Below are positions 1-64,000 of a stretch of DNA of 64,000 nt, one piece after another. The translations under genes were made by a program, and so were the position numbers. Positions within the stretch are counted from its first letter, which is position 1. Each line of letters opens with the position of its first letter. A model generated the notes under the pieces. It saw nothing but the letters and a program-made list of their open reading frames with translations. It was not told the origin of the DNA and did not search any database. The stretch comes from Candidatus Binatia bacterium. Its GTDB lineage: Bacteria > Desulfobacterota > Binatia > HRBIN30. The DNA lies in NCBI GenBank assembly GCA_937925685.1, contig CALAMI010000005.1:124001-188000 (forward strand), given 5' to 3'.

Positions 1-1
1 C

Positions 2-1555
2 TTTTCCGGCAGCGAGCTGGTGGAGGTGGCACCCGCGCCGCAGTTCGATTTGGCACAAGCCAGCTACACGATCGATGCTTGGTTTGCCGCATACCTCCCC
101 GGTACTCCAGGCTTCGGTGGATTGCCGAACTGGTTCGCCGGGCAGGCGATCGACTATGCCATCGTCGACAAAGTGGATCCGAATACGAACAGCGGTATTG
201 CCTTTACCGTGCGAACGGACGCCAATCCGGCCTTGCCCCCCAATGCACCGACAGGTTTTACGGTCAGCGTGGAGGCGAAGCTTTGCTTGCACGAGGGGAC
301 GGCGTCGTCGTGTGTCCCCTTGTACCAAGGCACTGCCGTCTGGGATGCAGCGACATTATCTTTCCAGCCCCTGAACCCTCCCTGGCCGTACAGTGGGCAA
401 TGGCTGCACGTGGCCGTGGCGGTCGACCGCGCCACCAACAGCGTGCAGTTTTTCTTGAACGGAGCCTCTTTGGGTGCTCCCTTGGTGCCTGCAGCCGGCG
501 TGAGCAACAATACCTTGCCGCTGTGGATCGGCAGATCGCGCTTGCAACCGAGCGGGTTCGAGTTCGCCTTGGACGAGATCGAGATCTTCGATCGGGCGCT
601 GTCCCCTTCGGAGATTGCAAGCCTGGCGGGCCTTGGTGGCAAGTGCAAGACCCCGACTCCCTCGCCAACGAAATCCGCTGCGACCCCAACGGCGACGTTC
701 GAGGGGGAGTGTCGTTTTGTGGGGCCGAGGATGTGTGGCGGAAGCTGCCCCAACCCCAACGAGGTGTGCATGCCGAAGCCGGACGACTCGGGATGCCAGT
801 GCGTCCCAGTGGAGCCAATCACTCCAACGGCGACGAGAAGCCCTGAATGTCCGGGTGCGATTTGCACGCCCACTCCAAGCCGCACCGCCACCCGTACCCC
901 GACGTTGACTCCGCGCCCGAGCCATTCGCCGACGCGAACTCTCACGCCGTCTCTCTCACCCACGCGCACGTCAACTTCGATCCTTTCACCGACGCCCACT
1001 CGCACAGTAACCTCAACGCCGCCGCCGAGTTACACTCCTACGGCGCGGCCGACAGTCACAGGAACGCGCACGCCAACCCCAAGATCCACGGCTACCTTCA
1101 CTGTGGCTTCCACGGCGAGCGCTACGCGCTCGCCCACTGCGACGCCTACGCCATGTTTTGGCGAGGTCTGTGTCACCAAGTTCTGGGATCTCAATGGCAA
1201 TGGCCAAAACGACAACGAGCCGGGCCTGGCCGGTTGGACCTTTCAGTTCTTCGATCAGAACAATGCGCTTGTGACCACGGTGGTGACGGGCCCGAGCGGT
1301 ACGATGTGTACGGGAATCCCTGGCGCAGCGGCGTACTCGGTGCACGAGGTTTTACAGGGGAGCTGCGTGCAAACGTATCCTCCGCCGCCGGGCACGCACG
1401 CCATTTTTGTGGAGTGCGGTCAGCTTTTGCACCTTCAGTTTGGCAACCGCTGTCCGCAGCCGACCTTCAGTGTGACGCCGTCGCCGACACGTACCTTGAC
1501 GCCGACACGCACACCGACCCGCACCCCCACCTCGTTCGGGGGACCCATTGACTGA
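2..1555 (+). CDS. LamG / Thr-Pro linker / SdrD-like surface protein (5' end cut by window)
   Basis: The frame is open to the left edge, so the N-terminus lies outside the window. The first ~200 residues form a concanavalin A-like LamG domain (DAWFAAY near the start, LPLWIGRS and FALDEIEIFDRALS near the end), a sugar- or protein-binding jelly roll. A Thr/Pro-rich linker follows, then a Cys-rich motif (MCGGSCPNPNEVC), a long Thr/Pro/Ser stretch, an SdrD/B-like fold (KFWDLNGNGQNDNEPGLAG), and a final Thr/Pro tail. The stop is TGA at 1553-1555. The architecture indicates a secreted or surface-anchored protein. The linker style recurs in three other genes of this window. No catalytic residues are visible, so it is probably adhesive or structural. 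Confidence 0.8.
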   Translation, partial: FSGSELVEVAPAPQFDLAQASYTIDAWFAAYLPGTPGFGGLPNWFAGQAIDYAIVDKVDPNTNSGIAFTVRTDANPALPPNAPTGFTVSVEAKLCLHEGTASSCVPLYQGTAVWDAATLSFQPLNPPWPYSGQWLHVAVAVDRATNSVQFFLNGASLGAPLVPAAGVSNNTLPLWIGRSRLQPSGFEFALDEIEIFDRALSPSEIASLAGLGGKCKTPTPSPTKSAATPTATFEGECRFVGPRMCGGSCPNPNEVCMPKPDDSGCQCVPVEPITPTATRSPECPGAICTPTPSRTATRTPTLTPRPSHSPTRTLTPSLSPTRTSTSILSPTPTRTVTSTPPPSYTPTARPTVTGTRTPTPRSTATFTVASTASATRSPTATPTPCFGEVCVTKFWDLNGNGQNDNEPGLAGWTFQFFDQNNALVTTVVTGPSGTMCTGIPGAAAYSVHEVLQGSCVQTYPPPPGTHAIFVECGQLLHLQFGNRCPQPTFSVTPSPTRTLTPTRTPTRTPTSFGGPID

Positions 1556-1776
1556 GCGAGCTGGAACAGTCCGAAACATTTCTTGGGTTGTCCCTGAACC
1601 GGTAGTCTAAAGCCCGACGCCTGGGCGGCGGGTGCCAAGGGGTCGTTTCGCTCTCGGAGTGCGCGGCGCAGTGTTTCGGGCAGTCTCCCGCTCGGCTCGC
1701 CTCCGAATCGGCACCCAAGACGGCACTCGGCTCACCTCTTCCGGGCGCCTTGACTTGCTCCTGCCCATGAGGCAAG

Positions 1777-1795
1777 CAAGTGCTTTAATCACTTG
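1777..1795. promoter_or_regulatory. Inverted repeat upstream of the first thiolase-like gene, possible operator
   Basis: A perfect 6-bp inverted repeat, CAAGTG and CACTTG, is separated by 7 bases. It ends 22 bases before the chosen ATG of the thiolase-like gene. The position suits an operator or a short hairpin in the leader. No regulator gene lies beside it, so its role is inference only. Confidence 0.25.
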
Positions 1796-1817
1796 ATTGA
1801 ATTGGAAGTGTCCGTCG

Positions 1818-2981
1818 ATGGTGGAGTTGCGCGGAAAGTATGCGATTGCCGGAGTGGGGCTTTCGCGGTTCGGCAAAGTTCCGGGTACGAGTACGATGGG
1901 CTTTACACTGGAGGCGAGCAAGCGTGCCGTGGAGGATGCCGGTGTGCCGATGAGCGAGGTCGATGGGGTGCTCGTGCTCATGCCTGCGGTGATGGGAGAG
2001 CAACATGGATGGGCGGCGCGGGTGGCCGCCTATCTGGGGCTCGAGCCCAGTTTTTGCACCACGCTAGATATGGGGGGGGCCACTGCGTGCGGAGCCGTGC
2101 AAGTTGCCATGGCAGCGATCGAGGCCGGATACTGCAGCACGGTTTTGTGTGCCTTCGCCACGCAAAACTGGCCCCAAGGCGTGCCGCTGCAACTGTTCGG
2201 CTCGGAGTTGCAGTTAGCCTACGGGGACGTCGGGGCGATGTGCCTCATGGGTCACATCAAGCGCCGGCAACAATACGAGTATGGGCTGCCGGACGAGTTA
2301 TATGGGCGCATTGCGGTCACTTGGCGCTCGCACGCGCAGCGCCACCCCGAGGCACAAATGCGCAAACCCATGACCCTCGAGGATTATTTTCGTTCCCGTT
2401 GGGTGGTCGAGCCATTGCGGCTCTTCGACTGCTGCCCAAACACCGACGGGGGCGGGGCGATCGTGGTGACGTCGCTGGAACGCGCTCGCGACCTGCGCCG
2501 CCCGGTGGTGCGAGTGATCGGTGCTGGGCAGTCGCACAGTGCCGAGATGATCGAGCCGGCGCGAACAGCACGAGAACAGTGGGGTGGAACAGCGGCTGCC
2601 CGCCGTGCCTATTCCATGGCCGGGATCGTACCGAACGACCTGAGCTGCGCTCAAATTTACGATGCGTTCACGCCGCGTGTCGTGCACGACTTGGTCGCCT
2701 ATCAACTTGCCGCGCCCGAGGAGTTGAACGGGGCCTTCGCAAACGGAACCTTTACCTTTGGCGGCCGCTTGCCATGCAATACCGCCGGCGGCTTGCTTTC
2801 GGAGGGGCACTTGTCGGGCTTCGGTCACGTGCGCGAGGCCGTGCGCCAACTCCGCGGTGAGTGTGGGGAGCGTCAGCTGCCCGACGCCAAGCTGTGTTTG
2901 GTGACCGGCTACGGTGGAGCGCCCCACGAAGCTCCTCCGACAGTAAGCTACTCCGCGCTCGTGCTTGCGCGGGATGTTTGA
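1818..2981 (+). CDS. Thiolase-like protein (SCP-x / lipid-transfer type), probably an aldolase
   Basis: Thiolase-superfamily protein of 387 residues. The start is the ATG at 1818, with GGAAG nine bases upstream; a TTG seven codons earlier is less likely. The N-terminal half begins YAIAGVGLSRFGK. Where thiolases carry the nucleophilic Cys, this protein reads LDMGGATACGA, with Gly at the aligned position. The C-terminal half keeps an Asn-Thr-Ala-Gly-Gly and Gly-His segment (CNTAGG, SEGHLSGFGH) and has IYDAFTPRV, resembling the Tyr-containing motif of Ltp2-type aldolases. The next gene encodes a DUF35 protein, the usual partner of such enzymes. A role in retro-aldol cleavage of a branched or sterol-like acyl-CoA is inferred; a plain thiolase is the alternative. 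Confidence 0.85.
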   Translation: MVELRGKYAIAGVGLSRFGKVPGTSTMGFTLEASKRAVEDAGVPMSEVDGVLVLMPAVMGEQHGWAARVAAYLGLEPSFCTTLDMGGATACGAVQVAMAAIEAGYCSTVLCAFATQNWPQGVPLQLFGSELQLAYGDVGAMCLMGHIKRRQQYEYGLPDELYGRIAVTWRSHAQRHPEAQMRKPMTLEDYFRSRWVVEPLRLFDCCPNTDGGGAIVVTSLERARDLRRPVVRVIGAGQSHSAEMIEPARTAREQWGGTAAARRAYSMAGIVPNDLSCAQIYDAFTPRVVHDLVAYQLAAPEELNGAFANGTFTFGGRLPCNTAGGLLSEGHLSGFGHVREAVRQLRGECGERQLPDAKLCLVTGYGGAPHEAPPTVSYSALVLARDV

Positions 2982-2991
2982 GGAGAAGTCC

Positions 2992-3402
2992 ATGTTCACC
3001 ATCGAAAAGCCGTTACCGCGGGGAACCGAAGACACCGCGCCTTTTTGGGAAGCAGCGCTGCGGGGCGAACTGCGCATGCAGCGCTGCAGTTCGTGTGGGC
3101 ACATTCGCTTCCCCCCTGCCACCTTGTGTCCTCGATGTTGGAGCGAGACCTACGAGTGGTCACTGCTTTCGGGCAAAGGAAAGGTGTTCAGTTGGGTGGT
3201 GGTCTATCAGTCGCAGCATCCGGCGTTCAACGCAGACACGCCCTACAATGTGGCCATAGTGGAACTCGAAGAGGGACCGCGTCTTCACACGCAACTTGTC
3301 GATTGCAGCTTGGAGGAAATCCGCTTGGAGATGCCTGTGGAGGTGGTGTTCGAAAAAGTCCGCGACGATGTCGCCCTGCCGAAGTTCCGGCCACGGCGCT
3401 GA
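2992..3402 (+). CDS. DUF35 OB-fold protein with rubredoxin-like zinc ribbon
   Basis: A protein of 136 residues, starting at the ATG at 2992 just after GAGGAG and 10 bases after the thiolase-like stop. The N-terminus has an aromatic helix (TEDTAPFWEAA), then a zinc ribbon with CSSCGH and CPRCW, followed by an OB fold (GKGKVFSWVVVYQ, YNVAIVELEEG). DUF35 proteins bind acyl-CoA and form complexes with thiolase-fold aldolases and synthases; in steroid side-chain degradation a DUF35 domain activates Ltp2. The gene order therefore suggests that it forms a complex with the preceding protein. All four zinc-ligand cysteines are present and the length is normal. Confidence 0.9.
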   Translation: MFTIEKPLPRGTEDTAPFWEAALRGELRMQRCSSCGHIRFPPATLCPRCWSETYEWSLLSGKGKVFSWVVVYQSQHPAFNADTPYNVAIVELEEGPRLHTQLVDCSLEEIRLEMPVEVVFEKVRDDVALPKFRPRR

Positions 3403-3454
3403 CTGTGCCGGAACCGACTCCACCATGGGAGGCCGATGAGTCGAGGAGCTAGCC

Positions 3455-5302
3455 ATGCAAATGCACCGAAGAGCAGTTAGTCGAAGGAAGCCGAAGCCAA
3501 CGGGGACCGGTCAGCCTGAGCGAACGACCGGTCGGGTGACCGTGGACCCTGTGACTGCCGAAATCATACGCGGGGCGATGGAGACCATTTGTTACGAGAT
3601 GGCCACGCACGTGAGCCTGACAGCCACGACCCCAATTCTCAATCAGTCCAACGAGCGCAATGCTACGATTCTCGATGCCCGTGGTTCCTTGGCGGCGCTG
3701 AGCGTCGGTGTGCCACAGCTGATGTTGAGTTCAACGCTACCGGTCCGTTTCGCGCTGGAGTTTTTTGGTCCGGATGGGCTTTACGACGGCGATGTCCTGG
3801 TCGCCAACGATCCCTACCACGGAGGCGGGCATTTGCCCGATTACAACGTCTTCGCACCGGTATTTCACGACGGCGAGATGGTGCTGATCGCTTCCATCCA
3901 ATGCCACCATGCTGACACCGGTGGGGCGATGCCCGGAGGATACAACGTCGGTGCACGCGATATCTGGGCCGAAGGGGTGCGCTACCCTGCCGTGAAGGTC
4001 TACGAACGCGGTGTGGAACGGCGGGACATCATTTACATGATGAAGACCAACAACCGCACGCCAAGCTTTATCGGCGATTTGCGGGCGCAAATGGGCGCCG
4101 CCCAGCTCGGAGCACGACGGCTGAAAGAATTGCTCGAGCGATACGGCACGGCCACCGTGCGAGCGGCGGTGGAGCACATGATCGCCTATGCGGCCCGGCG
4201 ATTCCGGGAGGAGGTGGCAAAGTGGCCGGACGGTGAGTACGAGTCGGATGTTTATGTCGACCACGACCCCCAAGGTAATCCCGATATTCACATCCACTGC
4301 AAGGTCACCGTCCGCGGAAGCGATCTGACCGTGGATTTCACTGGTTCGGACACGCGCGACAACCTGCAAGCTTATTCCACGTTTGGCAACACTCGGGGGT
4401 ACGTCGTGGCACAACTGGCCAGCATGATGGACCCATCGATCCCGAAGAACGAGGGCTTCTTTAACTCGATCCGGCTGATTGTCCCGCCGGGTTGCTGCCT
4501 GAACCCACCACCGGATCGATCTGTGGCGGCTGGAACTCACCACCCGGGTACGGAAGTGGGAGAGGCGATTGCCAAGGCGCTAGAGAAAGTGATCCCAGAA
4601 CGGTGTTGCCCGCAAATCTACAAAATGGGTATGCCTACGGTGATTTTCGGTAAAAATCCAAAGACGGGCCAGCTTTTCATCGACCACTCTGTCGATACCT
4701 TTGCTTGTTACTGCGGCGCCGTGTACGGGCAAGACGGCTGGGGCGCGATGAACGTGAGCTTCGGCAACTTGATCCGCGCCACAGCGGAAATCAACGAGTC
4801 GATTTTCCCTGTTCGCCACATTTCCCGTGATTACGCTACGGATACCGGTGGGCCGGGAAAGTGGCGGGGTTGCCCCGGTTCGCTCTACGTGAAGGAGATT
4901 TGTGCACCCGCGCAAATTTACACTTATGTCGTGGGGCGTAAGTATCCGATGCCTGGGATTGCAGGAGGGAAGCCGGGCGCGCCCAATCGCTTGATCGTGC
5001 GCGCTGGCGGGCCACACGCCTACGAAGTGACGACAACTGCATTTTACGTCGAGCACCTTCCTGGAGAACGTTACGAATACCGCTACGGTGGTGGCGGCGG
5101 CTGGGGCGACCCACTGGAGCGTGACCCCCGCAAGGTTCTGGAGGATGTGCTCGACGAGTACGTATCGATCGAAGGTGCCCGGCGTGACTATGGTGTGGTG
5201 CTGCGAGGCTCGCTCGAGGATTTCTCGTTGCAGGTGGATTGGGAGGCTACCGAGGCGCTGCGGGCAGAAATGAAGCGCCAGGGTTCACTGGCGGGAGGCT
5301 AA
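3455..5302 (+). CDS. Hydantoinase B / oxoprolinase family protein
   Basis: A protein of 615 residues matching the HyuB family (N-methylhydantoinase, acetone carboxylase and 5-oxoprolinase large subunits). Visible landmarks are DPVTAEIIRGAMETICYEM, NDPYHGGGHLPDYNVF, DTGGAMPGGYN and, near the end, YRYGGGGGWGDPLERDP. The ATG at 3455 has a good ribosome site (GAGGAG) and the Gly-rich C-terminus is intact. It precedes the HyuA-type gene by 3 bases and is probably co-translated with it. These pairs hydrolyse cyclic amides with ATP or carboxylate ketones; no third subunit is nearby to separate those options. Within this CoA-ester catabolic island the substrate remains unknown. Confidence 0.9.
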   Translation: MQMHRRAVSRRKPKPTGTGQPERTTGRVTVDPVTAEIIRGAMETICYEMATHVSLTATTPILNQSNERNATILDARGSLAALSVGVPQLMLSSTLPVRFALEFFGPDGLYDGDVLVANDPYHGGGHLPDYNVFAPVFHDGEMVLIASIQCHHADTGGAMPGGYNVGARDIWAEGVRYPAVKVYERGVERRDIIYMMKTNNRTPSFIGDLRAQMGAAQLGARRLKELLERYGTATVRAAVEHMIAYAARRFREEVAKWPDGEYESDVYVDHDPQGNPDIHIHCKVTVRGSDLTVDFTGSDTRDNLQAYSTFGNTRGYVVAQLASMMDPSIPKNEGFFNSIRLIVPPGCCLNPPPDRSVAAGTHHPGTEVGEAIAKALEKVIPERCCPQIYKMGMPTVIFGKNPKTGQLFIDHSVDTFACYCGAVYGQDGWGAMNVSFGNLIRATAEINESIFPVRHISRDYATDTGGPGKWRGCPGSLYVKEICAPAQIYTYVVGRKYPMPGIAGGKPGAPNRLIVRAGGPHAYEVTTTAFYVEHLPGERYEYRYGGGGGWGDPLERDPRKVLEDVLDEYVSIEGARRDYGVVLRGSLEDFSLQVDWEATEALRAEMKRQGSLAGG

Positions 5303-5305
5303 CCC

Positions 5306-7381
5306 GTGAAGACAGCAAGAACAAACATGCCGGGCTATGCAGTCGGTATCGATGTGGGTGGAACCTTTACGGACTTCGTTTTGGTACGTCCAAATGGCTC
5401 GTTCGAGCTTGCCAAACACCCGACGACACCTCACGACCAGTCAGAGGGTGTTTTGGCTGGGCTGGAGCGGGTTGCCGCCGAAGAAGGGCTGGCGCTTTCG
5501 GCATTGCTGGCGAGAACGCACCGCATTGTCCACGGCACGACCACTGCCGATAACACGATGATCGAAATGAGCGGTGCGGTGACCGGGCTCATTACCAGCG
5601 CCGGCCATCGCGACGAGATCGAGTTGCGCCGCGGATTCAAGGAGGACATTTGGGATCCGGCCCTCCCCCCGCCGCCGCCGATTGCACCACGGCGTCGCAG
5701 GATGGGAGTGCCCGAGCGCCTGGATTACGAAGGCAAGGTGTTGGTGCCACTCGACGAAGAGGCTGTGCGCGCGGCATTGAGGCGACTGCGCTTGCAGGGC
5801 ACGGAGTCGCTCGCTGTCGTCTTTTTGTTTTCCTTCGTCAACCCTACGCACGAATGCCGCGTACGGCAGATCGCGGCCGAAGAATGCCCGGAGATGAGCG
5901 TGTGGCTGTCGCACGAAGTGATGCCGGCGGCACCGGAATTCGAACGAACGAGTACGACACTCGTCAACGCGTACGTCGGACCGAAACTGGACCGCTACGT
6001 CCGCCGCTTGGCCGAGCGGTTGGCGGAGAACGGATTCCGTGGCGAGTTGCTGCTCATGCAGTCGAACGGCGGTATGATGGGTCCAGAGTACGTGCTACGG
6101 CGCCCGGTAGCGCTGCTGGCGTCGGGTCCCACTGGCGGTGTCATAGCGGCTTGCCACCTGGGACGCGAAGCGGGCGTGACGGACTTCATTTGTGCCGACA
6201 TGGGCGGCACCAGTTACGACGTCTGCCTGGTGCGCGGGGCGGAAGCGGAAATCAAAGCCGGATGGAATTGGCACCATCGGTATCTCGTGGCACTTCCGAT
6301 GGTACAGGTCCACTCCATCGGCGCCGGAGGGGGCTCGCTGGCGCGGGTGGTGAGCGGGGCCCTGCAAGTCGGGCCGCAAAGTGCCGGAGCGGATCCCGGA
6401 CCGATATGTTACGGCCGCGGTGGTCAGGTCCTGACCGTGACCGACGCCAATTTACTGCTCGGGTACCTCAACCCGGAGGGTTTTTGCGGAGGCACGATGC
6501 GGCTGACCGTGCAAGGGGTGGCCGAAGCGATCGAAGAACAGATCGCCAAACCGCTCGGCCTTTCCGTGGAGCAGGCTGCCTATGGAATCTACCGACTGGT
6601 GAACGCCAATATGGCCAACGCCATTCGCCGCATTTCCGCGCAGCGTGGGCTCGACCCCCGCCAGTTCGCTCTCGTGATGTATGGCGGCAACGGACCCGTG
6701 CACGCTACCGCCCAAGCTCGCGAGCTTGGAATTCGTCAGGTGATCGTGCCAAAAACCTCTCCTGCTTTCTCTGCCCTTGGGTTATTGTTGTCTGACCAAG
6801 TTACCGACGAAATGCGCTCTTACATCGTTTCGGCCGCCGAAGCCGATCTTGCGCGCATCGAGGCGCTTTTTGCCGAGATGGAGCAAAAGGGGCGCGAGAC
6901 CTTGGGTCGTACACGGGGTCAGGTGGAACTGCGTCGCTTCGCCCATCTGTGCTACCCCGGGCAAACTTTCGACCTTGCTGTGCCCATGGCCAATGGGGCA
7001 CGGCGGATCACGCGCAAGGTTTGGGAAGAAACGGTCGAGCGCTTTCACGATTTGCACGAGGAGTTGCATACGTACGCCGTACGCGAAGAGCGGCCGATTT
7101 TGCGTGGATTACGGGTGACCTTGGTCAATCGTACCCCGAAGCCAGCGCTCCCTGTGTTGGCCGCTACCCGCACCGCGGCGCGTCCTAAAAGTTACCGCCG
7201 AGCCTATTTCGCAGGTCGGTTCGTTCGTACACCTGTGTTTCACGGGCCCACGTTGCGCCCCGGCCACCGGCTTGTGGGCCCCGCGATCGTCGAAGAACCG
7301 TTTACAACCATTGTCCTGCAGCCTGGTGACCGTGCACGCATCGACTCCCTCGGTAACTACCACATCGAAATCAAAGGTTAG
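5306..7381 (+). CDS. Hydantoinase A / oxoprolinase family ATPase subunit
   Basis: A 691-residue HyuA-type protein with an ASKHA ATPase fold. The N-terminal phosphate-binding loop GIDVGGTFTDF is at residues 14-24, with VHGTTTADN further on and a second nucleotide motif ADMGGTSYDV in the middle. The hydantoinase_A core contains SIGAGGGSLA and GADPGPICYGRGG, and MYGGNGPVHA lies further along. The GTG at 5306 has GGGAGG seven bases upstream and is preferred over the ATG at 5327. It is the partner of the preceding HyuB-type protein; together they couple ATP hydrolysis to opening or carboxylation of a carbonyl substrate. Length and motifs are complete. Confidence 0.9.
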   Translation: MKTARTNMPGYAVGIDVGGTFTDFVLVRPNGSFELAKHPTTPHDQSEGVLAGLERVAAEEGLALSALLARTHRIVHGTTTADNTMIEMSGAVTGLITSAGHRDEIELRRGFKEDIWDPALPPPPPIAPRRRRMGVPERLDYEGKVLVPLDEEAVRAALRRLRLQGTESLAVVFLFSFVNPTHECRVRQIAAEECPEMSVWLSHEVMPAAPEFERTSTTLVNAYVGPKLDRYVRRLAERLAENGFRGELLLMQSNGGMMGPEYVLRRPVALLASGPTGGVIAACHLGREAGVTDFICADMGGTSYDVCLVRGAEAEIKAGWNWHHRYLVALPMVQVHSIGAGGGSLARVVSGALQVGPQSAGADPGPICYGRGGQVLTVTDANLLLGYLNPEGFCGGTMRLTVQGVAEAIEEQIAKPLGLSVEQAAYGIYRLVNANMANAIRRISAQRGLDPRQFALVMYGGNGPVHATAQARELGIRQVIVPKTSPAFSALGLLLSDQVTDEMRSYIVSAAEADLARIEALFAEMEQKGRETLGRTRGQVELRRFAHLCYPGQTFDLAVPMANGARRITRKVWEETVERFHDLHEELHTYAVREERPILRGLRVTLVNRTPKPALPVLAATRTAARPKSYRRAYFAGRFVRTPVFHGPTLRPGHRLVGPAIVEEPFTTIVLQPGDRARIDSLGNYHIEIKG

Positions 7382-7544
7382 GTAGGGGTGCACGGCAGTG
7401 CGCCTGTTGTTTCCACCGGAGGTGCGCGGCCCCCGCGAGCATCCCGCCCCCCGGCATCGTGGGGCCGCACGGCGGTGCGCCCGCGTTCGGGTGTCGGCAG
7501 GGTAGTTGACATGCCGATGCACTTATAGGAAGCGAACGAAGCAT

Positions 7545-8390
7545 ATGGGTCAACCACTGTCCAGTGCACTCGTCGGGATGACTTTTCCTCCGGTGACCTA
7601 CCGGTGGGATGCCAAAGATGTGATGCTTTATGCCGTTGGCGTGGGAGCCCAGCCAGAGGGGGAGTTGGAGTTCGTATACGAGGGAAAAGGGCCAAAGGTG
7701 TTACCGACGTTCGCGGTCATTCCTGGAATGTTCTCCATGGGTGGGCTGGTGTCGAATGTGGAAATTAATCTTGCCATGCTTCTCCATGGCGAGCAGGCGA
7801 TTACCTTACACCGGGAGTTGCCTCCGGAAGCCGAGGTGACAATTACCGGACGAGTGGCTGAGGTTTGGGATAAGGGGAAGGCTGCCGTGATTGGCTGCGA
7901 GGGAATCGTGCAAGACCGTGAGGGTTTGCTGTGCACCACGAAGGCAACGCTATTCATTCGTGGTGCGGGTGGCTTCGGCGGTGAGCGCGGCCCTTCGACG
8001 CAGGACCGTAACCGCCCTCCCGATCGCCAAGCTGATGCCGTTGTGGAGTTGGCGACGCGGCCGGAACAAGGAGCGATTTACCGCCTCTCAGGGGATCGCA
8101 ACCCGATCCACATCGACCCGGAGTTCGCCCGCATGGCTGGCTTCGAGAAGCCCTTCATGCATGGTTTGTGTACCTACGGCTTCGCGGGACGGGCGATTCT
8201 TCGTGCGTTGTGTGGGGGCGACCCCGCGCGCTTCCTTCATTTCGAAGCTCGCTTTGCGGATCAGGTTTATTTTGGTGACACCATTGTAACGAAGATGTGG
8301 CGCGTTGCGCCGGGGGAGGCCATCGTTCAGTGCGAAACCCAACGGGGCAACGTGGTGTTGTCCCAAGGTCTGGCACGATTCCGCGAGTGA
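7545..8390 (+). CDS. 2-enoyl-CoA hydratase 2 (MaoC-like, double hotdog)
   Basis: A 281-residue double-hotdog protein. The N-terminal half has the YAVGVGA segment typical of eukaryotic-type hydratase 2. The C-terminal half has the hydratase-2 signature YRLSGDRNPIHIDPEFA with the catalytic Asp and His, followed by PFMHGLCTYGFAGRA. The ATG at 7545 follows AGGAAGCG; an upstream TTG would add 13 unlikely residues. The enzyme hydrates trans-2-enoyl-CoA to (R)-3-hydroxyacyl-CoA. It fits between the hydantoinase and dehydrogenase genes as a beta-oxidation step. It lies 163 bases after the hydantoinase A gene, so it may have its own promoter. Confidence 0.9.
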   Translation: MGQPLSSALVGMTFPPVTYRWDAKDVMLYAVGVGAQPEGELEFVYEGKGPKVLPTFAVIPGMFSMGGLVSNVEINLAMLLHGEQAITLHRELPPEAEVTITGRVAEVWDKGKAAVIGCEGIVQDREGLLCTTKATLFIRGAGGFGGERGPSTQDRNRPPDRQADAVVELATRPEQGAIYRLSGDRNPIHIDPEFARMAGFEKPFMHGLCTYGFAGRAILRALCGGDPARFLHFEARFADQVYFGDTIVTKMWRVAPGEAIVQCETQRGNVVLSQGLARFRE

Positions 8391-8406
8391 CCTCCATCGA
8401 GGCTAC

Positions 8407-9087
8407 GTGAACCAGTTCGATAGAACTGTTCTTCAGTGGCTGACATCTTTCGCCAATGTCTCGCCGGCAGTCGACGGATTTTGGGCGTTTCTGGTGAACT
8501 GGGAAGTCGCCAAGGGAGGGCTGGTTGTTGCCCTCTATTGGTGGGTATGGTTTCACCCCGACCGAAATCGGCCACAACAACGCATGCGCTTGGTTGTCGC
8601 GCTTGCCGCAGCCATGTTTGCGTTAGCCTTGGCCAGTACGGCTGCCCTAATCCTGCCTTATCGGCCGCGGCCGCGCGTGCTCGCGGGTTTGGAGCCCCCC
8701 AGCGGGGGGTGGGCCGAGTGGAGCGCGTTCCCGAGCGATCACGCGACGTTGTTTTTTGCACTCGCAACGGGCTTGTGGACTGTACTTCCGTCGCTCGGGA
8801 TGATCGCGCTCGTGCATGCTGTGTTCGTGGTTTGCTGGCCGCGGGCCTACCTGGGGTTGCACTACCCCACTGACCTCCTCGGCGGAGCTTTGATTGGCGT
8901 GCTGGTGGGCGTGGGGGCTCAGCGTAGCCGACGGTTGCAGCACTTGGGAGCCAAGGTGGTCAAGTGGGAAGCAATGCGGCCCGCCGAATTTTACGCCTTC
9001 GCTTTCGTTGCAACATACTTGTTGGCTACATTGTTCGCTGACTTGCGCCGGGCGGGCAATGCCTTGGCGTTGTGGTGGCTCCGTTGA
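8407..9087 (+). CDS. PAP2-family membrane phosphatase
   Basis: An integral membrane protein of 226 residues with several hydrophobic helices (for example VVALAAAMFALALASTAALI). PAP2 motifs 2 and 3 are clear: PSDHA near residue 110 and RAYLGLHYPTD near 146-156, carrying the two catalytic His. The first motif keeps Arg-Pro (YRPRPR) but the usual Lys is not evident. The GTG at 8407 follows GAGG and lies 16 bases after the hydratase stop, so the two may be co-transcribed. Such enzymes dephosphorylate undecaprenyl diphosphate or other lipid phosphates on the outer face of the membrane. Undecaprenyl-diphosphatase is the most likely role, but it is not proven. Confidence 0.8.
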   Translation: MNQFDRTVLQWLTSFANVSPAVDGFWAFLVNWEVAKGGLVVALYWWVWFHPDRNRPQQRMRLVVALAAAMFALALASTAALILPYRPRPRVLAGLEPPSGGWAEWSAFPSDHATLFFALATGLWTVLPSLGMIALVHAVFVVCWPRAYLGLHYPTDLLGGALIGVLVGVGAQRSRRLQHLGAKVVKWEAMRPAEFYAFAFVATYLLATLFADLRRAGNALALWWLR

Positions 9088-9166
9088 AAAGGGCCACGAG
9101 GGTCCCTGTGCGGCTGCTGTTGAAGGTTCACTGCCTACGACCCGAACGTCATTGCTCGTGGCGCGG

Positions 9167-9907
9167 CTAATGCCATCCCAAGAGGCGAGTGGCGAGCACC
9201 ACGACCATCGCAGCCAAAAACCACCGCACCAGACGTTCGCCTCCGGCAATGGCCAGACGTACGCCGACGACTCCGCCAATACCATAGCCGACAGCTAACA
9301 TCACCCCGGGAAGCCACCATACCTGATCTCGCAGGACGAAGATCGTGAGAGCCGCTGCGGTCTGGACAGCGTTCAGAACTACTTTGATGCTGTTGGCGCG
9401 CAGTAGGTTGTGACCCGCGTGAGATAAAGCTGCAATCAGGAGGAGCCCTACGCCCGCTTGAAATGCTCCCCCGAACAATCCGACGAAAAAGAACACCATC
9501 GCGCTTAGCGATCGGGGCCACGCCGGGCCCTGTGTGCGCGGTTGGGCGCCGACCACGATGGGAACGACCAAAACCAGCATGAGGACGGCGAATGCGCGCT
9601 GAAACGCCGCCGCTGGCAAGAGCGAAATGGTGTAGGCGCCGATGATGGAGCCACTCATCATTGGGACAAGAAGCGAAAAAGCGTGCCGAAGGCCCCCGAT
9701 GCCTTCCGCATGAAACCGCCAACTCGCGATCACGTTGTGCGCCAGGATACCGACACGATTGGTACCATTGGCAATGTCGGCCGGGACGCCGAGCAACACC
9801 AATACGGGCACGGTCAGCAGGGAACCAGCACCAGCCAGGGTATTGACGATGCCAGCGGCAAAGCCGGTGGCGAGCAAGAACGCGATTCCCCAGGGGTGAA
9901 ATTCCAT
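9167..9907 (-). CDS. TauE/SafE-family membrane permease
   Basis: A 246-residue polytopic protein of the TauE/SafE (sulfite exporter/anion permease) family. The conserved first helix reads LLATGFAAGIVNTLAGAGS, followed by PVLVLLGVPADIANGTNRV. About eight hydrophobic segments are visible in two similar halves. The ATG at 9907 is chosen because the family signature begins immediately after it; a TTG at 9952 would add 15 charged residues. It is convergent with the PAP2 gene and divergent from the alcohol dehydrogenase. The family exports sulfite, sulfoacetate and related anions; no sulfur gene adjoins it, so the substrate is open. Confidence 0.85.
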   Translation of the reverse strand: MEFHPWGIAFLLATGFAAGIVNTLAGAGSLLTVPVLVLLGVPADIANGTNRVGILAHNVIASWRFHAEGIGGLRHAFSLLVPMMSGSIIGAYTISLLPAAAFQRAFAVLMLVLVVPIVVGAQPRTQGPAWPRSLSAMVFFFVGLFGGAFQAGVGLLLIAALSHAGHNLLRANSIKVVLNAVQTAAALTIFVLRDQVWWLPGVMLAVGYGIGGVVGVRLAIAGGERLVRWFLAAMVVVLATRLLGWH

Positions 9908-10149
9908 TGCCAGTGCTGCGGTGTTGTAGTGGGGGGCGCACGCCTCGCGCAACTACGCGCTCGGGACAAGGGCACATTGGCACCGGCCCAACTAGTCCTT
10001 GTGCCGCGGCTTAAGGGGAAACGGGCGTGTTACGACACGCGCCAGCGGTACGGCCCCATGCAGTCGGTGGCGCGACGCCGTGAGCCCTGGTTGCGTCAAC
10101 TCAGGCATGCGCGTACGAGGACAACCAAATCAGCCTGCGAGGTGCAAGG

Positions 10150-11244
10150 ATGATCCGTGGAGCTGTGTTGTATAACTTCTTCGAACCCCTCAAGGTCGAA
10201 AGCGTGCGGCTTCGGGAACCTCGACCGGACGAGGTGGTGGTGAAGATGGCTGCAAGCGGGGTGTGTCACTCCGATCTTTCGGTGCAACGAGGAAAACTTC
10301 CGTTTCCGCCTCCGGTGATTCTTGGCCACGAGGGTGCGGGCATTGTCGAGGAGACCGGCAAGGAAGTGGTGGGCCTGAAGCCGGGCGATCACGTGGTGTT
10401 GGCTTGGGTACAAAGTTGCGGTCGCTGCGCGTACTGCATCGACGGAGAAGAGCACCTTTGCGATGCAGCGATCAAAGCGATGATGGCTGGGGAGGAAACC
10501 GCATTCGAGAAAGACGGCACTCCCATTTCTCGCATGGCGGGCGTGGCTTCGTTTGCTGAACGCACGCTGGTGCGAGCGTCGGCCTGCATCAAAATTCCGG
10601 AGGAGATTCCATTAGATCGTGCTTGCCTTGTGGGCTGCGGGGTGATGACGGGGGTAGGAGCGGTCACCAACACGGCAAAGCTCCGCCCAGGGCGAACCGT
10701 GGCTGTTTTTGGCTGTGGCGGCGTGGGCCTCAACGTTGTGCAAGGGGCGGTGTTGTGCGGCGCCTCGCGTATTATCGCCGTTGACTTAGTGGACAAAAAG
10801 CTTCAGTGGGCACGTGAGTTCGGTGCCACGGACATGATCAACGCCAAGCAGACGAGCGATGTCGCAGACGCGATCCGCTCCCTGACCGGAGGCCGCGGTG
10901 TGGACTACGCGTTCGAGGTCATTGGCATGCCCGAGGTGATTGCTCAGGCCTTTCTGTCGGTGCGCCGCGGCGGCAAGGTGGTGGTTGTGGGCGTGCCGGG
11001 GTTCGACCAAAGCGTTGGTTTGCCGGCTTCGGCTATCCCTTTGGAGGAAAAATCGGTGGTCGGCTCTCTTTACGGCTCGGCCCACGTGCGGCGAGATATG
11101 CCCAAGTTGCTCGAGCTGTACATGCAAAAGCGGCTCAAGCTTGACGAGCTGATTTCTCGCCGGATTTCGCTGGAACAGGTCAACGAGGCATTTGCCGCGA
11201 TGGAGTCGGGCGAGGTTGCCCGCAGCGTCATTGTCTACCCCTGA
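10150..11244 (+). CDS. Zinc-dependent alcohol dehydrogenase (MDR family)
   Basis: A full-length medium-chain dehydrogenase of 364 residues. Catalytic zinc ligands are in GVCHSD and GHEGAG, and the four-Cys structural zinc lobe is CGRCAYC with a further Cys in HLC. The nucleotide fold has [14 protein letters not shown], and the acidic residue after the next strand (AVDLVD) suggests NAD. The ATG at 10150 follows GAGGTG. It is close to class III/benzyl-alcohol type dehydrogenases that oxidise primary alcohols to aldehydes. It stands just upstream of the second thiolase-like gene in the catabolic island and probably supplies an oxidation step. Confidence 0.9.
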
Positions 11245-11292
11245 ATGGCAGTCGCGTGCCGTGGCAAAGATGGCGCGCTGGAGGAGCCTAAC

Positions 11293-12816
11293 GTGGCAGA
11301 GTTTAACGAAGACCGCATCCCAGTGTTGATTGGCGGTGGCCAAGTAACCCAGCGCGAGGCCGACCCCAAAGAGGCGCTGGAGCCGCTCGGCCTCATGGCT
11401 ACGGCGGCACAACGGGCCGCCGAAGATGCCGAGTTACGGAATGTAGAGTTGGCGCAGCTCGACCTTGTTGCCGTGGTGAACATTCTCGGCTGGTCCTATG
11501 CCCACCCCCCAGGGGCATTGGCTGCCCGGTTCCAGGCCAAGCCCCGTCACCTCTGGTACTCGACTTTGGGAGGAAACACGCCCCAGTGGCTAGTCAACGA
11601 AATCGCCGCTCGTATCGCAACGGGCGAAGTGCGCTTTGCATTGCTTGCGGGTGCCGAAGCGCTTGCAACGCTACAGCGGGCGCGCCGGGCGAAGGTGCCA
11701 GTTCAGTGGTCCACTGGCGAGGCGCCAGGTCAAGTCGCACCAGTGATCCTCGGTTCCAACCGGCCTGGGAGTAACGACATAGAGATGGCACACGGCATGA
11801 CCTTGCCGGTGGTCGTGTACCCGCTCTTTGAAAATGCCTTGCGGGCACACTACGGCCACTCGCTCGAGGGTCACCGGCGGTACTTAGGGGAACTGTGTGC
11901 GCGCATGACTCGAGTGGCCGCCACTCACCCGCACGCATGGTTTCCGGTGCAACGCTCGGCAGAGGAAATCGCCACGCCCAGCAGAGAAAATCGCATGGTG
12001 TCGTACCCGTATACCAAGTACATGAACGCCATTATCGAGGTCGATCAAGGGGCAGCCTTGCTCTTGACCTCCGTGGGGTATGCTAAGGAGCTTGGTGTGC
12101 CACGCCACCGCTGGGTGTATTTGTGGGGATGCGCCGACACGCAAGATCACTGGTTCGTATCCGAGCGGGTGAATTATTGGTCTTCTCCCGCCATTCGGAT
12201 CGCCGTGCATGAGGCACTGCGCATGGCCGGTTGGTCGGTCAATGAGGTTGAATTTTTCGACTTGTACAGTTGTTTCCCCTGTGCGGTGCAAATTGGCCGT
12301 GATGCTTTGGGCATCTCTATGGATGATCCGCGGCCGCTCACGGTGACGGGTGGGTTGCCGTATTTCGGCGGCCCCGGGAACAATTACGTCACGCATTCGA
12401 TCGCCACGATGCTCGATCTTCTCAGGCGCCACCCGGGCAAGCGTGGGTTGGTTTCTGGTTTAGGTTGGTACATCACCAAACACAGCATGGGCCTGTACAG
12501 TACAGACCCCCCGCCTCGGCCTTTCGTGCGCCGCGATCCGGCGGCGTACCAACAGGAAATTGATTGCATGGCGCGGCCAGAGCTGGCTTTGCGCCCGTGC
12601 GGACGCGGCAAGGTCGAAACGTACACCATCGTCCACGACCGTGAAGGCGTTCCGGTACGCGGAATCGTGATCGGGCGTTTGGCGGATGGTCACCGTTTCT
12701 TGGCGAACTTGCCTGCCGACGCGTCGGCACTTGCCCGATGGGAACAAGAGGAACTCATCGGCGTGGAAGGCGAGGTGAAAAACCAGGACCATGTGAATCT
12801 TTTCGTTCCGGATTGA
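11293..12816 (+). CDS. Thiolase-like protein type 1 (TLP1-like), acetyl-CoA acetyltransferase family
   Basis: A 507-residue thiolase-superfamily member. GTG at 11293 has the strong site GGAGGAG seven bases upstream; an in-frame ATG at 11245 lies directly after the previous stop but lacks one. The start (DRIPVLIGGGQVTQRE) is typical of the family. At the nucleophile position the sequence is LGGNTPQWLVNE, with no Cys. The second active-site loops are also altered (LYSCFPCAVQIG and THSIATML rather than Gly-His-Pro). A C-terminal OB-like extension (GIVIGRLADGHRFLANL) matches TLP1-type proteins. It may bind CoA esters or act as an aldolase or scaffold rather than a thiolase. Confidence 0.85.
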   Translation: MAEFNEDRIPVLIGGGQVTQREADPKEALEPLGLMATAAQRAAEDAELRNVELAQLDLVAVVNILGWSYAHPPGALAARFQAKPRHLWYSTLGGNTPQWLVNEIAARIATGEVRFALLAGAEALATLQRARRAKVPVQWSTGEAPGQVAPVILGSNRPGSNDIEMAHGMTLPVVVYPLFENALRAHYGHSLEGHRRYLGELCARMTRVAATHPHAWFPVQRSAEEIATPSRENRMVSYPYTKYMNAIIEVDQGAALLLTSVGYAKELGVPRHRWVYLWGCADTQDHWFVSERVNYWSSPAIRIAVHEALRMAGWSVNEVEFFDLYSCFPCAVQIGRDALGISMDDPRPLTVTGGLPYFGGPGNNYVTHSIATMLDLLRRHPGKRGLVSGLGWYITKHSMGLYSTDPPPRPFVRRDPAAYQQEIDCMARPELALRPCGRGKVETYTIVHDREGVPVRGIVIGRLADGHRFLANLPADASALARWEQEELIGVEGEVKNQDHVNLFVPD

Positions 12817-12938
12817 AACCGGGCAGATGTTTTGGTGGAATCCGTGTTCGATGACTGTTGCCAGGTTCAGGGCTCGGCTCGCACGTGGGAGGCGGAAAAG
12901 CGCGGCATGCTAGGTGTCGGACCCCGAGGGGAGGGCAT

Positions 12939-14090
12939 ATGGAATTTTACTTTTTTCATTTGATGCCATGGCCTCATTTACCTGAGGACTACCACGGCCC
13001 AGCGTGGATTCGTTGTCCCAACGAGCTGTACGACCCTGAACGGGGGGTGGGAGCCTACAATCGCTACATTGATGAGCTCGTGTATGCGGAGGAACTCGGG
13101 TTCGATGGCGTGTGTGTCAACGAGCACCACGCTAACGCTTACGGCAACATGCCGTCGCCCAATTTGATCGGATCGATCCTTGCCCGCCAAACGCGTCGCT
13201 GCAAGATCGCCATCGTCGGGAATGCGCTACCACTGTACAATCCACCGATTCGCGTCGCCGAAGAATTCGCCATGATCGACGTGATTTCTGGGGGTCGGCT
13301 GATTGCCGGGATGGTCGTGGGTGGGGGCCCGGAGTATTACTCCAACGGTCTCAACCCCGCGCAGGCGCGGGAGCGCTTCTACGAGGCGCATGATCTCATC
13401 GTGCAAGCCTGGACCCGGCCGGGCCCGTTTGTATTCAACGGTAAGTACTACAAACTCCGCTACGTGAACCCATGGCCGCGACCTTTGCAGAAGCCCCATC
13501 CGCCTATTTGGATTCCAGGTGCGGGGAGCTTGGAGACCATGGAGTTCGTAGCCCGGCGCCGGTATGCCTATATGGGCATTCCGTATTTTCACCGACGGGT
13601 GTTCGAGCGAAACTTCGCTTTCTTCCGGGAAGCCTGCGAGAAAGAAGGCTATACGGCTCGTCCCGAGCAAATGGGCTGGCTGTGCCCGATTTACGTTGCA
13701 GAAAATGACGAGATTGCCCGTCGCGAGTACGAGCCGCACTTTTGGTACTTCGCCAAGCGCTTGTTGCCGGGAATCGAAACCAGCCCGCCCGGCTACACCA
13801 CCGCGCGATCCGCGGTGAAGCTCATCACGGCGCGAAGCGATTTCTTGTTGTTCGTGGATACGTGGGAGCAAGTGGTCGAAGGGCGTTACGCCATTGTCGG
13901 CAGCCCGGAAACCGTGGTGGAGCAAATGACCGACATGATTCAAAGCCTCGGTGTCGGCAGTATCCTCGCTCTGTTGCAGGTCGGCACCCTGCCCGCGGAC
14001 CTCACACGGCGCAACATGGAGCTGTTCGCCCGCGAGGTGATGCCACGTCTGCAAGCGTGGGATGCGCAACGCCGAGCGCAAGCAGCCTGA
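12939..14090 (+). CDS. LLM class flavin-dependent oxidoreductase (alkanal-monooxygenase-like)
   Basis: A 383-residue bacterial-luciferase-like TIM barrel. The N-terminus MEFYFFHLMPWPHLPEDY and the segment VCVNEHHANAYG, carrying the family His pair, are typical; ISGGRLIAGMVVGG marks the central barrel. The ATG at 12939 follows GGGAGG. Such enzymes use reduced FMN (or F420) to oxygenate aldehydes, alkanesulfonates or other organics. Gene context after the thiolase-like and alcohol dehydrogenase genes suggests oxidation of an aliphatic or terpenoid substrate. The alpha/beta hydrolase starts 16 bases downstream and is probably in the same transcript. Confidence 0.85.
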   Translation: MEFYFFHLMPWPHLPEDYHGPAWIRCPNELYDPERGVGAYNRYIDELVYAEELGFDGVCVNEHHANAYGNMPSPNLIGSILARQTRRCKIAIVGNALPLYNPPIRVAEEFAMIDVISGGRLIAGMVVGGGPEYYSNGLNPAQARERFYEAHDLIVQAWTRPGPFVFNGKYYKLRYVNPWPRPLQKPHPPIWIPGAGSLETMEFVARRRYAYMGIPYFHRRVFERNFAFFREACEKEGYTARPEQMGWLCPIYVAENDEIARREYEPHFWYFAKRLLPGIETSPPGYTTARSAVKLITARSDFLLFVDTWEQVVEGRYAIVGSPETVVEQMTDMIQSLGVGSILALLQVGTLPADLTRRNMELFAREVMPRLQAWDAQRRAQAA

Positions 14091-14106
14091 TCGTTGAGAG
14101 AAGCCC

Positions 14107-14892
14107 GTGAACGAAACGCTTGTGATTGGCAGAGAGACTGTGGAGCTACGCCGCAAGGGAAGCGGCGCCCCGCTGCTTTACTTGCACGGCGGCATCGGCG
14201 ATACGGATTGGTTGCCTGTCTTCGACGAATGGACAACGCGGTTTTCTGTCGTCCAACCGTTACATCCGGGTTTTGGAGCGTCGACGGGCGGAGAGAGGCT
14301 CGACGGCATCGAGGATCTGGTGTTCCACTATTTGGACGTCATCGTCCACTTAGGCTTGGATCGCAGTCCGCTAACCATCGTCGGAGCGTCGTTCGGAGGG
14401 TGGATCGCGGCTGAACTCGCTGCGCGTTACCCCGCCGTCGTGAGTCGCCTGTTGCTCGTCGCCCCTGCGGGGCTCTGGATTGACGAGGCTCCACCCAATG
14501 AGCTGTTCGGTCGGGAGCCGGGCGACCTGGCTGCTGTGCTGTTCCACCGGCTGGATCACCCAGTGGCGGCCATGATGACGGCAGTGTCCGACATTGCGTC
14601 GCTTCCGGAACACTTGATCCTCCAGCAATTCAAGGCCATGGAGGCATTGGCGCGGGTGGCGTGGAACCCTTATTTCCACGACCCGAAGCTTGAGCGGCTG
14701 CTGCCGCGCGTGCGCGCGAAGACAAGCATCGTTTGGGGAGCCGAGGACCGCTTTTTTCCGCCCCTTTACGGCCAACGGTTTGCTGAATTGATCCCTGGGG
14801 CCTCGTTGCACTTGGTGCCAAATACCGGCCACCTCGTCGTGTTGGAGTGCCCCGAAGAGGTAACACGCCAGTTGCTGGCGATGACGAACTGA
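14107..14892 (+). CDS. Alpha/beta hydrolase
   Basis: A 261-residue alpha/beta-hydrolase. The oxyanion loop is LHGG (residues 26-29) and the nucleophile elbow is GASFGG with Ser95. The acid lies around WGAEDRFFP, and the catalytic His is in NTGHLVVLE near the C-terminus. It starts with GTG at 14107 after a GAGAGAAG stretch, 16 bases from the LLM gene. Size and motifs match C-C bond or ester hydrolases such as those that follow a Baeyer-Villiger or ring-opening oxygenase. That fits the preceding monooxygenase, but the substrate is not deducible. Confidence 0.85.
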   Translation: MNETLVIGRETVELRRKGSGAPLLYLHGGIGDTDWLPVFDEWTTRFSVVQPLHPGFGASTGGERLDGIEDLVFHYLDVIVHLGLDRSPLTIVGASFGGWIAAELAARYPAVVSRLLLVAPAGLWIDEAPPNELFGREPGDLAAVLFHRLDHPVAAMMTAVSDIASLPEHLILQQFKAMEALARVAWNPYFHDPKLERLLPRVRAKTSIVWGAEDRFFPPLYGQRFAELIPGASLHLVPNTGHLVVLECPEEVTRQLLAMTN

Positions 14893-15078
14893 CCGGCGAT
14901 TTCCTTGTCGCGAAGGCCGCAGTGGCCGCTTTTGGCTGGCGACTAGCGGCGATCGCATTTTCAGCCATTCTGCCGCCACCACGGCAGACTCCTTAGCGTT
15001 AGGCTTCAGTTTGCGGGTAGTTCGCCCTCAGGTTGGCCGTTGCTGGGTCAACGGCCAATCGCCGAGATGACCGACGGG

Positions 15079-17529
15079 TCAGGTCGCGTTCCGCGTAGCC
15101 AATGCGGAACGCATGGCCGCGACGCCCAGCACGTAAATTCCCAAGGCGAGGTAGCCCACCATCCGAAAGCCGAAGCTCATTGCCAGTAGGATCGCCAAGA
15201 CCGAACCGACGACGGATGCAACGCCGTTGGCGGCCCACCCCCAAGGAATCATGGCTTCCGCATTCTGCCGGAGTACTTTCATGCCGAGTGGCAAGAAGGT
15301 ACCCATCAAAAGCCCCAAAGGAGCGAGTAACGCCAGCGCAATCGCGGCACGACCCACCAGCGGCAACCCTAACGCGGCCGTGAACACGAAAGTCAAGGCC
15401 ACTGAGTAACCGAGTGTCACGACCACAAGTGCTGCCGCCACGAGAGGAAGGATCTTTCTCGGATTTTCGAAAAGTGGAAGCTGTCCGGTTAGGAAGCTCC
15501 CAATCCCCGAAAAAACTAATAGCCCAGCAAGCACGACGGCGAGGGCAAACACCGGAGATCCTAAGAAAAGAGTGAACCGCTGGATGTAACTGATTTCGAG
15601 AAGCATGAAGCCGAGACCCAAGGCGGCGAAATACGCTAAGTAAGAAGCCTTCTCCACCGTGAGCTCGCCAATGCCATAGCGGAATAGCGGGCCGATGATG
15701 AACAAGCTCCCGAAGAACAGGGATTGGATCAGGATCATCAGCAACACCAGCTGACCGGCGGCAAAGGTGTAGTCGTGTCTTAGTTTCTGCGGATCGAGTA
15801 AGTCCTGCCAATGCAGGAAGTTAAAGAAGAACGGACGATCGTCCACCACCGCTGTGACGTTGAGGGGATGTTGCGCGAGAAACTTTTCCCGGTCACAACG
15901 GTCCATCCATAGGAGTTCGGACGCTGGGGATTTCAGACGCTGACCCGGCAAGTGCCACGGCTCGAAACCGGTCAACGCACAGTGCTCTTCCATTCGCTTG
16001 ACCTCTTTTTCGGAAAACGCGGTGCGTCGGAGCAGGATGCTGAAGGTCGAGAACCGCGCATTTGGCGGCTTGCTTCTCACCACCATCAGATGCTCACGGG
16101 GCGCAGCCACGCCCAAGCGTTCCAGCGCCTCTGCCATGGTGACGAGCAGGCGAAAAATTTGCCTTGGTGGCAAACCACCGAAACCGGCATCGCCTCGGAC
16201 GAAGGAAAGGATTCCCCGTTCGGACAACCGGGCGATGTAATCCTGGATCGCCTCGGTCGTGTACAGATAACTTTCCGAGAGGACGTAAGCCCCCGAGTAC
16301 ACCGCAGCCAAGGTATCTACGCCGGTAAGTTGGATCACGTCGTATCGATCCCTCCCGCGGCGTACGAAACTGCGGCCCTCGTCGACAACGAGGCTCACCT
16401 CAGGGCGCAGGAAAAACCCGCCGGTGTAATCCTTGAAATCGTGGAGGAGGAGTCGGACCGTAACCGGGTTGAGCTCTACCCCGGTGACGTGCGATGCCCC
16501 TTTTCGGACCGCTTGAATGATGTCGACACCACCGCCCGTCCCGATAACCAGTACGTTTGGTTTGGAGTGGAACAGATACGGAAGGGCGAGTACCGACCAA
16601 TCCAGGATTTTCAGCGGCTCTAAATTACCGTCCAGCCGGTAAAGCATCGTCGACGCGTCGCCGTCGTGGGTGATCACGAGGTTTTCCGGTACAGGCCCGG
16701 GATAACGCTCGCTGACTCCCCACGCTGCAGTCTTACCCATGCGAAAAGATCCACCGTCAGCCTTTGCGAGCACGTCGACTCGGTAAACGGGGTTCCATCT
16801 CGAGAACAAAACTGTTGCTCCTCCGGCGCGAAGTCGGGCGAAAAACTTGGCCACTGACACCCGCACATCGACGCCGTTTCCTGCCGCGCCGGCGAGTACG
16901 AGGGTTATCGAGAACCCCGCGGCACAAACCATCGCCAAGCGTCGATGGTCCGTCGAAAACAGCAACCCCGCGGCGAACAAAAGCGAGGCGCCGAGGAAAA
17001 CGATGCCTGGAGCACCTAACGGACCGAGCAAGACCACCCCCAGGATGCTGCCCACAGCGGCCCCCAGCAAATCGCTGAAATACAGGCTAGGGATACTCTC
17101 CGGTGCGTTCCTGAACACGGTGGTAATACAGAGCCCGGCGGCAAAAAACGGAGCGGTAACAGCTAAGTATATTCCGGTGAGATACAGCAACTGTAGTGGC
17201 TGACCCAAAACAGGGAACCCTGGTCCGGAAAACAGCCGGAACGGCTCGAAGGGCAGGGCAGACACAATGACCAAACAAACAATCAGCGTCAGCCCACCGA
17301 CGATCGAGGCGAGGCTCAGCGACCGGCTGACACCGGAGCGCGTGAGCTCGGGGAAAGCGTAGTAGACAGAGCCGGCCGCTCCGTAGCCGAGCAAGGCGAC
17401 GCTAATGGTCATGTACGCAAAGTGGTACCAAATGGTGAAGGAAAAGAATCGGGTCAGCGCGACCTCGACCATGAGGGCGGCCAGAGAGATCAAAAAAATC
17501 GCTGCGTACGTTCGGCCGGTAACCTTCAT
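15079..17529 (-). CDS. Large membrane protein with central spermidine-synthase-like methyltransferase fold
   Basis: An 816-residue protein with three parts. About 240 N-terminal residues form several membrane helices (AIFLISLAALMVEVALTRFF). A cytosolic Rossmann domain of the spermidine synthase/methyltransferase class follows (VLVIGTGGGVDIIQAV, VTGVELNP, DVIQLTGVDT). A second set of about seven helices closes the protein (LGLGFMLLEISYIQRFTLFLG). The ATG at 17529 is preceded by GGAG; the longer frame adds a basic run without signal features. Related SpeE-like multispanning proteins are common in uncultured bacteria, and their activity is unknown. The Gly-rich loop is intact, so SAM or decarboxylated SAM binding is plausible. 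Confidence 0.8.
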   Translation of the reverse strand: MKVTGRTYAAIFLISLAALMVEVALTRFFSFTIWYHFAYMTISVALLGYGAAGSVYYAFPELTRSGVSRSLSLASIVGGLTLIVCLVIVSALPFEPFRLFSGPGFPVLGQPLQLLYLTGIYLAVTAPFFAAGLCITTVFRNAPESIPSLYFSDLLGAAVGSILGVVLLGPLGAPGIVFLGASLLFAAGLLFSTDHRRLAMVCAAGFSITLVLAGAAGNGVDVRVSVAKFFARLRAGGATVLFSRWNPVYRVDVLAKADGGSFRMGKTAAWGVSERYPGPVPENLVITHDGDASTMLYRLDGNLEPLKILDWSVLALPYLFHSKPNVLVIGTGGGVDIIQAVRKGASHVTGVELNPVTVRLLLHDFKDYTGGFFLRPEVSLVVDEGRSFVRRGRDRYDVIQLTGVDTLAAVYSGAYVLSESYLYTTEAIQDYIARLSERGILSFVRGDAGFGGLPPRQIFRLLVTMAEALERLGVAAPREHLMVVRSKPPNARFSTFSILLRRTAFSEKEVKRMEEHCALTGFEPWHLPGQRLKSPASELLWMDRCDREKFLAQHPLNVTAVVDDRPFFFNFLHWQDLLDPQKLRHDYTFAAGQLVLLMILIQSLFFGSLFIIGPLFRYGIGELTVEKASYLAYFAALGLGFMLLEISYIQRFTLFLGSPVFALAVVLAGLLVFSGIGSFLTGQLPLFENPRKILPLVAAALVVVTLGYSVALTFVFTAALGLPLVGRAAIALALLAPLGLLMGTFLPLGMKVLRQNAEAMIPWGWAANGVASVVGSVLAILLAMSFGFRMVGYLALGIYVLGVAAMRSALATRNAT

Positions 17530-17806
17530 TTCAACTCCGACAACTGGATAGTTTCGAGCTACGGAAAACTTCGAAAGAAGCCTTTGGCGGCTCTGCACGC
17601 CGCGGACTCCTCGAGCTCGCAGTTGCTTATAACGGGGACGCGGTTTGCGCAATTGCGAACATCATTGCGTTGGCCGTAATCGCCAAGGGCTCATGTGCGG
17701 CCGAGCAAGTCGATGCGTTCACCAGTCGGCAACCTGTGCCCGGCTCGAGCGGTTGCGCAACGGGCAGGAACCGTGCAAACGGGCAAGGCTCGGCGAATCG
17801 CGCCAG

Positions 17807-18997
17807 TCAGCCGCGAGGAGTCGCGGCCGAGGCGGTATGTGCTGCTTTTTTTGCACTGGTCACCCGCGTTGCCGCCAGCACCCCGGCCCCCAGAGCGAGC
17901 ATGCCAACGCCGGAGTACATGGTCCGGTACCCGAAGTGTTCAGCGACGGCGCCGAGAGCGGGATTGCTCAAAGTGTGCCCGAGATCGAACATGGCGGTAA
18001 ACCAACTCACCGCCCGGCCGCGCCGAGCGCCGGCGAGGTCGACGACGAGCGCGGCCAAGATCGGAAAGGCGTAACCATGGCCAGCTCCGGCAAGTGCACC
18101 AACGCCGTGCAGCCATGCACGGTCCACAGCGCGCGGCAACAAACAGAGGGCAGCCCCGTAGAGAACGAACGCCAGAGCCAGCATCGGGTAGCGGCCAACA
18201 CGGTCGGGAAGATGGCCACTGAAGATCCGCACCAATACCGCCGTGGCGGCGTAGACGAAGAAGATCGTGCCCGCGGGGGCTAAGCGGGCCGAAGTCACGT
18301 AAGGTGCAAGAAACGTAAAGATACTTGCCTCTGCCGCCCCGAACAGAAACGTCAAGCTCATCACCAGCCAAAACGCAGCTGGAATAGGTGCGCAATGGGG
18401 TGAGCCCGCCGGAAGGGAGCTTGGCCGTGGATGGGGATGTTCTTCTAAACGGGCGATTGTGGCAAGGCAGGCAAGCGCAAGGGTGGCGGCCGCAAGGAAA
18501 AATACAGCAAAGCCCCAACGACGGATGAGCCACTCCCCAATCAGCGGACCTAAACCGTTGCTGGCCATTCCCCATAGACCAAACCAAGCGAGCCCTTGAG
18601 CCCGGCGCGTGACCGGGATGACGTCGCTTGCGTAGGTGACGAAACTCGTGAACATCGCCCCACCGGCAACTGCGGTGGCGATCACTAACGCGATGCAGTA
18701 CGGGCCGAGTCGGTCGACGGTGAGGTAGCCCAGAGAGGCGGCAGCATGGAGGAACGTCGCTGCAAACATGATGCTCTTGCGGCCGAGCCGGTCCAAAAGA
18801 AACCCCATCGGCCAGCGTACCGCCACTGCGGCGGCGGCGCCCACCCCAGCATACAAGCCAATGGTAATTTCCGTGCCCCCTAACGACCGTACGAAGAGGG
18901 GAAAGAGGATGTAAAGCGCCCCTGCCAACGAGCCAAAAAGCTGCACCGCACACGCAAGCACGAAGTTGCGAGTAACCAGGGGTTCGCGCACGTTCAC
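17807..18997 (-). CDS. MFS transporter
   Basis: A protein of about 396 residues with twelve hydrophobic segments in two halves. The signature MGFLLDRLGRKSIM sits in the loop between helices 2 and 3, and GHLPDRVGRYPML is its repeat in the second half. The start is uncertain: a TTG at 19063 gives 418 residues, while GTG codons at 18997 or 18991 begin close to the first helix (TRNFVLACAVQLFGS) and look more natural. It resembles drug or metabolite exporters with no substrate-specific feature. The YiiX-like gene ends upstream on the same strand, so they may share a transcript. Confidence 0.8.
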   Translation of the reverse strand: MNVREPLVTRNFVLACAVQLFGSLAGALYILFPLFVRSLGGTEITIGLYAGVGAAAAVAVRWPMGFLLDRLGRKSIMFAATFLHAAASLGYLTVDRLGPYCIALVIATAVAGGAMFTSFVTYASDVIPVTRRAQGLAWFGLWGMASNGLGPLIGEWLIRRWGFAVFFLAAATLALACLATIARLEEHPHPRPSSLPAGSPHCAPIPAAFWLVMSLTFLFGAAEASIFTFLAPYVTSARLAPAGTIFFVYAATAVLVRIFSGHLPDRVGRYPMLALAFVLYGAALCLLPRAVDRAWLHGVGALAGAGHGYAFPILAALVVDLAGARRGRAVSWFTAMFDLGHTLSNPALGAVAEHFGYRTMYSGVGMLALGAGVLAATRVTSAKKAAHTASAATPRG

Positions 18998-19071
18998 GTG
19001 TTCCACCGCGCGACCAGACAGCGCAAACAGGGGAAACGCGCCTACTGCATCGTCGCCGGCCAACCCGTGCC

Positions 19072-19974
19072 CTAGGCGGCGGTGCTGCTCGCTTTCGCTG
19101 GGGACGTTACCATGGCTGCGGTGTTTGCCACTGTTTTGCTGTCGCCGTCCGCCCAGTGGATCCTGCGGTAGTCGAACCCCACGGCCGTGGCGTGGTGGAA
19201 TTTCACGATGTCAAAGTAGGGCGAGAGATCAAAATCGCGCGGGGTCACGAGTGCGGGGTCCTCCTTTTCGTACAGGGCTTCGTATCCTTGGTTACGCAGC
19301 CACCGGAACCAGCGGCGGCGAGGCCCTTCGGTCGTCAGTGTGATCCGTGGGATAATGGGGAAGCCGACCGAGGCGAACGCACGCGCCAGCATCGTGGTGC
19401 AAATGACCTCCGTGGCTTCGCCACCGTAGCGCAGGGCAGCGCGGCGATAGCGCCGGGGAATGAGGCTGACGGGGAAGAAGTAACGAGCTAATTCGAGTAC
19501 GTGACGAACGTTGTACGGCTTGCCGAGCTGAGCCGTGACCTCGGAAAGAATCCGGTCGAGGTCGTCGCGCCGCAAGCCGCGCGGACGGCACACGCGGATG
19601 TTGTGCCGGAGGTACTTGGTGATCGGGTTACAAACGACTCCGTCTTCGAGCGCCTCGATGAGAAGATAACTGGCCTCCTCCCCGAACCGTTGGCGCATCT
19701 CGGGCAGGAGTTGCGGCCGAAACCGCTTGAGTTCGTCACCCACGTATAGGGCAGCATGCGACCACGAGCTTTGCGTGAGATAACGGATCACTTGGCTGAT
19801 CCGCTGATCCCCCTCGACGAGGATCACATCCCCAGGACGCAACTGACTGCGTAAAGCGTCGAGGTCGTTCGGTATACGGTGTTCGTAAGATTTTCGGGGC
19901 TTCGTGAGCACCCGCATCATCCAGCCCACGATGCTACGGCGGATCGGTTCGATCGGTTTTTGCCACCAGCGCAT
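19072..19974 (-). CDS. YiiX/YebB-like permuted NlpC/P60 cysteine hydrolase
   Basis: A 300-residue protein of the circularly permuted papain-like family. The opening motif PGDVILVEGDQRISQVIRYL is followed by SSWSHAALYVG with the catalytic His. The C-terminal part has VICTTMLARAF, placing the Cys where the family has Cys-Ser-Glu. No signal peptide is evident: the N-terminus is basic and aromatic (MRWWQKPIEPIRRSIVGW), so it may associate with the membrane. YiiX-type enzymes are amidases or thioesterases acting on lipids or peptidoglycan-linked substrates. The MFS gene follows on the same strand with a gap of under 80 bases. Activity is inferred from the fold only. Confidence 0.8.
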   Translation of the reverse strand: MRWWQKPIEPIRRSIVGWMMRVLTKPRKSYEHRIPNDLDALRSQLRPGDVILVEGDQRISQVIRYLTQSSWSHAALYVGDELKRFRPQLLPEMRQRFGEEASYLLIEALEDGVVCNPITKYLRHNIRVCRPRGLRRDDLDRILSEVTAQLGKPYNVRHVLELARYFFPVSLIPRRYRRAALRYGGEATEVICTTMLARAFASVGFPIIPRITLTTEGPRRRWFRWLRNQGYEALYEKEDPALVTPRDFDLSPYFDIVKFHHATAVGFDYRRIHWADGDSKTVANTAAMVTSPAKASSTAA

Positions 19975-20104
19975 GCTTCTTAGCTAGCCCCTGGTCTGGC
20001 GTTATGGCAAGGCAAATTTACCCGACTGCCCAAAAAGGCTGCCCAGGCTTGCCGAGCGGCGGGAGAGGTGGATGAACCCCTGTAGGTGGGCTAGGGAGAG
20101 CAGG

Positions 20105-20980
20105 ATGAAGCTTGGACGAATCGGCATTTGGACCTTCGCGCTCGACCTGCAGCCCGGGCAAAAGGCGCGGGAAACTGCAGCCCAGATCGAGTCTCTGGGA
20201 TATTCCGCCATTTGGATCCCTGAAGCCATGGGCCGGGAAGCTATGACGAATGCTGCACTTTTGCTTTCGGGTACGAAAGACGCGGTCATTGCTACCGGCA
20301 TCGCGTCGATTTGGGCCCGCGACGCCATGGCTTGTGTGGCGGCGCAGAACACCCTCTGCGAAGCCTACGGTGGGCGTTTCCTTCTTGGACTCGGTGTCAG
20401 TCACGCGCCCATGGTGGCCGTGCGCGGCCGGGAGTACCACCGGCCGCTAACGGCAATGCGGCAGTACCTGGATGCCATGGACTCCGCTCCGTTCATGTCC
20501 GTGCCGCCAGCAGAAGCTCCGAAGCGAGTGTTGGCTGCACTCCATCCCAAAATGCTCGATCTCGCGCGTGAGCGAGCCCACGGCTCGCACACCTACTTCG
20601 TGCCGCCCGAGCACACGGCTTGGGCGCGTGCGCGGCTCGGTCCGGAGGCGATTTTGGCAGTGGAGCAAACGGTGGTGCTGGAAACCGATGTTTCGCAAGC
20701 TCGCGAAATCGCCCGACGCTTCATGGCTGTGTACCTCGGGCTGCCGAACTACGTCCGGAATCTCCGGCGGCTAGGATTCACGGAGGGCGATGTCGCTAGC
20801 GGCGGAAGCGACCGACTCGTTGATGCAATCGTGGCTTGGGGAGACGAGGAAGCCATTCGTCGCCGTGTGCAGGCGCATCTTGACGCTGGCGCGTCCCATG
20901 TATGCATCCAAGTGCTGGATCGCGACCCACGCGCCTTGCCCGTGCCGCAGTGGCAGCGCTTGGCGGCGGCGCTCTTGTAG
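20105..20980 (+). CDS. LLM class F420-dependent oxidoreductase
   Basis: A 291-residue luciferase-like protein. It starts KLGRIGIWTFALDLQPG and contains GYSAIWIPEAMGREAM and GGRFLLGLGVSHAP, the pattern of small F420-type LLM enzymes (TIGR03620-like). The ATG at 20105 follows GGGAGAGCAGG; the upstream GTG-like extension is unlikely. It probably uses reduced F420 or FMN to reduce or oxidise a hydrophobic substrate. It stands alone, divergent from the YiiX-like gene, with no F420 synthesis gene in view. Confidence 0.8.
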   Translation: MKLGRIGIWTFALDLQPGQKARETAAQIESLGYSAIWIPEAMGREAMTNAALLLSGTKDAVIATGIASIWARDAMACVAAQNTLCEAYGGRFLLGLGVSHAPMVAVRGREYHRPLTAMRQYLDAMDSAPFMSVPPAEAPKRVLAALHPKMLDLARERAHGSHTYFVPPEHTAWARARLGPEAILAVEQTVVLETDVSQAREIARRFMAVYLGLPNYVRNLRRLGFTEGDVASGGSDRLVDAIVAWGDEEAIRRRVQAHLDAGASHVCIQVLDRDPRALPVPQWQRLAAALL

Positions 20981-21405
20981 CTCGCTTGCATCGAGCCTGA
21001 ACCAGATTTCCCGGCCCCGTAGGTAGGGACTGCCCGCGGAACCTCTGCCGCCGGTGCGGCTTCCTCGTCGCATCGTTGCCAACGGAGTGGTTTTGCCATT
21101 CCCGCAGGACGTGCTTGCTAGCGATAGGGTTGGGGACTGCAGCGGCTCGGGCGTAGCGCGACAAGGTGAGTTTCCGGAATTTTCGCCTCCGCACAGCGCG
21201 GACGTACGCGAGGAGGGTGGCCGCGGTTTCAGCACCGGCTCGGTGAGGGTCGCCCAAGGAAACTAGCGGTTTGTGACACAATAGCCAGGGTGGAACCACA
21301 CGCGCCACTTTGGTACTTGACAAACGCGTTCCCCGGTAGCGATGCTGCGGGAAAATCGACGGGGACGCGACAACCGCGGATCCTTCGAAGAGGGAACATG
21401 ACCGT
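20981..21405. other. Intergenic stretch of about 425 bases
   Basis: No convincing gene is visible. Short open frames on both strands give low-complexity, unrecognisable peptides. A TTGACA at 21317-21322 with GATGCT 18 bases downstream could be a weak promoter for the beta-helix gene starting at 21406. Confidence 0.4.
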
Positions 21406-22713
21406 ATGACAAAGGCTGGTTTTGCGTCAATTCTCTTTGCTCTAATTGCGCCTGCGACTGCAGGGTGGGCGGCAACGTTGCAGGTGTCGAACGTGGGTAC
21501 AGACAGCCCGAGCTGCGGCAGCAGTTCGTCCCCGTGCCGCACGATTTCGCAGGCCATCGCCAACGCCAACGCTGGAGATACGATCCTCGTGGGACCTGGC
21601 CTGTACGGCGACATCAATGCGGATGGTGACCTTAGCGACCCTGGCGAGGAAAACTCCGGGGTGGGGGGCAAGACCATCGTCGTTTCCAAGCCGCTGCTGA
21701 TCCTGTCGCGCGACGGTGCCGGGGCAACGGTGATTCGCAACGTTGGCGGCGCGGACGCAATCTCCATCGCGGCAAACGGGGTTACCCTCGGAAAGAAGAC
21801 CAGGGGATTCACAGTCCGGGGAGGCTCTCCTGGCAGTGTCGGTGTGCGTTTGGAGCCAGGTGTTTCCTCGGTCACGATCATGGGCAACGTGTTCGACAAC
21901 CATGCAGGTGGCCTCGGTTGGTTGGCAGGAAGTGGCCATAATATCCGCAACAATTGGTGGCTCAACGGCACGTTGACCATCGATGGCAGCACGGTGTTCG
22001 TGCGGGACAACTTGTTCGTTGCCGCCACACTGGCGACCAGTGCTGCTTCTAGCAGCGTGACAATTGACCGGAATCAAGTCCACCGCAGCACTGGCGTGGG
22101 TATCGATTTACAAGGGAGTGGCCACAACGTACGGCGCAACCTCGTGATCGCGGGGCTTTCCGGGGCAGGGTTCCGTTGCCAAGGGACGTGTTCGGGTGTC
22201 ACATTCCAGGACAACGTCTCTCGGCGCAACAATGGCCACGGCCTGGAAATTCTTGCAGGTACGGGTCACACGATCACCGGCAACTTGGCGACGGGCAACG
22301 GCAGCTCGGGCTTCTACATCAACTTTGCCACCCCCACGGCTTTGACCTTGTTGCGGAATACGGCGACCAATAACGGAGCTGCGGGATTCACCTTCCCAGG
22401 GGCATCGGACTCGTCCAACTATCCCACGCTGACGAACTGCGTGTCGGTGGGCAACCAAGGTGACGGGATTCAGGTCTCGGGGTATCTCGTGGTCAATAAA
22501 AGCAACCTCTACGGGAACATGGGCGGGGGGTTCAACTGCGGGATCTATAAACTCTCTGGTTTCGGTTCCATCTCGGCGACGCAAAACTTCTGGGGCAGCC
22601 CGAGTGGACCCGGACCGGATCCCGCAGACCAGTTATGCGGCGTAACCTCTGTAATCGACGCCTCCTTCCCACTGGCGAGCGAAGCGAAGGTGCCCTTGGT
22701 GCGGCAGCCCTGA
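21406..22713 (+). CDS. Secreted right-handed beta-helix (pectate-lyase-like / NosD-like) protein
   Basis: A 435-residue exported protein. The signal peptide runs FASILFALIAPATAGWAA, with cleavage near residue 23. The segment SPCRTISQAIANANAGDTIL is the typical start of right-handed parallel beta-helix repeat proteins. Many short repeats follow, with Asn-rich turns such as TGNLATGNGSSGFY, GHNIRNNWW and GHNVRRNLV. The C-terminus has the NosD-type ending QNFWGSPSGPGPDP. Such folds bind or cleave polysaccharides, but no lyase-specific catalytic pattern is recognisable. Four Cys in two close pairs near the N-terminus and middle suggest disulfides in an extracytoplasmic setting. Confidence 0.8.
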   Translation: MTKAGFASILFALIAPATAGWAATLQVSNVGTDSPSCGSSSSPCRTISQAIANANAGDTILVGPGLYGDINADGDLSDPGEENSGVGGKTIVVSKPLLILSRDGAGATVIRNVGGADAISIAANGVTLGKKTRGFTVRGGSPGSVGVRLEPGVSSVTIMGNVFDNHAGGLGWLAGSGHNIRNNWWLNGTLTIDGSTVFVRDNLFVAATLATSAASSSVTIDRNQVHRSTGVGIDLQGSGHNVRRNLVIAGLSGAGFRCQGTCSGVTFQDNVSRRNNGHGLEILAGTGHTITGNLATGNGSSGFYINFATPTALTLLRNTATNNGAAGFTFPGASDSSNYPTLTNCVSVGNQGDGIQVSGYLVVNKSNLYGNMGGGFNCGIYKLSGFGSISATQNFWGSPSGPGPDPADQLCGVTSVIDASFPLASEAKVPLVRQP

Positions 22714-22864
22714 CCGGTTAGGCGTCGCACCGCACGAACAACGGCTGACGGGCCGGTGCCGCGCGAGAGGCAGCCCCCACTATCTGGAGAAGCGCTAAGC
22801 GACCCCGCCAGAGCGACGAAGTCGTACTCTCGTGCCTCGACTGGAACGAACGGGTTCAAAGGAA

Positions 22865-24619
22865 TTACAGATCGAGAAGTTGCTCTCGGCCAGTACGCTC
22901 GAATGCTCCGCGCAGTGCTTGGAGTTCGGCTGCAGTCAGAGGTTGGTAGGCGATTTCGCGGCCTGGCCGCCAGTATAACGGGTCGCGGCAACGGTCGGGT
23001 AAAAACTTTTGCCGGCGCAGCTCGCTCTTGAGCACTTTGGTACTCGCTGTTTGTGGCAGCTCCTTCGCAAGCCGCACGAACTTGGGTACCCATTTGGGCG
23101 AGAGGTCGGGTTGCGCCTGGAGAAAGGCTGCAAAGTCATCGGGATCGAACTTCGCTTCGGCGTTGAGGACAAGGGCAGCCATGACTTGGTCACCCCCTTC
23201 AGGATCCGGTACCCCGTAAACAGCCGCCAGGGCAATGGACGGATGGCGTAACAAAATTTCCTCTAAGGGGCGTGCCAGAAAGTTCTCGCCGTCGACCCTG
23301 ATCCAGTCGGTGGTGCGTCCCACGAAATACAGAAAGCCTCGCTGGTCTTTGTACCCTAAATCCCCGCTCCAGTACCAACCAAAGCGGGTGCGCTCGGCGG
23401 TAGCTTCTTCGTTCTTGTAGTAACCTTCGAACCAAGCGACGCCGAGTGTATTGACGATCTCGCCAATGCATTCATCGGGGTTGAGCAAGCGGCCTTGCTC
23501 GTCGAAGCGGGCGGGTGGGCACTCACGCCCTTGGTCGTCGACGACCGTGATCCCGGGAGCGGGAAAGCCAATACTGCCTGGGGGATCACCCGGCTGACGG
23601 GTCACACCTAGCCCTCCCTCGCTCGAGCCGAAAACGTCGACCACCTGGCAACCGAATCGCTCTTCGAACTCGCGGACCACACGATACGAACCTTCGTTGC
23701 CAAAGCAAATGCGTAGGGGATTGTCGCCATCGTCGGGTCGCCGGGGCGTCGACAAAATGTACGCAAGCGGTTTTCCGGTGTAGTTAAAGTACGTGGCCCC
23801 GTAGCGACGGATGTCTTCTAGCCAGTGTTGTTTGGAAAATTTCCGCGCGAGACCTACGGGAACGCCCGCGGCCAGGGCCGGCAGCAATCCCGCCATCACG
23901 GCGTTAGCGTGAAACAGCGGCATGGCAATGTAGCCAGCGTCGTTGGGGCCGAGGCCGTAAACGTTGCGAGCGAGGTTCTCGGCAGTTTCCACCAACCGTC
24001 GATGGCTGCAGCGCACCGCCTTGGGAGCGGTGACTGTGCCGCTGGTAAAGATCAGCATGGCAAGGTCGCGTGGATCCGAGGACACAAGCGGGTCAGCTTG
24101 GCCGCGCAGGCTCGTAAGCGTTCCCTCGGCATCGAAACCCAGCAGATCCAACCTGCCCGAGCCTGTCGACTCTTGGCCGAACGGGTGGCGTCCTTGCCCC
24201 TGCCAGCGGCGCGACACGACCACGTCATCGCTCTCGAGACCAGTCTCCGCGAGCACGGGTGCGACGAGCTCCAGGTAATGCGGCTCGGTGACGAGGAGGG
24301 CACAGTCGCTGTGCCGAATGTCTTGCGCCAAGTGCTGCCCGCGCTTGGTGTTGTTGATGCCCACCGCTACGGCTCCAGCGAGCCAGGCTCCTCCGAGGCA
24401 GAACAGGTAGTCAGGGGTGTTGTCGAGGAGGATGCCGATGTGGAAGGGCTTGGGAGCTTGCAACGTCCGGCCGCGCAAAGCGAGAAACATCCTCGCCCAG
24501 GCGATGCATTCTCGATAAAACTCCGCGAACGAGCATTCCCATCCAAAAAAGCGCACGAAAGGCCGGCGGCAGGTGAGAGCGTCGGCGGCACGTTGACGAA
24601 TGAGAGCGTCCAGGGTCAT
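22865..24619 (-). CDS. Acyl-CoA synthetase (AMP-binding, FadD17/FATP-like)
   Basis: A 584-residue ANL-superfamily enzyme. Motifs in order are IFTSGTVTAPKAV (P-loop, diverging from the consensus Thr-Gly after TSGT), GSSEGGLGV (adenine loop), YWSGDLGYKD with the ribose-binding Asp, and VGRTTDWIRVDGENF (hinge). A C-terminal KVLKSELR carries the catalytic Lys. The enzyme would activate fatty acids or related carboxylates with ATP and CoA. It lies 33 bases downstream of the wax-ester/DGAT gene on the same strand. The pair makes biochemical sense: the synthetase supplies acyl-CoA for storage-lipid synthesis, or feeds the catabolic genes upstream. Confidence 0.88.
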   Translation of the reverse strand: MTLDALIRQRAADALTCRRPFVRFFGWECSFAEFYRECIAWARMFLALRGRTLQAPKPFHIGILLDNTPDYLFCLGGAWLAGAVAVGINNTKRGQHLAQDIRHSDCALLVTEPHYLELVAPVLAETGLESDDVVVSRRWQGQGRHPFGQESTGSGRLDLLGFDAEGTLTSLRGQADPLVSSDPRDLAMLIFTSGTVTAPKAVRCSHRRLVETAENLARNVYGLGPNDAGYIAMPLFHANAVMAGLLPALAAGVPVGLARKFSKQHWLEDIRRYGATYFNYTGKPLAYILSTPRRPDDGDNPLRICFGNEGSYRVVREFEERFGCQVVDVFGSSEGGLGVTRQPGDPPGSIGFPAPGITVVDDQGRECPPARFDEQGRLLNPDECIGEIVNTLGVAWFEGYYKNEEATAERTRFGWYWSGDLGYKDQRGFLYFVGRTTDWIRVDGENFLARPLEEILLRHPSIALAAVYGVPDPEGGDQVMAALVLNAEAKFDPDDFAAFLQAQPDLSPKWVPKFVRLAKELPQTASTKVLKSELRRQKFLPDRCRDPLYWRPGREIAYQPLTAAELQALRGAFERTGREQLLDL

Positions 24620-24652
24620 GAAACCGAGGGCCCTACGCTCGCACAGCCAAGA

Positions 24653-26146
24653 TCACGATGCTGCTTGACGCTCGACCACGGCTAGCTGCACGGGCGACCT
24701 GGAGCGGCGCCGGCGCTTGGCGGCGCGCTTTTGCTCTGCCGCTGCCGCGGATTGTAGCTCGCGGAACGAGTGTTCGATGTCGAGGATGAAGTCATGCAAG
24801 TCGGGAAAGTGCTCCCAATCGGCGTTTACCCCCCAAAACAATCCGCCATTGTAGGAAAAGAGACCGACCACCACCCCGATGTTCTCGAACAGCGGCACGA
24901 CGGGATAGGCAGTGCGCATTTGGGCACCGAGCAAGTACAGAGGCAGCTGCGGACCAGGGACATTGGTGACGATGAGATTGTACGGGCGGGTGCGCGCCGC
25001 GAGGCGCACAGCTTGAACGAGTAGGTTGGGTACCGTCCACTCGCTGATTGCCGTCAGCACTTCGCCTCCCAAGGCCTGCTTCGATTCCTTGAGGTCTTTG
25101 GTCGTCTCGGTGACCGCATGTAGACGAGCTACCGGATCGGCAATATGAACCGGAAGCGGTGCGGCAATTTGCGTTACACGGTTTCCCAGCGTGCCGCGTT
25201 GGTCGTGAGCGCGCACGCTCACCGGTACCATGGCGCGGATTTCCAGCTCGTCAGGGTTAAGGCCACGACGTTCAAAGAAGCGGCGAAGCGCTCCGCTGAC
25301 CGTGGCGAGGACCACGTCATTGACTGTGCCACCGAGCACTCGCTTGACTTCTTTTACTGCGGCCAGGGGCATATCGGTCCAGTCGAAGCGGCGGTGGGGG
25401 CCGACTTCGACTTGTAAAGGTGTGGGCGACACCGGGCTCAGTGCCGGGGCGAGCGTCTCAATGATACCCTCGATCGCATCGGCGATTTCGTGGACCCGTT
25501 GTTCCGGCTGGCGCAAAGTCTCGATGATGGCTTTGGCAGCGTTGAGAGGTTGCTCGGCTCGGCGCAGCAACTCGTCCACCAGAAGTTGCCTCGGTGTCGG
25601 TTGAGGACGTGGGCTCCAGGGCTCGGGCACGCCTGGGTCCGTTTCGGGGAAGGGGCTTAAGATCACGGACATGAGATCCGCACCGGAAATCCCATCGACC
25701 ATGCAGTGGTGCGTTTTGCTTACCAGGGCGAAACGGTCATTTTCGAGCCCTTCGACCACCCACATTTCCCAAAGCGGTCGCTTCCGGTCGAGCGGCTGCG
25801 ACATGATGCGCCCGACAAGACGTTTGAGCGTGCGCTCGTCCCCCGGGCGAGGTAACGCCGTATGCCGCACGTGGTAGGCCAAGCGGAAGCGATTGTCGTC
25901 AACCCACACCGGATGCTTTTCGTAAGGAATGTAGGCAATCCGCTGCCGAAAGCGCGGCACCAGGTGCAGCCGCGCATGAATTGCGGTGCGGATTTTTTCG
26001 ATGTCGACGCCCCCTTCTGGCGTGCGCACGGGCCCAGCGTCAAAAATACTGACCGCCCCGACGTGCATGTGGAAATTCGAGTCCTCTAGTCCGAGGAACG
26101 ATGCGTCCAAGGCACTGAGCCGTTCAAAGTAGTAACCCGTCTTCAT
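24653..26146 (-). CDS. Wax ester synthase / acyl-CoA:diacylglycerol acyltransferase (WS/DGAT)
   Basis: A 497-residue WS/DGAT family enzyme. The catalytic HHxxxDG motif is present at residues 146-152 (THHCMVDGISG). The N-terminus reads LSALDASFLGLED, and the conserved VTNVPGPQLPLYLLG segment is in the C-terminal domain. The ATG at 26146 follows GGAGG. It transfers acyl groups from acyl-CoA to long-chain alcohols or diacylglycerol, forming wax esters or triacylglycerol at the cytoplasmic membrane. It forms an apparent two-gene operon with the following acyl-CoA synthetase, which indicates neutral-lipid storage. Length is normal for the family. Confidence 0.92.
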   Translation of the reverse strand: MKTGYYFERLSALDASFLGLEDSNFHMHVGAVSIFDAGPVRTPEGGVDIEKIRTAIHARLHLVPRFRQRIAYIPYEKHPVWVDDNRFRLAYHVRHTALPRPGDERTLKRLVGRIMSQPLDRKRPLWEMWVVEGLENDRFALVSKTHHCMVDGISGADLMSVILSPFPETDPGVPEPWSPRPQPTPRQLLVDELLRRAEQPLNAAKAIIETLRQPEQRVHEIADAIEGIIETLAPALSPVSPTPLQVEVGPHRRFDWTDMPLAAVKEVKRVLGGTVNDVVLATVSGALRRFFERRGLNPDELEIRAMVPVSVRAHDQRGTLGNRVTQIAAPLPVHIADPVARLHAVTETTKDLKESKQALGGEVLTAISEWTVPNLLVQAVRLAARTRPYNLIVTNVPGPQLPLYLLGAQMRTAYPVVPLFENIGVVVGLFSYNGGLFWGVNADWEHFPDLHDFILDIEHSFRELQSAAAAEQKRAAKRRRRSRSPVQLAVVERQAAS

Positions 26147-26616
26147 TTGATGCCTCCGTGCACGCTAACGCCGTAGCATGCCACCGTAGTCGGTGGAAAG
26201 CCAGAGCTGGAATCACGGTCAGGGTTACGGAATGTCGACCAAGACGTGTGCTCGCCCACGATGCCTTCTTCGCTAGCTGGTTTTCCCTGGGCGAAACGTG
26301 TGGCGCGTAACCTGCGCGCAAGGCGTGACTACACCCTGGTGCGCGTCCGAACCGCGATGTTCCTTGCTGCCGCTTGTACGCTCTCGTGTGCAGAGCGGCA
26401 GCTGGACGCGGCGGTGCGGCTGTCGCCTTTTTCGCGTCGATTGCCCCTACGAGATAGACGATGAGGCCTCACCCTGTGAGGGAAGTTTAGGTTGCCCTCA
26501 TGGTGGTTCTCCTCCACCACCGTTGGCACTCGGGTTCCGAGTTAGCACCCCAGTGCAATGCTTGCGCGTTGTGTCGGGCGGTGTTACGCAGCGGGAGCTT
26601 TCTTGCTGGTGGATGC
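26147..26616. other. Intergenic stretch of about 470 bases with three consecutive hairpins
   Basis: No protein gene is supported. Three perfect 6-bp stems occur in a row at 26467-26481 (CCTCAC/GTGAGG), 26501-26519 (TGGTGG/CCACCA) and 26528-26542 (ACTCGG/CCGAGT), ending about 75 bases before the tRNA. They may belong to a small RNA or to the leader of the tRNA transcript. The rest contains only unrecognisable short frames. Confidence 0.4.
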
Positions 26617-26689
26617 GAGCCGTTAGCTCAGGAGGTAGAGCACCTGCCTTTTAAGCAGGGGGTCGCTGGTTCGAATCCAGCACGGCTCA
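26617..26689 (+). tRNA. tRNA-Lys (anticodon UUU)
   Basis: A complete cloverleaf can be drawn. The acceptor GAGCCGT (26617-26623) pairs with ACGGCTC (26682-26688). The D stem is GCTC/GAGC and the anticodon stem CCTGC/GCAGG encloses CTTTTAA, giving anticodon TTT at 26650-26652. The T stem GCTGG/CCAGC has loop TTCGAAT. The discriminator base is A and the CCA end is not encoded. The T-loop carries the U54 and A58 positions modified by the TtuA and TrmI candidates elsewhere in the window. Confidence 0.95.
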
Positions 26690-26830
26690 TCATTGGCTAC
26701 TTCCCTGCGCCTGCTGTGGCAACACTTTCGCTCTTGCTCGCCGGGCTTGCGGTCGTCGTGACCTTGCTGTCCCTCGGGAGCCAAGGATCGAACAGTGGGC
26801 TCGTGTCCTGGGAACCGGTAGGTCGGTTAC

Positions 26831-27700
26831 TCAGGCCGGCTGTCGTTGGGCTCGGTCAGCTAGCGGTGGGGTACGCTTCCGAGCAACAGCAAGGATTTCC
26901 CCGGCCACAAACCACGGGGACAGTTTCCACAGCGCCCCCAGCAAAGGTCGCCAACGTTTGTCGACTTCCCAACCTCGATGCGGTGGCAAGGGTAACTCCC
27001 AGCCGCCCCGACCGTCGGGAGCGAAACGCAGGGATAACAAGTTGCGGTCGGCAACCCAGCCCATGTTCCGTGGCGGAAAGAATTCATGGGGCGCGAAGTG
27101 CTCCACGGAGAAGCCCTGTTCCACTAAGGCCTTGCGTAGCTCAGCCGCTGAAAACCGATACTCCACAAAGTAATGGCCCTTTCCCGCCCAGCGGTTGTTG
27201 TAACGCCGGTACAACGCATTGAAGACGAAGCGGCGCAGAAGGTTGTTGAAGGGAACGGATAGCAGCAGAATCCCGCCCGGTTCCAACACGCGGGCGAGTT
27301 CCCCGAGCATCGGGGCAGGACCCTGTGGGTCGTGTTCGACCACCCCTAGGGAGATCGCCCCGGCCGCGCTGCCGTCGTGCAACGGTAAGCGGCCCGCGTC
27401 AGCCGCTAGCAGGTGTGCCTTTGGTACCCGAACACGCACTTGGTGCAAGACCGGTCGGTAGCAATCGACGGCCACGACGTTGCACCCGAGCTGTGCGGCA
27501 AAGCGCGTCCACCGGCCACCGCCACAACCGGCGTCCACCACGAGCCCCTGCCGCGGCAGCGCTTGCGTGAACACCGGTGCCGAGATCATTTGTCCGGCTT
27601 GTTCGAGGTAACCCCGTTCGTCAGTCGGTGTGGCCTCTCGGCTCAAAATGCGATGGGGCTCGGCGCCGGGGAAAAAGGGAACGTAAATGGGGAAAGGCAT
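26831..27700 (-). CDS. Class I SAM-dependent methyltransferase
   Basis: A 289-residue protein with a Methyltransf_11-type core. Motif I is VVDAGCGGGRWTRFAA, an acidic residue follows the second strand (VVAVDCYRP), and SLGVVEHDPQG with LEPGGILLLSVPF mark motifs II-III. The N-terminus starts MPFPIYVPFF and has no membrane segment. It is the last gene of the minus-strand operon that begins with the AmpG-like permease, 15 bases after the MmgE/PrpD stop. A Tyr/Arg-rich insert (RRYNNRWAGKGHYFVEYRFS) may form a substrate lid. The substrate is unknown; a small molecule or lipid is more likely than nucleic acid. Confidence 0.8.
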   Translation of the reverse strand: MPFPIYVPFFPGAEPHRILSREATPTDERGYLEQAGQMISAPVFTQALPRQGLVVDAGCGGGRWTRFAAQLGCNVVAVDCYRPVLHQVRVRVPKAHLLAADAGRLPLHDGSAAGAISLGVVEHDPQGPAPMLGELARVLEPGGILLLSVPFNNLLRRFVFNALYRRYNNRWAGKGHYFVEYRFSAAELRKALVEQGFSVEHFAPHEFFPPRNMGWVADRNLLSLRFAPDGRGGWELPLPPHRGWEVDKRWRPLLGALWKLSPWFVAGEILAVARKRTPPLADRAQRQPA

Positions 27701-27715
27701 GCCGGCGCCTTCACT

Positions 27716-29173
27716 TCAGGTGGTCTCGCGGTAGCGAATTTCGGCGGCTAGACGGCGCAATGCCGACTGCAATGGGGACAACGAATTGCGCAGCGGTAGC
27801 GCGGTGAGTTCGTTCTCGAGGCTTTTGGCCGCGGCATCGCTCGCGATCCGTTCCACGTTGGCGGTGAACTTCGCGACCACCTCATCGAAACTGAAAGGAT
27901 TTTCGGGGTGACCACGGTTAATCGGTTCACGATGTTCCCACACGGTGCCATCGCGAAAGCGCAGCCGCAGCGTGCCATCGAAGTAACGCGGGTATTGGCT
28001 GCTCTCATCGGCGCGGTAGCGGACACGGCGCGCCACAGCGAGCACGGTCTCGTCGTGAATCGCCTCGGCAGTAAAGTCGTCGACATTCACGTGCCCACGG
28101 ACGAGCATCGATGCCACGGTATACGGCAAGCTGAACTTGGCTTCGTAGTCGGTCCGCGGAGACCACTTGTCGGCTAGCGGTTCGCACACCACGGGAACCG
28201 CGCGCGGATGGATGTCCGCCTCGATGTCGGCCACTGCTTCGAGGGCGAAACCTTCGCGCCGCCGCAGGGCCCGCGCCGCGTCGATGAATGCATGCGTCAT
28301 GTGGCACGCTGGGTACGGTTTCAAGCTGATCTCGAGGAGCCGCCATTCTTTGCCTAGGCCGCGAGTGACTGCCGCAGCATCCCAGGGACTGTCGCCGAGA
28401 TGGGTGCGGTACAAACCGAACCTCCCCTCGAAAGTACGGCGCGGGCCGGAGAAACCGGTGGCGCCCAAACGAGATGCCACGATGCCTGCATGGGCCGCCC
28501 AGCCGGCGTGCAGCCGCTTGGACCAACTTCCATCACCGAGGAATTCCAGCGTCCCAGCGGCTTGGCTGCCGGCAAGCCCCAGTGCGTGGACGATGCCCTC
28601 GGCAGGAAGGTGCAAGGCCTTGCTGGCGGCTAACGTTGCTGCATAAGCGCCGCAAACGCCGGTGGGATGGAAGCCTCGGTCGTGAAACCCTCCCGGGGCC
28701 GCTAAGCCGATCCGTACATTGACTTCCATCCCGAGAGCGACAGCAGCGAGGAACTCCGGCCCTGAGCAGTTGGCCTCCTCAGCCATGGCCAAAGCCGCCG
28801 GCACGACTGTCGTGCTCACGTGCAGCACCGCTTCGGCATGGGTGTCGTCGTAATCCAGCCCATGGGCCAGCATGCCGTTGTACAAAGCTGCCCAAGCAGC
28901 CGGCCAAGCCTCGCTGGCGCCGAGCACGGTGGAACGGCCCCTTGGGGTAAGCGTGCCGATGGCTTTTCGTGCGTGATCGGCAAATTGCTCCGGTACTGCT
29001 GCGAGTGCCACGCCGAACGTGTCGAGCAAGTGGGCCCGCAGCTTCGCACGCACTTCCTCGGGTAAATGGCGGAATTCAGTTTCCGCTGCGAACGCAGCCA
29101 ACTGCTCGCTAACCGTTAGCGGTATGGAGCTCGGATGGTTTGGCGGAAAATGAGGCTCCGCTCGAACTCTCAT
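27716..29173 (-). CDS. MmgE/PrpD family protein
   Basis: A 485-residue protein of the 2-methylcitrate dehydratase family, near the usual length. Landmarks are LLDTFGVALAA, YNGMLAHGLDYDDTHAEA (the conserved His-Asp-Asp region), HPTGVCGAYAATLAASKAL, and KPYPACHMTHAFIDAA. The ATG at 29173 overlaps the upstream stop as ATGA, implying translational coupling. The family includes methylcitrate and aconitate-type dehydratases and racemases of unknown role. No methylcitrate synthase or prpB lies here, so it is probably one of the many PrpD paralogues acting on another carboxylic acid. Confidence 0.88.
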   Translation of the reverse strand: MRVRAEPHFPPNHPSSIPLTVSEQLAAFAAETEFRHLPEEVRAKLRAHLLDTFGVALAAVPEQFADHARKAIGTLTPRGRSTVLGASEAWPAAWAALYNGMLAHGLDYDDTHAEAVLHVSTTVVPAALAMAEEANCSGPEFLAAVALGMEVNVRIGLAAPGGFHDRGFHPTGVCGAYAATLAASKALHLPAEGIVHALGLAGSQAAGTLEFLGDGSWSKRLHAGWAAHAGIVASRLGATGFSGPRRTFEGRFGLYRTHLGDSPWDAAAVTRGLGKEWRLLEISLKPYPACHMTHAFIDAARALRRREGFALEAVADIEADIHPRAVPVVCEPLADKWSPRTDYEAKFSLPYTVASMLVRGHVNVDDFTAEAIHDETVLAVARRVRYRADESSQYPRYFDGTLRLRFRDGTVWEHREPINRGHPENPFSFDEVVAKFTANVERIASDAAAKSLENELTALPLRNSLSPLQSALRRLAAEIRYRETT

Positions 29174-29856
29174 GGACGTGGCACCATCGGACCGGTAACT
29201 TCTTTCACTGCTTGCGTTTGGCTGTCCACGAGCACAGCTCGAACCCCGGCATACTCGCCGGCTGGGTAAAACACAAACCCGCTTACGGGGATTCCGGGCT
29301 TGACTTCGCGTTCACCAAAGTAAAGACCCTGTAACTGGTCGATAATTTCCTGCTCCGTCTTCGACTTGGATTCGTGGTAACCACCAATGGCGCCGACGGC
29401 CACACCGATCCCGGCGCCGATGGCGGCACCTTTTGCCGCCCCTTCGGCCCCCCCGTGGGCAGCGCCAAGGATGGCGCCAGGGATCGCACCGAGCAAGCCG
29501 GTGAGAAAAGCGCCAGCGCCGGCACCTTGCAGCCCTGCTGCAAGTGCGGTGGCTCCTCCGGCTTGCCGTGCCGCCTCTTCCACGCTGAGCGGGGCAATGC
29601 GGTTGCCTGCCTTGTCAACCGCATAAATGCGCTCGGCTGACGCCAGGTACGTGTTCGATGGTTCACCATTGGCGATGCCCACACCCAATGCCACCATGCT
29701 GCCGAAGTTTTTGCCCTCGGAGGCCACAATACGCACTTGGTCGCTGACTGTTTCCGGCACCACGGCACGGGGCGCCGTGACCGGCTTTTTGACGCAAGCA
29801 CCGAGCAGGTGCAAGCCGATGATACTGAGGCCAAGCACAATACGTTTCGTTGTCAT
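29170..29856 (-). CDS. Glycine-zipper lipoprotein, unknown function
   Basis: A 228-residue lipoprotein. The signal peptide ends in the lipobox LLGAC with Cys21, followed by a basic and Pro-rich start to the mature protein. Residues about 95-150 are an Ala/Gly-rich glycine-zipper region (GAIPGAILGAAHGGAEGAA, GAGIGVAVGAIGG) able to insert in or span a membrane. The C-terminal third (FGEREVKPGIPVSGFVFYPAG) looks like a beta-sandwich domain found in other zipper lipoproteins. The ATG at 29856 overlaps the upstream stop as ATGA and follows GGAGGG. It is probably anchored in the outer membrane; no enzymatic residue is visible. Confidence 0.75.
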   Translation of the reverse strand: MTTKRIVLGLSIIGLHLLGACVKKPVTAPRAVVPETVSDQVRIVASEGKNFGSMVALGVGIANGEPSNTYLASAERIYAVDKAGNRIAPLSVEEAARQAGGATALAAGLQGAGAGAFLTGLLGAIPGAILGAAHGGAEGAAKGAAIGAGIGVAVGAIGGYHESKSKTEQEIIDQLQGLYFGEREVKPGIPVSGFVFYPAGEYAGVRAVLVDSQTQAVKEVTGPMVPRP

Positions 29857-30791
29857 CGCGTTTCCCTCCTGATTTCGGATTTGCCGAGAGCCGGCTTGCT
29901 TCGCGGGCCTGGCTTCTGGTTCGTCCGGCGAGGCTTCCGCTGCGCCGCAGCCGCGCTACCACGAGGTGTCGTGGTCGGGAGCAGACGGGGGAGAAGACCC
30001 TGGATCTCCTCGCCTGAGGCTCGCGGCGTCGGGGTTGCGGGCCAGAGTTCTGGCGGCCGTAAGTGCAAAAAGCGGCGTTCGCCAGGAAAGGCATCCAGTG
30101 GAGTGCGCACGATTCCACCGTTTAACGTGGCCGACACTACGATGTCTTCGCTTTCCAACACCGCCACATGGTAGGGTGTGTCCTCGCCAAGGTAAAGCAC
30201 CAGATCCCCCGGTTCGGGCTTTTGCGTGACCCGAAAGATTTGGGTGCGGGCGAGCGCCACAGTGTGCTCAAAGGGAATCTCCCAGCCGTTTCTGCGGTAG
30301 AGATCCCAAACGAACAAGGAGTTCGGTAAGAAGTTGACCCCGCCTCGTTGCAGGGACTGCTGCATGGCGCCAACATCGACGTGGTTGCGGAAGATGTGTG
30401 GAGGCAGGAGAGGGCCGGCAATTTCCCAGTTGCCGTCGACAGTAGGCGTCAGGGTGAGCTCGCGGGCTTCGATGCGCGGCGAGTCCTCGAAGCCGCTTGG
30501 CGTCACGGTCCCTTCCACCGCGTAACGAACCTCCACATGGAAGGACTGGTCCTCCCGAGCGACTGGCCACCCCACCGTGTAGCTGGTAATGAGGACAACG
30601 TGGTCCCACGCGGGCTCGTACTGCCAATGGACGAGTGGAGCGATCTGAGGCCAGCCGTGGATCGTGACACGGGCCCCCATGGCATCGAGCCGGCAAAACT
30701 CGCGTACCACAGTTTGCGGTCCGAGCTGTGCCTGCGCTGAGGCTGTCAGAGCGACTGAAACCGTGGTAGCCATTCTCACCAACCACTTCAT
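29853..30791 (-). CDS. Exported NlpC/P60- or DUF1175-like protein lacking an evident catalytic Cys
   Basis: A 312-residue exported protein with signal peptide MKWLVRMATTVSVALTASAQA. The ATG at 30791 is chosen because this signal follows; an upstream frame overlaps the permease gene. The central part resembles cysteine-peptidase-like folds: FVWDLYRRNGWEIPF, then PGDLVLYLGEDTPYHVAVLE with the His, then TLNGGIVRTPLDAFPG. The Cys expected before WDLY in NlpC/P60 enzymes is not seen (PNSLFVWDLY). The C-terminal ~60 residues are basic, Pro-rich and probably disordered. It lies 30 bases after the AmpG-like permease, consistent with a cell-wall or muropeptide role. Function is tentative. Confidence 0.65.
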   Translation of the reverse strand: MKWLVRMATTVSVALTASAQAQLGPQTVVREFCRLDAMGARVTIHGWPQIAPLVHWQYEPAWDHVVLITSYTVGWPVAREDQSFHVEVRYAVEGTVTPSGFEDSPRIEARELTLTPTVDGNWEIAGPLLPPHIFRNHVDVGAMQQSLQRGGVNFLPNSLFVWDLYRRNGWEIPFEHTVALARTQIFRVTQKPEPGDLVLYLGEDTPYHVAVLESEDIVVSATLNGGIVRTPLDAFPGERRFLHLRPPELWPATPTPRASGEEIQGLLPRLLPTTTPRGSAAAAQRKPRRTNQKPGPRSKPALGKSEIRRETR

Positions 30792-30820
30792 CCAGATCAG
30801 GAAATACAGGAGTTCGGAGC

Positions 30821-32026
30821 CTAGGATTCGCGAACCCATGGACGCAACCACGGAATCAGTAGCAGTGCCGGCAAGGCAAACACAAAGGTAAGGGCGAAGT
30901 AGCTCGCGTAACCGAGCATTTCGGTGAGCCAACCACTGGCAGCGCCGATGACCTGGCGCGGAACCGCGAAAAGCGCGGAAAGAAGTGCATATTCGGTGGC
31001 TGCGCGTTCGCGCTCGCAGACATGCATGAGAAAGGCGAGGAAAGCAGCGCTACCGAGGCCACCGGTGAAGCTTTCCGTTAGCGAGGCGGCATAAATGCCC
31101 CAACGCCCCCAGCCCACGGCAGCCACGGTGGCGTATCCCAGATTCGACAGTGCTTGGGCTAGGCCAAGTACGGTCAAGGCGCGCAACAGCCCCACACGGC
31201 TCGTATACCAGCCGCCTAGGAGCGCTCCGCCAATGGTCGCCAAAGCTCCGCCTGTGGTGGACACCATACCAATCTCAGCCGGACTCAAGCCGCGATCCAC
31301 CCAAAACGGCTTGATCATCGGACCCATGCTGGCGTCGCCAAGTTTGTAGGTGAGGGCGAAGAGAAACAGCACAGCAGCTCGCGGCCGTGTCAGCCAGCGG
31401 ACCAACGCGCGCGCCCACTCGCTAGCACTATCGATGGCAGGCTGGGTTCGCGGGCTAAACGGTAGGGTGGCGGCTAAAACAAGCGCCGAGAGCGCAATGG
31501 CGCCAAACACCGCCTGCCAGCCGAACGGTGCCACGAGAAGCAGCGACGCTCCTCCGACGGTCATGAGCGCAATCCGGTACGCGGCTTGGCGCACGCCATT
31601 GGCCATGCCCTCTTCGCCGCGGCGAACGATTTGAATGGAGTAAGCGTCGATGGCAACGTCTTGCGTTGCCCCAGCGAAACACACGAAAAACAAAGCTGCC
31701 AGCCACACCGTCGCCGACTGGCGCGGATCGAGAACCGCAAGCAAGAGGAGGGCGCAGGCGACGATGAGGAGACAAGCCCCGATCCACACTTGGTAATGTG
31801 GTGCCCGGTCGACAAGAGGCGACCAAAACACCTTGAGACTCCACGGAGTGCCGAGCGCAGACAACAAGCCAATGCTGGTGAGAGTAACTTCGTGTTGGCG
31901 CAGAAATACCGGTACGACATCGAAGAACACCGCGAGGGGTAACCCGGAGGCAAAGTAGAGTACAGCGAGCCACAGCAACGTGACTCGGCGATCTCGAAAC
32001 CATTGCCGCTCCGTGTCCGCCAACAC
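30821..32026 (-). CDS. AmpG-like MFS permease (PAT family)
   Basis: A 401-residue transporter with about twelve hydrophobic helices. The N-terminal pattern LYFASGLPLAVFFDVVPVFL, then LTSIGLLSALGTPWSLKVFWSPLVDRAP, is the AmpG/acetyl-CoA-transporter signature. DVAIDAYSIQIV in the middle is also typical. The start is GTG at 32026 or TTG at 32023, with GAGGG close upstream. AmpG proteins import anhydromuropeptides for cell-wall recycling; related members move siderophores or CoA compounds. It heads an operon that includes an exported NlpC/P60-like protein, which favours a cell-wall product as substrate. Confidence 0.85.
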   Translation of the reverse strand: MLADTERQWFRDRRVTLLWLAVLYFASGLPLAVFFDVVPVFLRQHEVTLTSIGLLSALGTPWSLKVFWSPLVDRAPHYQVWIGACLLIVACALLLLAVLDPRQSATVWLAALFFVCFAGATQDVAIDAYSIQIVRRGEEGMANGVRQAAYRIALMTVGGASLLLVAPFGWQAVFGAIALSALVLAATLPFSPRTQPAIDSASEWARALVRWLTRPRAAVLFLFALTYKLGDASMGPMIKPFWVDRGLSPAEIGMVSTTGGALATIGGALLGGWYTSRVGLLRALTVLGLAQALSNLGYATVAAVGWGRWGIYAASLTESFTGGLGSAAFLAFLMHVCERERAATEYALLSALFAVPRQVIGAASGWLTEMLGYASYFALTFVFALPALLLIPWLRPWVRES

Positions 32027-32337
32027 CCTCAGACTACCTTTCCGGTTGCCGGGCTTTCCTTACACGTTATAGGCAGCGCGCAACAGGATGATAGAACTTC
32101 TCGGAGGTTTGGCGTTTCGCTGGTCGCTTACGGGCCGCTGCAGGCGGCCATTTGCGGCGCATCAGAATTCCCGCAGCATCCGCCCTCGCCCCAGCCGCGG
32201 GTGAGTTCATGGACTCTTTGGGAGGTCGCTTTGCTCCCGGTGCAAAGTTCGAGCTGGGCAGCCAACCTGCGCCGGGTACAACAACCCCTCCACCCACCCT
32301 TGCCCACACCTCTGAAATCGCCCGTAATGGAGATTGC
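32027..32337. other. Intergenic stretch of about 310 bases
   Basis: This stretch lies between the permease start and the end of the phosphotransferase gene. Short open frames give no recognisable product. It presumably holds the promoter of the permease operon, but no clear -35/-10 pair was identified. Confidence 0.4.
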
Positions 32338-33477
32338 TCAAGGACCCCCACGATCCTCCCGTAGCCTTGCCAGGCGCTTAGGTTCGAACAAAGTAAAAGC
32401 GCGCAAGTCGAGCACGTGCTGTGCGTGTCGTGCGAACATGGTAAGAAACATTTGATCGCCGCGTGCGGTGCGCTCCACGAGCACGGCGGCGCCGACAGCC
32501 ATGATGATTCCAGCGAAGGCAAACAGCGTGTGGTCTTCGACGCAGCGCAGGAACGATAGATCCCGCACCCCGCGACGGCGCAAACGCCGACAGTAAAATT
32601 GCAACAAGTCGCCCTCGTAGCGTCGACGCTGCTCGGGCTCGAAGGCGCCACCAATAAAATAGGCGACATCGGCTAGGGGAGGACCCCAAGAAACCGTCTG
32701 CCAGTCGACGACTAAAGTTCGATAGTGAGCCGCTCGATTGTGCAAGAAAAGTAGGTTGTCTGGACGAAAATCACCGTGTGCGATGGCGAAGGGTCCTCGC
32801 GGTAGCTCCATCCATTTGGGGACCAACGGCAGGAATTCCTCGAGCACGCGCACGTGCCGCGCCGCGAGCTGGTCGCCGTACCTCTCGAGAAACACTGGTG
32901 CTGCCGCGTGAATAAAGGCCGACATTCGAGCGAGCTCCTCGGGCGTGCGACGGTTGAGCCACTCGAGCCCACCTAGCGAGGTTTGGTTCCACGTGGCCGC
33001 GTGAATAGCGGCAAGTGCATCCAAGGCGCTGCGGGCTTGCTGGATGGTGCACGGAACCAATTGATCGCCTGGCTCGGCATTAGGGAAATCTTCGAGGAGG
33101 ATCAGGAAGTCTCCTGTACTGGAGTCGAAACCGGCGAAGAAGCATCGAGGCACGGGCAAAGGAATGCGCGATGCCACTTGCCGGTAAAAATTCGTTTCGA
33201 TTTCGTAACTGCGTAACCCCAGCCCGGTGGCACGACTCGCGGGGTCGAGCGATGGAAATTTGCCGACGAGACTGCGAGGTCCGGGCAAGGGTCTTGCCGT
33301 CCCGTACTCCAGCCAAATCCGCACGTTGTGCCCCATTTGGCCCGTGCCAATGCGTTCCCAACGCAGCCCGTACACCGAGCCCAGATCCGGGAAAAACGGC
33401 TGCAACACCCGCGCAAGCCATAGGGAATCCAAGTGGTCCGGAGCGCGGGGAAAATCCTGTGGAGAAATCGAACTCAT
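32338..33477 (-). CDS. Phosphotransferase (aminoglycoside phosphotransferase/choline-kinase-like fold)
   Basis: A 379-residue kinase-like protein. The catalytic loop is AIAHGDFRPDNLLF, the metal-binding segment is VVDWQTVSWGPPLADVAYFI, and ILLEDFPNAEPGDQ lies in the hinge. Glu/Lys features of the N-lobe are present (LVGKFPS). Its ATG overlaps the stop of the upstream GH1 gene as ATGA, so the two are translationally coupled. APH-type enzymes phosphorylate sugars, amines or steroids; coupling with a glycosidase suggests phosphorylation of a released sugar or aglycone. No resistance function is implied. Confidence 0.82.
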   Translation of the reverse strand: MSSISPQDFPRAPDHLDSLWLARVLQPFFPDLGSVYGLRWERIGTGQMGHNVRIWLEYGTARPLPGPRSLVGKFPSLDPASRATGLGLRSYEIETNFYRQVASRIPLPVPRCFFAGFDSSTGDFLILLEDFPNAEPGDQLVPCTIQQARSALDALAAIHAATWNQTSLGGLEWLNRRTPEELARMSAFIHAAAPVFLERYGDQLAARHVRVLEEFLPLVPKWMELPRGPFAIAHGDFRPDNLLFLHNRAAHYRTLVVDWQTVSWGPPLADVAYFIGGAFEPEQRRRYEGDLLQFYCRRLRRRGVRDLSFLRCVEDHTLFAFAGIIMAVGAAVLVERTARGDQMFLTMFARHAQHVLDLRAFTLFEPKRLARLREDRGGP

Positions 33478-34748
33478 CGACTCCAGCGCTCCACCAGTGC
33501 TTCGTCGAAGCCACGTTGCTGGATGAGATCGCGGAAAAAATACGCACTGGGGCGTGGCTTGCGTTCCAGTGTCCTGCGATCCACTTCGACGAGCCCGAAT
33601 TTAGGCCCGTAACCGAAATTCCATTCGAAGTTGTCCATGGCAGACCAATAAAAGTAGCCGCGGACATCCACTCCTCGCCGTCGCACGCGATCGACCTGAG
33701 CCAGGTGGTCGGCAATGAAGCGTACCCGTACCCGGTCGTCATCGTGTGCCAGGCCGTTTTCCGTCACCACCACCGGTAAACCGGTTGCAGCGGCGCGCTC
33801 TAAAAGTGGGCCGAAACCCTCCGGATACACCTCCCAACCCATGTGGCTCAAAATGCGATCGAAGTCAGGCATTGCCGGCCCCTGCGACTCCCCGTCCCAC
33901 CGCACCCGTGAGTAATACTGCACGCCGACAAAAGTGGAGGCTTCACGTAGCCCAGGAATGGAAACTGGTTCACGCCCAGGGTACGAGAAGATCCCTGTTC
34001 GCAAAGCCTCGAACATCACCGTGTTGGTTTCCGCATCGCGTCGTGCCGCTAGTGCGCGATCAGCCTCGCTTTCCAGGCGCAAAGGCTCGTGGGCTTGGAC
34101 AGCCAAGGTGATGCCGACTTTGGGGCTCGTTCGGGCGTGTTCATGAAGGACTTCGGCCATGCGGGCGTGCAAGCGGAAAAAGTTCGTGAGCACCCGTGCC
34201 GCTAAATCAGGATCGAGCAGGCGAGGCGGGAAGTAGCCGAACCGGTAGCCCATCTCCGCGACGACGTTGGGCTCGTTGATCGTGCACCAATGGCACACCA
34301 AGTCGCCGAACTCCCGAGCCAAAAGTTCCGTGTGGCGCACCAAAGCGTCGAGGTTCTCCTCGGCGGTAAAACCACCACGCTCGATGAACCATCGTGGGGA
34401 AGTGAAATGGTGGATGGTCACCCAGGGCTCGATGTTGTAATCGCGCAACGTTCCCAACACGCGGCGGTAGTGCTCTACGGCATCGCGGTCGATTTCGCCC
34501 GGTGCGGGTTCGATCCGGCTCCATTCGAGAGACAGTCGGTGGGCTGGATGCCCGAGCTCACGAAGCAGTTGGAAATCCTCTCGGAAGCGACGGTAGTGAT
34601 CGCAGGCAATTCCGGAGGGCTCGATCGCGTTCGTGTCGGCAGCGTGTTCGTGCGCCCACCAATCGTTATACACGTTGTCACCTTCCACTTGGTGAGCTGC
34701 TGTGGCAGAGCCAAAAGTGAAATCCCGAGGAAATTCGATGTACGGCAT
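33474..34748 (-). CDS. Glycoside hydrolase family 1 beta-glucosidase-like enzyme
   Basis: A 424-residue GH1 enzyme, slightly shorter than the usual 440-480. The N-terminal signature is FPRDFTFGSATAAHQVEG. The acid/base Glu159 lies in CTINEPN and the nucleophile Glu330 in VVVTENGLA. RLSLEWSRIEP is the conserved strand-2 motif. The ATG at 34748 is preceded by GGAGTTAAGAG. It is cytoplasmic, with no signal peptide, and hydrolyses beta-linked glucosides, galactosides or similar. It is divergently arranged with the exported esterase; a palindrome in the shared gap could control both. It overlaps the phosphotransferase by four bases. Confidence 0.92.
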   Translation of the reverse strand: MPYIEFPRDFTFGSATAAHQVEGDNVYNDWWAHEHAADTNAIEPSGIACDHYRRFREDFQLLRELGHPAHRLSLEWSRIEPAPGEIDRDAVEHYRRVLGTLRDYNIEPWVTIHHFTSPRWFIERGGFTAEENLDALVRHTELLAREFGDLVCHWCTINEPNVVAEMGYRFGYFPPRLLDPDLAARVLTNFFRLHARMAEVLHEHARTSPKVGITLAVQAHEPLRLESEADRALAARRDAETNTVMFEALRTGIFSYPGREPVSIPGLREASTFVGVQYYSRVRWDGESQGPAMPDFDRILSHMGWEVYPEGFGPLLERAAATGLPVVVTENGLAHDDDRVRVRFIADHLAQVDRVRRRGVDVRGYFYWSAMDNFEWNFGYGPKFGLVEVDRRTLERKPRPSAYFFRDLIQQRGFDEALVERWSR

Positions 34749-34766
34749 GTCTCTTAACTCCCTGCT

Positions 34767-34776
34767 TTGGCGCCAA
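34767..34776. promoter_or_regulatory. Palindrome TTGGCGCCAA in the divergent promoter region
   Basis: A perfect 10-bp palindrome lies 19 bases before the GH1 start. On the minus strand it sits immediately downstream of a TTGACA (34777-34782), with AGTTAA 17 bases beyond as a weak -10. It resembles an operator placed between -35 and -10. No adjacent regulator gene is seen. Confidence 0.3.
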
Positions 34777-35693
34777 TGTCAAGTGTGGAACGAACCACCA
34801 AGGTAATCGGCTCGCGCCGGGGGGTGCGGGAAGCCCTGTGGCAAGCGCGACGAGGGCGAGGAGCGATAGCCTGGTTGCTTCTCGCCATCCTTGCTGGTCC
34901 AACGCCGGCCACGGGAGTAGAGGTGACACCGAGGCCCAGTACAGGTTGCCATACGCAACCAAAGAAGCGCACGGAAGAACGAGGCATCGAGCGCACGCTG
35001 ACAGTCGATGGTCAGCCGCGAGCCTATATTCTCGATGTGCCGAAGGCGGCAATTGAGCACCGGCCAGCGCCGCTGCTGATCGACTTTCACGGTTTCCAAC
35101 ACAGTGCCGCCGGGGTGTGGCGGGTTTCGGAATTTAGGCGCCTGGGCGAAGAAAGGGGTTTCATCACGGCTTACCCGCAAGGACTTCCCGTCGAGTTGCT
35201 CGGTCGAGAAGGAGCCGGCTGGGAAATCTTTACCACGGAAGGCAACCGCGATCTGCGTTTCGTCGAGGAGCTAATTCGCCAGTTGGGCGAGGAGTTGTGT
35301 CTCGATCTGAGTCGGGTCTACGCTACCGGGTTCTCCAATGGTGGCTTTCTCACCCACTTACTGGCGTGCCAAATGGCCGACCGCATCGCCGGAATTGCGC
35401 CCGTTGGTGCTGGTATCGTCGACGTACCCTGCAAACCAGTTCGGCCTGTCCGGGTCATCGTTCACCATGGGGTGCGTGACGAGCGGGTGAACGTTGAACG
35501 GGCGAGGGCGTTGGGCGACCGCTGGCGGTCCTTGAACGGTTGCGGCTCGAACGGCGAGAGGCGCACTGATGGTTGCACCGTTTATAAGGGTTGCGTTGCT
35601 GGAGGTGAGGTTGCGTTTTGCGAGCACGATCTTGGTCATCACTGGCCCGCGGGTGCGGGCGAGCGTATTTGGAGTTTTTTCGAGGCTCGGTGA
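34776..35693 (+). CDS. Exported polyhydroxyalkanoate-depolymerase / feruloyl-esterase-like hydrolase (LpqC type)
   Basis: An alpha/beta-hydrolase of about 305 residues. An N-terminal signal or anchor (GAIAWLLLAILAGPTPATG) follows a basic region. The nucleophile elbow is YATGFSNGGFLTH, the oxyanion loop is LIDFHGF, the acid is near HHGVRDERVN, and a His-His-Trp-Pro ends the domain. This matches the esterase_PHB/LpqC family, which cleaves polyesters or feruloyl and acetyl groups from plant polysaccharides. The ATG at 34776 would overlap the palindrome described nearby, so the true start may be the GTG at 34824, which keeps the signal peptide. An acetyl- or feruloyl-esterase beside a beta-glucosidase suggests plant-glycoside use. 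Confidence 0.8.
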   Translation: MSSVERTTKVIGSRRGVREALWQARRGRGAIAWLLLAILAGPTPATGVEVTPRPSTGCHTQPKKRTEERGIERTLTVDGQPRAYILDVPKAAIEHRPAPLLIDFHGFQHSAAGVWRVSEFRRLGEERGFITAYPQGLPVELLGREGAGWEIFTTEGNRDLRFVEELIRQLGEELCLDLSRVYATGFSNGGFLTHLLACQMADRIAGIAPVGAGIVDVPCKPVRPVRVIVHHGVRDERVNVERARALGDRWRSLNGCGSNGERRTDGCTVYKGCVAGGEVAFCEHDLGHHWPAGAGERIWSFFEAR

Positions 35694-35950
35694 CTTTCTT
35701 TGCCGAACCAAGGGGGCCGCTGAGCGAGGCCCTCACGCGTCTGCTGGATCCGACAGACGTGGCGGCTGGTAGCGGAACCCCTCTTGCCGCCGAGGTGTTC
35801 GAGAGCGTGCCCCCACCGCCGCGGCAGAACGGCCGACGGTGGGCCAATCTCGGTCTTGGGGGATGGGCTGGGGATTCTCTAAGAAAACCGCCCGGACGAC
35901 CCTAGGCGCAGTTTGCAAGCGAGGCAAAACTTGGCAAAGGAACAGTACGA

Positions 35951-36799
35951 GTGCCTGTGATGAATACAGCCGAGCGATTGTGCCTCCGCGAAGTAGTCTG
36001 CCGCGCCTTGCAAGAAGATTGGGGTAGCGGCGATCTCACCTCGTCGCTCACCGTGCCTGCGGAGCGCGACCTTCAGGGGCATATCCGTGCGAAGTCGCGC
36101 GGCGTTCTCGCTGGAAGTGCGGCCGTGGCCTTAGCTGCTTCCTGCGTCGAGCGGGTGCGGGTTTCCCGGCCGCTTCCCGACGGCAGTGAGTTGGAGCCTG
36201 GCTGCGTCGTGGCCGAGTTGGAGGGGGCGGCGGTGGAACTCCTAGCTATCGAGCGGGTTATTCTGAATATCCTGCAGCACTTGAGTGGTGTGGCGACCCT
36301 GACTCGTCGGTATGTCGACGCGATTGCCGGCACCCGCGCCCGGATTGTCGATACGCGCAAGACCATTCCAGGTTTGCGGCTGCTGCAAAAATATGCGGTG
36401 CGGGTCGGCGGCGGATACAACCACCGCTTTGGTTTGAGCGACGGCATCTTGATCAAGAACAACCACATCACCGCCGCCGGTGGCATTCGCAAGGCCGTGG
36501 AGGCGGCGCGGCAAAAGGGTCCGCACACTCTGCTGGTGGAGGTGGAGTGCCGCACGTTGGACGAGGTAGATGAGGCAATCGCCGCAGGAGCGGCGGCGGT
36601 CTTGCTGGACAACATGGATGTCGGCACGCTGCGGCGCGCAGTCGAGCGCGTGGCCGGGAGAGCGCTGACCGAAGCCTCCGGAGGTGTAAACTTAGAGACG
36701 GTGCGCGCGATTGCCGAAACCGGGGTCGATCTTATTTCCGTCGGAGCCCTCACCCATTCAGCGCCAGCGATCGACTTGCATATGGTGCTCGAGGGATGA
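35951..36799 (+). CDS. nadC: Nicotinate-nucleotide diphosphorylase (carboxylating)
   Basis: A 282-residue quinolinate phosphoribosyltransferase, which converts quinolinate and PRPP to nicotinate mononucleotide in NAD synthesis. Motifs: EDWGSGDLTS at the N-terminus, DTRKTIPGLRLLQKYAVRVGGGYNHR (written here as one landmark, residues about 133-158), LSDGILIKNNH, and EASGGVNLETVRAIAETGVD near the end. The start is GTG at 35951 with AAAGGA ten bases upstream; ATG at 35960 is an alternative. It is the first gene of a plus-strand cofactor operon and overlaps birA by four bases (ATGA). Confidence 0.95.
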   Translation: MPVMNTAERLCLREVVCRALQEDWGSGDLTSSLTVPAERDLQGHIRAKSRGVLAGSAAVALAASCVERVRVSRPLPDGSELEPGCVVAELEGAAVELLAIERVILNILQHLSGVATLTRRYVDAIAGTRARIVDTRKTIPGLRLLQKYAVRVGGGYNHRFGLSDGILIKNNHITAAGGIRKAVEAARQKGPHTLLVEVECRTLDEVDEAIAAGAAAVLLDNMDVGTLRRAVERVAGRALTEASGGVNLETVRAIAETGVDLISVGALTHSAPAIDLHMVLEG

Positions 36800-37620
36800 G
36801 TGACCCAGTTGTACGTCCACTCGATGTAGCTCGCGTGCAACAGTTGCTGCGGGGATCCCGTTTAGGGCTGCCGTTACATTACCGTGAGGTCACCGAATCA
36901 ACCAACGACGATGCGGCTTGCCTCGGGCGGGCAGGTGCTTCAGAAGGGAGCACGGTCATTGCCGATGCCCAGACGCGGGGGCGGGGTCGGCGAGGGCGCG
37001 TGTGGGTGTCACCGCCGCATGTCAACATTTACGTGTCGGTGCTGTTGCGTCCACGCATCGACGTACAACACTGCCCCCAGATTGCAATTGCTGCGGGTTT
37101 GGCCGCCTTGAGCGCTATTCGTGCCGTGGTTCCCGTGGCTCAGCTAAAGTGGCCGAACGACGTGCTGGTGCGTGGTCGCAAACTCTGCGGAATTCTGGCG
37201 GAAATGAGTGCGCGCCCCGACCGGGTGCTCGACTTCGTGGTGGTGGGGATCGGTGTCAACGTCAACTCCGTAGAAGCGGATTTTCCCGCTGAACTACGCA
37301 AGATGGCCACGAGTTTGCGGATCGAGTGTGGTACGGCGGTCGACCGAGAAGCGTTTGTGGCTGCGTTGTTGCGGCAGTTTGGCGAAGAGTACGAGCGATT
37401 TCTGCGAAGCGGTTTCGGGCCTGTGCGGCAGCGATGGGAAGAGACCTGTGCCACTATCGGACAAGCGGTCGAAGTGGAGATGGGGGTGGAGCGATTTCTC
37501 GGAACCGCAATAGGTCTTGACGAGCACGGGTGTTTGCGCGTGCGCCGGGTTGACGGACAAGAAGTGGAGGTCACGAGCGGTGAAGTCTGGTTGCGTGAGC
37601 CGACCACTCCTGTGCATTGA
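36796..37620 (+). CDS. birA: Biotin--[acetyl-CoA-carboxylase] ligase (monofunctional)
   Basis: A 274-residue biotin protein ligase. The biotinyl-AMP loop is GRGRRGRVW, preceded by EVTESTNDDA, and LKWPNDVLVRGRKLCGIL carries the catalytic Lys. VVGIGVNVN and the C-terminal SH3-like domain (GTAIGLDEHGCLRVRR) are intact. There is no N-terminal helix-turn-helix, so it is the enzyme-only type without repressor activity. The ATG overlaps nadC as ATGA, and its 3' end overlaps the start of the first coaX by about 40 bases. It attaches biotin to carboxylase carrier domains. Confidence 0.94.
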   Translation: MSDPVVRPLDVARVQQLLRGSRLGLPLHYREVTESTNDDAACLGRAGASEGSTVIADAQTRGRGRRGRVWVSPPHVNIYVSVLLRPRIDVQHCPQIAIAAGLAALSAIRAVVPVAQLKWPNDVLVRGRKLCGILAEMSARPDRVLDFVVVGIGVNVNSVEADFPAELRKMATSLRIECGTAVDREAFVAALLRQFGEEYERFLRSGFGPVRQRWEETCATIGQAVEVEMGVERFLGTAIGLDEHGCLRVRRVDGQEVEVTSGEVWLREPTTPVH

Positions 37621-38389
37621 CGTGGGGAACACGCACGTGGTGCTGGGTTTGTTCGCTGGGGCCACCTGGGTGCGGCGGTGGCGGCTAAAGACCAACCCCT
37701 GGACGACGGCCGACGAGTTCGCGGTGTATTTGTCTGCGTTACTGCAGGACGAACGATGTCTTGAGCTGGAAGGTGTGGCGATGGCTTCAGTCGTGCCCGC
37801 GGTAACAGCCACACTGGTGCAATGGGCCAGGCGGTACCTCAAGATTGAGCCCGCGGTTCTCTGCGCGGCGGATGTCGGGCTCGAGCGCGTCCGTTACGAC
37901 GCGCCCGAGCAGCTCGGAACCGACCGACTGGCCAACGCAGTAGCGGCTCACGCCAGAACAGGTGGCGCCGCGGTAGTGGTGGATTGCGGAACGGCGACAA
38001 AATTCGAGTTTGTCGACCATGCGGGAGTCTACTGCGGTGGGGCGATTGCCCCGGGCCTGGGAATCGCAGGCGACGCCTTGTTTTCCCGCGCGGCTCGCCT
38101 CTACCGCGTGCCGCTGGCGGCGCCGCCGCATGTCATTGGGCGAAACACCGTTCATGCCTTGCAGGTCGGGTTGCTCTACGGTCACGCGGCACTTATCGAC
38201 GGCATGGTAGAGCGGATTCTTGCCGACAGTGGCGTTTCCGCGCCAGTGATTGCTACGGGGGGTTTTGCTGGGGTTTTGGCTCCGCTCTGCCGGCGGGTGG
38301 ATGAAGTGGTCGACTCCCTCACCCTTGACGGGATTCGCTTGATCTTTGCCGAGCGACAAAGGAAAAAGGAGACCGTGGCTGACCCATGA
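37580..38389 (+). CDS. coaX: Type III pantothenate kinase, copy 1
   Basis: A 269-residue CoaX protein, which phosphorylates pantothenate at the first step of CoA synthesis. The GTG at 37580 has GGAGGT eight bases upstream inside birA; a GTG at 37595 is the alternative. Phosphate motif 1 is CIDVGNTH, the catalytic Asp lies in QLGTDRLANA, and phosphate motif 2 reads VVDCGTATKFEFV, where the family usually has Thr-Thr-Phe-Asp. GGAIAPGLGIAGDALF follows. The motif-2 Lys and Glu are unusual. It is followed directly by a second coaX (ATGA overlap). It is probably active, since the core Asp and Gly residues are kept. Confidence 0.9.
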   Translation: MKSGCVSRPLLCIDVGNTHVVLGLFAGATWVRRWRLKTNPWTTADEFAVYLSALLQDERCLELEGVAMASVVPAVTATLVQWARRYLKIEPAVLCAADVGLERVRYDAPEQLGTDRLANAVAAHARTGGAAVVVDCGTATKFEFVDHAGVYCGGAIAPGLGIAGDALFSRAARLYRVPLAAPPHVIGRNTVHALQVGLLYGHAALIDGMVERILADSGVSAPVIATGGFAGVLAPLCRRVDEVVDSLTLDGIRLIFAERQRKKETVADP

Positions 38390-39165
38390 GCCATCGCTGG
38401 TTGCTGGCCATTGACGTGAGCAATACACAAACCGCTTTTGGGGCATTCCAGGGCGAGGAGTTGCGCGACCACTGGCTGTTGCAAACCGACCCAGGTCGCA
38501 CGGCTGACGAGTACGCCGTGCTCTTGCGCAGCTTACTTCACCGCGCGGGCAACCCGTCGATCTCGGCTGTGGCCGTAGCCTCCTCGGTACCGGCCATGCT
38601 TCCCATCGTCGAAACCCTGGTGCGTGACGTCTTCGGGTGCGCGCCGCTGGTCGTTGGTCCAGGGGTGCGCACGGGGATGCCGATTTTGTACGATAAGCCC
38701 CAAGAGGTGGGCGCGGACCGCATTGTCAACGCAATTGCCGCGTATGCGCACACCCACCGGACAACCATCGTAGTGGATTTGAGCACGGCCACGATTTTCG
38801 ATTTCATCTCGGCGCGAGGGGAATATGTGGGAGGGGTCATCGCTCCGGGCCTAGGGATTGCCAGCGATGCGTTGTTCGAAAGAACGGCGCGTTTATATCG
38901 TGTGGAACTCAAGCGTCCGAAACACGTGATCGGCCGCAACACCGTGCACGCCATCCAGTCGGGTTTGATCTATGGTTATGTGGCCTTGGTGGACGGTATT
39001 GTAGAACGAATGCGACAAGAGGCGCGAGAAAACGCCTACGTGCTGGCCACGGGCACGTACGCCGAATTGATCGCACCGGAATCGGTCACCATCGACGCGG
39101 TGGACCCATTTTTGACCCTCAAGGGACTTCGCTTGCTCTACGAGCGCAATCAGGAGAAAGGATGA
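38386..39165 (+). CDS. coaX: Type III pantothenate kinase-like protein, copy 2 with altered motifs
   Basis: A 259-residue CoaX paralogue in tandem with copy 1, joined by an ATGA overlap. The fold is conserved along the whole length (QEVGADRIVNAIAAY, GGVIAPGLGIASDALF, GRNTVHAIQSGL). Two phosphate-binding glycines are replaced by serine: motif 1 is AIDVSNTQ (Ser12) and motif 2 is VVDLSTATIFDF. The Asp of the GxDR motif is retained. It may be a weak kinase, a regulatory subunit, or one half of a heterodimer with copy 1, since CoaX enzymes are dimers with the active site at the interface. That is inference from motif differences only. Confidence 0.85.
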   Translation: MSHRWLLAIDVSNTQTAFGAFQGEELRDHWLLQTDPGRTADEYAVLLRSLLHRAGNPSISAVAVASSVPAMLPIVETLVRDVFGCAPLVVGPGVRTGMPILYDKPQEVGADRIVNAIAAYAHTHRTTIVVDLSTATIFDFISARGEYVGGVIAPGLGIASDALFERTARLYRVELKRPKHVIGRNTVHAIQSGLIYGYVALVDGIVERMRQEARENAYVLATGTYAELIAPESVTIDAVDPFLTLKGLRLLYERNQEKG

Positions 39166-39173
39166 GGTAGGCC

Positions 39174-41264
39174 ATGGCAGAGGACGTCACGTTGGTACGC
39201 AGCATCGGGGTGATTGGGCAAGGCGGTGTCGGTAAGACGTCGGTTGCGGATACCTTGCTCTATGCGGCCGGGGCGGTGAACCGTATAGGTCGAGTCGACG
39301 ACGGTACGTCGAACTTCGACTTCGAGCCCGAGGAAATTCGCCGGAAAATTTCTCTCAGTACCTCCGTGTTTCATTTTTCTTGGAAAAAGCACTCCATCCA
39401 TTTGCTCGACATGCCCGGGTACTCGAATTTCTTAGCGGATACGATTTTATCTCTGCGTGCCTGTACGGGGGCGATCTTTGTCCTGGCGCCAGCGGCCGGT
39501 GAATTGCGGGTGGAGGCCGAGAAGCTGTGGGCACGCGCACAAGAACTCCAGCTTCCAACGGTGGCGTTCGTGAACCGCATGGATCGTGACAACGCCGACT
39601 TCGAGGCGGCCGTGGAGGACATGAAGAAAATCCTTGGAGCAAAACCCGTGGCCATTCAGTTGCCTTTGGGGAGCGCGGACTCGTTCCGCGGCGTCATCGA
39701 CCTACTGAGCATGAAAGCGTTCGTCCACAGCGGGGAGAACACTTGGCGTGAAGAACCTATTCCCGCGGAGTTCGAGACCGCGGCGCAAAACGCTCGCGAG
39801 CTGATGATCGAGTTAGCTGCAGATGCCAGCGATGAGTTTACCGAGCGTTACTTGGAGAACGGGACACTGACCAACGAAGAATTGGGCGAAGCGCTGAGAC
39901 AGGGGACGTTGGCGAGGCGGTTTGTCCCGGTACTTTGTGGTTCGGCCTCGAAAGGTATCGGGGCGCAGCCTTTGTTGGAGGCCATTGTCCGTTACCTCGG
40001 CTCGGCCGCCGATCAGGGAAAGCACGCGGGGAAAGATCCGAAAGTGGGGGTGGAGATCGAGCGTCTGCCGGATGCGCATGAGCCGTTTTCTGCGATCGTG
40101 TTTAAGACGATGGTCGACCCGTTTGCCGGCCGCTTGTCGATGCTGCGGGTCATTTCGGGCAAGCTGACCCCTGACAGTACCGTGCTGAATACTAGCCGTG
40201 ACGTTCGTGAGCGGGTTGCTCACCTTCTGCAGCTCAACGGCAAGAAGCAGACAGGTGTCGGACAGGCCATTCCGGGGGATGTCGTGGCGGTGGCAAAACT
40301 CAAGGAGACCTACACAGGGGACACCTTAGCCGATGAAAAAGCACCCATCGTTTACCCGCGCGACACGCTCCCTCCGCCAGCCATTTCCTTTGCCATCGAA
40401 CCGAAAAGCAAAGGGGACGAGGAAAAAGCTACTCAGGCGCTGCAAAAAATGAGCGAAGAGGATCCGTCGCTAGAGTTGCATCGCGATCCGCAAACTCGCG
40501 AACTCATTCTCTCCGGCGTCGACCAGTTGCATCTGGAAGTGGTGATCGAGCGCTTAAAGCGGAAGTACGGGGCGGAGGTAGAACTCAAGGCCCCGAAAGT
40601 TCCTTATAAGGAAACGATCAAGGGGCGGGCCAAGGCGCAGGGAAAGCTCAAGAAGCAAACAGGAGGGCGTGGACAGTATGGGGATACATGGCTTGAAGTG
40701 GAACCGCTGCCACGGGGGGCTGGGTTCGAGTTCGTGGATAAAATCGTCGGTGGTGTGGTGCCGCGCCAGTACATCCCGGCGGTGGAGAAGGGCGTTCGCG
40801 AGGCAATGGCCGAGGGCTTTCTTGCCCACTATCCGATGACCGATATCCGAGTGACCTTGTACGACGGTTCTTACCACGAAGTGGACTCTTCAGAACTGGC
40901 ATTTAAGATTGCTGCTTCTTTGGGGTTCAAGAACGCGGTGGCTCAGGCTAAGCCTGTGCTGCTCGAGCCCATTATGTCGATGGAAATCACCGTACCCGAC
41001 GAATGTATGGGCGATGTCATAGGCGACATCAACGCCCGTCGGGGAAAAGTACTCGGGGTGGATGCAAAGCCGGGAAGTCAGGTGATTAAGGCGTTAGTGC
41101 CGCTGGCCGAGGTATTACGCTACTCGCCGGACTTGCGTTCCATGACGAGTGGTCGCGGCTCCTTTACCATGGCTTTTTCCCATTACGAAGAAGTGCCCCC
41201 GCACTTGACGGAAAGGATCATCAAAGAAGCGGAGGCCATGCGAGCCCAGAAGCAGCACGCCTGA
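39174..41264 (+). CDS. fusA: Elongation factor G-like GTPase (EF-G-2 subfamily)
   Basis: A 696-residue translational GTPase with five EF-G domains. G1 is GQGGVGKTS (residues 15-23), not the AHIDAGKTT of the main EF-G. Switch II is DMPGYSNF, with Tyr83 in place of the catalytic His, and G4 is NRMD (134-137). EEIRRKIS lies in switch I. Later landmarks are GGRGQYGDTWLEVEP and the domain IV-V segment TSGRGSFTMAFSHYEEVPPHL. The Tyr and the changed P-loop match the EF-G-2 group seen in Thermus and many others, whose job is unclear. It starts 8 bases after copy 2 of coaX. Confidence 0.92.
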   Translation: MAEDVTLVRSIGVIGQGGVGKTSVADTLLYAAGAVNRIGRVDDGTSNFDFEPEEIRRKISLSTSVFHFSWKKHSIHLLDMPGYSNFLADTILSLRACTGAIFVLAPAAGELRVEAEKLWARAQELQLPTVAFVNRMDRDNADFEAAVEDMKKILGAKPVAIQLPLGSADSFRGVIDLLSMKAFVHSGENTWREEPIPAEFETAAQNARELMIELAADASDEFTERYLENGTLTNEELGEALRQGTLARRFVPVLCGSASKGIGAQPLLEAIVRYLGSAADQGKHAGKDPKVGVEIERLPDAHEPFSAIVFKTMVDPFAGRLSMLRVISGKLTPDSTVLNTSRDVRERVAHLLQLNGKKQTGVGQAIPGDVVAVAKLKETYTGDTLADEKAPIVYPRDTLPPPAISFAIEPKSKGDEEKATQALQKMSEEDPSLELHRDPQTRELILSGVDQLHLEVVIERLKRKYGAEVELKAPKVPYKETIKGRAKAQGKLKKQTGGRGQYGDTWLEVEPLPRGAGFEFVDKIVGGVVPRQYIPAVEKGVREAMAEGFLAHYPMTDIRVTLYDGSYHEVDSSELAFKIAASLGFKNAVAQAKPVLLEPIMSMEITVPDECMGDVIGDINARRGKVLGVDAKPGSQVIKALVPLAEVLRYSPDLRSMTSGRGSFTMAFSHYEEVPPHLTERIIKEAEAMRAQKQHA

Positions 41265-41266
41265 GC

Positions 41267-41788
41267 ATGACTGGGGAAGACCTGCAGCGCATTGCTGAAG
41301 AAATTGAACGCGGGGCGGACCCTTACCACGTACCCGCGGAGTTCCTGGAGGAGCCGAAGGAAGAGCGTCCCCCGAATAAAAGTTTGTACGCCCGCATTGC
41401 GAGCATGACCGTTGCGGAGAAGGTGAAGCTCGCCTTGTTGGGCAACCGCGAGGCACGCGCTCTGCTGGTGCGGGATAGGAACCGCATGATTGCCCGGTTC
41501 GTCCTGCGTAATCCACGGCTTACCGAGGAAGAAGTGCTCGGCTTTGCGCGCAACCGCAACCTCGATAGCGAGGTCCTCCGGGAAATTGGTGAGCACAAGA
41601 CCTGGCCGCGCAACTACCAAATACGGCACGCCTTGGTTACGAACCCGAAAACACCACTTGCCGTTGCGCTTCATTTCGTCAGTTCCTTGCACGAGCGGGA
41701 CTTACGTTTTCTGGCGAAGAGCAAGAACGTGTCGGCGACGATCGTCACTCAAGCCCGCCGTATTTTGACGCAACGGGGCAAGATGTAA
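41267..41788 (+). CDS. Small helical-repeat conserved protein, unknown function
   Basis: A 173-residue soluble protein that starts two bases after the EF-G stop. It has an acidic N-terminal third (AEEIERGADPYHVP) and then HEAT-like helical repeats. Conserved-looking phrases are SMTVAEKVKLALLGNREARALL, FVLRNPRLTEEEVL and LVTNPKTPLAVALHF (the first just above the usual repeat length). The pattern NP-[KR]-[LT]-[TP] recurring every ~40 residues suggests DUF2336-like or leucine-rich-repeat-variant helices. Proteins of this kind occur in myxobacteria and related lineages without assigned function. Tight linkage suggests co-translation with the EF-G-2 protein. Confidence 0.75.
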   Translation: MTGEDLQRIAEEIERGADPYHVPAEFLEEPKEERPPNKSLYARIASMTVAEKVKLALLGNREARALLVRDRNRMIARFVLRNPRLTEEEVLGFARNRNLDSEVLREIGEHKTWPRNYQIRHALVTNPKTPLAVALHFVSSLHERDLRFLAKSKNVSATIVTQARRILTQRGKM

Positions 41789-42091
41789 GAAACGAACGGG
41801 CAGAGAACCTCGTGGCCGCCGCGGCAGGCAGCTGCAGGCAGCCGAAGCATTTCACCCACGCAGGGTCGTTTCGAGACCAGCGCCGAAAGTGCTGACCAAG
41901 CGAGACCGTGAGTGGCCCTGGTGGGGGAACGACGTTAGACGTGCACACGGGTGTTCTCTTTGCAAAACGGCGAATCGAGCAATTGTCCTTCCTCGGTTCG
42001 TGTGCCGGCACTGCATGCCCACCGAGAGTGGTGCTGGGGCAGGTGGCGCGACGTTACCAATGGTGGCGTGAACGCCCGGTGCGAAACGGCG
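41789..42091. other. Intergenic stretch between convergent genes, about 300 bases
   Basis: This stretch separates the small helical protein (plus) from aconitase (minus). No gene, RNA or clear intrinsic terminator is recognised. A short plus-strand frame with CSLCK and CRHC is not supported by a start site. Confidence 0.4.
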
Positions 42092-44341
42092 CTATTTCCC
42101 CCGCATGAGGTTGAGGGCGGCGCCGGCTTTAAACCAAGCGATTTGCTCCGTGCTAAAGGTATGGCGGCAGAAAATTTCGTCCTCGGTGCCATCGGCGTGG
42201 TGAATGATCACCTTGACCGGCTTGCCGGGCGCTAATTGGGCGAGGCCAACGATGCTAATGCGGTCGTCTTCGCGGATTTTGTCGTAGTCAGCCGGATTTT
42301 CAAAGACGAGGGGCAACAGCCCTTGTTTTTTGAGGTTGGTCTCGTGGATGCGGGCAAAGCTACGGGCGATCACGGCTTTGCAGCCGAGGTAGCGCGGTTC
42401 CATGGCGGCGTGTTCTCGGCTCGAGCCTTCGCCGTAGTTTTCGTCGCCAATGGCCACCCAGCCGACACCTTGAGCCTTGTAATACCGCGCGATCTGGGGG
42501 AACGGCACCCCGCTTTCACCGGTGAGCACGTTCTTGCCCTTGCCCACTTCGCCGGTAAAGGCGTTCACCACGCCGGTGAACAAATTGTCGCTAATGCGGT
42601 CCAAGTGCCCACGGTAGCGCAGCCACGGGCCGGCGGGCGAGATGTGATCCGTCGTGCACTTGCCCTTGGCCTTGACCAACACCGGCAAGCGGTGAAAGTC
42701 TTGGCCATCCCAGGCAGGGAACGGTTCGAGAAGCTGTAACCGTTCGCTGTCTGGACGGACGACGACTTCTACGTCGCTTCCATCTTCGGGTGGTTCCACG
42801 TAGCCTGCAGTTCCGGGAGCAAAACCCTGCTCCGGAAGCTCCGTGGCGTCGGGTGGCTCGAGTCTCACGGCCTCGCCGTTCGGCCCAGTGAGTGCATCGG
42901 TGAGCGGGTTGAAGTCGAGGCGGCCAGCGAGGGCAAAGGCGGTGACCATTTCGGGACTGCCAATAAAGGCTAACGTTTCTGGATTGCCATCGTTGCGGGC
43001 TGGGAAATTGCGGTTGAACGAAGTCACGATCGTATTGCGCTCGCCCTTGCGGATGTCGTCGCGCTGCCATTGGCCAATGCAGGGACCGCAAGCGTTGGCC
43101 AACACGATACCGCCTAGAGCAGTGAGCGCTTCCATATAGCTGTCGCGTTTGATGGTCTGGAAGATTTGATCGGATCCAGGTGTGATGAGAAACTTCGTTC
43201 GGGCCCGAAGCCCGTGCTTTAAGGCTTGCTGCGCCACATGAGCCGACCGTCCGATGTCTTCGTAAGAGGAGTTGGTGCAACTCCCGACCAGGGCAGCGCG
43301 GATTTCTACGGGGTAGTCATGCTCGCGAATGTCTTGTTTCAAGCGGGAGATCGGGCGTGCCAGGTCGGGGGTGTGTGGTCCGACAACATGCGGCTCTAAT
43401 GCGGACAAGTCGATTTCGATGATCTCGTCGTAAAAACGCTCTGGAAACCGCTCCACCTCCGGGTCTGGTTGCAACCAAGCCGCATGACGATCAGCCAAAT
43501 CAGCGATGGCTTCACGGTTTGTGGCGCGTAGGTAGGTTGCCATGCGCTCGTCGTAAGGGAAAATCGAAGTTGTTGCTCCAAGTTCCGCGCCCATGTTGGT
43601 GATGGTCGCTTTGCCGGTACAACTGATCGATCGCGTTCCCGGGCCAAAGTACTCGATAATTTTGCCTGTGCCACCTTTCACAGTCATGATGCCGGCCAAT
43701 TTAAGAATAACGTCTTTGGCGGCCGTCCAGCCGCTGAGTTGGCCCGTGAGCCGCACACCGACAATCTTCGGGAGTTGAACATTCCAAGGCAGCCCAGCCA
43801 TGACGTCCGCGGCGTCCGCTCCGCCGACGCCGATGGCGAGCATTCCGAGCCCGCCCGCATTCGGGGTGTGTGAGTCGGTACCGACCATCAGACCGCCCGG
43901 GAACGCGTAGTTTTCGAGCACGACTTGATGGATGATCCCCGAGCCAGGCTTCCAGAACCCAATGCCGTACTTGCGCGATGCCGAGAGGAGAAACTGGTAC
44001 ACCTCGTCGTTCTCTCGCAGGGCAGCCTGCATGTCTGGCTCGGCGCCGATGCGAGCCCGAATGAGGTGATCGCAGTGCACGGTGGTGGGCACGGCCACAC
44101 GTTTGCGGCCCGACTGCATGAACTGGAGCAATGCCATTTGGGCCGTTGCGTCTTGCATCGCAACCCGGTCGGGCCATAAGTCCACCCAACTTTTACCTCG
44201 CTCGAGTTCTGCCTGCTCTGGCTTGTCGAGGTGAGCAAAGAGAATCTTCTCGGCCAACGTCAAAGGGCGGTTCAACCGTCGGCGAAACGGCTCGAGACGC
44301 CGAGCCAAAGCCTCGTAAAGTTCACGAACGCGATCGATCAT
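42092..44341 (-). CDS. acn: Aconitate hydratase (mitochondrial type)
   Basis: A 749-residue aconitase of the mitochondrial/ACO2-like class, which interconverts citrate and isocitrate in the TCA cycle. The 4Fe-4S cysteines are in [11 protein letters not shown] and ACGPCIGQW. Other motifs are [36 protein letters not shown], and in the swivel domain [15 protein letters not shown] with [11 protein letters not shown]. The length is that of this class rather than the ~900 residues of bacterial AcnA. The ATG at 44341 follows GAGG. It is preceded on the same strand by a small conserved protein and thioredoxin. Confidence 0.96.
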
Positions 44342-44434
44342 GTTTGCCTCTTCAACAGCGGTACGCCCGGAGCGTGCTGTTGGCTATCTGGTCTGTTAGC
44401 AGCATGCAGGTTGATGCCTCGTCGCTTGCGCCAT

Positions 44435-44713
44435 CTACGCGGCCTCGTGTAGAGCAGCTGCCAAGGACAAATCGGCCTCCCACGGGGCATCCGGAGAGCG
44501 CCGTATGCATGAGCCCACGAAGTCGTAGCGGTGCCAGTAAATGATCCGCTCGTAGGCGCGAGCCGGGTCGTTGGCGGGGCGTTTGTACAACCATCGCTCA
44601 TTGAAATGAAATCCGTTTTCCTCGCGCTCCCGTGGCTCGTTCACCGAGCCCTCGGCAACGTCGGGTGTGCCAAACAGCTTCACCACGTCATTGCGGCGAA
44701 TTCGGGCTGCCAT
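44435..44713 (-). CDS. Small conserved hypothetical protein
   Basis: A 92-residue soluble protein with ATG at 44713 after GGAGAG. The sequence opens MAARIRRNDVVKLFGTPDV and contains ENGFHFNERWLYKRP and YWHRYDFVGSCIRR, an aromatic and basic pattern with a single Cys. No known domain is recognised. It lies between trxA (46 bases upstream) and acn (93 bases downstream), all minus strand, so it may share their transcript. A genuine gene is supported by its ribosome site and by protein-like composition. Confidence 0.6.
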   Translation of the reverse strand: MAARIRRNDVVKLFGTPDVAEGSVNEPREREENGFHFNERWLYKRPANDPARAYERIIYWHRYDFVGSCIRRSPDAPWEADLSLAAALHEAA

Positions 44714-44759
44714 AAAGCTCTCCGAGGTTCGGTAGCAGAGTGCCGCGCTCAGCCCACGC

Positions 44760-45083
44760 TCAAACCACCGCCTCTACGGCTTGGACCAAGAGGTGTTTCG
44801 GAACAGCACCAACGATTTGGTCCTTCACCTTGCCTCCTTGGAACAACAGCAAGGTGGGAATGCCGCGTACATTGAACCGGGTAGCTGCGTCGGGGTTGTG
44901 GTCCACATTCACCTTGACCACTTTGAGCTTGCCCTCGTACTCTTGGGCCAACTCCTCGACGATGGGGGCGATGGCCCGGCAAGGGCCGCACCACGGTGCC
45001 CAGAAGTCCACCAAGACCGGGATCGAGGAGTGGACGACTTCTTCGTCGAACGTTGCGTCGGTGACTTCCTTTACTTGTCCCAC
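44760..45083 (-). CDS. trxA: Thioredoxin
   Basis: A 107-residue thioredoxin, full length. The redox motif WCGPC gives Cys32 and Cys35, DFWAPW precedes it, and the cis-Pro segment is [10 protein letters not shown]. The Lys/Asp features and [11 protein letters not shown] match the TrxA family. The GTG start at 45083 has GGAGG six bases upstream. It reduces disulfides in cytoplasmic enzymes such as ribonucleotide reductase. It is likely the first gene of a small transcript running through the 92-residue protein to aconitase. Confidence 0.95.
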
Positions 45084-45277
45084 GTTGTGCCTCCTTCCTG
45101 TATCGCTCCTCCACCATAAGACCGGTCACGACACGCTGCAACGGGAGCGATGGCATAGGGCATGAGGGTACGAGGGGTTGACGGGCTCTGGAAGGTTTGG
45201 GCTGGCTAGCTTGGCGGGTGCGCCTGGGTTCCTGTCAGCGCTGTGCCGGCCGCCGCTTTTTCTCCTAGCCCACGTGC

Positions 45278-45613
45278 TTACCGCCTAGGAGAGCGTCCCC
45301 AGAGCGGAGATGTCGCCGTCGGACGAATCTCGAAGCGCCCAAACTCACCTGTGGCCGCAGCCCAATCAGCATCCACGGATTCGACCACCGCTCCCCGCGG
45401 GCCTTGTTGGCAACGCGTTGCGAAGCGTTCCAGCGCTTCCACCGGTCCCTCGACGAGGATCTCCACCATATCGTGACCAACATTTCGTACCCAGCCGCGC
45501 AGACCGAGTTCTCGGGCCTGTCGCTCGACAAAAAACCGGAAGCCAACCCCCTGCACCACACCACGAAGGAGCAAATGAAGTCTTCGCGCGTTCTCTGGCA
45601 TGTCCGCCATCAT
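45278..45613 (-). CDS. acyP: Acylphosphatase
   Basis: A 111-residue acylphosphatase. The phosphate loop is GVVQGVGFR with Arg26, and the catalytic Asn44 lies in GWVRN. VEILVEGPVEALERF completes the fold. It hydrolyses carboxyl-phosphate bonds of acyl phosphates. The ATG at 45613 (others at 45610 and 45601) comes one base after the ligA stop, so the two genes form one translational unit. The C-terminus is about ten residues longer than the usual ~90-100 and ends in basic residues. Confidence 0.93.
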   Translation of the reverse strand: MMADMPENARRLHLLLRGVVQGVGFRFFVERQARELGLRGWVRNVGHDMVEILVEGPVEALERFATRCQQGPRGAVVESVDADWAAATGEFGRFEIRPTATSPLWGRSPRR

Positions 45614-45614
45614 C

Positions 45615-47663
<2,049 letters not shown>

Positions 47664-47731
47664 TCAACGGCGGCCAGAGGACGCGGAGGACGGATAAGGT
47701 GCGTTGACATTGCTCGGTCCTTCCTCAAAGG

Positions 47732-50401
47732 TTGTGCTCCGTTGTGCAGAAGAACCCGCGATCTCGCTTGTTTTGGTACCTTTGGCTCTCGCTCGCGTGG
47801 CCGAGCTTAGTTTTGTTCCCGGTGCGCCTGCTGGGACAACCCTTTTGCTTGGGTGATTTAGACGCCGACGGCGTCATCACCGCAAGCGATTTGGGCTTGC
47901 TTCAGGAGCTGTTGTTTGACGAGCAACGCATTCGCCTCATCGGCCATCTTGCCGACACGAACTACGACGGTGAGGTCGGCGCGGCGGACTTGGTTGCGCT
48001 GCTGCGCCGGTGGGGTGCGCCCTGCGCAAGCGTGAGCCCGACACCGCGGCCATCTTTGACGCCTACAGCCACGCGAACAGCTTTGAGCCCCTCGCCGTCG
48101 CTTTCGTCCCCTGTGTCCACGCGCACTGCCACGCCGACACCCACGCAAACAGCCACCGCCACGCCCACACGGACCCCCACAGCAGTGTGTACCGTGCAAC
48201 GTCTCGCCGTCGATAGCTTCGTCGACGGGGCTTTGACGCCGGGCGACTGTGAACGACTCGTTGCGGGTACGCGTCGTGTCGTCGATGCATACGAAATCGT
48301 TTCGGTACCCGGCCGAGCCATTCGGGTCGAACTCTCCAACCTGGGCGGCGGCTTTACTGCACCTTGGGTCGCGGTGGTCGACTTCAACGGTCAATTCGGC
48401 TTTGGCCAAGGTCGGCCGCCGGTGGAGTGGACCGCAGTTGCCGGGCAACCATACTTGGTTTTCGTCACGTCGGACGTTAGTCAGCCGCAGGAAACGGGAA
48501 CGTACCGTTTGCGGGCGATCAGCCGGCCCTGCCCGACGCCGCGGGCGATCAACTTGAGCGTCGGATTCAGTCTATCCAACTTGCGCTTGAGCGGTAGCGA
48601 TTGTGCGGACCCAGCGAACTTCGGGACCGACGGGCGTGTGGAGCCCGTACACACCTACACGTTTCAAGTGAACAGCGTTCCGACTCAGGTCGACATCGTG
48701 ATGCGTCAACTGATCGAAGACGATCCACTCGACCCAACGTTGGTGCTCCTCGGACCAGACGGGGTCGAGGCGGTGCCCCCTGATCAAATGGACGATGCCG
48801 CTGGCGGCCCGTTCGGTGTGGACGCTGGCGCAAGATTTCTGGCGATCCGGCCGGGCACGTACACGTTGATTGCTGGCGGAGGGGAAGGGCGTTACTCTTT
48901 GGTCGTTAGCTCTCCGCGGTGCCCGGCGACTAGCTTGTCCAACATCCCTTCCGATCGGCCACTGCTGTGCCCCGGTCAGGCAGGTCCGGGGTGCCAGGGA
49001 ACCCTTTACGGTAGCCGTATGGGTGGCACCTGTGGTGCGCCTCTGCCGGTGTTTTCCGACGAGGAAGCGCCGATTATGCTTGCGGGGGCTAACGCCTACA
49101 CCTTCACGGGCCAACGTGGGGAGTTGTTCAGTGTCGGGCTGGAGGTGGAGAGCGACGATGGATACGCACTTCTGTTGGGGCCATCGAGCGATGGCAACCC
49201 AATTGTCGCCTACGAATCCACGGTGCTCTCCAATACCACGATCACCCAGCTTTCCGCTCCGTTGATTCGTACGGGCACCTACACATTGTTGCTCGGCAAC
49301 GTCAGCCCGTTAAGTCCCCCAGATTCGAGCGTCGGTGATCCCGGCGACGTGCTTCCCTACCGGTTCTATGCGCAAAAGTGCCTTCCGGCAGGAGTGATCA
49401 GCCCGGGCAGCGGACAAAGCCTACAGTCTTCGTTTCGAGTGACCGATTGCCTGGGTTCGGGGCAAACTCCCCATCGAATTTACATTGTCCCTGGACAAGC
49501 GGGTCAATTCCTCACCGTGGAAATGGAGGGAGACGACACCTTGGACCCGGCTTTACGACTGTGGGCGCCGGATGGCTCGGTGAGCGAAAACGATGACGAT
49601 CCGTTCGGCGACGAACGGCTGGCACGAGTGTCGCGGGTTTTGCAGGAGAGTGGGGATTATTTGCTCGAGGTTTACGCCTCACGCGCGGACGGAGAATTCG
49701 ATTTCACGGCTTTCAACACATTCGTCGTGCGCGCTCGCGGGTGTGTCACCCAGCAACTCCAGCCAGGTATTCACGGCTTGGGATTTGGCGACCAGGATTG
49801 CCAGCTCGCATCGGGTCAGAAGTATAAGGTTCTCACTTGGCAATCCAGTGAAGGAGCGCAGGTGGCGAGCTTTTCTGTGAGTGATGGTGTGTGCTTACAA
49901 GCGTTGCTGCCCAACGGCGAGGCCATTCCCGCTTACTCCTGCGCGACTGGTTTGCTCGAAGTTCCGATGGTGCGAGAGGGCACTTATGCCCTGATGGTGG
50001 CCTCGGAGCTTGGCGAAGCTCCGGCCTCGTTTGTGTTGTCGTTTCGCCGGTGCCCTTTGGCTCGCACGGTGACCTCCGGCGAGAGGATTGCCGGAACTTT
50101 GGGGTTGTCGAATTGCCTGGCAGCAGATGGTGTCAGGGCCGACTGGTATTGGCTCACTGCGGGGGAGAATTTGCTGCGCTTTAACCAGGGGATCGGCGGC
50201 TCGATCGAAAGCGCGTTCCCGGTGTTGACCGCCTTGACGGATGCGCTCGGCACCACGGAGAAATCCCAGATTTTCTCTGGCGATCCGGAGAGCATGCTCC
50301 GTATACCTCGTGGGAACCGGAGCGCGCTGCTGCGCGTCCGCTCTACAGGGACAAACGGGCCGTACACCTTGGTCGTCGATCCGACGACCAAACGCCAGTG
50401 A
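47732..50401 (+). CDS. Exported protein with dockerin-like repeats, Thr/Pro linker and six PPC-like domains
   Basis: A protein of about 889 residues. The start is TTG at 47732 or GTG at 47744, followed by a signal peptide ending near LLGQPFC. Two dockerin type I-like calcium repeats come first: DLDADGVITASDL and DTNYDGEVGAADL. A ~50-residue Thr/Pro/Ser linker follows, then six similar blocks of ~100-125 residues. Each block opens with a Cys pair, with aromatic strands such as YTFQV and RIYIVPGQAGQFLTVEM, as in pre-peptidase C-terminal (PPC) domains. No catalytic centre is seen. It is probably a large surface or secreted adhesion protein. It starts the envelope gene island. Confidence 0.75.
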   Translation: MCSVVQKNPRSRLFWYLWLSLAWPSLVLFPVRLLGQPFCLGDLDADGVITASDLGLLQELLFDEQRIRLIGHLADTNYDGEVGAADLVALLRRWGAPCASVSPTPRPSLTPTATRTALSPSPSLSSPVSTRTATPTPTQTATATPTRTPTAVCTVQRLAVDSFVDGALTPGDCERLVAGTRRVVDAYEIVSVPGRAIRVELSNLGGGFTAPWVAVVDFNGQFGFGQGRPPVEWTAVAGQPYLVFVTSDVSQPQETGTYRLRAISRPCPTPRAINLSVGFSLSNLRLSGSDCADPANFGTDGRVEPVHTYTFQVNSVPTQVDIVMRQLIEDDPLDPTLVLLGPDGVEAVPPDQMDDAAGGPFGVDAGARFLAIRPGTYTLIAGGGEGRYSLVVSSPRCPATSLSNIPSDRPLLCPGQAGPGCQGTLYGSRMGGTCGAPLPVFSDEEAPIMLAGANAYTFTGQRGELFSVGLEVESDDGYALLLGPSSDGNPIVAYESTVLSNTTITQLSAPLIRTGTYTLLLGNVSPLSPPDSSVGDPGDVLPYRFYAQKCLPAGVISPGSGQSLQSSFRVTDCLGSGQTPHRIYIVPGQAGQFLTVEMEGDDTLDPALRLWAPDGSVSENDDDPFGDERLARVSRVLQESGDYLLEVYASRADGEFDFTAFNTFVVRARGCVTQQLQPGIHGLGFGDQDCQLASGQKYKVLTWQSSEGAQVASFSVSDGVCLQALLPNGEAIPAYSCATGLLEVPMVREGTYALMVASELGEAPASFVLSFRRCPLARTVTSGERIAGTLGLSNCLAADGVRADWYWLTAGENLLRFNQGIGGSIESAFPVLTALTDALGTTEKSQIFSGDPESMLRIPRGNRSALLRVRSTGTNGPYTLVVDPTTKRQ

Positions 50402-50511
50402 GGGGTGGGTCAGGCTGCTCGTCGATGCGCGGCCACGAGGTGAGGCGTGGAGCGCGGTCGCAGGCTTCCGAAGATGAAGATTGCTTGTGCGGCTTGACCA
50501 GGTGATTTCGG

Positions 50512-53511
50512 TTGGTGTATGTGGCCCGTTTGGAGGTTGTATTGCGGGGAGTGCTGCGAACTTGGGGTTGGGGTTGGGTTGCTGAGGTCGCTAGCCTGTT
50601 TGCCATCGTGGCCGCGGGTTGCGGAGGTGGTTCTGCCCCGGTTAACGACGGCGAGTTAAGGCTAGAAACCCGTTGGGAAACAGCCGCGCCGGCACGGGCT
50701 CAAAGGTTTCGACCGCGGGTCTTCGAGGGCACGACAGAGCTGCCTCCGAGCGTCAGTACAGTAGAAATTCGTGTCGGCGACCGCGTGCAAACGGTCGACC
50801 CGACGCAAAGCCGTACCGTGCTCTTCCGCGGACTCCCTCCCGGCCCAGTCGGAATTGAGGTGCGCGGCTGGGACGTTCCCTTCTCCGAGCGCGAGCGAAT
50901 TGCGCAGTTCCGGTTGCCACCCGCTTTCTTGGGAGGGGCGAGTGCCACAGTGGTGGCTGGCCGCACGGCAACGGTTGAGGTAGATATGCTTGCACAGCCG
51001 TTTGTGACCCAACTGGAGCCGCCTCCTGGGGCCAGTGGCGTGTCCCGCCAACCGATGATCCAGTTTCTTTTAGCCACAGCGGTTGGCACGTTGGATATCG
51101 AGAGTCTCAACGTCACAGTTAACGGGCGAACTGTGGTGCGCTCGGGCATAGGGCTCGGCGCCGACTTGGATGCATGCGATGACAGCAGCGGGGAGCCGGA
51201 GTTGTGGTGTACATCGGGAGGAAACAAGCGACTCGTCGGATTGATCGTTCGCTTTCAGCCCGACGAGCCTCTGGCAGCCGAGACGGAGGTTGCGGTAACC
51301 ATGGAAATCCGCTCCCTTACGCACCCACAGCGTCGGCTTGCATTCTCTTATAGTTTTCGCACCGGGGTGATTTTGCCCTCACCCACGCCGACGGAAACCC
51401 CGCTGCCCCCAGAGACGCCGACTCCGACACCCTCAGCGACCTTCCTGCCCACCGTGACGAGCACGGCGACGAGTTCTCCTTCCCCCACGCCAACCGGGCC
51501 GTTCACCGCTACACCGAGCACCACTTTCACCGCAACACAAACTGTGAGTCCGACCGCGACCGAAACGGAAACCCCGACAGCGACAAAAACGGCAACGGAG
51601 ACGGCGACACCCACGGAGACCGAAACGCCGACGGCTACCGAGACGCCAACGGGAACGGCGACCGAGACCGCGACCGCAACGCCGACGGAGTCCCCATCGC
51701 CGACAGATACTCCATCTCCAAGTCCCACGGCGACGTGGACGGAAACCGGAACGCCGACTGTCACGGAGACACCAAGCGCAACCGCAACGGAAACTCCGAC
51801 GGCGTCTCCATCTTTCACGCCCACAGATACTGCTTCACCAAGCCCGACGGCAACGCCCAGCGAAACTTACACCCCCACAGAAACCCCGACGCCGACAAGC
51901 ACGACCACCGACACCGCCACACCGAGCACAACCGCCACACCGACCTTGACTCCCACCGCGACCGACTCTCCCACACCGACCATGACACCATCGGTTACTC
52001 ATACGCCGACTGAAACGGCTACTGCTACGGTTACGGACACTCCGACGGAGACCGCCACGCCCACAGAGACTCGCACGCCAACGCAGACGCCAACCGAGAC
52101 GGCTACGCCTACCCGAACTGCCACGAGTTCCCCCTCGCCGACCGCAACCGAAACGCCGACACCATCGACAACTCCCACGCCCACGGACACTCCCACGGCA
52201 ACGGAGACTCCAACAGAGACTGCCACGGCTACTCACACCGCCACCCCTACAGAGACGCCAACCCCCACGCCGACTTTGACACCCACCGTCACATCGACGT
52301 CGACCTTAACACCAACCCAGACAGCGACCCCCTCGGACACCCCAACGCAAACGCCCACAGAGACGCCAACCGCGACGGATACTCCGACATTGACGCCAAC
52401 GGCAACGGCCACGTTCACGGAAACACCGACGCCGACAGCGACCGAAACACCGACAGAAACTCCCTCGCCGACCCCGACCTCTACCCCCTCAGCAACGCCC
52501 ACGGAGACACCGACCTCATCACCCACACCGACGGCCACCTTCACCGCAACTGTCACACCCACACCGACAGCGACACCAACAGTGACGCCGACGGCGACAC
52601 CAGTACCTTTGGTGTTCGTCACCAACTCGGGAGCCGGCTCCGTTTCTCTCGTCGATGCAGCGACGGGTAACGTCGTGGGCACAACCGTGGTGGGATCGAG
52701 TCCTTTAGGGGTTGCCGTTGACGCCTCGGGAGGACGGGCCTACATCACGAACAATTTGAGCGCACAGCTTTCGATCCTCGACGGTGGAACGGGGGCACTG
52801 TTACGCACCGTGGAGCTGGGCGCTGGTTTGCGGCCGCTTGGTGTGGCTGTGACTGCTGATGGCGGCAAGGTGTTGGTGGCCATTCAGCTTCCGGCCACGT
52901 TGCGTCGTCTGGCGGTGTACGACACCGTTGCTGATCGCTTGCGTGAGGTCACGGTGGGGAATAGTCCGACCGGAGTAGCGACGCACCCGCGGTCAGCTGT
53001 TGCCTACGTGACGAATCAGTTGAGCAACACCGTTTCGGTGGTTGATACGGCCGCGGAAACTGTAGTGACCACGTTGAGCGGATTCAACCAGCCCTTTGCT
53101 GTTGCCGTGAACGCCGCGGGTACGCGGCTTTACGTGACCAACTTAGGGGACAATACCGTTCGAGAAATCGACACCTCCACGTTACAGACAGTTTGGACCT
53201 ATACTGTCTTACCTCGGCCCTTTGGGATTGCCGTCCGTCCTCAAGGCGATCGCGTGTACGTGTCGAATATCGATAACCGGCGAGTATCGGTGCTCGATAC
53301 TAACACGCGAAGCGTCAGTACGATTTTGGTGGGACGCAGTCCATGGGGGGTCTCCGTAGACCCGAGTGGAAGCCGCGTGTTCGTCGCCAACTTTGAAGAC
53401 AACACGGTTTCCCTTGTCGATGCGGGCGGCAACACCGTGGTTCAAACGGTCGCGGTACAGCAGGCTCCAGTAGCCTTTGGCATTTTCGTGCGACCTGGTG
53501 CGGCCCCTTGA
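50512..53511 (+). CDS. Lipoprotein with ~410-residue Thr/Pro stalk and C-terminal YVTN beta-propeller
   Basis: A 999-residue protein. The signal peptide ends in the lipobox IVAAGC (Cys37), followed by Gly-rich residues. Residues ~45-285 carry carbohydrate-binding or Ig-like folds: [17 protein letters not shown], then a Big_5/SbsA-type segment ([26 protein letters not shown]). Residues ~287-697 are an uninterrupted Thr/Pro/Ser/Glu stretch of TETPT and TATPT units. The last ~300 residues form a YVTN-type propeller of six or seven blades ([39 protein letters not shown]). TTG at 50512 or GTG at 50515 follows AGGTG. This is a stalk-and-head surface lipoprotein, perhaps glycosylated on the stalk. 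Confidence 0.82.
51370..52606. repeat. Low-complexity Thr/Pro-coding repeat tract
   Basis: About 1.2 kb of degenerate ACN-CCN-rich sequence encodes the stalk of the YVTN lipoprotein (units such as TETPT, TATPT, TPSPT). Individual units vary in length and third bases, so it is not a perfect tandem array. Length variation between strains is likely. On the reverse strand it produces misleading Val/Gly/Ser-rich open frames. Confidence 0.85.
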
Positions 53512-53524
53512 AGCGGAGTGAACG

Positions 53525-55066
53525 ATGACGTGGTGGCGGTTAAGCAAACGCGGCTCGGCGCTGATAGCAGTCACGTTCGCGTTATGGGTGGGTGCCGGGC
53601 TCGCTCGGGCCGACGTGAATGCGCACGTTGCTTTCGCTCGCGGTCTCGTGGCTTTTCACGGCGCCCAATGGAATGAGGCCATCGCTGCCTTCGGTCGAGC
53701 GCTCGAAGCCGACAGCAAAGATGCACGGGCACGCTATTACCGCGGGCTAGCCCGGGCTCGGGCGGGCGACACCGCCGGCGCAATTGTGGATTTGGAGCAG
53801 GCGCTTCGGGATCAGCCGGATTTGCCGCACGCGTGGTTGGACCTCGGGATTGCGTACTTGAGTGCCGGGCGCCTCGACGATGCAAGAGCGGCACTGGAGC
53901 GGGCGGTCGAACGCGGTCACGAGCGGCACGTGGCCGAGTTTTTCCTTGGCTTAGTCAAATACCGGTTAGGAGAATATGCAGCGGCCAGCGAACTCTTCCG
54001 CCAAGCCCAAGCGGACCCCGAAGTGCGGCTCCCTGCGACCTATTACGCAGCGTTACTGGCAGAACGTCAAGGCAGACCTGAAAACGCTCGCCCCTTGCTC
54101 GAAGTGGTTGCACGTGAGGCTGCTGGGGTGGAGATCGGCGAAGCTGCTGCGCAGTATCTAGCCGGGACTGACTCGGGGCTGACCCCGTCGGGCGAGCACC
54201 GCTGGAGGGCTGCTGCCCGATTGAGTTTCGAGTACGACTCGAACGTTACCCTTGGGCCCAGCAGTGTCACGGTTTTTGCGCCTCGGGATGTGACCGAAAA
54301 GGCAGATGGGCGGGCGGTGATTGTGGCGGGATTGCGGTATCGCTTTGTCGACGCGGCATCATTCAACTTGGTTGGAGGATACGAAGTCTCGCAAAGTTTG
54401 CACTTCGATTTGAGGCGTTTCGATCTCCAGGGCCATCGCTTGAGCGTGGCGTTGGCTTCACCGGCTAACCGTTGGTCATGGGGCGTGGGTACGGAATACA
54501 ATTTCTTCGCTTTGGACTATCGAACATTTTTCCACGAGGCATTGGTTACGCCGTGGGCAGCGTTGCCATGGTCAGAGAATGTGGCAACGCAAGCATTCGT
54601 GAGTGTTCGTGGGCGCGACTTTCTGCGGGCCCCGTACGACCCCGGCCGCGACGCGTGGCTGTACGCACCTGGCCTGCGACAGTATTTTTCGCTGGGTGGT
54701 GCAAACCGCCTCCTGGGGATCGGTTACCGGTACGAAATCGAGGACACAGTTTCGAGCGGTCCTCAGGGCCGCGCCTTTGCTTACAAAGGACATTTGCTCG
54801 ATGCCGACCTGCGGTGGTCGTTGGCGGATGCGGTTTACGCGGAGGCTGCGTACGTGTACCGCCGGCACGATTACGACAATCGCGAAAGCGGCTTTGGAGT
54901 GCGTCGGCAGGACGATGCACATGAGTTCGCCCTCGGTTTCAGCTATCAGCTCACGGACCATTGGGCGTGGACCATTGGTTACATAGGCCAGAGACACGAG
55001 TCTAACGTGGCGCTGTTCGAATACGATCGCCACGTCGTTTCCACGGGGACTCAGGTTGTGTTCTAA
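53525..55066 (+). CDS. TPR-repeat plus outer-membrane beta-barrel protein
   Basis: A 513-residue exported protein. The signal peptide is RGSALIAVTFALWVGAGLARA. Residues ~32-215 contain about five TPR repeats (AFGRALEADSKDARARYYRG, HAWLDLGIAYLSAGRLDDA). Residues ~225-513 form an alternating-strand barrel (ARLSFEYDSNVTLG, LRYRFVDAASFNLVGGYEV) and end VSTGTQVVF, with the terminal Phe typical of outer-membrane barrels. The ATG at 53525 follows GGAG, 13 bases after the propeller lipoprotein. The TPR-plus-barrel layout resembles SLAM-like and curli/polysaccharide export proteins that place other proteins on the surface. The adjacent lipoprotein is a plausible client; that is inference. Confidence 0.8.
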   Translation: MTWWRLSKRGSALIAVTFALWVGAGLARADVNAHVAFARGLVAFHGAQWNEAIAAFGRALEADSKDARARYYRGLARARAGDTAGAIVDLEQALRDQPDLPHAWLDLGIAYLSAGRLDDARAALERAVERGHERHVAEFFLGLVKYRLGEYAAASELFRQAQADPEVRLPATYYAALLAERQGRPENARPLLEVVAREAAGVEIGEAAAQYLAGTDSGLTPSGEHRWRAAARLSFEYDSNVTLGPSSVTVFAPRDVTEKADGRAVIVAGLRYRFVDAASFNLVGGYEVSQSLHFDLRRFDLQGHRLSVALASPANRWSWGVGTEYNFFALDYRTFFHEALVTPWAALPWSENVATQAFVSVRGRDFLRAPYDPGRDAWLYAPGLRQYFSLGGANRLLGIGYRYEIEDTVSSGPQGRAFAYKGHLLDADLRWSLADAVYAEAAYVYRRHDYDNRESGFGVRRQDDAHEFALGFSYQLTDHWAWTIGYIGQRHESNVALFEYDRHVVSTGTQVVF

Positions 55067-55077
55067 GGAGAAAACCC

Positions 55078-55956
55078 ATGTCTGTTTTCGGGAACGCAGC
55101 CATTGTGGCTCTCGGGTTCGCGGTTGTGGCCTGGGGTAGGAGTGCTGCTGCAGAGCCGGCCAGCCGGTTCGCGGCAGTTCAGGGCGAAGTGCAATGGGTT
55201 CGGGCGAGTGGTCGCACCTCTGCTCAGGTCGGAGAGATCGTGAGCGTTGGAGATCGTATCCGTACTGGGACGGCTCAACGCGCCAAAATCCTCGTTCTGG
55301 ATGCAGCAGTGGTGGACATCGGCCCGAACACCGAGTTGGCCGTCGACGAGCTCAGCGCTGTCAGCGACCCTCCGCGATTCGAGTTCGCATTCCGTTTGTT
55401 CCAAGGGCGGGTCCTTTTGCGCACGACTTCGGCTTTTGCCCATGGGGCCTCGCATTGCCTGGTAGAAACCGGCACTGCCAGCATTTCCGTGCCCAGTGGA
55501 GAGGTGGTGGTTCGTTATGACCCTCAAGGTGAATTTACCGAAGCCGCTGTGCTCACTGGCGAGGCGGAAGTGACCGCAAAGGTCGAAGCCATGGCGGGTG
55601 GTCGGGTTGGTGTTGCCCAAGGCTTTGCCGTGCGCGTCCCCAAGGGGAGGCTACCGCAGGCGCCGGTCCAGTGGGGGCCGGAGCGGGTCCGTCAGTACGC
55701 CGAGGGGATCGAGCTTTTCGGTACGGGACGACGGGATGGGCTGAACGTACTACATCCCCTTACCCTAGGCCGCCTCCTCGATCCAGCCGATGCCGTTGGG
55801 AAGCGTCGAGCTCGAAGTTTAGTGGCCGAGGCTCCACAACGACCGCTGCCGGAACAAATGTCTGCAGACGTATACACGAACACACAACCGCTCGAAGTGT
55901 TTCAGGCATTCCCGCCGGGGCGCCCGCTCACGGGGGACGTGCGCGTGGATTTTTAA
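55078..55956 (+). CDS. FecR-domain exported protein
   Basis: A 292-residue protein with signal peptide NAAIVALGFAVVAWGRSAAA. A FecR domain follows: FAAVQGEVQWVRASGR, VSVGDRIRTGTAQRAKILVL, and LFQGRVLLRTTSAF, with VETGTASISVPSGEVVVRYD. Unlike classical FecR, there is no cytoplasmic anti-sigma segment or membrane helix, and no sigma factor or TonB receptor is adjacent, so it is not an iron regulator. The ATG at 55078 follows AAGGAG, 11 bases after the barrel protein. Stand-alone FecR domains often sit with TPR and barrel proteins; a periplasmic or surface scaffold role is likely. Confidence 0.85.
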   Translation: MSVFGNAAIVALGFAVVAWGRSAAAEPASRFAAVQGEVQWVRASGRTSAQVGEIVSVGDRIRTGTAQRAKILVLDAAVVDIGPNTELAVDELSAVSDPPRFEFAFRLFQGRVLLRTTSAFAHGASHCLVETGTASISVPSGEVVVRYDPQGEFTEAAVLTGEAEVTAKVEAMAGGRVGVAQGFAVRVPKGRLPQAPVQWGPERVRQYAEGIELFGTGRRDGLNVLHPLTLGRLLDPADAVGKRRARSLVAEAPQRPLPEQMSADVYTNTQPLEVFQAFPPGRPLTGDVRVDF

Positions 55957-56065
55957 AGCATTGTTGTAGAAATTCTCATGACCCTTTTGGCCTTGCAGGT
56001 ACGAAAATTTTGTGCAACAAGGGAGCCGTTGTCGGTTTGCCAAGTTGAGAGGAAGGAGAGAGAAG

Positions 56066-56317
56066 ATGCGAAATTCGCAATGGGCCTTGGCAATCGCAGG
56101 ACTTAGCTTCGCTGGGCTTGTCTCCGTGGGGTGTGCTGAGCGAAAGCCGGTGATTGACCCGAACATGGTGTCTCGCGTGGAATCAGCCGCAAGTCGGGCG
56201 GAGTCGGCCGCAAGCCAAGCCGAAGCGGCCGCGAAGCGTGCGGCCGATGCAGCTGCAAAGGCTGAGGCAGCCGCGGAGAAGGCCGCGAGTCGATTCAAAG
56301 GTCGGTTGGCAAAGTAG
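56066..56317 (+). CDS. Braun-type (Lpp/OprI-like) lipoprotein, copy 1
   Basis: An 83-residue lipoprotein. The ATG at 56066 follows GGAAGGAG. The signal peptide has lipobox VSVGC with Cys23. The mature part is one long Ala/Glu/Arg heptad coil (SRVESAASRAESAASQAEAA) that ends RLAK, with a C-terminal Lys as in Lpp and OprI, where that Lys is cross-linked to peptidoglycan. Length and composition match murein lipoproteins. It is followed by a paralogue and lies downstream of the FecR gene. Whether it is bound to peptidoglycan depends on an L,D-transpeptidase elsewhere in the genome. Confidence 0.8.
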   Translation: MRNSQWALAIAGLSFAGLVSVGCAERKPVIDPNMVSRVESAASRAESAASQAEAAAKRAADAAAKAEAAAEKAASRFKGRLAK

Positions 56318-56389
56318 CCACCGGGAGTTGGTTTGGTATCGGCGGATGCGGAGCGGGTGCTCCGGAAGTCAGCGAAGGAGGTGAAAACA

Positions 56390-56650
56390 ATGAAGTTTGG
56401 GATGCAAACGAAAGCTCTCGTAGCGATGGTAGCAGGCATTGCTGTGCTAGGTGTTGGCTCGGGCTGTGCCCGCAAAATGAGCGCCGAGGAACAAAACGCG
56501 GTTTCTCGGGTCGAGGCAGCTGCAAGCCGGGCGGAAAGTGCCGCGAGTCGTGCGGAGCAAGCAGCGCGCGCCGCAGCGGACGCTGCCAGCCGCGCCGAGG
56601 CAGCAGCAGCGAAGGCAGAAGCTATCTTTGCTAAAGGCGTCCGTAAGTAA
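56390..56650 (+). CDS. Braun-type (Lpp/OprI-like) lipoprotein, copy 2
   Basis: An 86-residue paralogue of the preceding gene. The ATG at 56390 follows AAGGAGGTG, a near-perfect ribosome site suited to high expression. The lipobox is VGSGC with Cys26. The coil (SRVEAAASRAESAASRAEQ) shares its register with copy 1, while the signal peptide and C-terminus differ (AKGVRK, ending like the YRK of E. coli Lpp). A strong intrinsic terminator follows within 35 bases. Tandem Lpp genes may give lipoproteins of slightly different length or regulation for outer-membrane tethering. Confidence 0.8.
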   Translation: MKFGMQTKALVAMVAGIAVLGVGSGCARKMSAEEQNAVSRVEAAASRAESAASRAEQAARAAADAASRAEAAAAKAEAIFAKGVRK

Positions 56651-56681
56651 GTTTGTTGCTCTGGTTCTTGAGCCACTGAGT

Positions 56682-56723
56682 GAGCACCCGGTGGCGTGGT
56701 TGCTGCCGGGTGCTCTTCTTTTT
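56682..56723 (+). terminator. Rho-independent terminator after the lipoprotein genes
   Basis: A perfect 10-bp GC-rich stem, GAGCACCCGG (56682-56691) and CCGGGTGCTC (56706-56715), with a 14-base loop, is followed by TTCTTTTT. It ends the plus-strand lipoprotein transcript, facing the convergent dehydrogenase gene. Confidence 0.9.
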
Positions 56724-56747
56724 CGAGCACAGGGTTCGGAGGGATCT

Positions 56748-57782
56748 TTAGAAAGTCACCACCACTTTGATCGCCGACGGATCTTGAGCGGCAGTGCGGT
56801 ACGCCTTGGCCACGTCCGGGAAGCGGTAAACGTGAGTGACTACGTGCTCCGCACGAACCACCCCTTGCTGGATCAGTTGTAAGGCCTCGCGAGTATCGAC
56901 CGGTCCTGCGGAATAGCTTGGAATTAGCCGGACTTCGCGGAAGTAGAGGTCATGGGTGTCCAGTGCGTAGTGCTCGCCTGCAGGTGTGCCCATGAATTGA
57001 ACCACCGTACCACCGCGTGCCGCACACCGTAGTCCGAGGTCCATCGCTTCGGTTGTAGGTGGTCCGACGATCACGATGTCGCATCCACGGCCACCTGTAT
57101 AATCCATCACCGCCGAAACCAAATTGTGCTCGGTGCAGTCGACGGTATGGTCGGCTCCGAGTTCCCGCGCCTTTTCGCAGCGAACGGTTTGTAGGTCAGC
57201 TCCGATGACGCTGTGGGCTCCCCAGTGCCGGGCTAATCGCACATGCAACTGCCCCATCACCCCTAAACCGATCACCAACACCTGCGCTCCATGCACCAGT
57301 CCCGCACGGCGCAACGATTTCACGACACAGGCCAACGGCTCGATGAGAGCGCCGTCAAGGTCGGTCAGGGACTCGGGAAGCGGTAAGGTGTCCGCGCGTA
57401 CGTTCAGTGCCGGCACGCGGAAGAATTCAGCCATGCCGCCCGGATCCAAGGACGTCGCACGCCAGGTCGGACATTGCACAAATTCACCCCGGTCACAGGC
57501 GGCGCAAGAAAAGCAAGGAACGTGGTGATGGACGAAGACCCGCTTGCCAACATCGAGGTGTTCCACTCCCTCACCGACCGCCACGACTTCCGCAACTGGT
57601 TCGTGGCCGAGGATCACAGGCGCTTTTTTGCGGATGTACCACGGTGTCACATCGCCGGAACAAATCCCGCACGCGCGGGTGCGCACGAGAAGTTCGCCGG
57701 GGCCGATACCGGGGAGCGGGACATGCTCGATACGCACGTCGAGGTAATCATACGCCTTGGCTGCACGCATCGTTGTGCTCAT
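56748..57782 (-). CDS. Zinc-dependent dehydrogenase (MDR, sorbitol/threonine dehydrogenase-like)
   Basis: A 344-residue medium-chain dehydrogenase. Catalytic zinc residues are in CGICSGD and LGHEPVAE. The structural zinc lobe is CFSCAAC with a later Cys in FVQCP. The nucleotide-binding segment reads VLVIGLGVMGQLHV. EPLACVVKSLRRAG is typical of polyol/threonine-type members. Its ATG overlaps the stop of the next MDR gene (57779-57782, ATGA), so the two dehydrogenases are coupled. It would oxidise a secondary alcohol or sugar with NAD(P), substrate unknown. It is convergent with the lipoprotein genes. Confidence 0.87.
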   Translation of the reverse strand: MSTTMRAAKAYDYLDVRIEHVPLPGIGPGELLVRTRACGICSGDVTPWYIRKKAPVILGHEPVAEVVAVGEGVEHLDVGKRVFVHHHVPCFSCAACDRGEFVQCPTWRATSLDPGGMAEFFRVPALNVRADTLPLPESLTDLDGALIEPLACVVKSLRRAGLVHGAQVLVIGLGVMGQLHVRLARHWGAHSVIGADLQTVRCEKARELGADHTVDCTEHNLVSAVMDYTGGRGCDIVIVGPPTTEAMDLGLRCAARGGTVVQFMGTPAGEHYALDTHDLYFREVRLIPSYSAGPVDTREALQLIQQGVVRAEHVVTHVYRFPDVAKAYRTAAQDPSAIKVVVTF

Positions 57783-58804
57783 GGCTCGATGGCAAATTTG
57801 AGGCCTCGGCCGGCCCGGTGTGCATCGAGTGCCTTGGCGAGCTCCTCGAGGGCGTAATAACCAGAGATCAGTCGTTCTCCGGCAAAGCTCGAATCGGCGA
57901 GCAGTTCGTACGCACGCCGCACCGCTCGCGGCGTGAAGTGAAACGGGCTGTGAACCCGAAGTTGATCATAGTGGAGCCGCAAAGTGTCGAAGCGGGCTTG
58001 CGTGCCTGCGGCACATCCACCGAACAAAATTACCGTGCCACCACGACGGGCAAAGTCCGGAGCCCGCTCCCATACCTCCACTTGTCCGGTACATTCGATG
58101 ACCAGGTCGGCGCCCCTCCCTGCGGTCGCCGAGAGAACAGCTGCGCGTGCCTCGCTCAATCCCGAGATGAGCACGCGTTGTGCCCCCACCCGGGAAGCGT
58201 AACGAGCCCGCTCGGGATTGCGTCCGACCACCCAAACGTTGTGAACGCCATGGGCACGCAACACCAAAACGTGAAGGAGAGCAATGGCCCCCGCTCCGAT
58301 AACCACCGCCATGTCGTCGGGCCGCAAGGAAATACCCTCGAGCCCATGGGTGACACAGGATAGAGGCTCGAGTAAAGCAGCCTCTGCAAAAGAAAGAGCC
58401 CGAGGTTTCGGGTAAACATTCGCTCGAACTATGCGTGCCGGAATCTTCACGAATTCGCCGTACGCCCCAAGAACCATGGTTTCGATCACGGTCTCACACA
58501 GGTTTTCCTGCTCCCGCGAGCAGTAGTAACAAGCATTGCAAGGCCCCGTGGGGGCGACCATCACCTCGTCGCCCTCGCGCAAGTGCTTTACCTCTCGTCC
58601 TACGGCGGAGACTTGACCGCTGAACTCATGCCCAAACCGGGTGGGCGTGGGGAACTTCGGGTGCCCGCGTAAAAACATTTTAATGTCCGTTCCACAGGTC
58701 AATGCCGCACGCACGCGCACAACGATTTCCCCTTCGTCAGGAGACGGGACAGGCAACTCGTGGAGCTCGATGCGGCCGGGTTCTTGGAGAATGTGTGCAC
58801 GCAC
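57779..58804 (-). CDS. Zinc-dependent dehydrogenase (MDR), second of a coupled pair
   Basis: A protein of about 341 residues. The GTG at 58804 gives the natural start VRAHILQEPGRIEL; a TTG at 58840 would add 12 residues. Zinc-site motifs are LTCGTDIKMF and FGHEFSGQV, and the structural zinc lobe is CNACYYC with ENLC. The Rossmann motif is AVVIGAGAIALLHV. EPLSCVTHGLEG parallels the partner gene. It is translated upstream of the other dehydrogenase with a four-base overlap. The two proteins are only distantly similar, so they may act on successive or related polyol or alcohol substrates. Confidence 0.87.
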   Translation of the reverse strand: MRAHILQEPGRIELHELPVPSPDEGEIVVRVRAALTCGTDIKMFLRGHPKFPTPTRFGHEFSGQVSAVGREVKHLREGDEVMVAPTGPCNACYYCSREQENLCETVIETMVLGAYGEFVKIPARIVRANVYPKPRALSFAEAALLEPLSCVTHGLEGISLRPDDMAVVIGAGAIALLHVLVLRAHGVHNVWVVGRNPERARYASRVGAQRVLISGLSEARAAVLSATAGRGADLVIECTGQVEVWERAPDFARRGGTVILFGGCAAGTQARFDTLRLHYDQLRVHSPFHFTPRAVRRAYELLADSSFAGERLISGYYALEELAKALDAHRAGRGLKFAIEP

Positions 58805-58899
58805 GATGTAAGCGGTATCGGTGGGGTTCGAGGTTGTCAACGAAGCGGGCGAATCACGACGACGTCAGGAAAGTTGCCGGAGAGCCGACAGTTGCAGGC

Positions 58900-59709
58900 T
58901 CAACCCTCATGCGGGGAAGGTACGTGGAGCAGTCGTCGTGCCACCACCACGAAACCCGTATGAGCCACCATGCGATGCTCGGGGCGCATGCTGCGGGCCT
59001 CGACATGCCAAAACCGTTGTAGCGTTTCGAAAACCTCGATCAGTCCAAAGGACGAATTCAACCGCAGGCTGTCGACGAGTTCCTTGACCTGGAGCACCGT
59101 AGGCAGGTAACTCAAGAACACTCCTCCGGGACGAAGGGACTCGGTGGCGTTTTTCAGAAGGCGCCAAGGTTCGGGTAGGTCAACGACAATACGGTCCACG
59201 TCCCGCTCTTCGATGCCGGCAAACACATCAGCAATTTTGAGTTCCCAGTGCGGCACGGCACCGAGGAAAATCTCCACGTTTCTGCGCGCCCGTGCTGCGA
59301 AGTCCTGCCGCACTTCGTACGATACCAGGCGGCCGTGGGGCGCAATGGCTTGCAGCAACGCAATCGTGAGGGCACCCGGACCAACACCAACTTCGACCAC
59401 GTGGGCCCCGGGGTAAAAGTCCCCCCAGAGCAGCATGGGGCCAATGTCCTTCGGGTAAATTGGTTGCGCTTGCCGTGGCAAATTGGGGATAAATTGGGCA
59501 AAGGTCGGGCGCACCAGAACGAAGGCCTCGCCAGCCGAGTTGTATACCGTGTGCCCTTCACGCAAGCCGATTAGGTGGTCTGCCCAGAAAAACCCGTTGC
59601 GAATGTGGACTCGCTTGCCTGGGATGAGCTGTCTCATGTATTGGCGCTGCTTGCAGTCTACGAAAAGGACGTGTTCTCCCTCCTGCAACCGGCCGGATGC
59701 ACGCTGCAT
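58900..59709 (-). CDS. trmI: tRNA (adenine-58-N1)-methyltransferase
   Basis: A 269-residue TrmI-type enzyme that makes m1A58 in the tRNA T-loop. It has the N-terminal beta domain (GEHVLFVDCKQRQYMRQL), the GCD14-like segment PIYPKDIGPMLLWGDFYPG, SAM motif I VVEVGVGPGALT (104-115) and the catalytic-site motif VVDLPEPW. The ATG at 59709 follows GGAGGGG, correcting a longer frame. It lies 26 bases downstream of the TtuA-like gene; in Thermus m1A58 and 2-thio-ribothymidine 54 stabilise the same loop. Presence alone is not proof of thermophily. Confidence 0.92.
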   Translation of the reverse strand: MQRASGRLQEGEHVLFVDCKQRQYMRQLIPGKRVHIRNGFFWADHLIGLREGHTVYNSAGEAFVLVRPTFAQFIPNLPRQAQPIYPKDIGPMLLWGDFYPGAHVVEVGVGPGALTIALLQAIAPHGRLVSYEVRQDFAARARRNVEIFLGAVPHWELKIADVFAGIEERDVDRIVVDLPEPWRLLKNATESLRPGGVFLSYLPTVLQVKELVDSLRLNSSFGLIEVFETLQRFWHVEARSMRPEHRMVAHTGFVVVARRLLHVPSPHEG

Positions 59710-59735
59710 TCTTTCCCCTCCACCAGGATGCGCGA

Positions 59736-60695
59736 CTAGGACGAGGTCTGAGCTAGCGGTCGTACCCCCTGGCGTTTCGCCGCCACTTCGTCGAGCAAGC
59801 TGCAAAAGCGACACACGGGACGATGGGATGGCAGACCACAACGGCTGCAGGTTGTTGGCGCCTCAAGATTACCGGCAAACAACTGCGAGCGCGCGCGGCG
59901 ATAGAACTCCAACACGAAGTTTTGCTTGGTTCCCGGCATTTCTGCCTCGAGGCGTTGCAAAACGTCCTTGTAAAGCAGTTGGGACGCTCCGGCCGCGTTT
60001 GGGCATTCCTCGATCACGTAGTCGATCCTTCTCAGGAAGGCGTACACCGCGGTCTCATATTCGCTGAGGCGGAAGAGAGGTTTGACCTTGCGGGCGAATT
60101 TTTCGTGCGAGGGAGCAAGAACAGGGGACTGCCTGGCAAGGTAGTTCATGTCCCACCGCAGGACATTTCCTAGAAGACGGGCTGCTTCATCGTCGAGGTT
60201 GTGCCCCGTGGCGACAACTGGGAAACCGTGCTCCATCGCTATCCGATCGAAATGATGGCGCTTTGCCGTACCGCATGCGGAGCAAGCGGGGCGCCGCGTG
60301 AGACCAACGACATCGGCGATCGCATGGCCCTCGGCGCCAAAGTCAACCTGTAGCAGGGGCAAGCCACGCTCACGGGCAAAGGCCTCAGTTTTCGTCCGCG
60401 AGAGAACGGAGTACGCCCCAATGCCAAGATTGAGATGAAGCCCGGTGGTGCGGTAGCCTAGAAGCTGAAGAACATCCCAGAGAGCCAAACTGTCTTTCCC
60501 GCCAGAGACGGCAACCAGTACGGGCTCTTCCCGGCTGAACATTCGCTCGCCGTCAATGGCGCGCTGGACTTGTCGTTGAAAGTAGAGCAGGAAGCAGTCA
60601 CGGCAGAAAGCAGTGTGGTGGGAGTGCAACTGCACTACCGCAGGGTTACGGCAGCGTTTGCACTTCGGTTTGTGACCAGGTCGAGTCGCGCTCAT
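59736..60695 (-). CDS. ttuA: tRNA-5-methyluridine 54 2-sulfurtransferase (TtuA/NcsA-like)
   Basis: A 319-residue PP-loop ATPase. The N-terminal zinc site uses Cys12, 15, 31 and 34. The PP-loop SGGKDS is at 64-69. The 4Fe-4S ligands of TtuA match Cys138 and Cys141 (CSACGTAKR) and Cys230 (EECPNAAGA). The C-terminal zinc site uses Cys282, 285, 294 and 297. TtuA adenylates U54 of the T-loop and inserts sulfur from a ubiquitin-like carrier (TtuB). A TtuB-like gene lies 1.5 kb upstream on the same strand, and trmI is 26 bases downstream. TtcA (2-thiocytidine) is less likely because both zinc fingers are present. Confidence 0.88.
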   Translation of the reverse strand: MSATRPGHKPKCKRCRNPAVVQLHSHHTAFCRDCFLLYFQRQVQRAIDGERMFSREEPVLVAVSGGKDSLALWDVLQLLGYRTTGLHLNLGIGAYSVLSRTKTEAFARERGLPLLQVDFGAEGHAIADVVGLTRRPACSACGTAKRHHFDRIAMEHGFPVVATGHNLDDEAARLLGNVLRWDMNYLARQSPVLAPSHEKFARKVKPLFRLSEYETAVYAFLRRIDYVIEECPNAAGASQLLYKDVLQRLEAEMPGTKQNFVLEFYRRARSQLFAGNLEAPTTCSRCGLPSHRPVCRFCSLLDEVAAKRQGVRPLAQTSS

Positions 60696-60735
60696 GAAGA
60701 ATCTTTATAGGATGCTCCACGAATTCAGCCAGTGG

Positions 60736-62001
60736 TCACAAGGTGAATCGCGCGAAACGGGTAAGCCCCTGGCATCCAAGCAGGGCAACGCGAACGGCGA
60801 GGACGATTTCGTCAATGGTGATTCGTCTATCGCCATTGCGGTCGCCAGCCGAACACAGTGTCTGCTGAGTGTGCTCGAGGGCGATGTTCACCAATAAAAC
60901 GATCTCGTCGACAGTCACCGAGCCATCTTCGTTACAGTCCCCGGAACAGGAAACGGCAGTTGGAGTTGGCGTGGGTAACATCACAGTCGGGGTGACGCTC
61001 GCGGTCGGCCACAGGGTAGCACGCGCCGTGGGGGTAGGTGTGGCGGTGCGCGTTGGTGTCGGAGAGGGAGAGTCAAGGGCCGGGTAGAGCACGTCGCGAC
61101 CAGCGATGTCGTCAGGGGCAAGGCTTGGATTTCGCAGACGCCGCAGCAAGTTCAGCAAGCTGGCAGGGTCTGTCTGCGAAAGTCCGCCCCACATAAGTGG
61201 CATGGCAGCGATCGGTGGGTTCCTTGGATTTGGCCAGATCTGCAGGTCGCGGAACGGATCACGCGGATCGATTACCATCACGTTCAACGGATCGCTGTCG
61301 GTATCGAGAAAGCGTCCTTCGTTTGGATGTCCTAAGCCGATTGCGTGTCCGACCTCGTGGGTGATCAATACCTGGAACGCTGCTGCAAGGATGTCTAGCG
61401 GCTGCCCGATAGCCATGAGTGCGCGCGCGGCTTCGGCAACGCGGTCGCGGTTGATCGTGATATCCGCTCCCTCGATCACGTTCCCCGGGAGAGAGAGTCC
61501 ATTGGTAAGCAAACGATCGGCATCGTACCGCCAAGTAGCGGCGGTCCAGCCGAAAAACGTTCCGGCCTCACCAACGTAGAGGTCGATTTCAAACCCCTCT
61601 CGCGGAGAACCAGGAACCACTAGGGCATCGAACACGATCTCGAATCGTAAAGCGCCGTGTTCCCATGCTCGGACGCCATCTTGGACAACGCGGCGGGAAA
61701 GCTCCTGGAGTGTTAGCACGTCGATACCGTAATGGCGGGCTACTTCCTCCGCGATGCCTAGCTGAGCCAACAAGTCAGGGGCTACGCCAACTTGGATAGC
61801 ATCGCCGAGGCTTGGCTCGTGTGCCTGACGCGGAGGTGCCGCATTCCAACGAGCAGCGAAGGCGGCAGCCTCGTCAGCCGGCAGGTCGGTGCGGTCGTTG
61901 AAGAGGCTGAACCCGACAGCCGGTGCCCGAAGGAGGAGAAGGGCGATACAGGACAGGGGTACGGTAAGCACTTGGCAGCACTGCCTCGCCTTCCGCGCCA
62001 T
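60736..62001 (-). CDS. Secreted matrixin-like metalloprotease with Thr/Pro linker and dockerin-like C-terminus
   Basis: A 421-residue protein. The ATG at 62001 begins a signal peptide with LTVPLSCIALLLLRAPAVG; the longer frame has no signal. The zinc site is HEVGHAIGLGH (His215, Glu216, His219, His225) and a Met-turn candidate is AAMPLMWGG around 270, a metzincin (M10-like) pattern. After the catalytic domain comes a ~45-residue Thr/Pro linker, then GDCNEDGSVTVDEIV and DRNGDRRITIDEIV, two calcium-type dockerin-like repeats bracketed by Cys. It would be an extracellular endopeptidase. It interrupts the ubiquitin-like and ttuA genes; a functional link is not evident. Confidence 0.83.
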   Translation of the reverse strand: MARKARQCCQVLTVPLSCIALLLLRAPAVGFSLFNDRTDLPADEAAAFAARWNAAPPRQAHEPSLGDAIQVGVAPDLLAQLGIAEEVARHYGIDVLTLQELSRRVVQDGVRAWEHGALRFEIVFDALVVPGSPREGFEIDLYVGEAGTFFGWTAATWRYDADRLLTNGLSLPGNVIEGADITINRDRVAEAARALMAIGQPLDILAAAFQVLITHEVGHAIGLGHPNEGRFLDTDSDPLNVMVIDPRDPFRDLQIWPNPRNPPIAAMPLMWGGLSQTDPASLLNLLRRLRNPSLAPDDIAGRDVLYPALDSPSPTPTRTATPTPTARATLWPTASVTPTVMLPTPTPTAVSCSGDCNEDGSVTVDEIVLLVNIALEHTQQTLCSAGDRNGDRRITIDEIVLAVRVALLGCQGLTRFARFTL

Positions 62002-62221
62002 GTTCGTAAATTTACCTGCCTCTTCGACCAAAGGCAAAACACAAAAGTTGATTGGCGCGGTTGCTAGGACATGAGCGGTCATGACCGTGCGCCGGAGTCG
62101 TTGCCAGATGGCACGCATCGGCCGAGAAACCGCCGAAGTCTTAGGCTTTCCGGGCAATTCGTTCCACCCTGTTCCGGCCTGGCGGGGGCTTGCAAGTGTC
62201 AACCGGTGAGGGAGTCCGCGG

Positions 62222-62440
62222 TCAGCACAGCGGGTTCCGCTTCCGTGCGCCGCCAGAAATCACCCGACGAATCTCCACCGTATCACTATCGTTCACCACG
62301 TCTTCCGTGGTGAGCATTTCGTCGTCGCGGATCACGAGCACGGTTCCTGGCAGCAGCTGCAGTTCGCGTAATAAATCCCCCACGCGACAGCCCCCACGAA
62401 GTTCTACTTCCTCGCGGCTTGGAAGGAGCACCACACGCAC
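62222..62440 (-). CDS. Ubiquitin-like sulfur-carrier protein (TtuB/MoaD/ThiS family) with C-terminal extension
   Basis: A 72-residue beta-grasp protein. GTG at 62440 gives VRVVLLPSREEVEL, with AGG upstream; a TTG at 62479 adds 13 residues. The fold is seen in the sequence: VGDLLRELQLLPGTVLVIRDDEML, landmark residues 20-43, then TVEIRRVISGG. The diglycine at 63-64 is followed by eight more residues (ARKRNPLC) before the TGA. Family members normally end at Gly-Gly, which is adenylated and thiocarboxylated. Here a protease would be needed to expose it, as for QbsE-type precursors. Gene context with ttuA suggests that it supplies sulfur for tRNA. Confidence 0.75.
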   Translation of the reverse strand: MRVVLLPSREEVELRGGCRVGDLLRELQLLPGTVLVIRDDEMLTTEDVVNDSDTVEIRRVISGGARKRNPLC

Positions 62441-62862
62441 GGCAATCAACCTGGTAGAGGCTAGGGGCTCGGGAGTCAATACAAAGTACGAGGCGAGGGA
62501 GAGATCGCCACTTCGGGGGCATCGCTGGCACGGCAGTTTGCGGGCGTCCTCGAAAACGAGAACTCATCTAGGCTGGAGTCGTACTGGCCTTCGTGGCTAC
62601 CAGAAAGCGCCGGAGAGCCGGTGAAGGATGCGGAACCGGGGGAAAGAGAGACTCCTGTGTCCGCTTGGGTCGGGGTCGGGAGCGGAAACCCAGCAGTTCC
62701 ACGGGATAGCTTTCTGGTTTCTGCAGTCTTCCCCTTCCATGGAGCGCCCATAGCACCGTGGTGAGGGGCTTGGGTGGTGAGCCCCGTTCTGTGTCGAGGC
62801 ACTGTCACCTGGCAAACCCAGGGAGGCGGTTAGACATAGGAAATGCTCTACAAGGTGCAAGC
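62441..62862. other. Intergenic stretch of about 420 bases
   Basis: This stretch lies between the Nudix gene and the ubiquitin-like gene, both minus strand. Short frames on either strand give unrecognisable peptides. The promoter of the ubiquitin-like gene is expected here, but no convincing -35/-10 pair was found. Confidence 0.4.
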
Positions 62863-63519
62863 TTAGAACGGTGTAGCCTCTGGGGTCTCGATCCGTTCCA
62901 CGAAGCTCCACAGAATACGGTGAGTCAGCCCCCAAATCGTGTAACCTTGAAATTCAACCGCGGGTAATGGCCCTAACTCCGGGGATTGTGGGTGTCGGTA
63001 GTCGGTCGAATTGTGCCGCAGCGCAGCCAACGGGATCCACAGCGCTGTTTGCACTTCGCGGGAATTGGGAACCGGCTGCACTGGCTGGCGCAACCCGAAC
63101 ACGATGGGACGGATAACGAGATCCAAGTGCCGACCATGGGCAACGGCACGAACTTCGTCGAGTTCGCCCAGGACCTGGCCAACACGTTCCAGGTCGATGC
63201 CGACTTCCTCCCTCGTCTCACGCACCGCGGTGGACAGTAAATCCGGGTCATCAGGTTGCTGCCGTCCACCAGGAAGAGCCATGTGGCCCGACCACGGGTC
63301 GCCGCTACGGTGGGCGCGATGAATGGCAAGAAATTCGCCGCCTGCCTTGCCATCGCGGAGCAGGAGAGCGACCGCGGCACGGGGAAGGCCAGGTGGGTCG
63401 CTGATCACCTGGCAAACCTGCCCGCGGAGTCGGCGTGCAATTAGCTCCATGCTCCACTGGATAGTGCCCCTTTGCGCTGGTTCTATGGTGGGTGCTTGGC
63501 CGCGCTTCGGCGAATTCAT
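62863..63519 (-). CDS. Nudix hydrolase, CoA-pyrophosphatase-like (NudL type)
   Basis: A protein of about 218 residues; the start is ATG 63519 or ATG 63450. The Nudix box is GGRQQPDDPDLLSTAVRETR, continuing EEVGI, with the metal-binding REtxEE pattern intact. MALPGG precedes it, as in CoA diphosphatases (PF00293/NudL), and RAAVALLLRDG begins the domain. It likely hydrolyses CoA or acyl-CoA to 4'-phosphopantetheine and adenosine 3',5'-bisphosphate, limiting CoA pools; other nucleoside diphosphates are possible. A CoA-turnover enzyme fits a genome rich in acyl-CoA chemistry. It is divergent from rpoZ. Confidence 0.85.
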   Translation of the reverse strand: MNSPKRGQAPTIEPAQRGTIQWSMELIARRLRGQVCQVISDPPGLPRAAVALLLRDGKAGGEFLAIHRAHRSGDPWSGHMALPGGRQQPDDPDLLSTAVRETREEVGIDLERVGQVLGELDEVRAVAHGRHLDLVIRPIVFGLRQPVQPVPNSREVQTALWIPLAALRHNSTDYRHPQSPELGPLPAVEFQGYTIWGLTHRILWSFVERIETPEATPF

Positions 63520-63799
63520 GGCCTCGAAAACTAACGCACGCCCCGAATTTCGCCACACTCACGGCTGCAAATCCTGGTCATGACCCTTGAACGAGGTTGC
63601 CTTCCGACCTGGGGTGGCGTTCGTCGGTTGTGGCGTACCTTGTGCTCGTCGGGGTGCGGGTTTTTCGTCGGACGGCGACAGGGTTCAGCGCTCATCTGCG
63701 TTTCTTGCGATGGGACTGGGTTCCCTGGGATCCCTACCAGTGGGTCAGGCGTTTCGCTAAACGAGAGCCTTGTCCGAGTAACAGAGGAGGAGATTCCCC

Positions 63800-64000
63800 A
63801 TGGCACGCATCACTGTTGAAGACTGCTTGAATCAGGTTCCCAACCGTTTTGAACTGGCTTTGCTTGCTGCTCGTCGGGCGAAAATGTTGCTTAAGGGTGC
63901 GCGCCCGTTGGTGGAATCGGAGAATAAGGAGATTGTCACCGCGTTACGGGAAGTTGCGGCGGGGCGAGTAGGGCGCCGCTACTCGGTAGAGGGTCGCTAA
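63800..64000 (+). CDS. rpoZ: RNA polymerase omega subunit
   Basis: A 66-residue omega subunit that helps beta-prime folding and RNA polymerase assembly. It begins [28 protein letters not shown], family landmark residues 1-28, and continues with a short acidic helix ([15 protein letters not shown]). The ATG at 63800 follows GAGGAGGAG. The TAA stop is exactly the last codon of the window. The C-terminal tail is short, as in many non-enteric bacteria. Downstream genes (often spoT or gmk neighbours) are outside the window. Confidence 0.93.

Follow-up and report, generated by a model that had tools for sequence, protein, structure and literature searches.

Several small carrier proteins are made with residues beyond a Gly-Gly and are trimmed afterwards. 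In the QbsE/QbsD and HcyS/HcyD systems, one or two residues follow the Gly-Gly of the sulfur carrier and are removed by a JAMM protease; these carriers serve natural-product or methionine synthesis, unlike the tRNA thiolation considered here. Ubiquitin of eukaryotes and of Caldiarchaeum is likewise reported to be a precursor trimmed by a protease (Rpn11-type in Caldiarchaeum), and it tags proteins, whereas the carrier described below is one of sulfur delivery. In other systems one frame encodes the carrier and, after it, its client enzyme, with a cut after the Gly-Gly: cleavage of Mycobacterium tuberculosis MoaX at this site (Gly82) is required, by a protease that the report did not then identify (PMC4326299), and DRJAMM cuts the Deinococcus MoaD-MoaE protein DR2607, leaving a C-terminal Gly (PMC8832034). 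Both of these proteins belong to molybdopterin synthesis and have MoaE as partner, whereas our system is one of tRNA thiolation and has TtuA. The Mec+ protease frees cysteine from CysO (PMC3227635), and, according to a 2006 proposal of Iyer and colleagues, the ubiquitin-like domain of phage proteins is set free at its last glycine by a JAB domain (PMC1779556). The closest described relative of our carrier is TtuB of the Thermus thermophilus m5s2U54 pathway, with which it shares the fold, the nearest sequence in the PDB, the partner TtuA and a nearby trmI. Thermus cells are reported to need tRNA thiolation to survive at high temperature (PMC6313347), and those without JAMM are described as retaining roughly half of the thiouridine and forming aberrant conjugates of TtuB (PMC3980101); because Thermus TtuB ends at Gly-Gly, this phenotype ties JAMM to the conjugates and not to trimming. 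The principle of precursor trimming is already known and its application to TtuB would be what is new; neither a tailed TtuB nor a TtuB-TtuA fusion was described in the titles and abstract openings listed by our searches of the open-licence literature.

The gene of interest lies in a window of 64,000 nucleotides, the whole stretch of DNA that was analysed, where the following features were assigned.

62222..62440, (-) strand: ttuB-like gene for a ubiquitin-like sulfur carrier of 72 aa, from a GTG start to a TGA stop (Pfam, profile and predicted fold)
62249..62254, (-) strand: diglycine codons GGC GGC, after which cleavage would be expected (sequence; SGG conserved among the loci compared)
62225..62248, (-) strand: tail ARKRNPLC, eight residues, varying within the genus (sequence; genus comparison)
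62224-62222, (-) strand: stop codon TGA of the window ttuB (sequence)
60736..62202, (-) strand: metzincin-like protein with a dockerin/EF-hand-like C-terminus, open frame with provisional start (Pfam matches all under cut-off, motif by eye, synteny)
59736..60695, (-) strand: ttuA-like tRNA 2-sulfurtransferase (NF049949 at E 4.5e-75, under cut-off; PDB TtuA at E 1.7e-84)
58900..59841, (-) strand: trmI-like tRNA methyltransferase, open frame with provisional start (PF08704 and PF14801 over cut-off; synteny)

The original prediction, a beta-grasp carrier of the TtuB/MoaD/ThiS kind with eight residues beyond its diglycine, was borne out on both counts. The frame at 62440-62222(-) ends VISGG-ARKRNPLC, followed by TGA, and a free C-terminal Gly-Gly would arise from this product only by trimming. 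Its GTG start agrees with those of relatives, most of which have ATG or GTG at the equivalent site. The Pfam family ThiS (PF02597) matched at 25.1 bits, over its cut-off of 22.5, and the SAMP2 equivalog NF041919 at 24.1 bits (E 3.9e-05), under its curated cut-off of 70. When a profile built from 23 relatives was compared with the PDB, Thermus TtuB ranked first (E 2e-15), with the next family at 3e-06 and a protein described as unknown (1ryj), SAMP2 and PF1061 in the ranks below. In the predicted model the mean pLDDT per ten residues was 94-97 over residues 1-60 and about 53 over residues 61-72, at the tail end, and the nearest structures were the TtuB chains of 5ztb and 5gha. The window gene is thus a TtuB-type carrier as judged from sequence and modelled fold, and by analogy with Thermus it would most likely form a thiocarboxylate and transfer sulfur to U54 of tRNA. 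It differs from the Thermus protein at one end: the 5ztb chain stops (residue 74 of 74) at profile position 64, which is the second Gly, whereas the window protein runs on for eight more residues.

The metzincin-like, TtuA-like and TrmI-like frames follow ttuB in this order on the same strand, identically in both sister genomes, so that the metzincin-like frame separates ttuB from ttuA in all three genomes of the genus. The TtuA-like protein scored 252.5 bits against the NF049949 TtuA equivalog, short of the curated cut-off of 450, and the nearest solved proteins are TtuA; in alignment with Thermus TtuA the PP-loop, the CxxC motif, the Lys after it and the third Cys all match. The position of trmI near ttuB and ttuA fits the pathway, as m1A58 made by TrmI is reported to favour 2-thiolation of U54 in Thermus (PMC6313347). 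The frame at 60736-62202 encodes a secreted-looking protein with a metzincin-like HEVGHAIGLGH motif, a Pro/Thr-rich linker and two EF-hand/dockerin-like repeats.

Alignment of orthologues, which had been suggested as a check, indicated that the tail is real and that its sequence is not kept, whatever the tail does. The sister proteins, with which the window carrier shares 74 and 77% identity and an intact SGG, end in TADRIEKSA (9 residues) and AA (2 residues). Even for a draft in 51 contigs, judged here by its assembled sequence, it is scarcely credible that an assembly or sequencing error took out a stop codon after the Gly-Gly: both sister genomes also run past the Gly-Gly, into other tails and other stops, as do many of the wider relatives described below. 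The original prediction had also considered a sulfur-carrying role for the last residue, in which the C-terminal Cys would bear a persulfide in place of the thiocarboxylate. The final residue is indeed Cys, yet the sister tails contain none, the window tail is the only one to end in Cys among the 54 short TtuB tails that we collected, and conservation of the diglycine would then be needless; we regard this role as highly improbable.

To place the tail in a wider context, we collected TtuB relatives from 23 of 39 related genomes, from 47 of 148 genomes of the class and from the best 80 of 94 named-contig loci. The 110 pooled loci were reduced to 95 by removing 15 with identical carrier core and next 40 bases. 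SGG was present in 94 of these 95 distinct loci, which are related and not independent, the exception being L147 with SRG. What follows the diglycine varied widely: nothing in 36 loci (L147 included), 1-18 unconserved residues in 54, and a whole TtuA in frame in five. In the part of the tree sampled, the expectation of a Gly-Gly terminus as the family norm therefore does not hold, 36 of the 95 loci stopping there. The tail is real and is no oddity of one species, being one point in a range that extends from no tail to fusion with TtuA, with a similar range for MoaD and CysO. The persistence of SGG in front of a stretch that varies from 0 to 18 residues, or to a whole TtuA, favours a precursor. 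We infer that the window TtuB is cut after its Gly-Gly, most likely by JAMM, and that the freed carrier then passes sulfur to TtuA, a reading suggested by sequence comparison and by the analogous systems, to which we assign a probability of about 0.7. Were the tail instead to stay on, with TtuB inactive or otherwise used and its gene heading for loss, the varying tail length in the genus (8, 9 and 2 residues) and the displacement of ttuA from the side of ttuB would be readily understood. Decay of this kind is nonetheless improbable given the identity of the carrier body among the sister genomes with its SGG intact, the 84 and 86% identity of TtuA to the sister proteins and the near-universal SGG of the wider collection. 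One record in the collection deserves mention: a contig titled as a Klebsiella pneumoniae MAG (L144) carries a TtuB of the window's class, and its title looks wrong.

As far as the frames indicate, tails commonly stem from overlap with ttuA. Of the 90 non-fused loci, 38 have a ttuB frame that overlaps the start of ttuA, and all 38 are tailed, versus 16 of the 52 others, a group that includes seven loci whose ttuA start was not located by the script, L167 among them probably overlapping. In 26 of the 38 overlapping loci the tail has two residues, commonly by way of ATGA or GTGA. The genus of the window is an exception, in which ttuA has moved away and the tail remains. The first residue after the diglycine is small (A, G, S or T) in 45 of 59 cases versus 53 of 135 later tail residues (p 2e-6), and Pro is never found directly after it (0/59 versus 10/135 later tail residues; p 0.03). 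Both features fit proteolysis, and both could be caused by kinship or by the base sequence of the overlap. The diglycine codons contain GGAGG at 16 of the 38 overlapping loci and at 10 of the remaining 52 (Fisher p 0.033, uncorrected for kinship), suggesting that in part of the tree these codons may double as the ribosome site (Shine-Dalgarno) of ttuA. The diglycine codons of the window, GGCGGC, contain no GGAGG.

The extreme of the range is formed by the five fused loci (L155, L156, L160, L163 and L169), whose records name Nitriliruptoria, Nitriliruptoraceae, Egibacter and, in one case, Actinobacteria. A profile built from the fused loci matched 47 of the 66 genomes searched in the class of G170, which is Nitriliruptoria-like by record titles. 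In 38 of the 66 genomes, counted by eye, one match spanned TtuB and TtuA with no second match at E<=1e-10; five of these 38 show one stop inside the match, and the four of them that were re-read (all but G250) proved to run open as far as model position 389-392. Of the remaining matched genomes, three carry ttuB and ttuA as neighbouring genes and six gave partial or split matches. We read 30 fusion loci (L327-L356): the TtuB part is absent from L346, and the junction is present in the other 29, each of which keeps SGG (a script read 28 of them, and L344 was read by eye). Among the 28 measured linkers, which span 4-8 aa up to the first zinc-finger Cys, none contains an in-frame ATG, GTG or TTG. 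Judging from the codons, restart of translation at the junction may occur in places, with a CTG in the L156 linker and a GTG two codons past the first Cys in L155 as candidates. An internal Gly-Gly kept at all 29 junctions read, in genomes that are related, is difficult to account for unless it comes to form a terminus. The fusion structure predicted from five sequences had a mean pLDDT of 61, with values <50 at junction residues 61-66, which is too poor to judge whether an uncut Gly-Gly could reach the active site.

The enzymes that the proposed maturation would need are encoded elsewhere in the genome. Neither a JAMM nor an E1 was found inside the 64-kb window, as had been stated; one PF14464 match and two PF00899 matches lie on other contigs of the same genome. 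The genome search that had been recommended thus yielded one JAMM (G000:C10:340312-340665(-)), with its catalytic motif of Glu and HSH-x10-D intact, and two E1-like proteins, a rhodanese-E1 (C16) that resembles Uba4, ThiF and MoeB, and another (C15) that has CysO and a PLP enzyme of the cysteine-synthase kind as neighbours. With a profile of 13 JAMMs from these groups of genomes, 2kks and 2kcq ranked first in the PDB, followed by Pyrococcus JAMM1, which was solved with SAMP2. The idea of a protease-trimmed precursor was in this way strengthened by the JAMM motif, the rhodanese-E1 and the tails of 54 of the 95 loci, with the cleavage itself still a matter of deduction. Two side observations concern the surroundings of E1-like proteins: at L058 5612-7935(+) an E1-like protein clusters with a CysO-like carrier that ends GG-IE and with a PLP enzyme of the cysteine-synthase kind, the frame of which overlaps the carrier end, and at L057 5307-5543(-) the rhodanese-E1 is directly followed by a small carrier-like protein whose C-terminus, PPLAG, has one Gly in place of Gly-Gly (by eye).

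JAMM was detected in 134 of 148 genomes of the class, in 90 of its 95 good genomes and in all five fusion genomes searched out of 38; beyond the class, the search covered 50 of the 80 named-contig loci, mostly outside the class already searched. Co-occurrence of JAMM and tail was considered as a discriminator and failed, JAMM being nearly universal in these groups: it is present in 45 of the 53 genomes that have a tail or a fusion versus 26 of 27 untailed ones, where the tailed G172 and the untailed G166 were counted as positive on matches under the family cut-off. In the untailed G193, JAMM was found by Pfam and not by the sensitive profile. The catalytic motif expression gave no match in four of 60 JAMM loci; the JAMM of one of these, G173, showed the motif in a further reading. 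At G172:C4:23010-23287 the JAMM match is split over two adjoining frames, the gene being broken or misassembled.

The exceptions bear on the identity of the protease. In the eight tailed genomes without JAMM, the sensitive JAMM profile also gave nothing better than E 0.06, and two of these assemblies are rated 99% (G020) and 96% (G014) complete. Incomplete assemblies explain part of the absences, and another protease may act in these genomes. The tail of the window protein would then be trimmed as proposed, with a general protease or carboxypeptidase in the place of JAMM. Such an enzyme would suit tails that have no common sequence, and the MoaX study left the responsible protease unidentified (PMC4326299). 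Against it, an exact cut after Gly-Gly inside TtuB-TtuA and MoaD-MoaE needs an endoprotease that recognizes the carrier, the Deinococcus JAMM is reported to make such a cut (PMC8832034), and gaps in the gene inventory are to be expected in incomplete assemblies, given the frequency of JAMM in the good genomes of the class. We therefore consider this alternative unlikely, if far from negligible, and retain JAMM as the favoured enzyme. In the loci examined, JAMM does not adjoin ttuB and sits near Moco genes or a PLP enzyme of the cysteine-synthase kind, for which reason it may serve MoaD and CysO only; in the window genome it is near neither. The ORF calls around JAMM are crude, with overlapping frames, and only Pfam-confirmed proteins were used as neighbours, namely MoaE in one Binatia locus, a molybdopterin-binding protein in another and a PLP enzyme of this kind in two Nitriliruptoria-like loci.

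The 39 related genomes were also searched for MoaD, CysO and ThiS, and 30 of 37, 29 of 50 and 30 of 38 matches, respectively, were read; for CysO, 30 of the 50 matches had loci, and L262, which the script misaligned, was removed. Six of the 30 MoaD proteins (L220-L249) end at GG, 16 have tails of 1-10 residues and eight are fused to MoaE, the MoaE part being confirmed by Pfam in 8/8. Among the 29 CysO proteins nine end at GG and 20 have tails of 1-12 residues. ThiS stands apart, with 27 of 30 proteins ending at GGG and the other three (L283, L284 and L286, all of one genus) at GGG-C. The window genome follows the same pattern, its MoaD ending SGG-CDGEDC, its CysO AGG-IE and its ThiS GGG. Several carriers of the class are thus habitually tailed, which speaks for a processing enzyme that they share more than for a peculiarity of TtuB.

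We propose that the carrier, which would serve 2-thiolation of tRNA, most likely at U54, is synthesized as a precursor and that it is cut after Gly64 by an endoprotease, for which the single JAMM metalloprotease of the genome is the most likely candidate. The freed glycine would be adenylated and thiocarboxylated through an E1-like enzyme, probably the rhodanese-E1, and the thiocarboxylated carrier would hand its sulfur to TtuA. The tail would have no sequence of its own to conserve, being in many relatives the ttuB frame running into the ttuA start; in the genus of the window, another gene would have separated ttuA, leaving the tail to drift to 2, 8 and 9 residues, and in the Nitriliruptoria-like genomes both frames would have merged, making TtuB-TtuA a single precursor. 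In more general terms, we lean slightly towards the view that in several bacterial phyla the carrier of tRNA thiolation is frequently made in precursor form, in the extreme as a TtuB-TtuA polyprotein that is conserved across an actinobacterial class, and that one JAMM matures TtuB, MoaD and CysO alike.

The overlapping genes, in which the carrier frame enters the next start, suggest how such precursors originated and offer a plausible route to the fusions. If the proposed maturation is true, the fusions would yield carrier and enzyme in equal numbers, and they are a clean natural test of the precursor reading. For annotation, tailed small carriers should not count as errors. Sulfur delivery would be protease-dependent, a general bacterial counterpart of the processing of ubiquitin precursors, and tRNA thiolation would stand under the control of a deubiquitinase-like protease, which would give bacteria that lack ubiquitin one more reason to keep JAMM.
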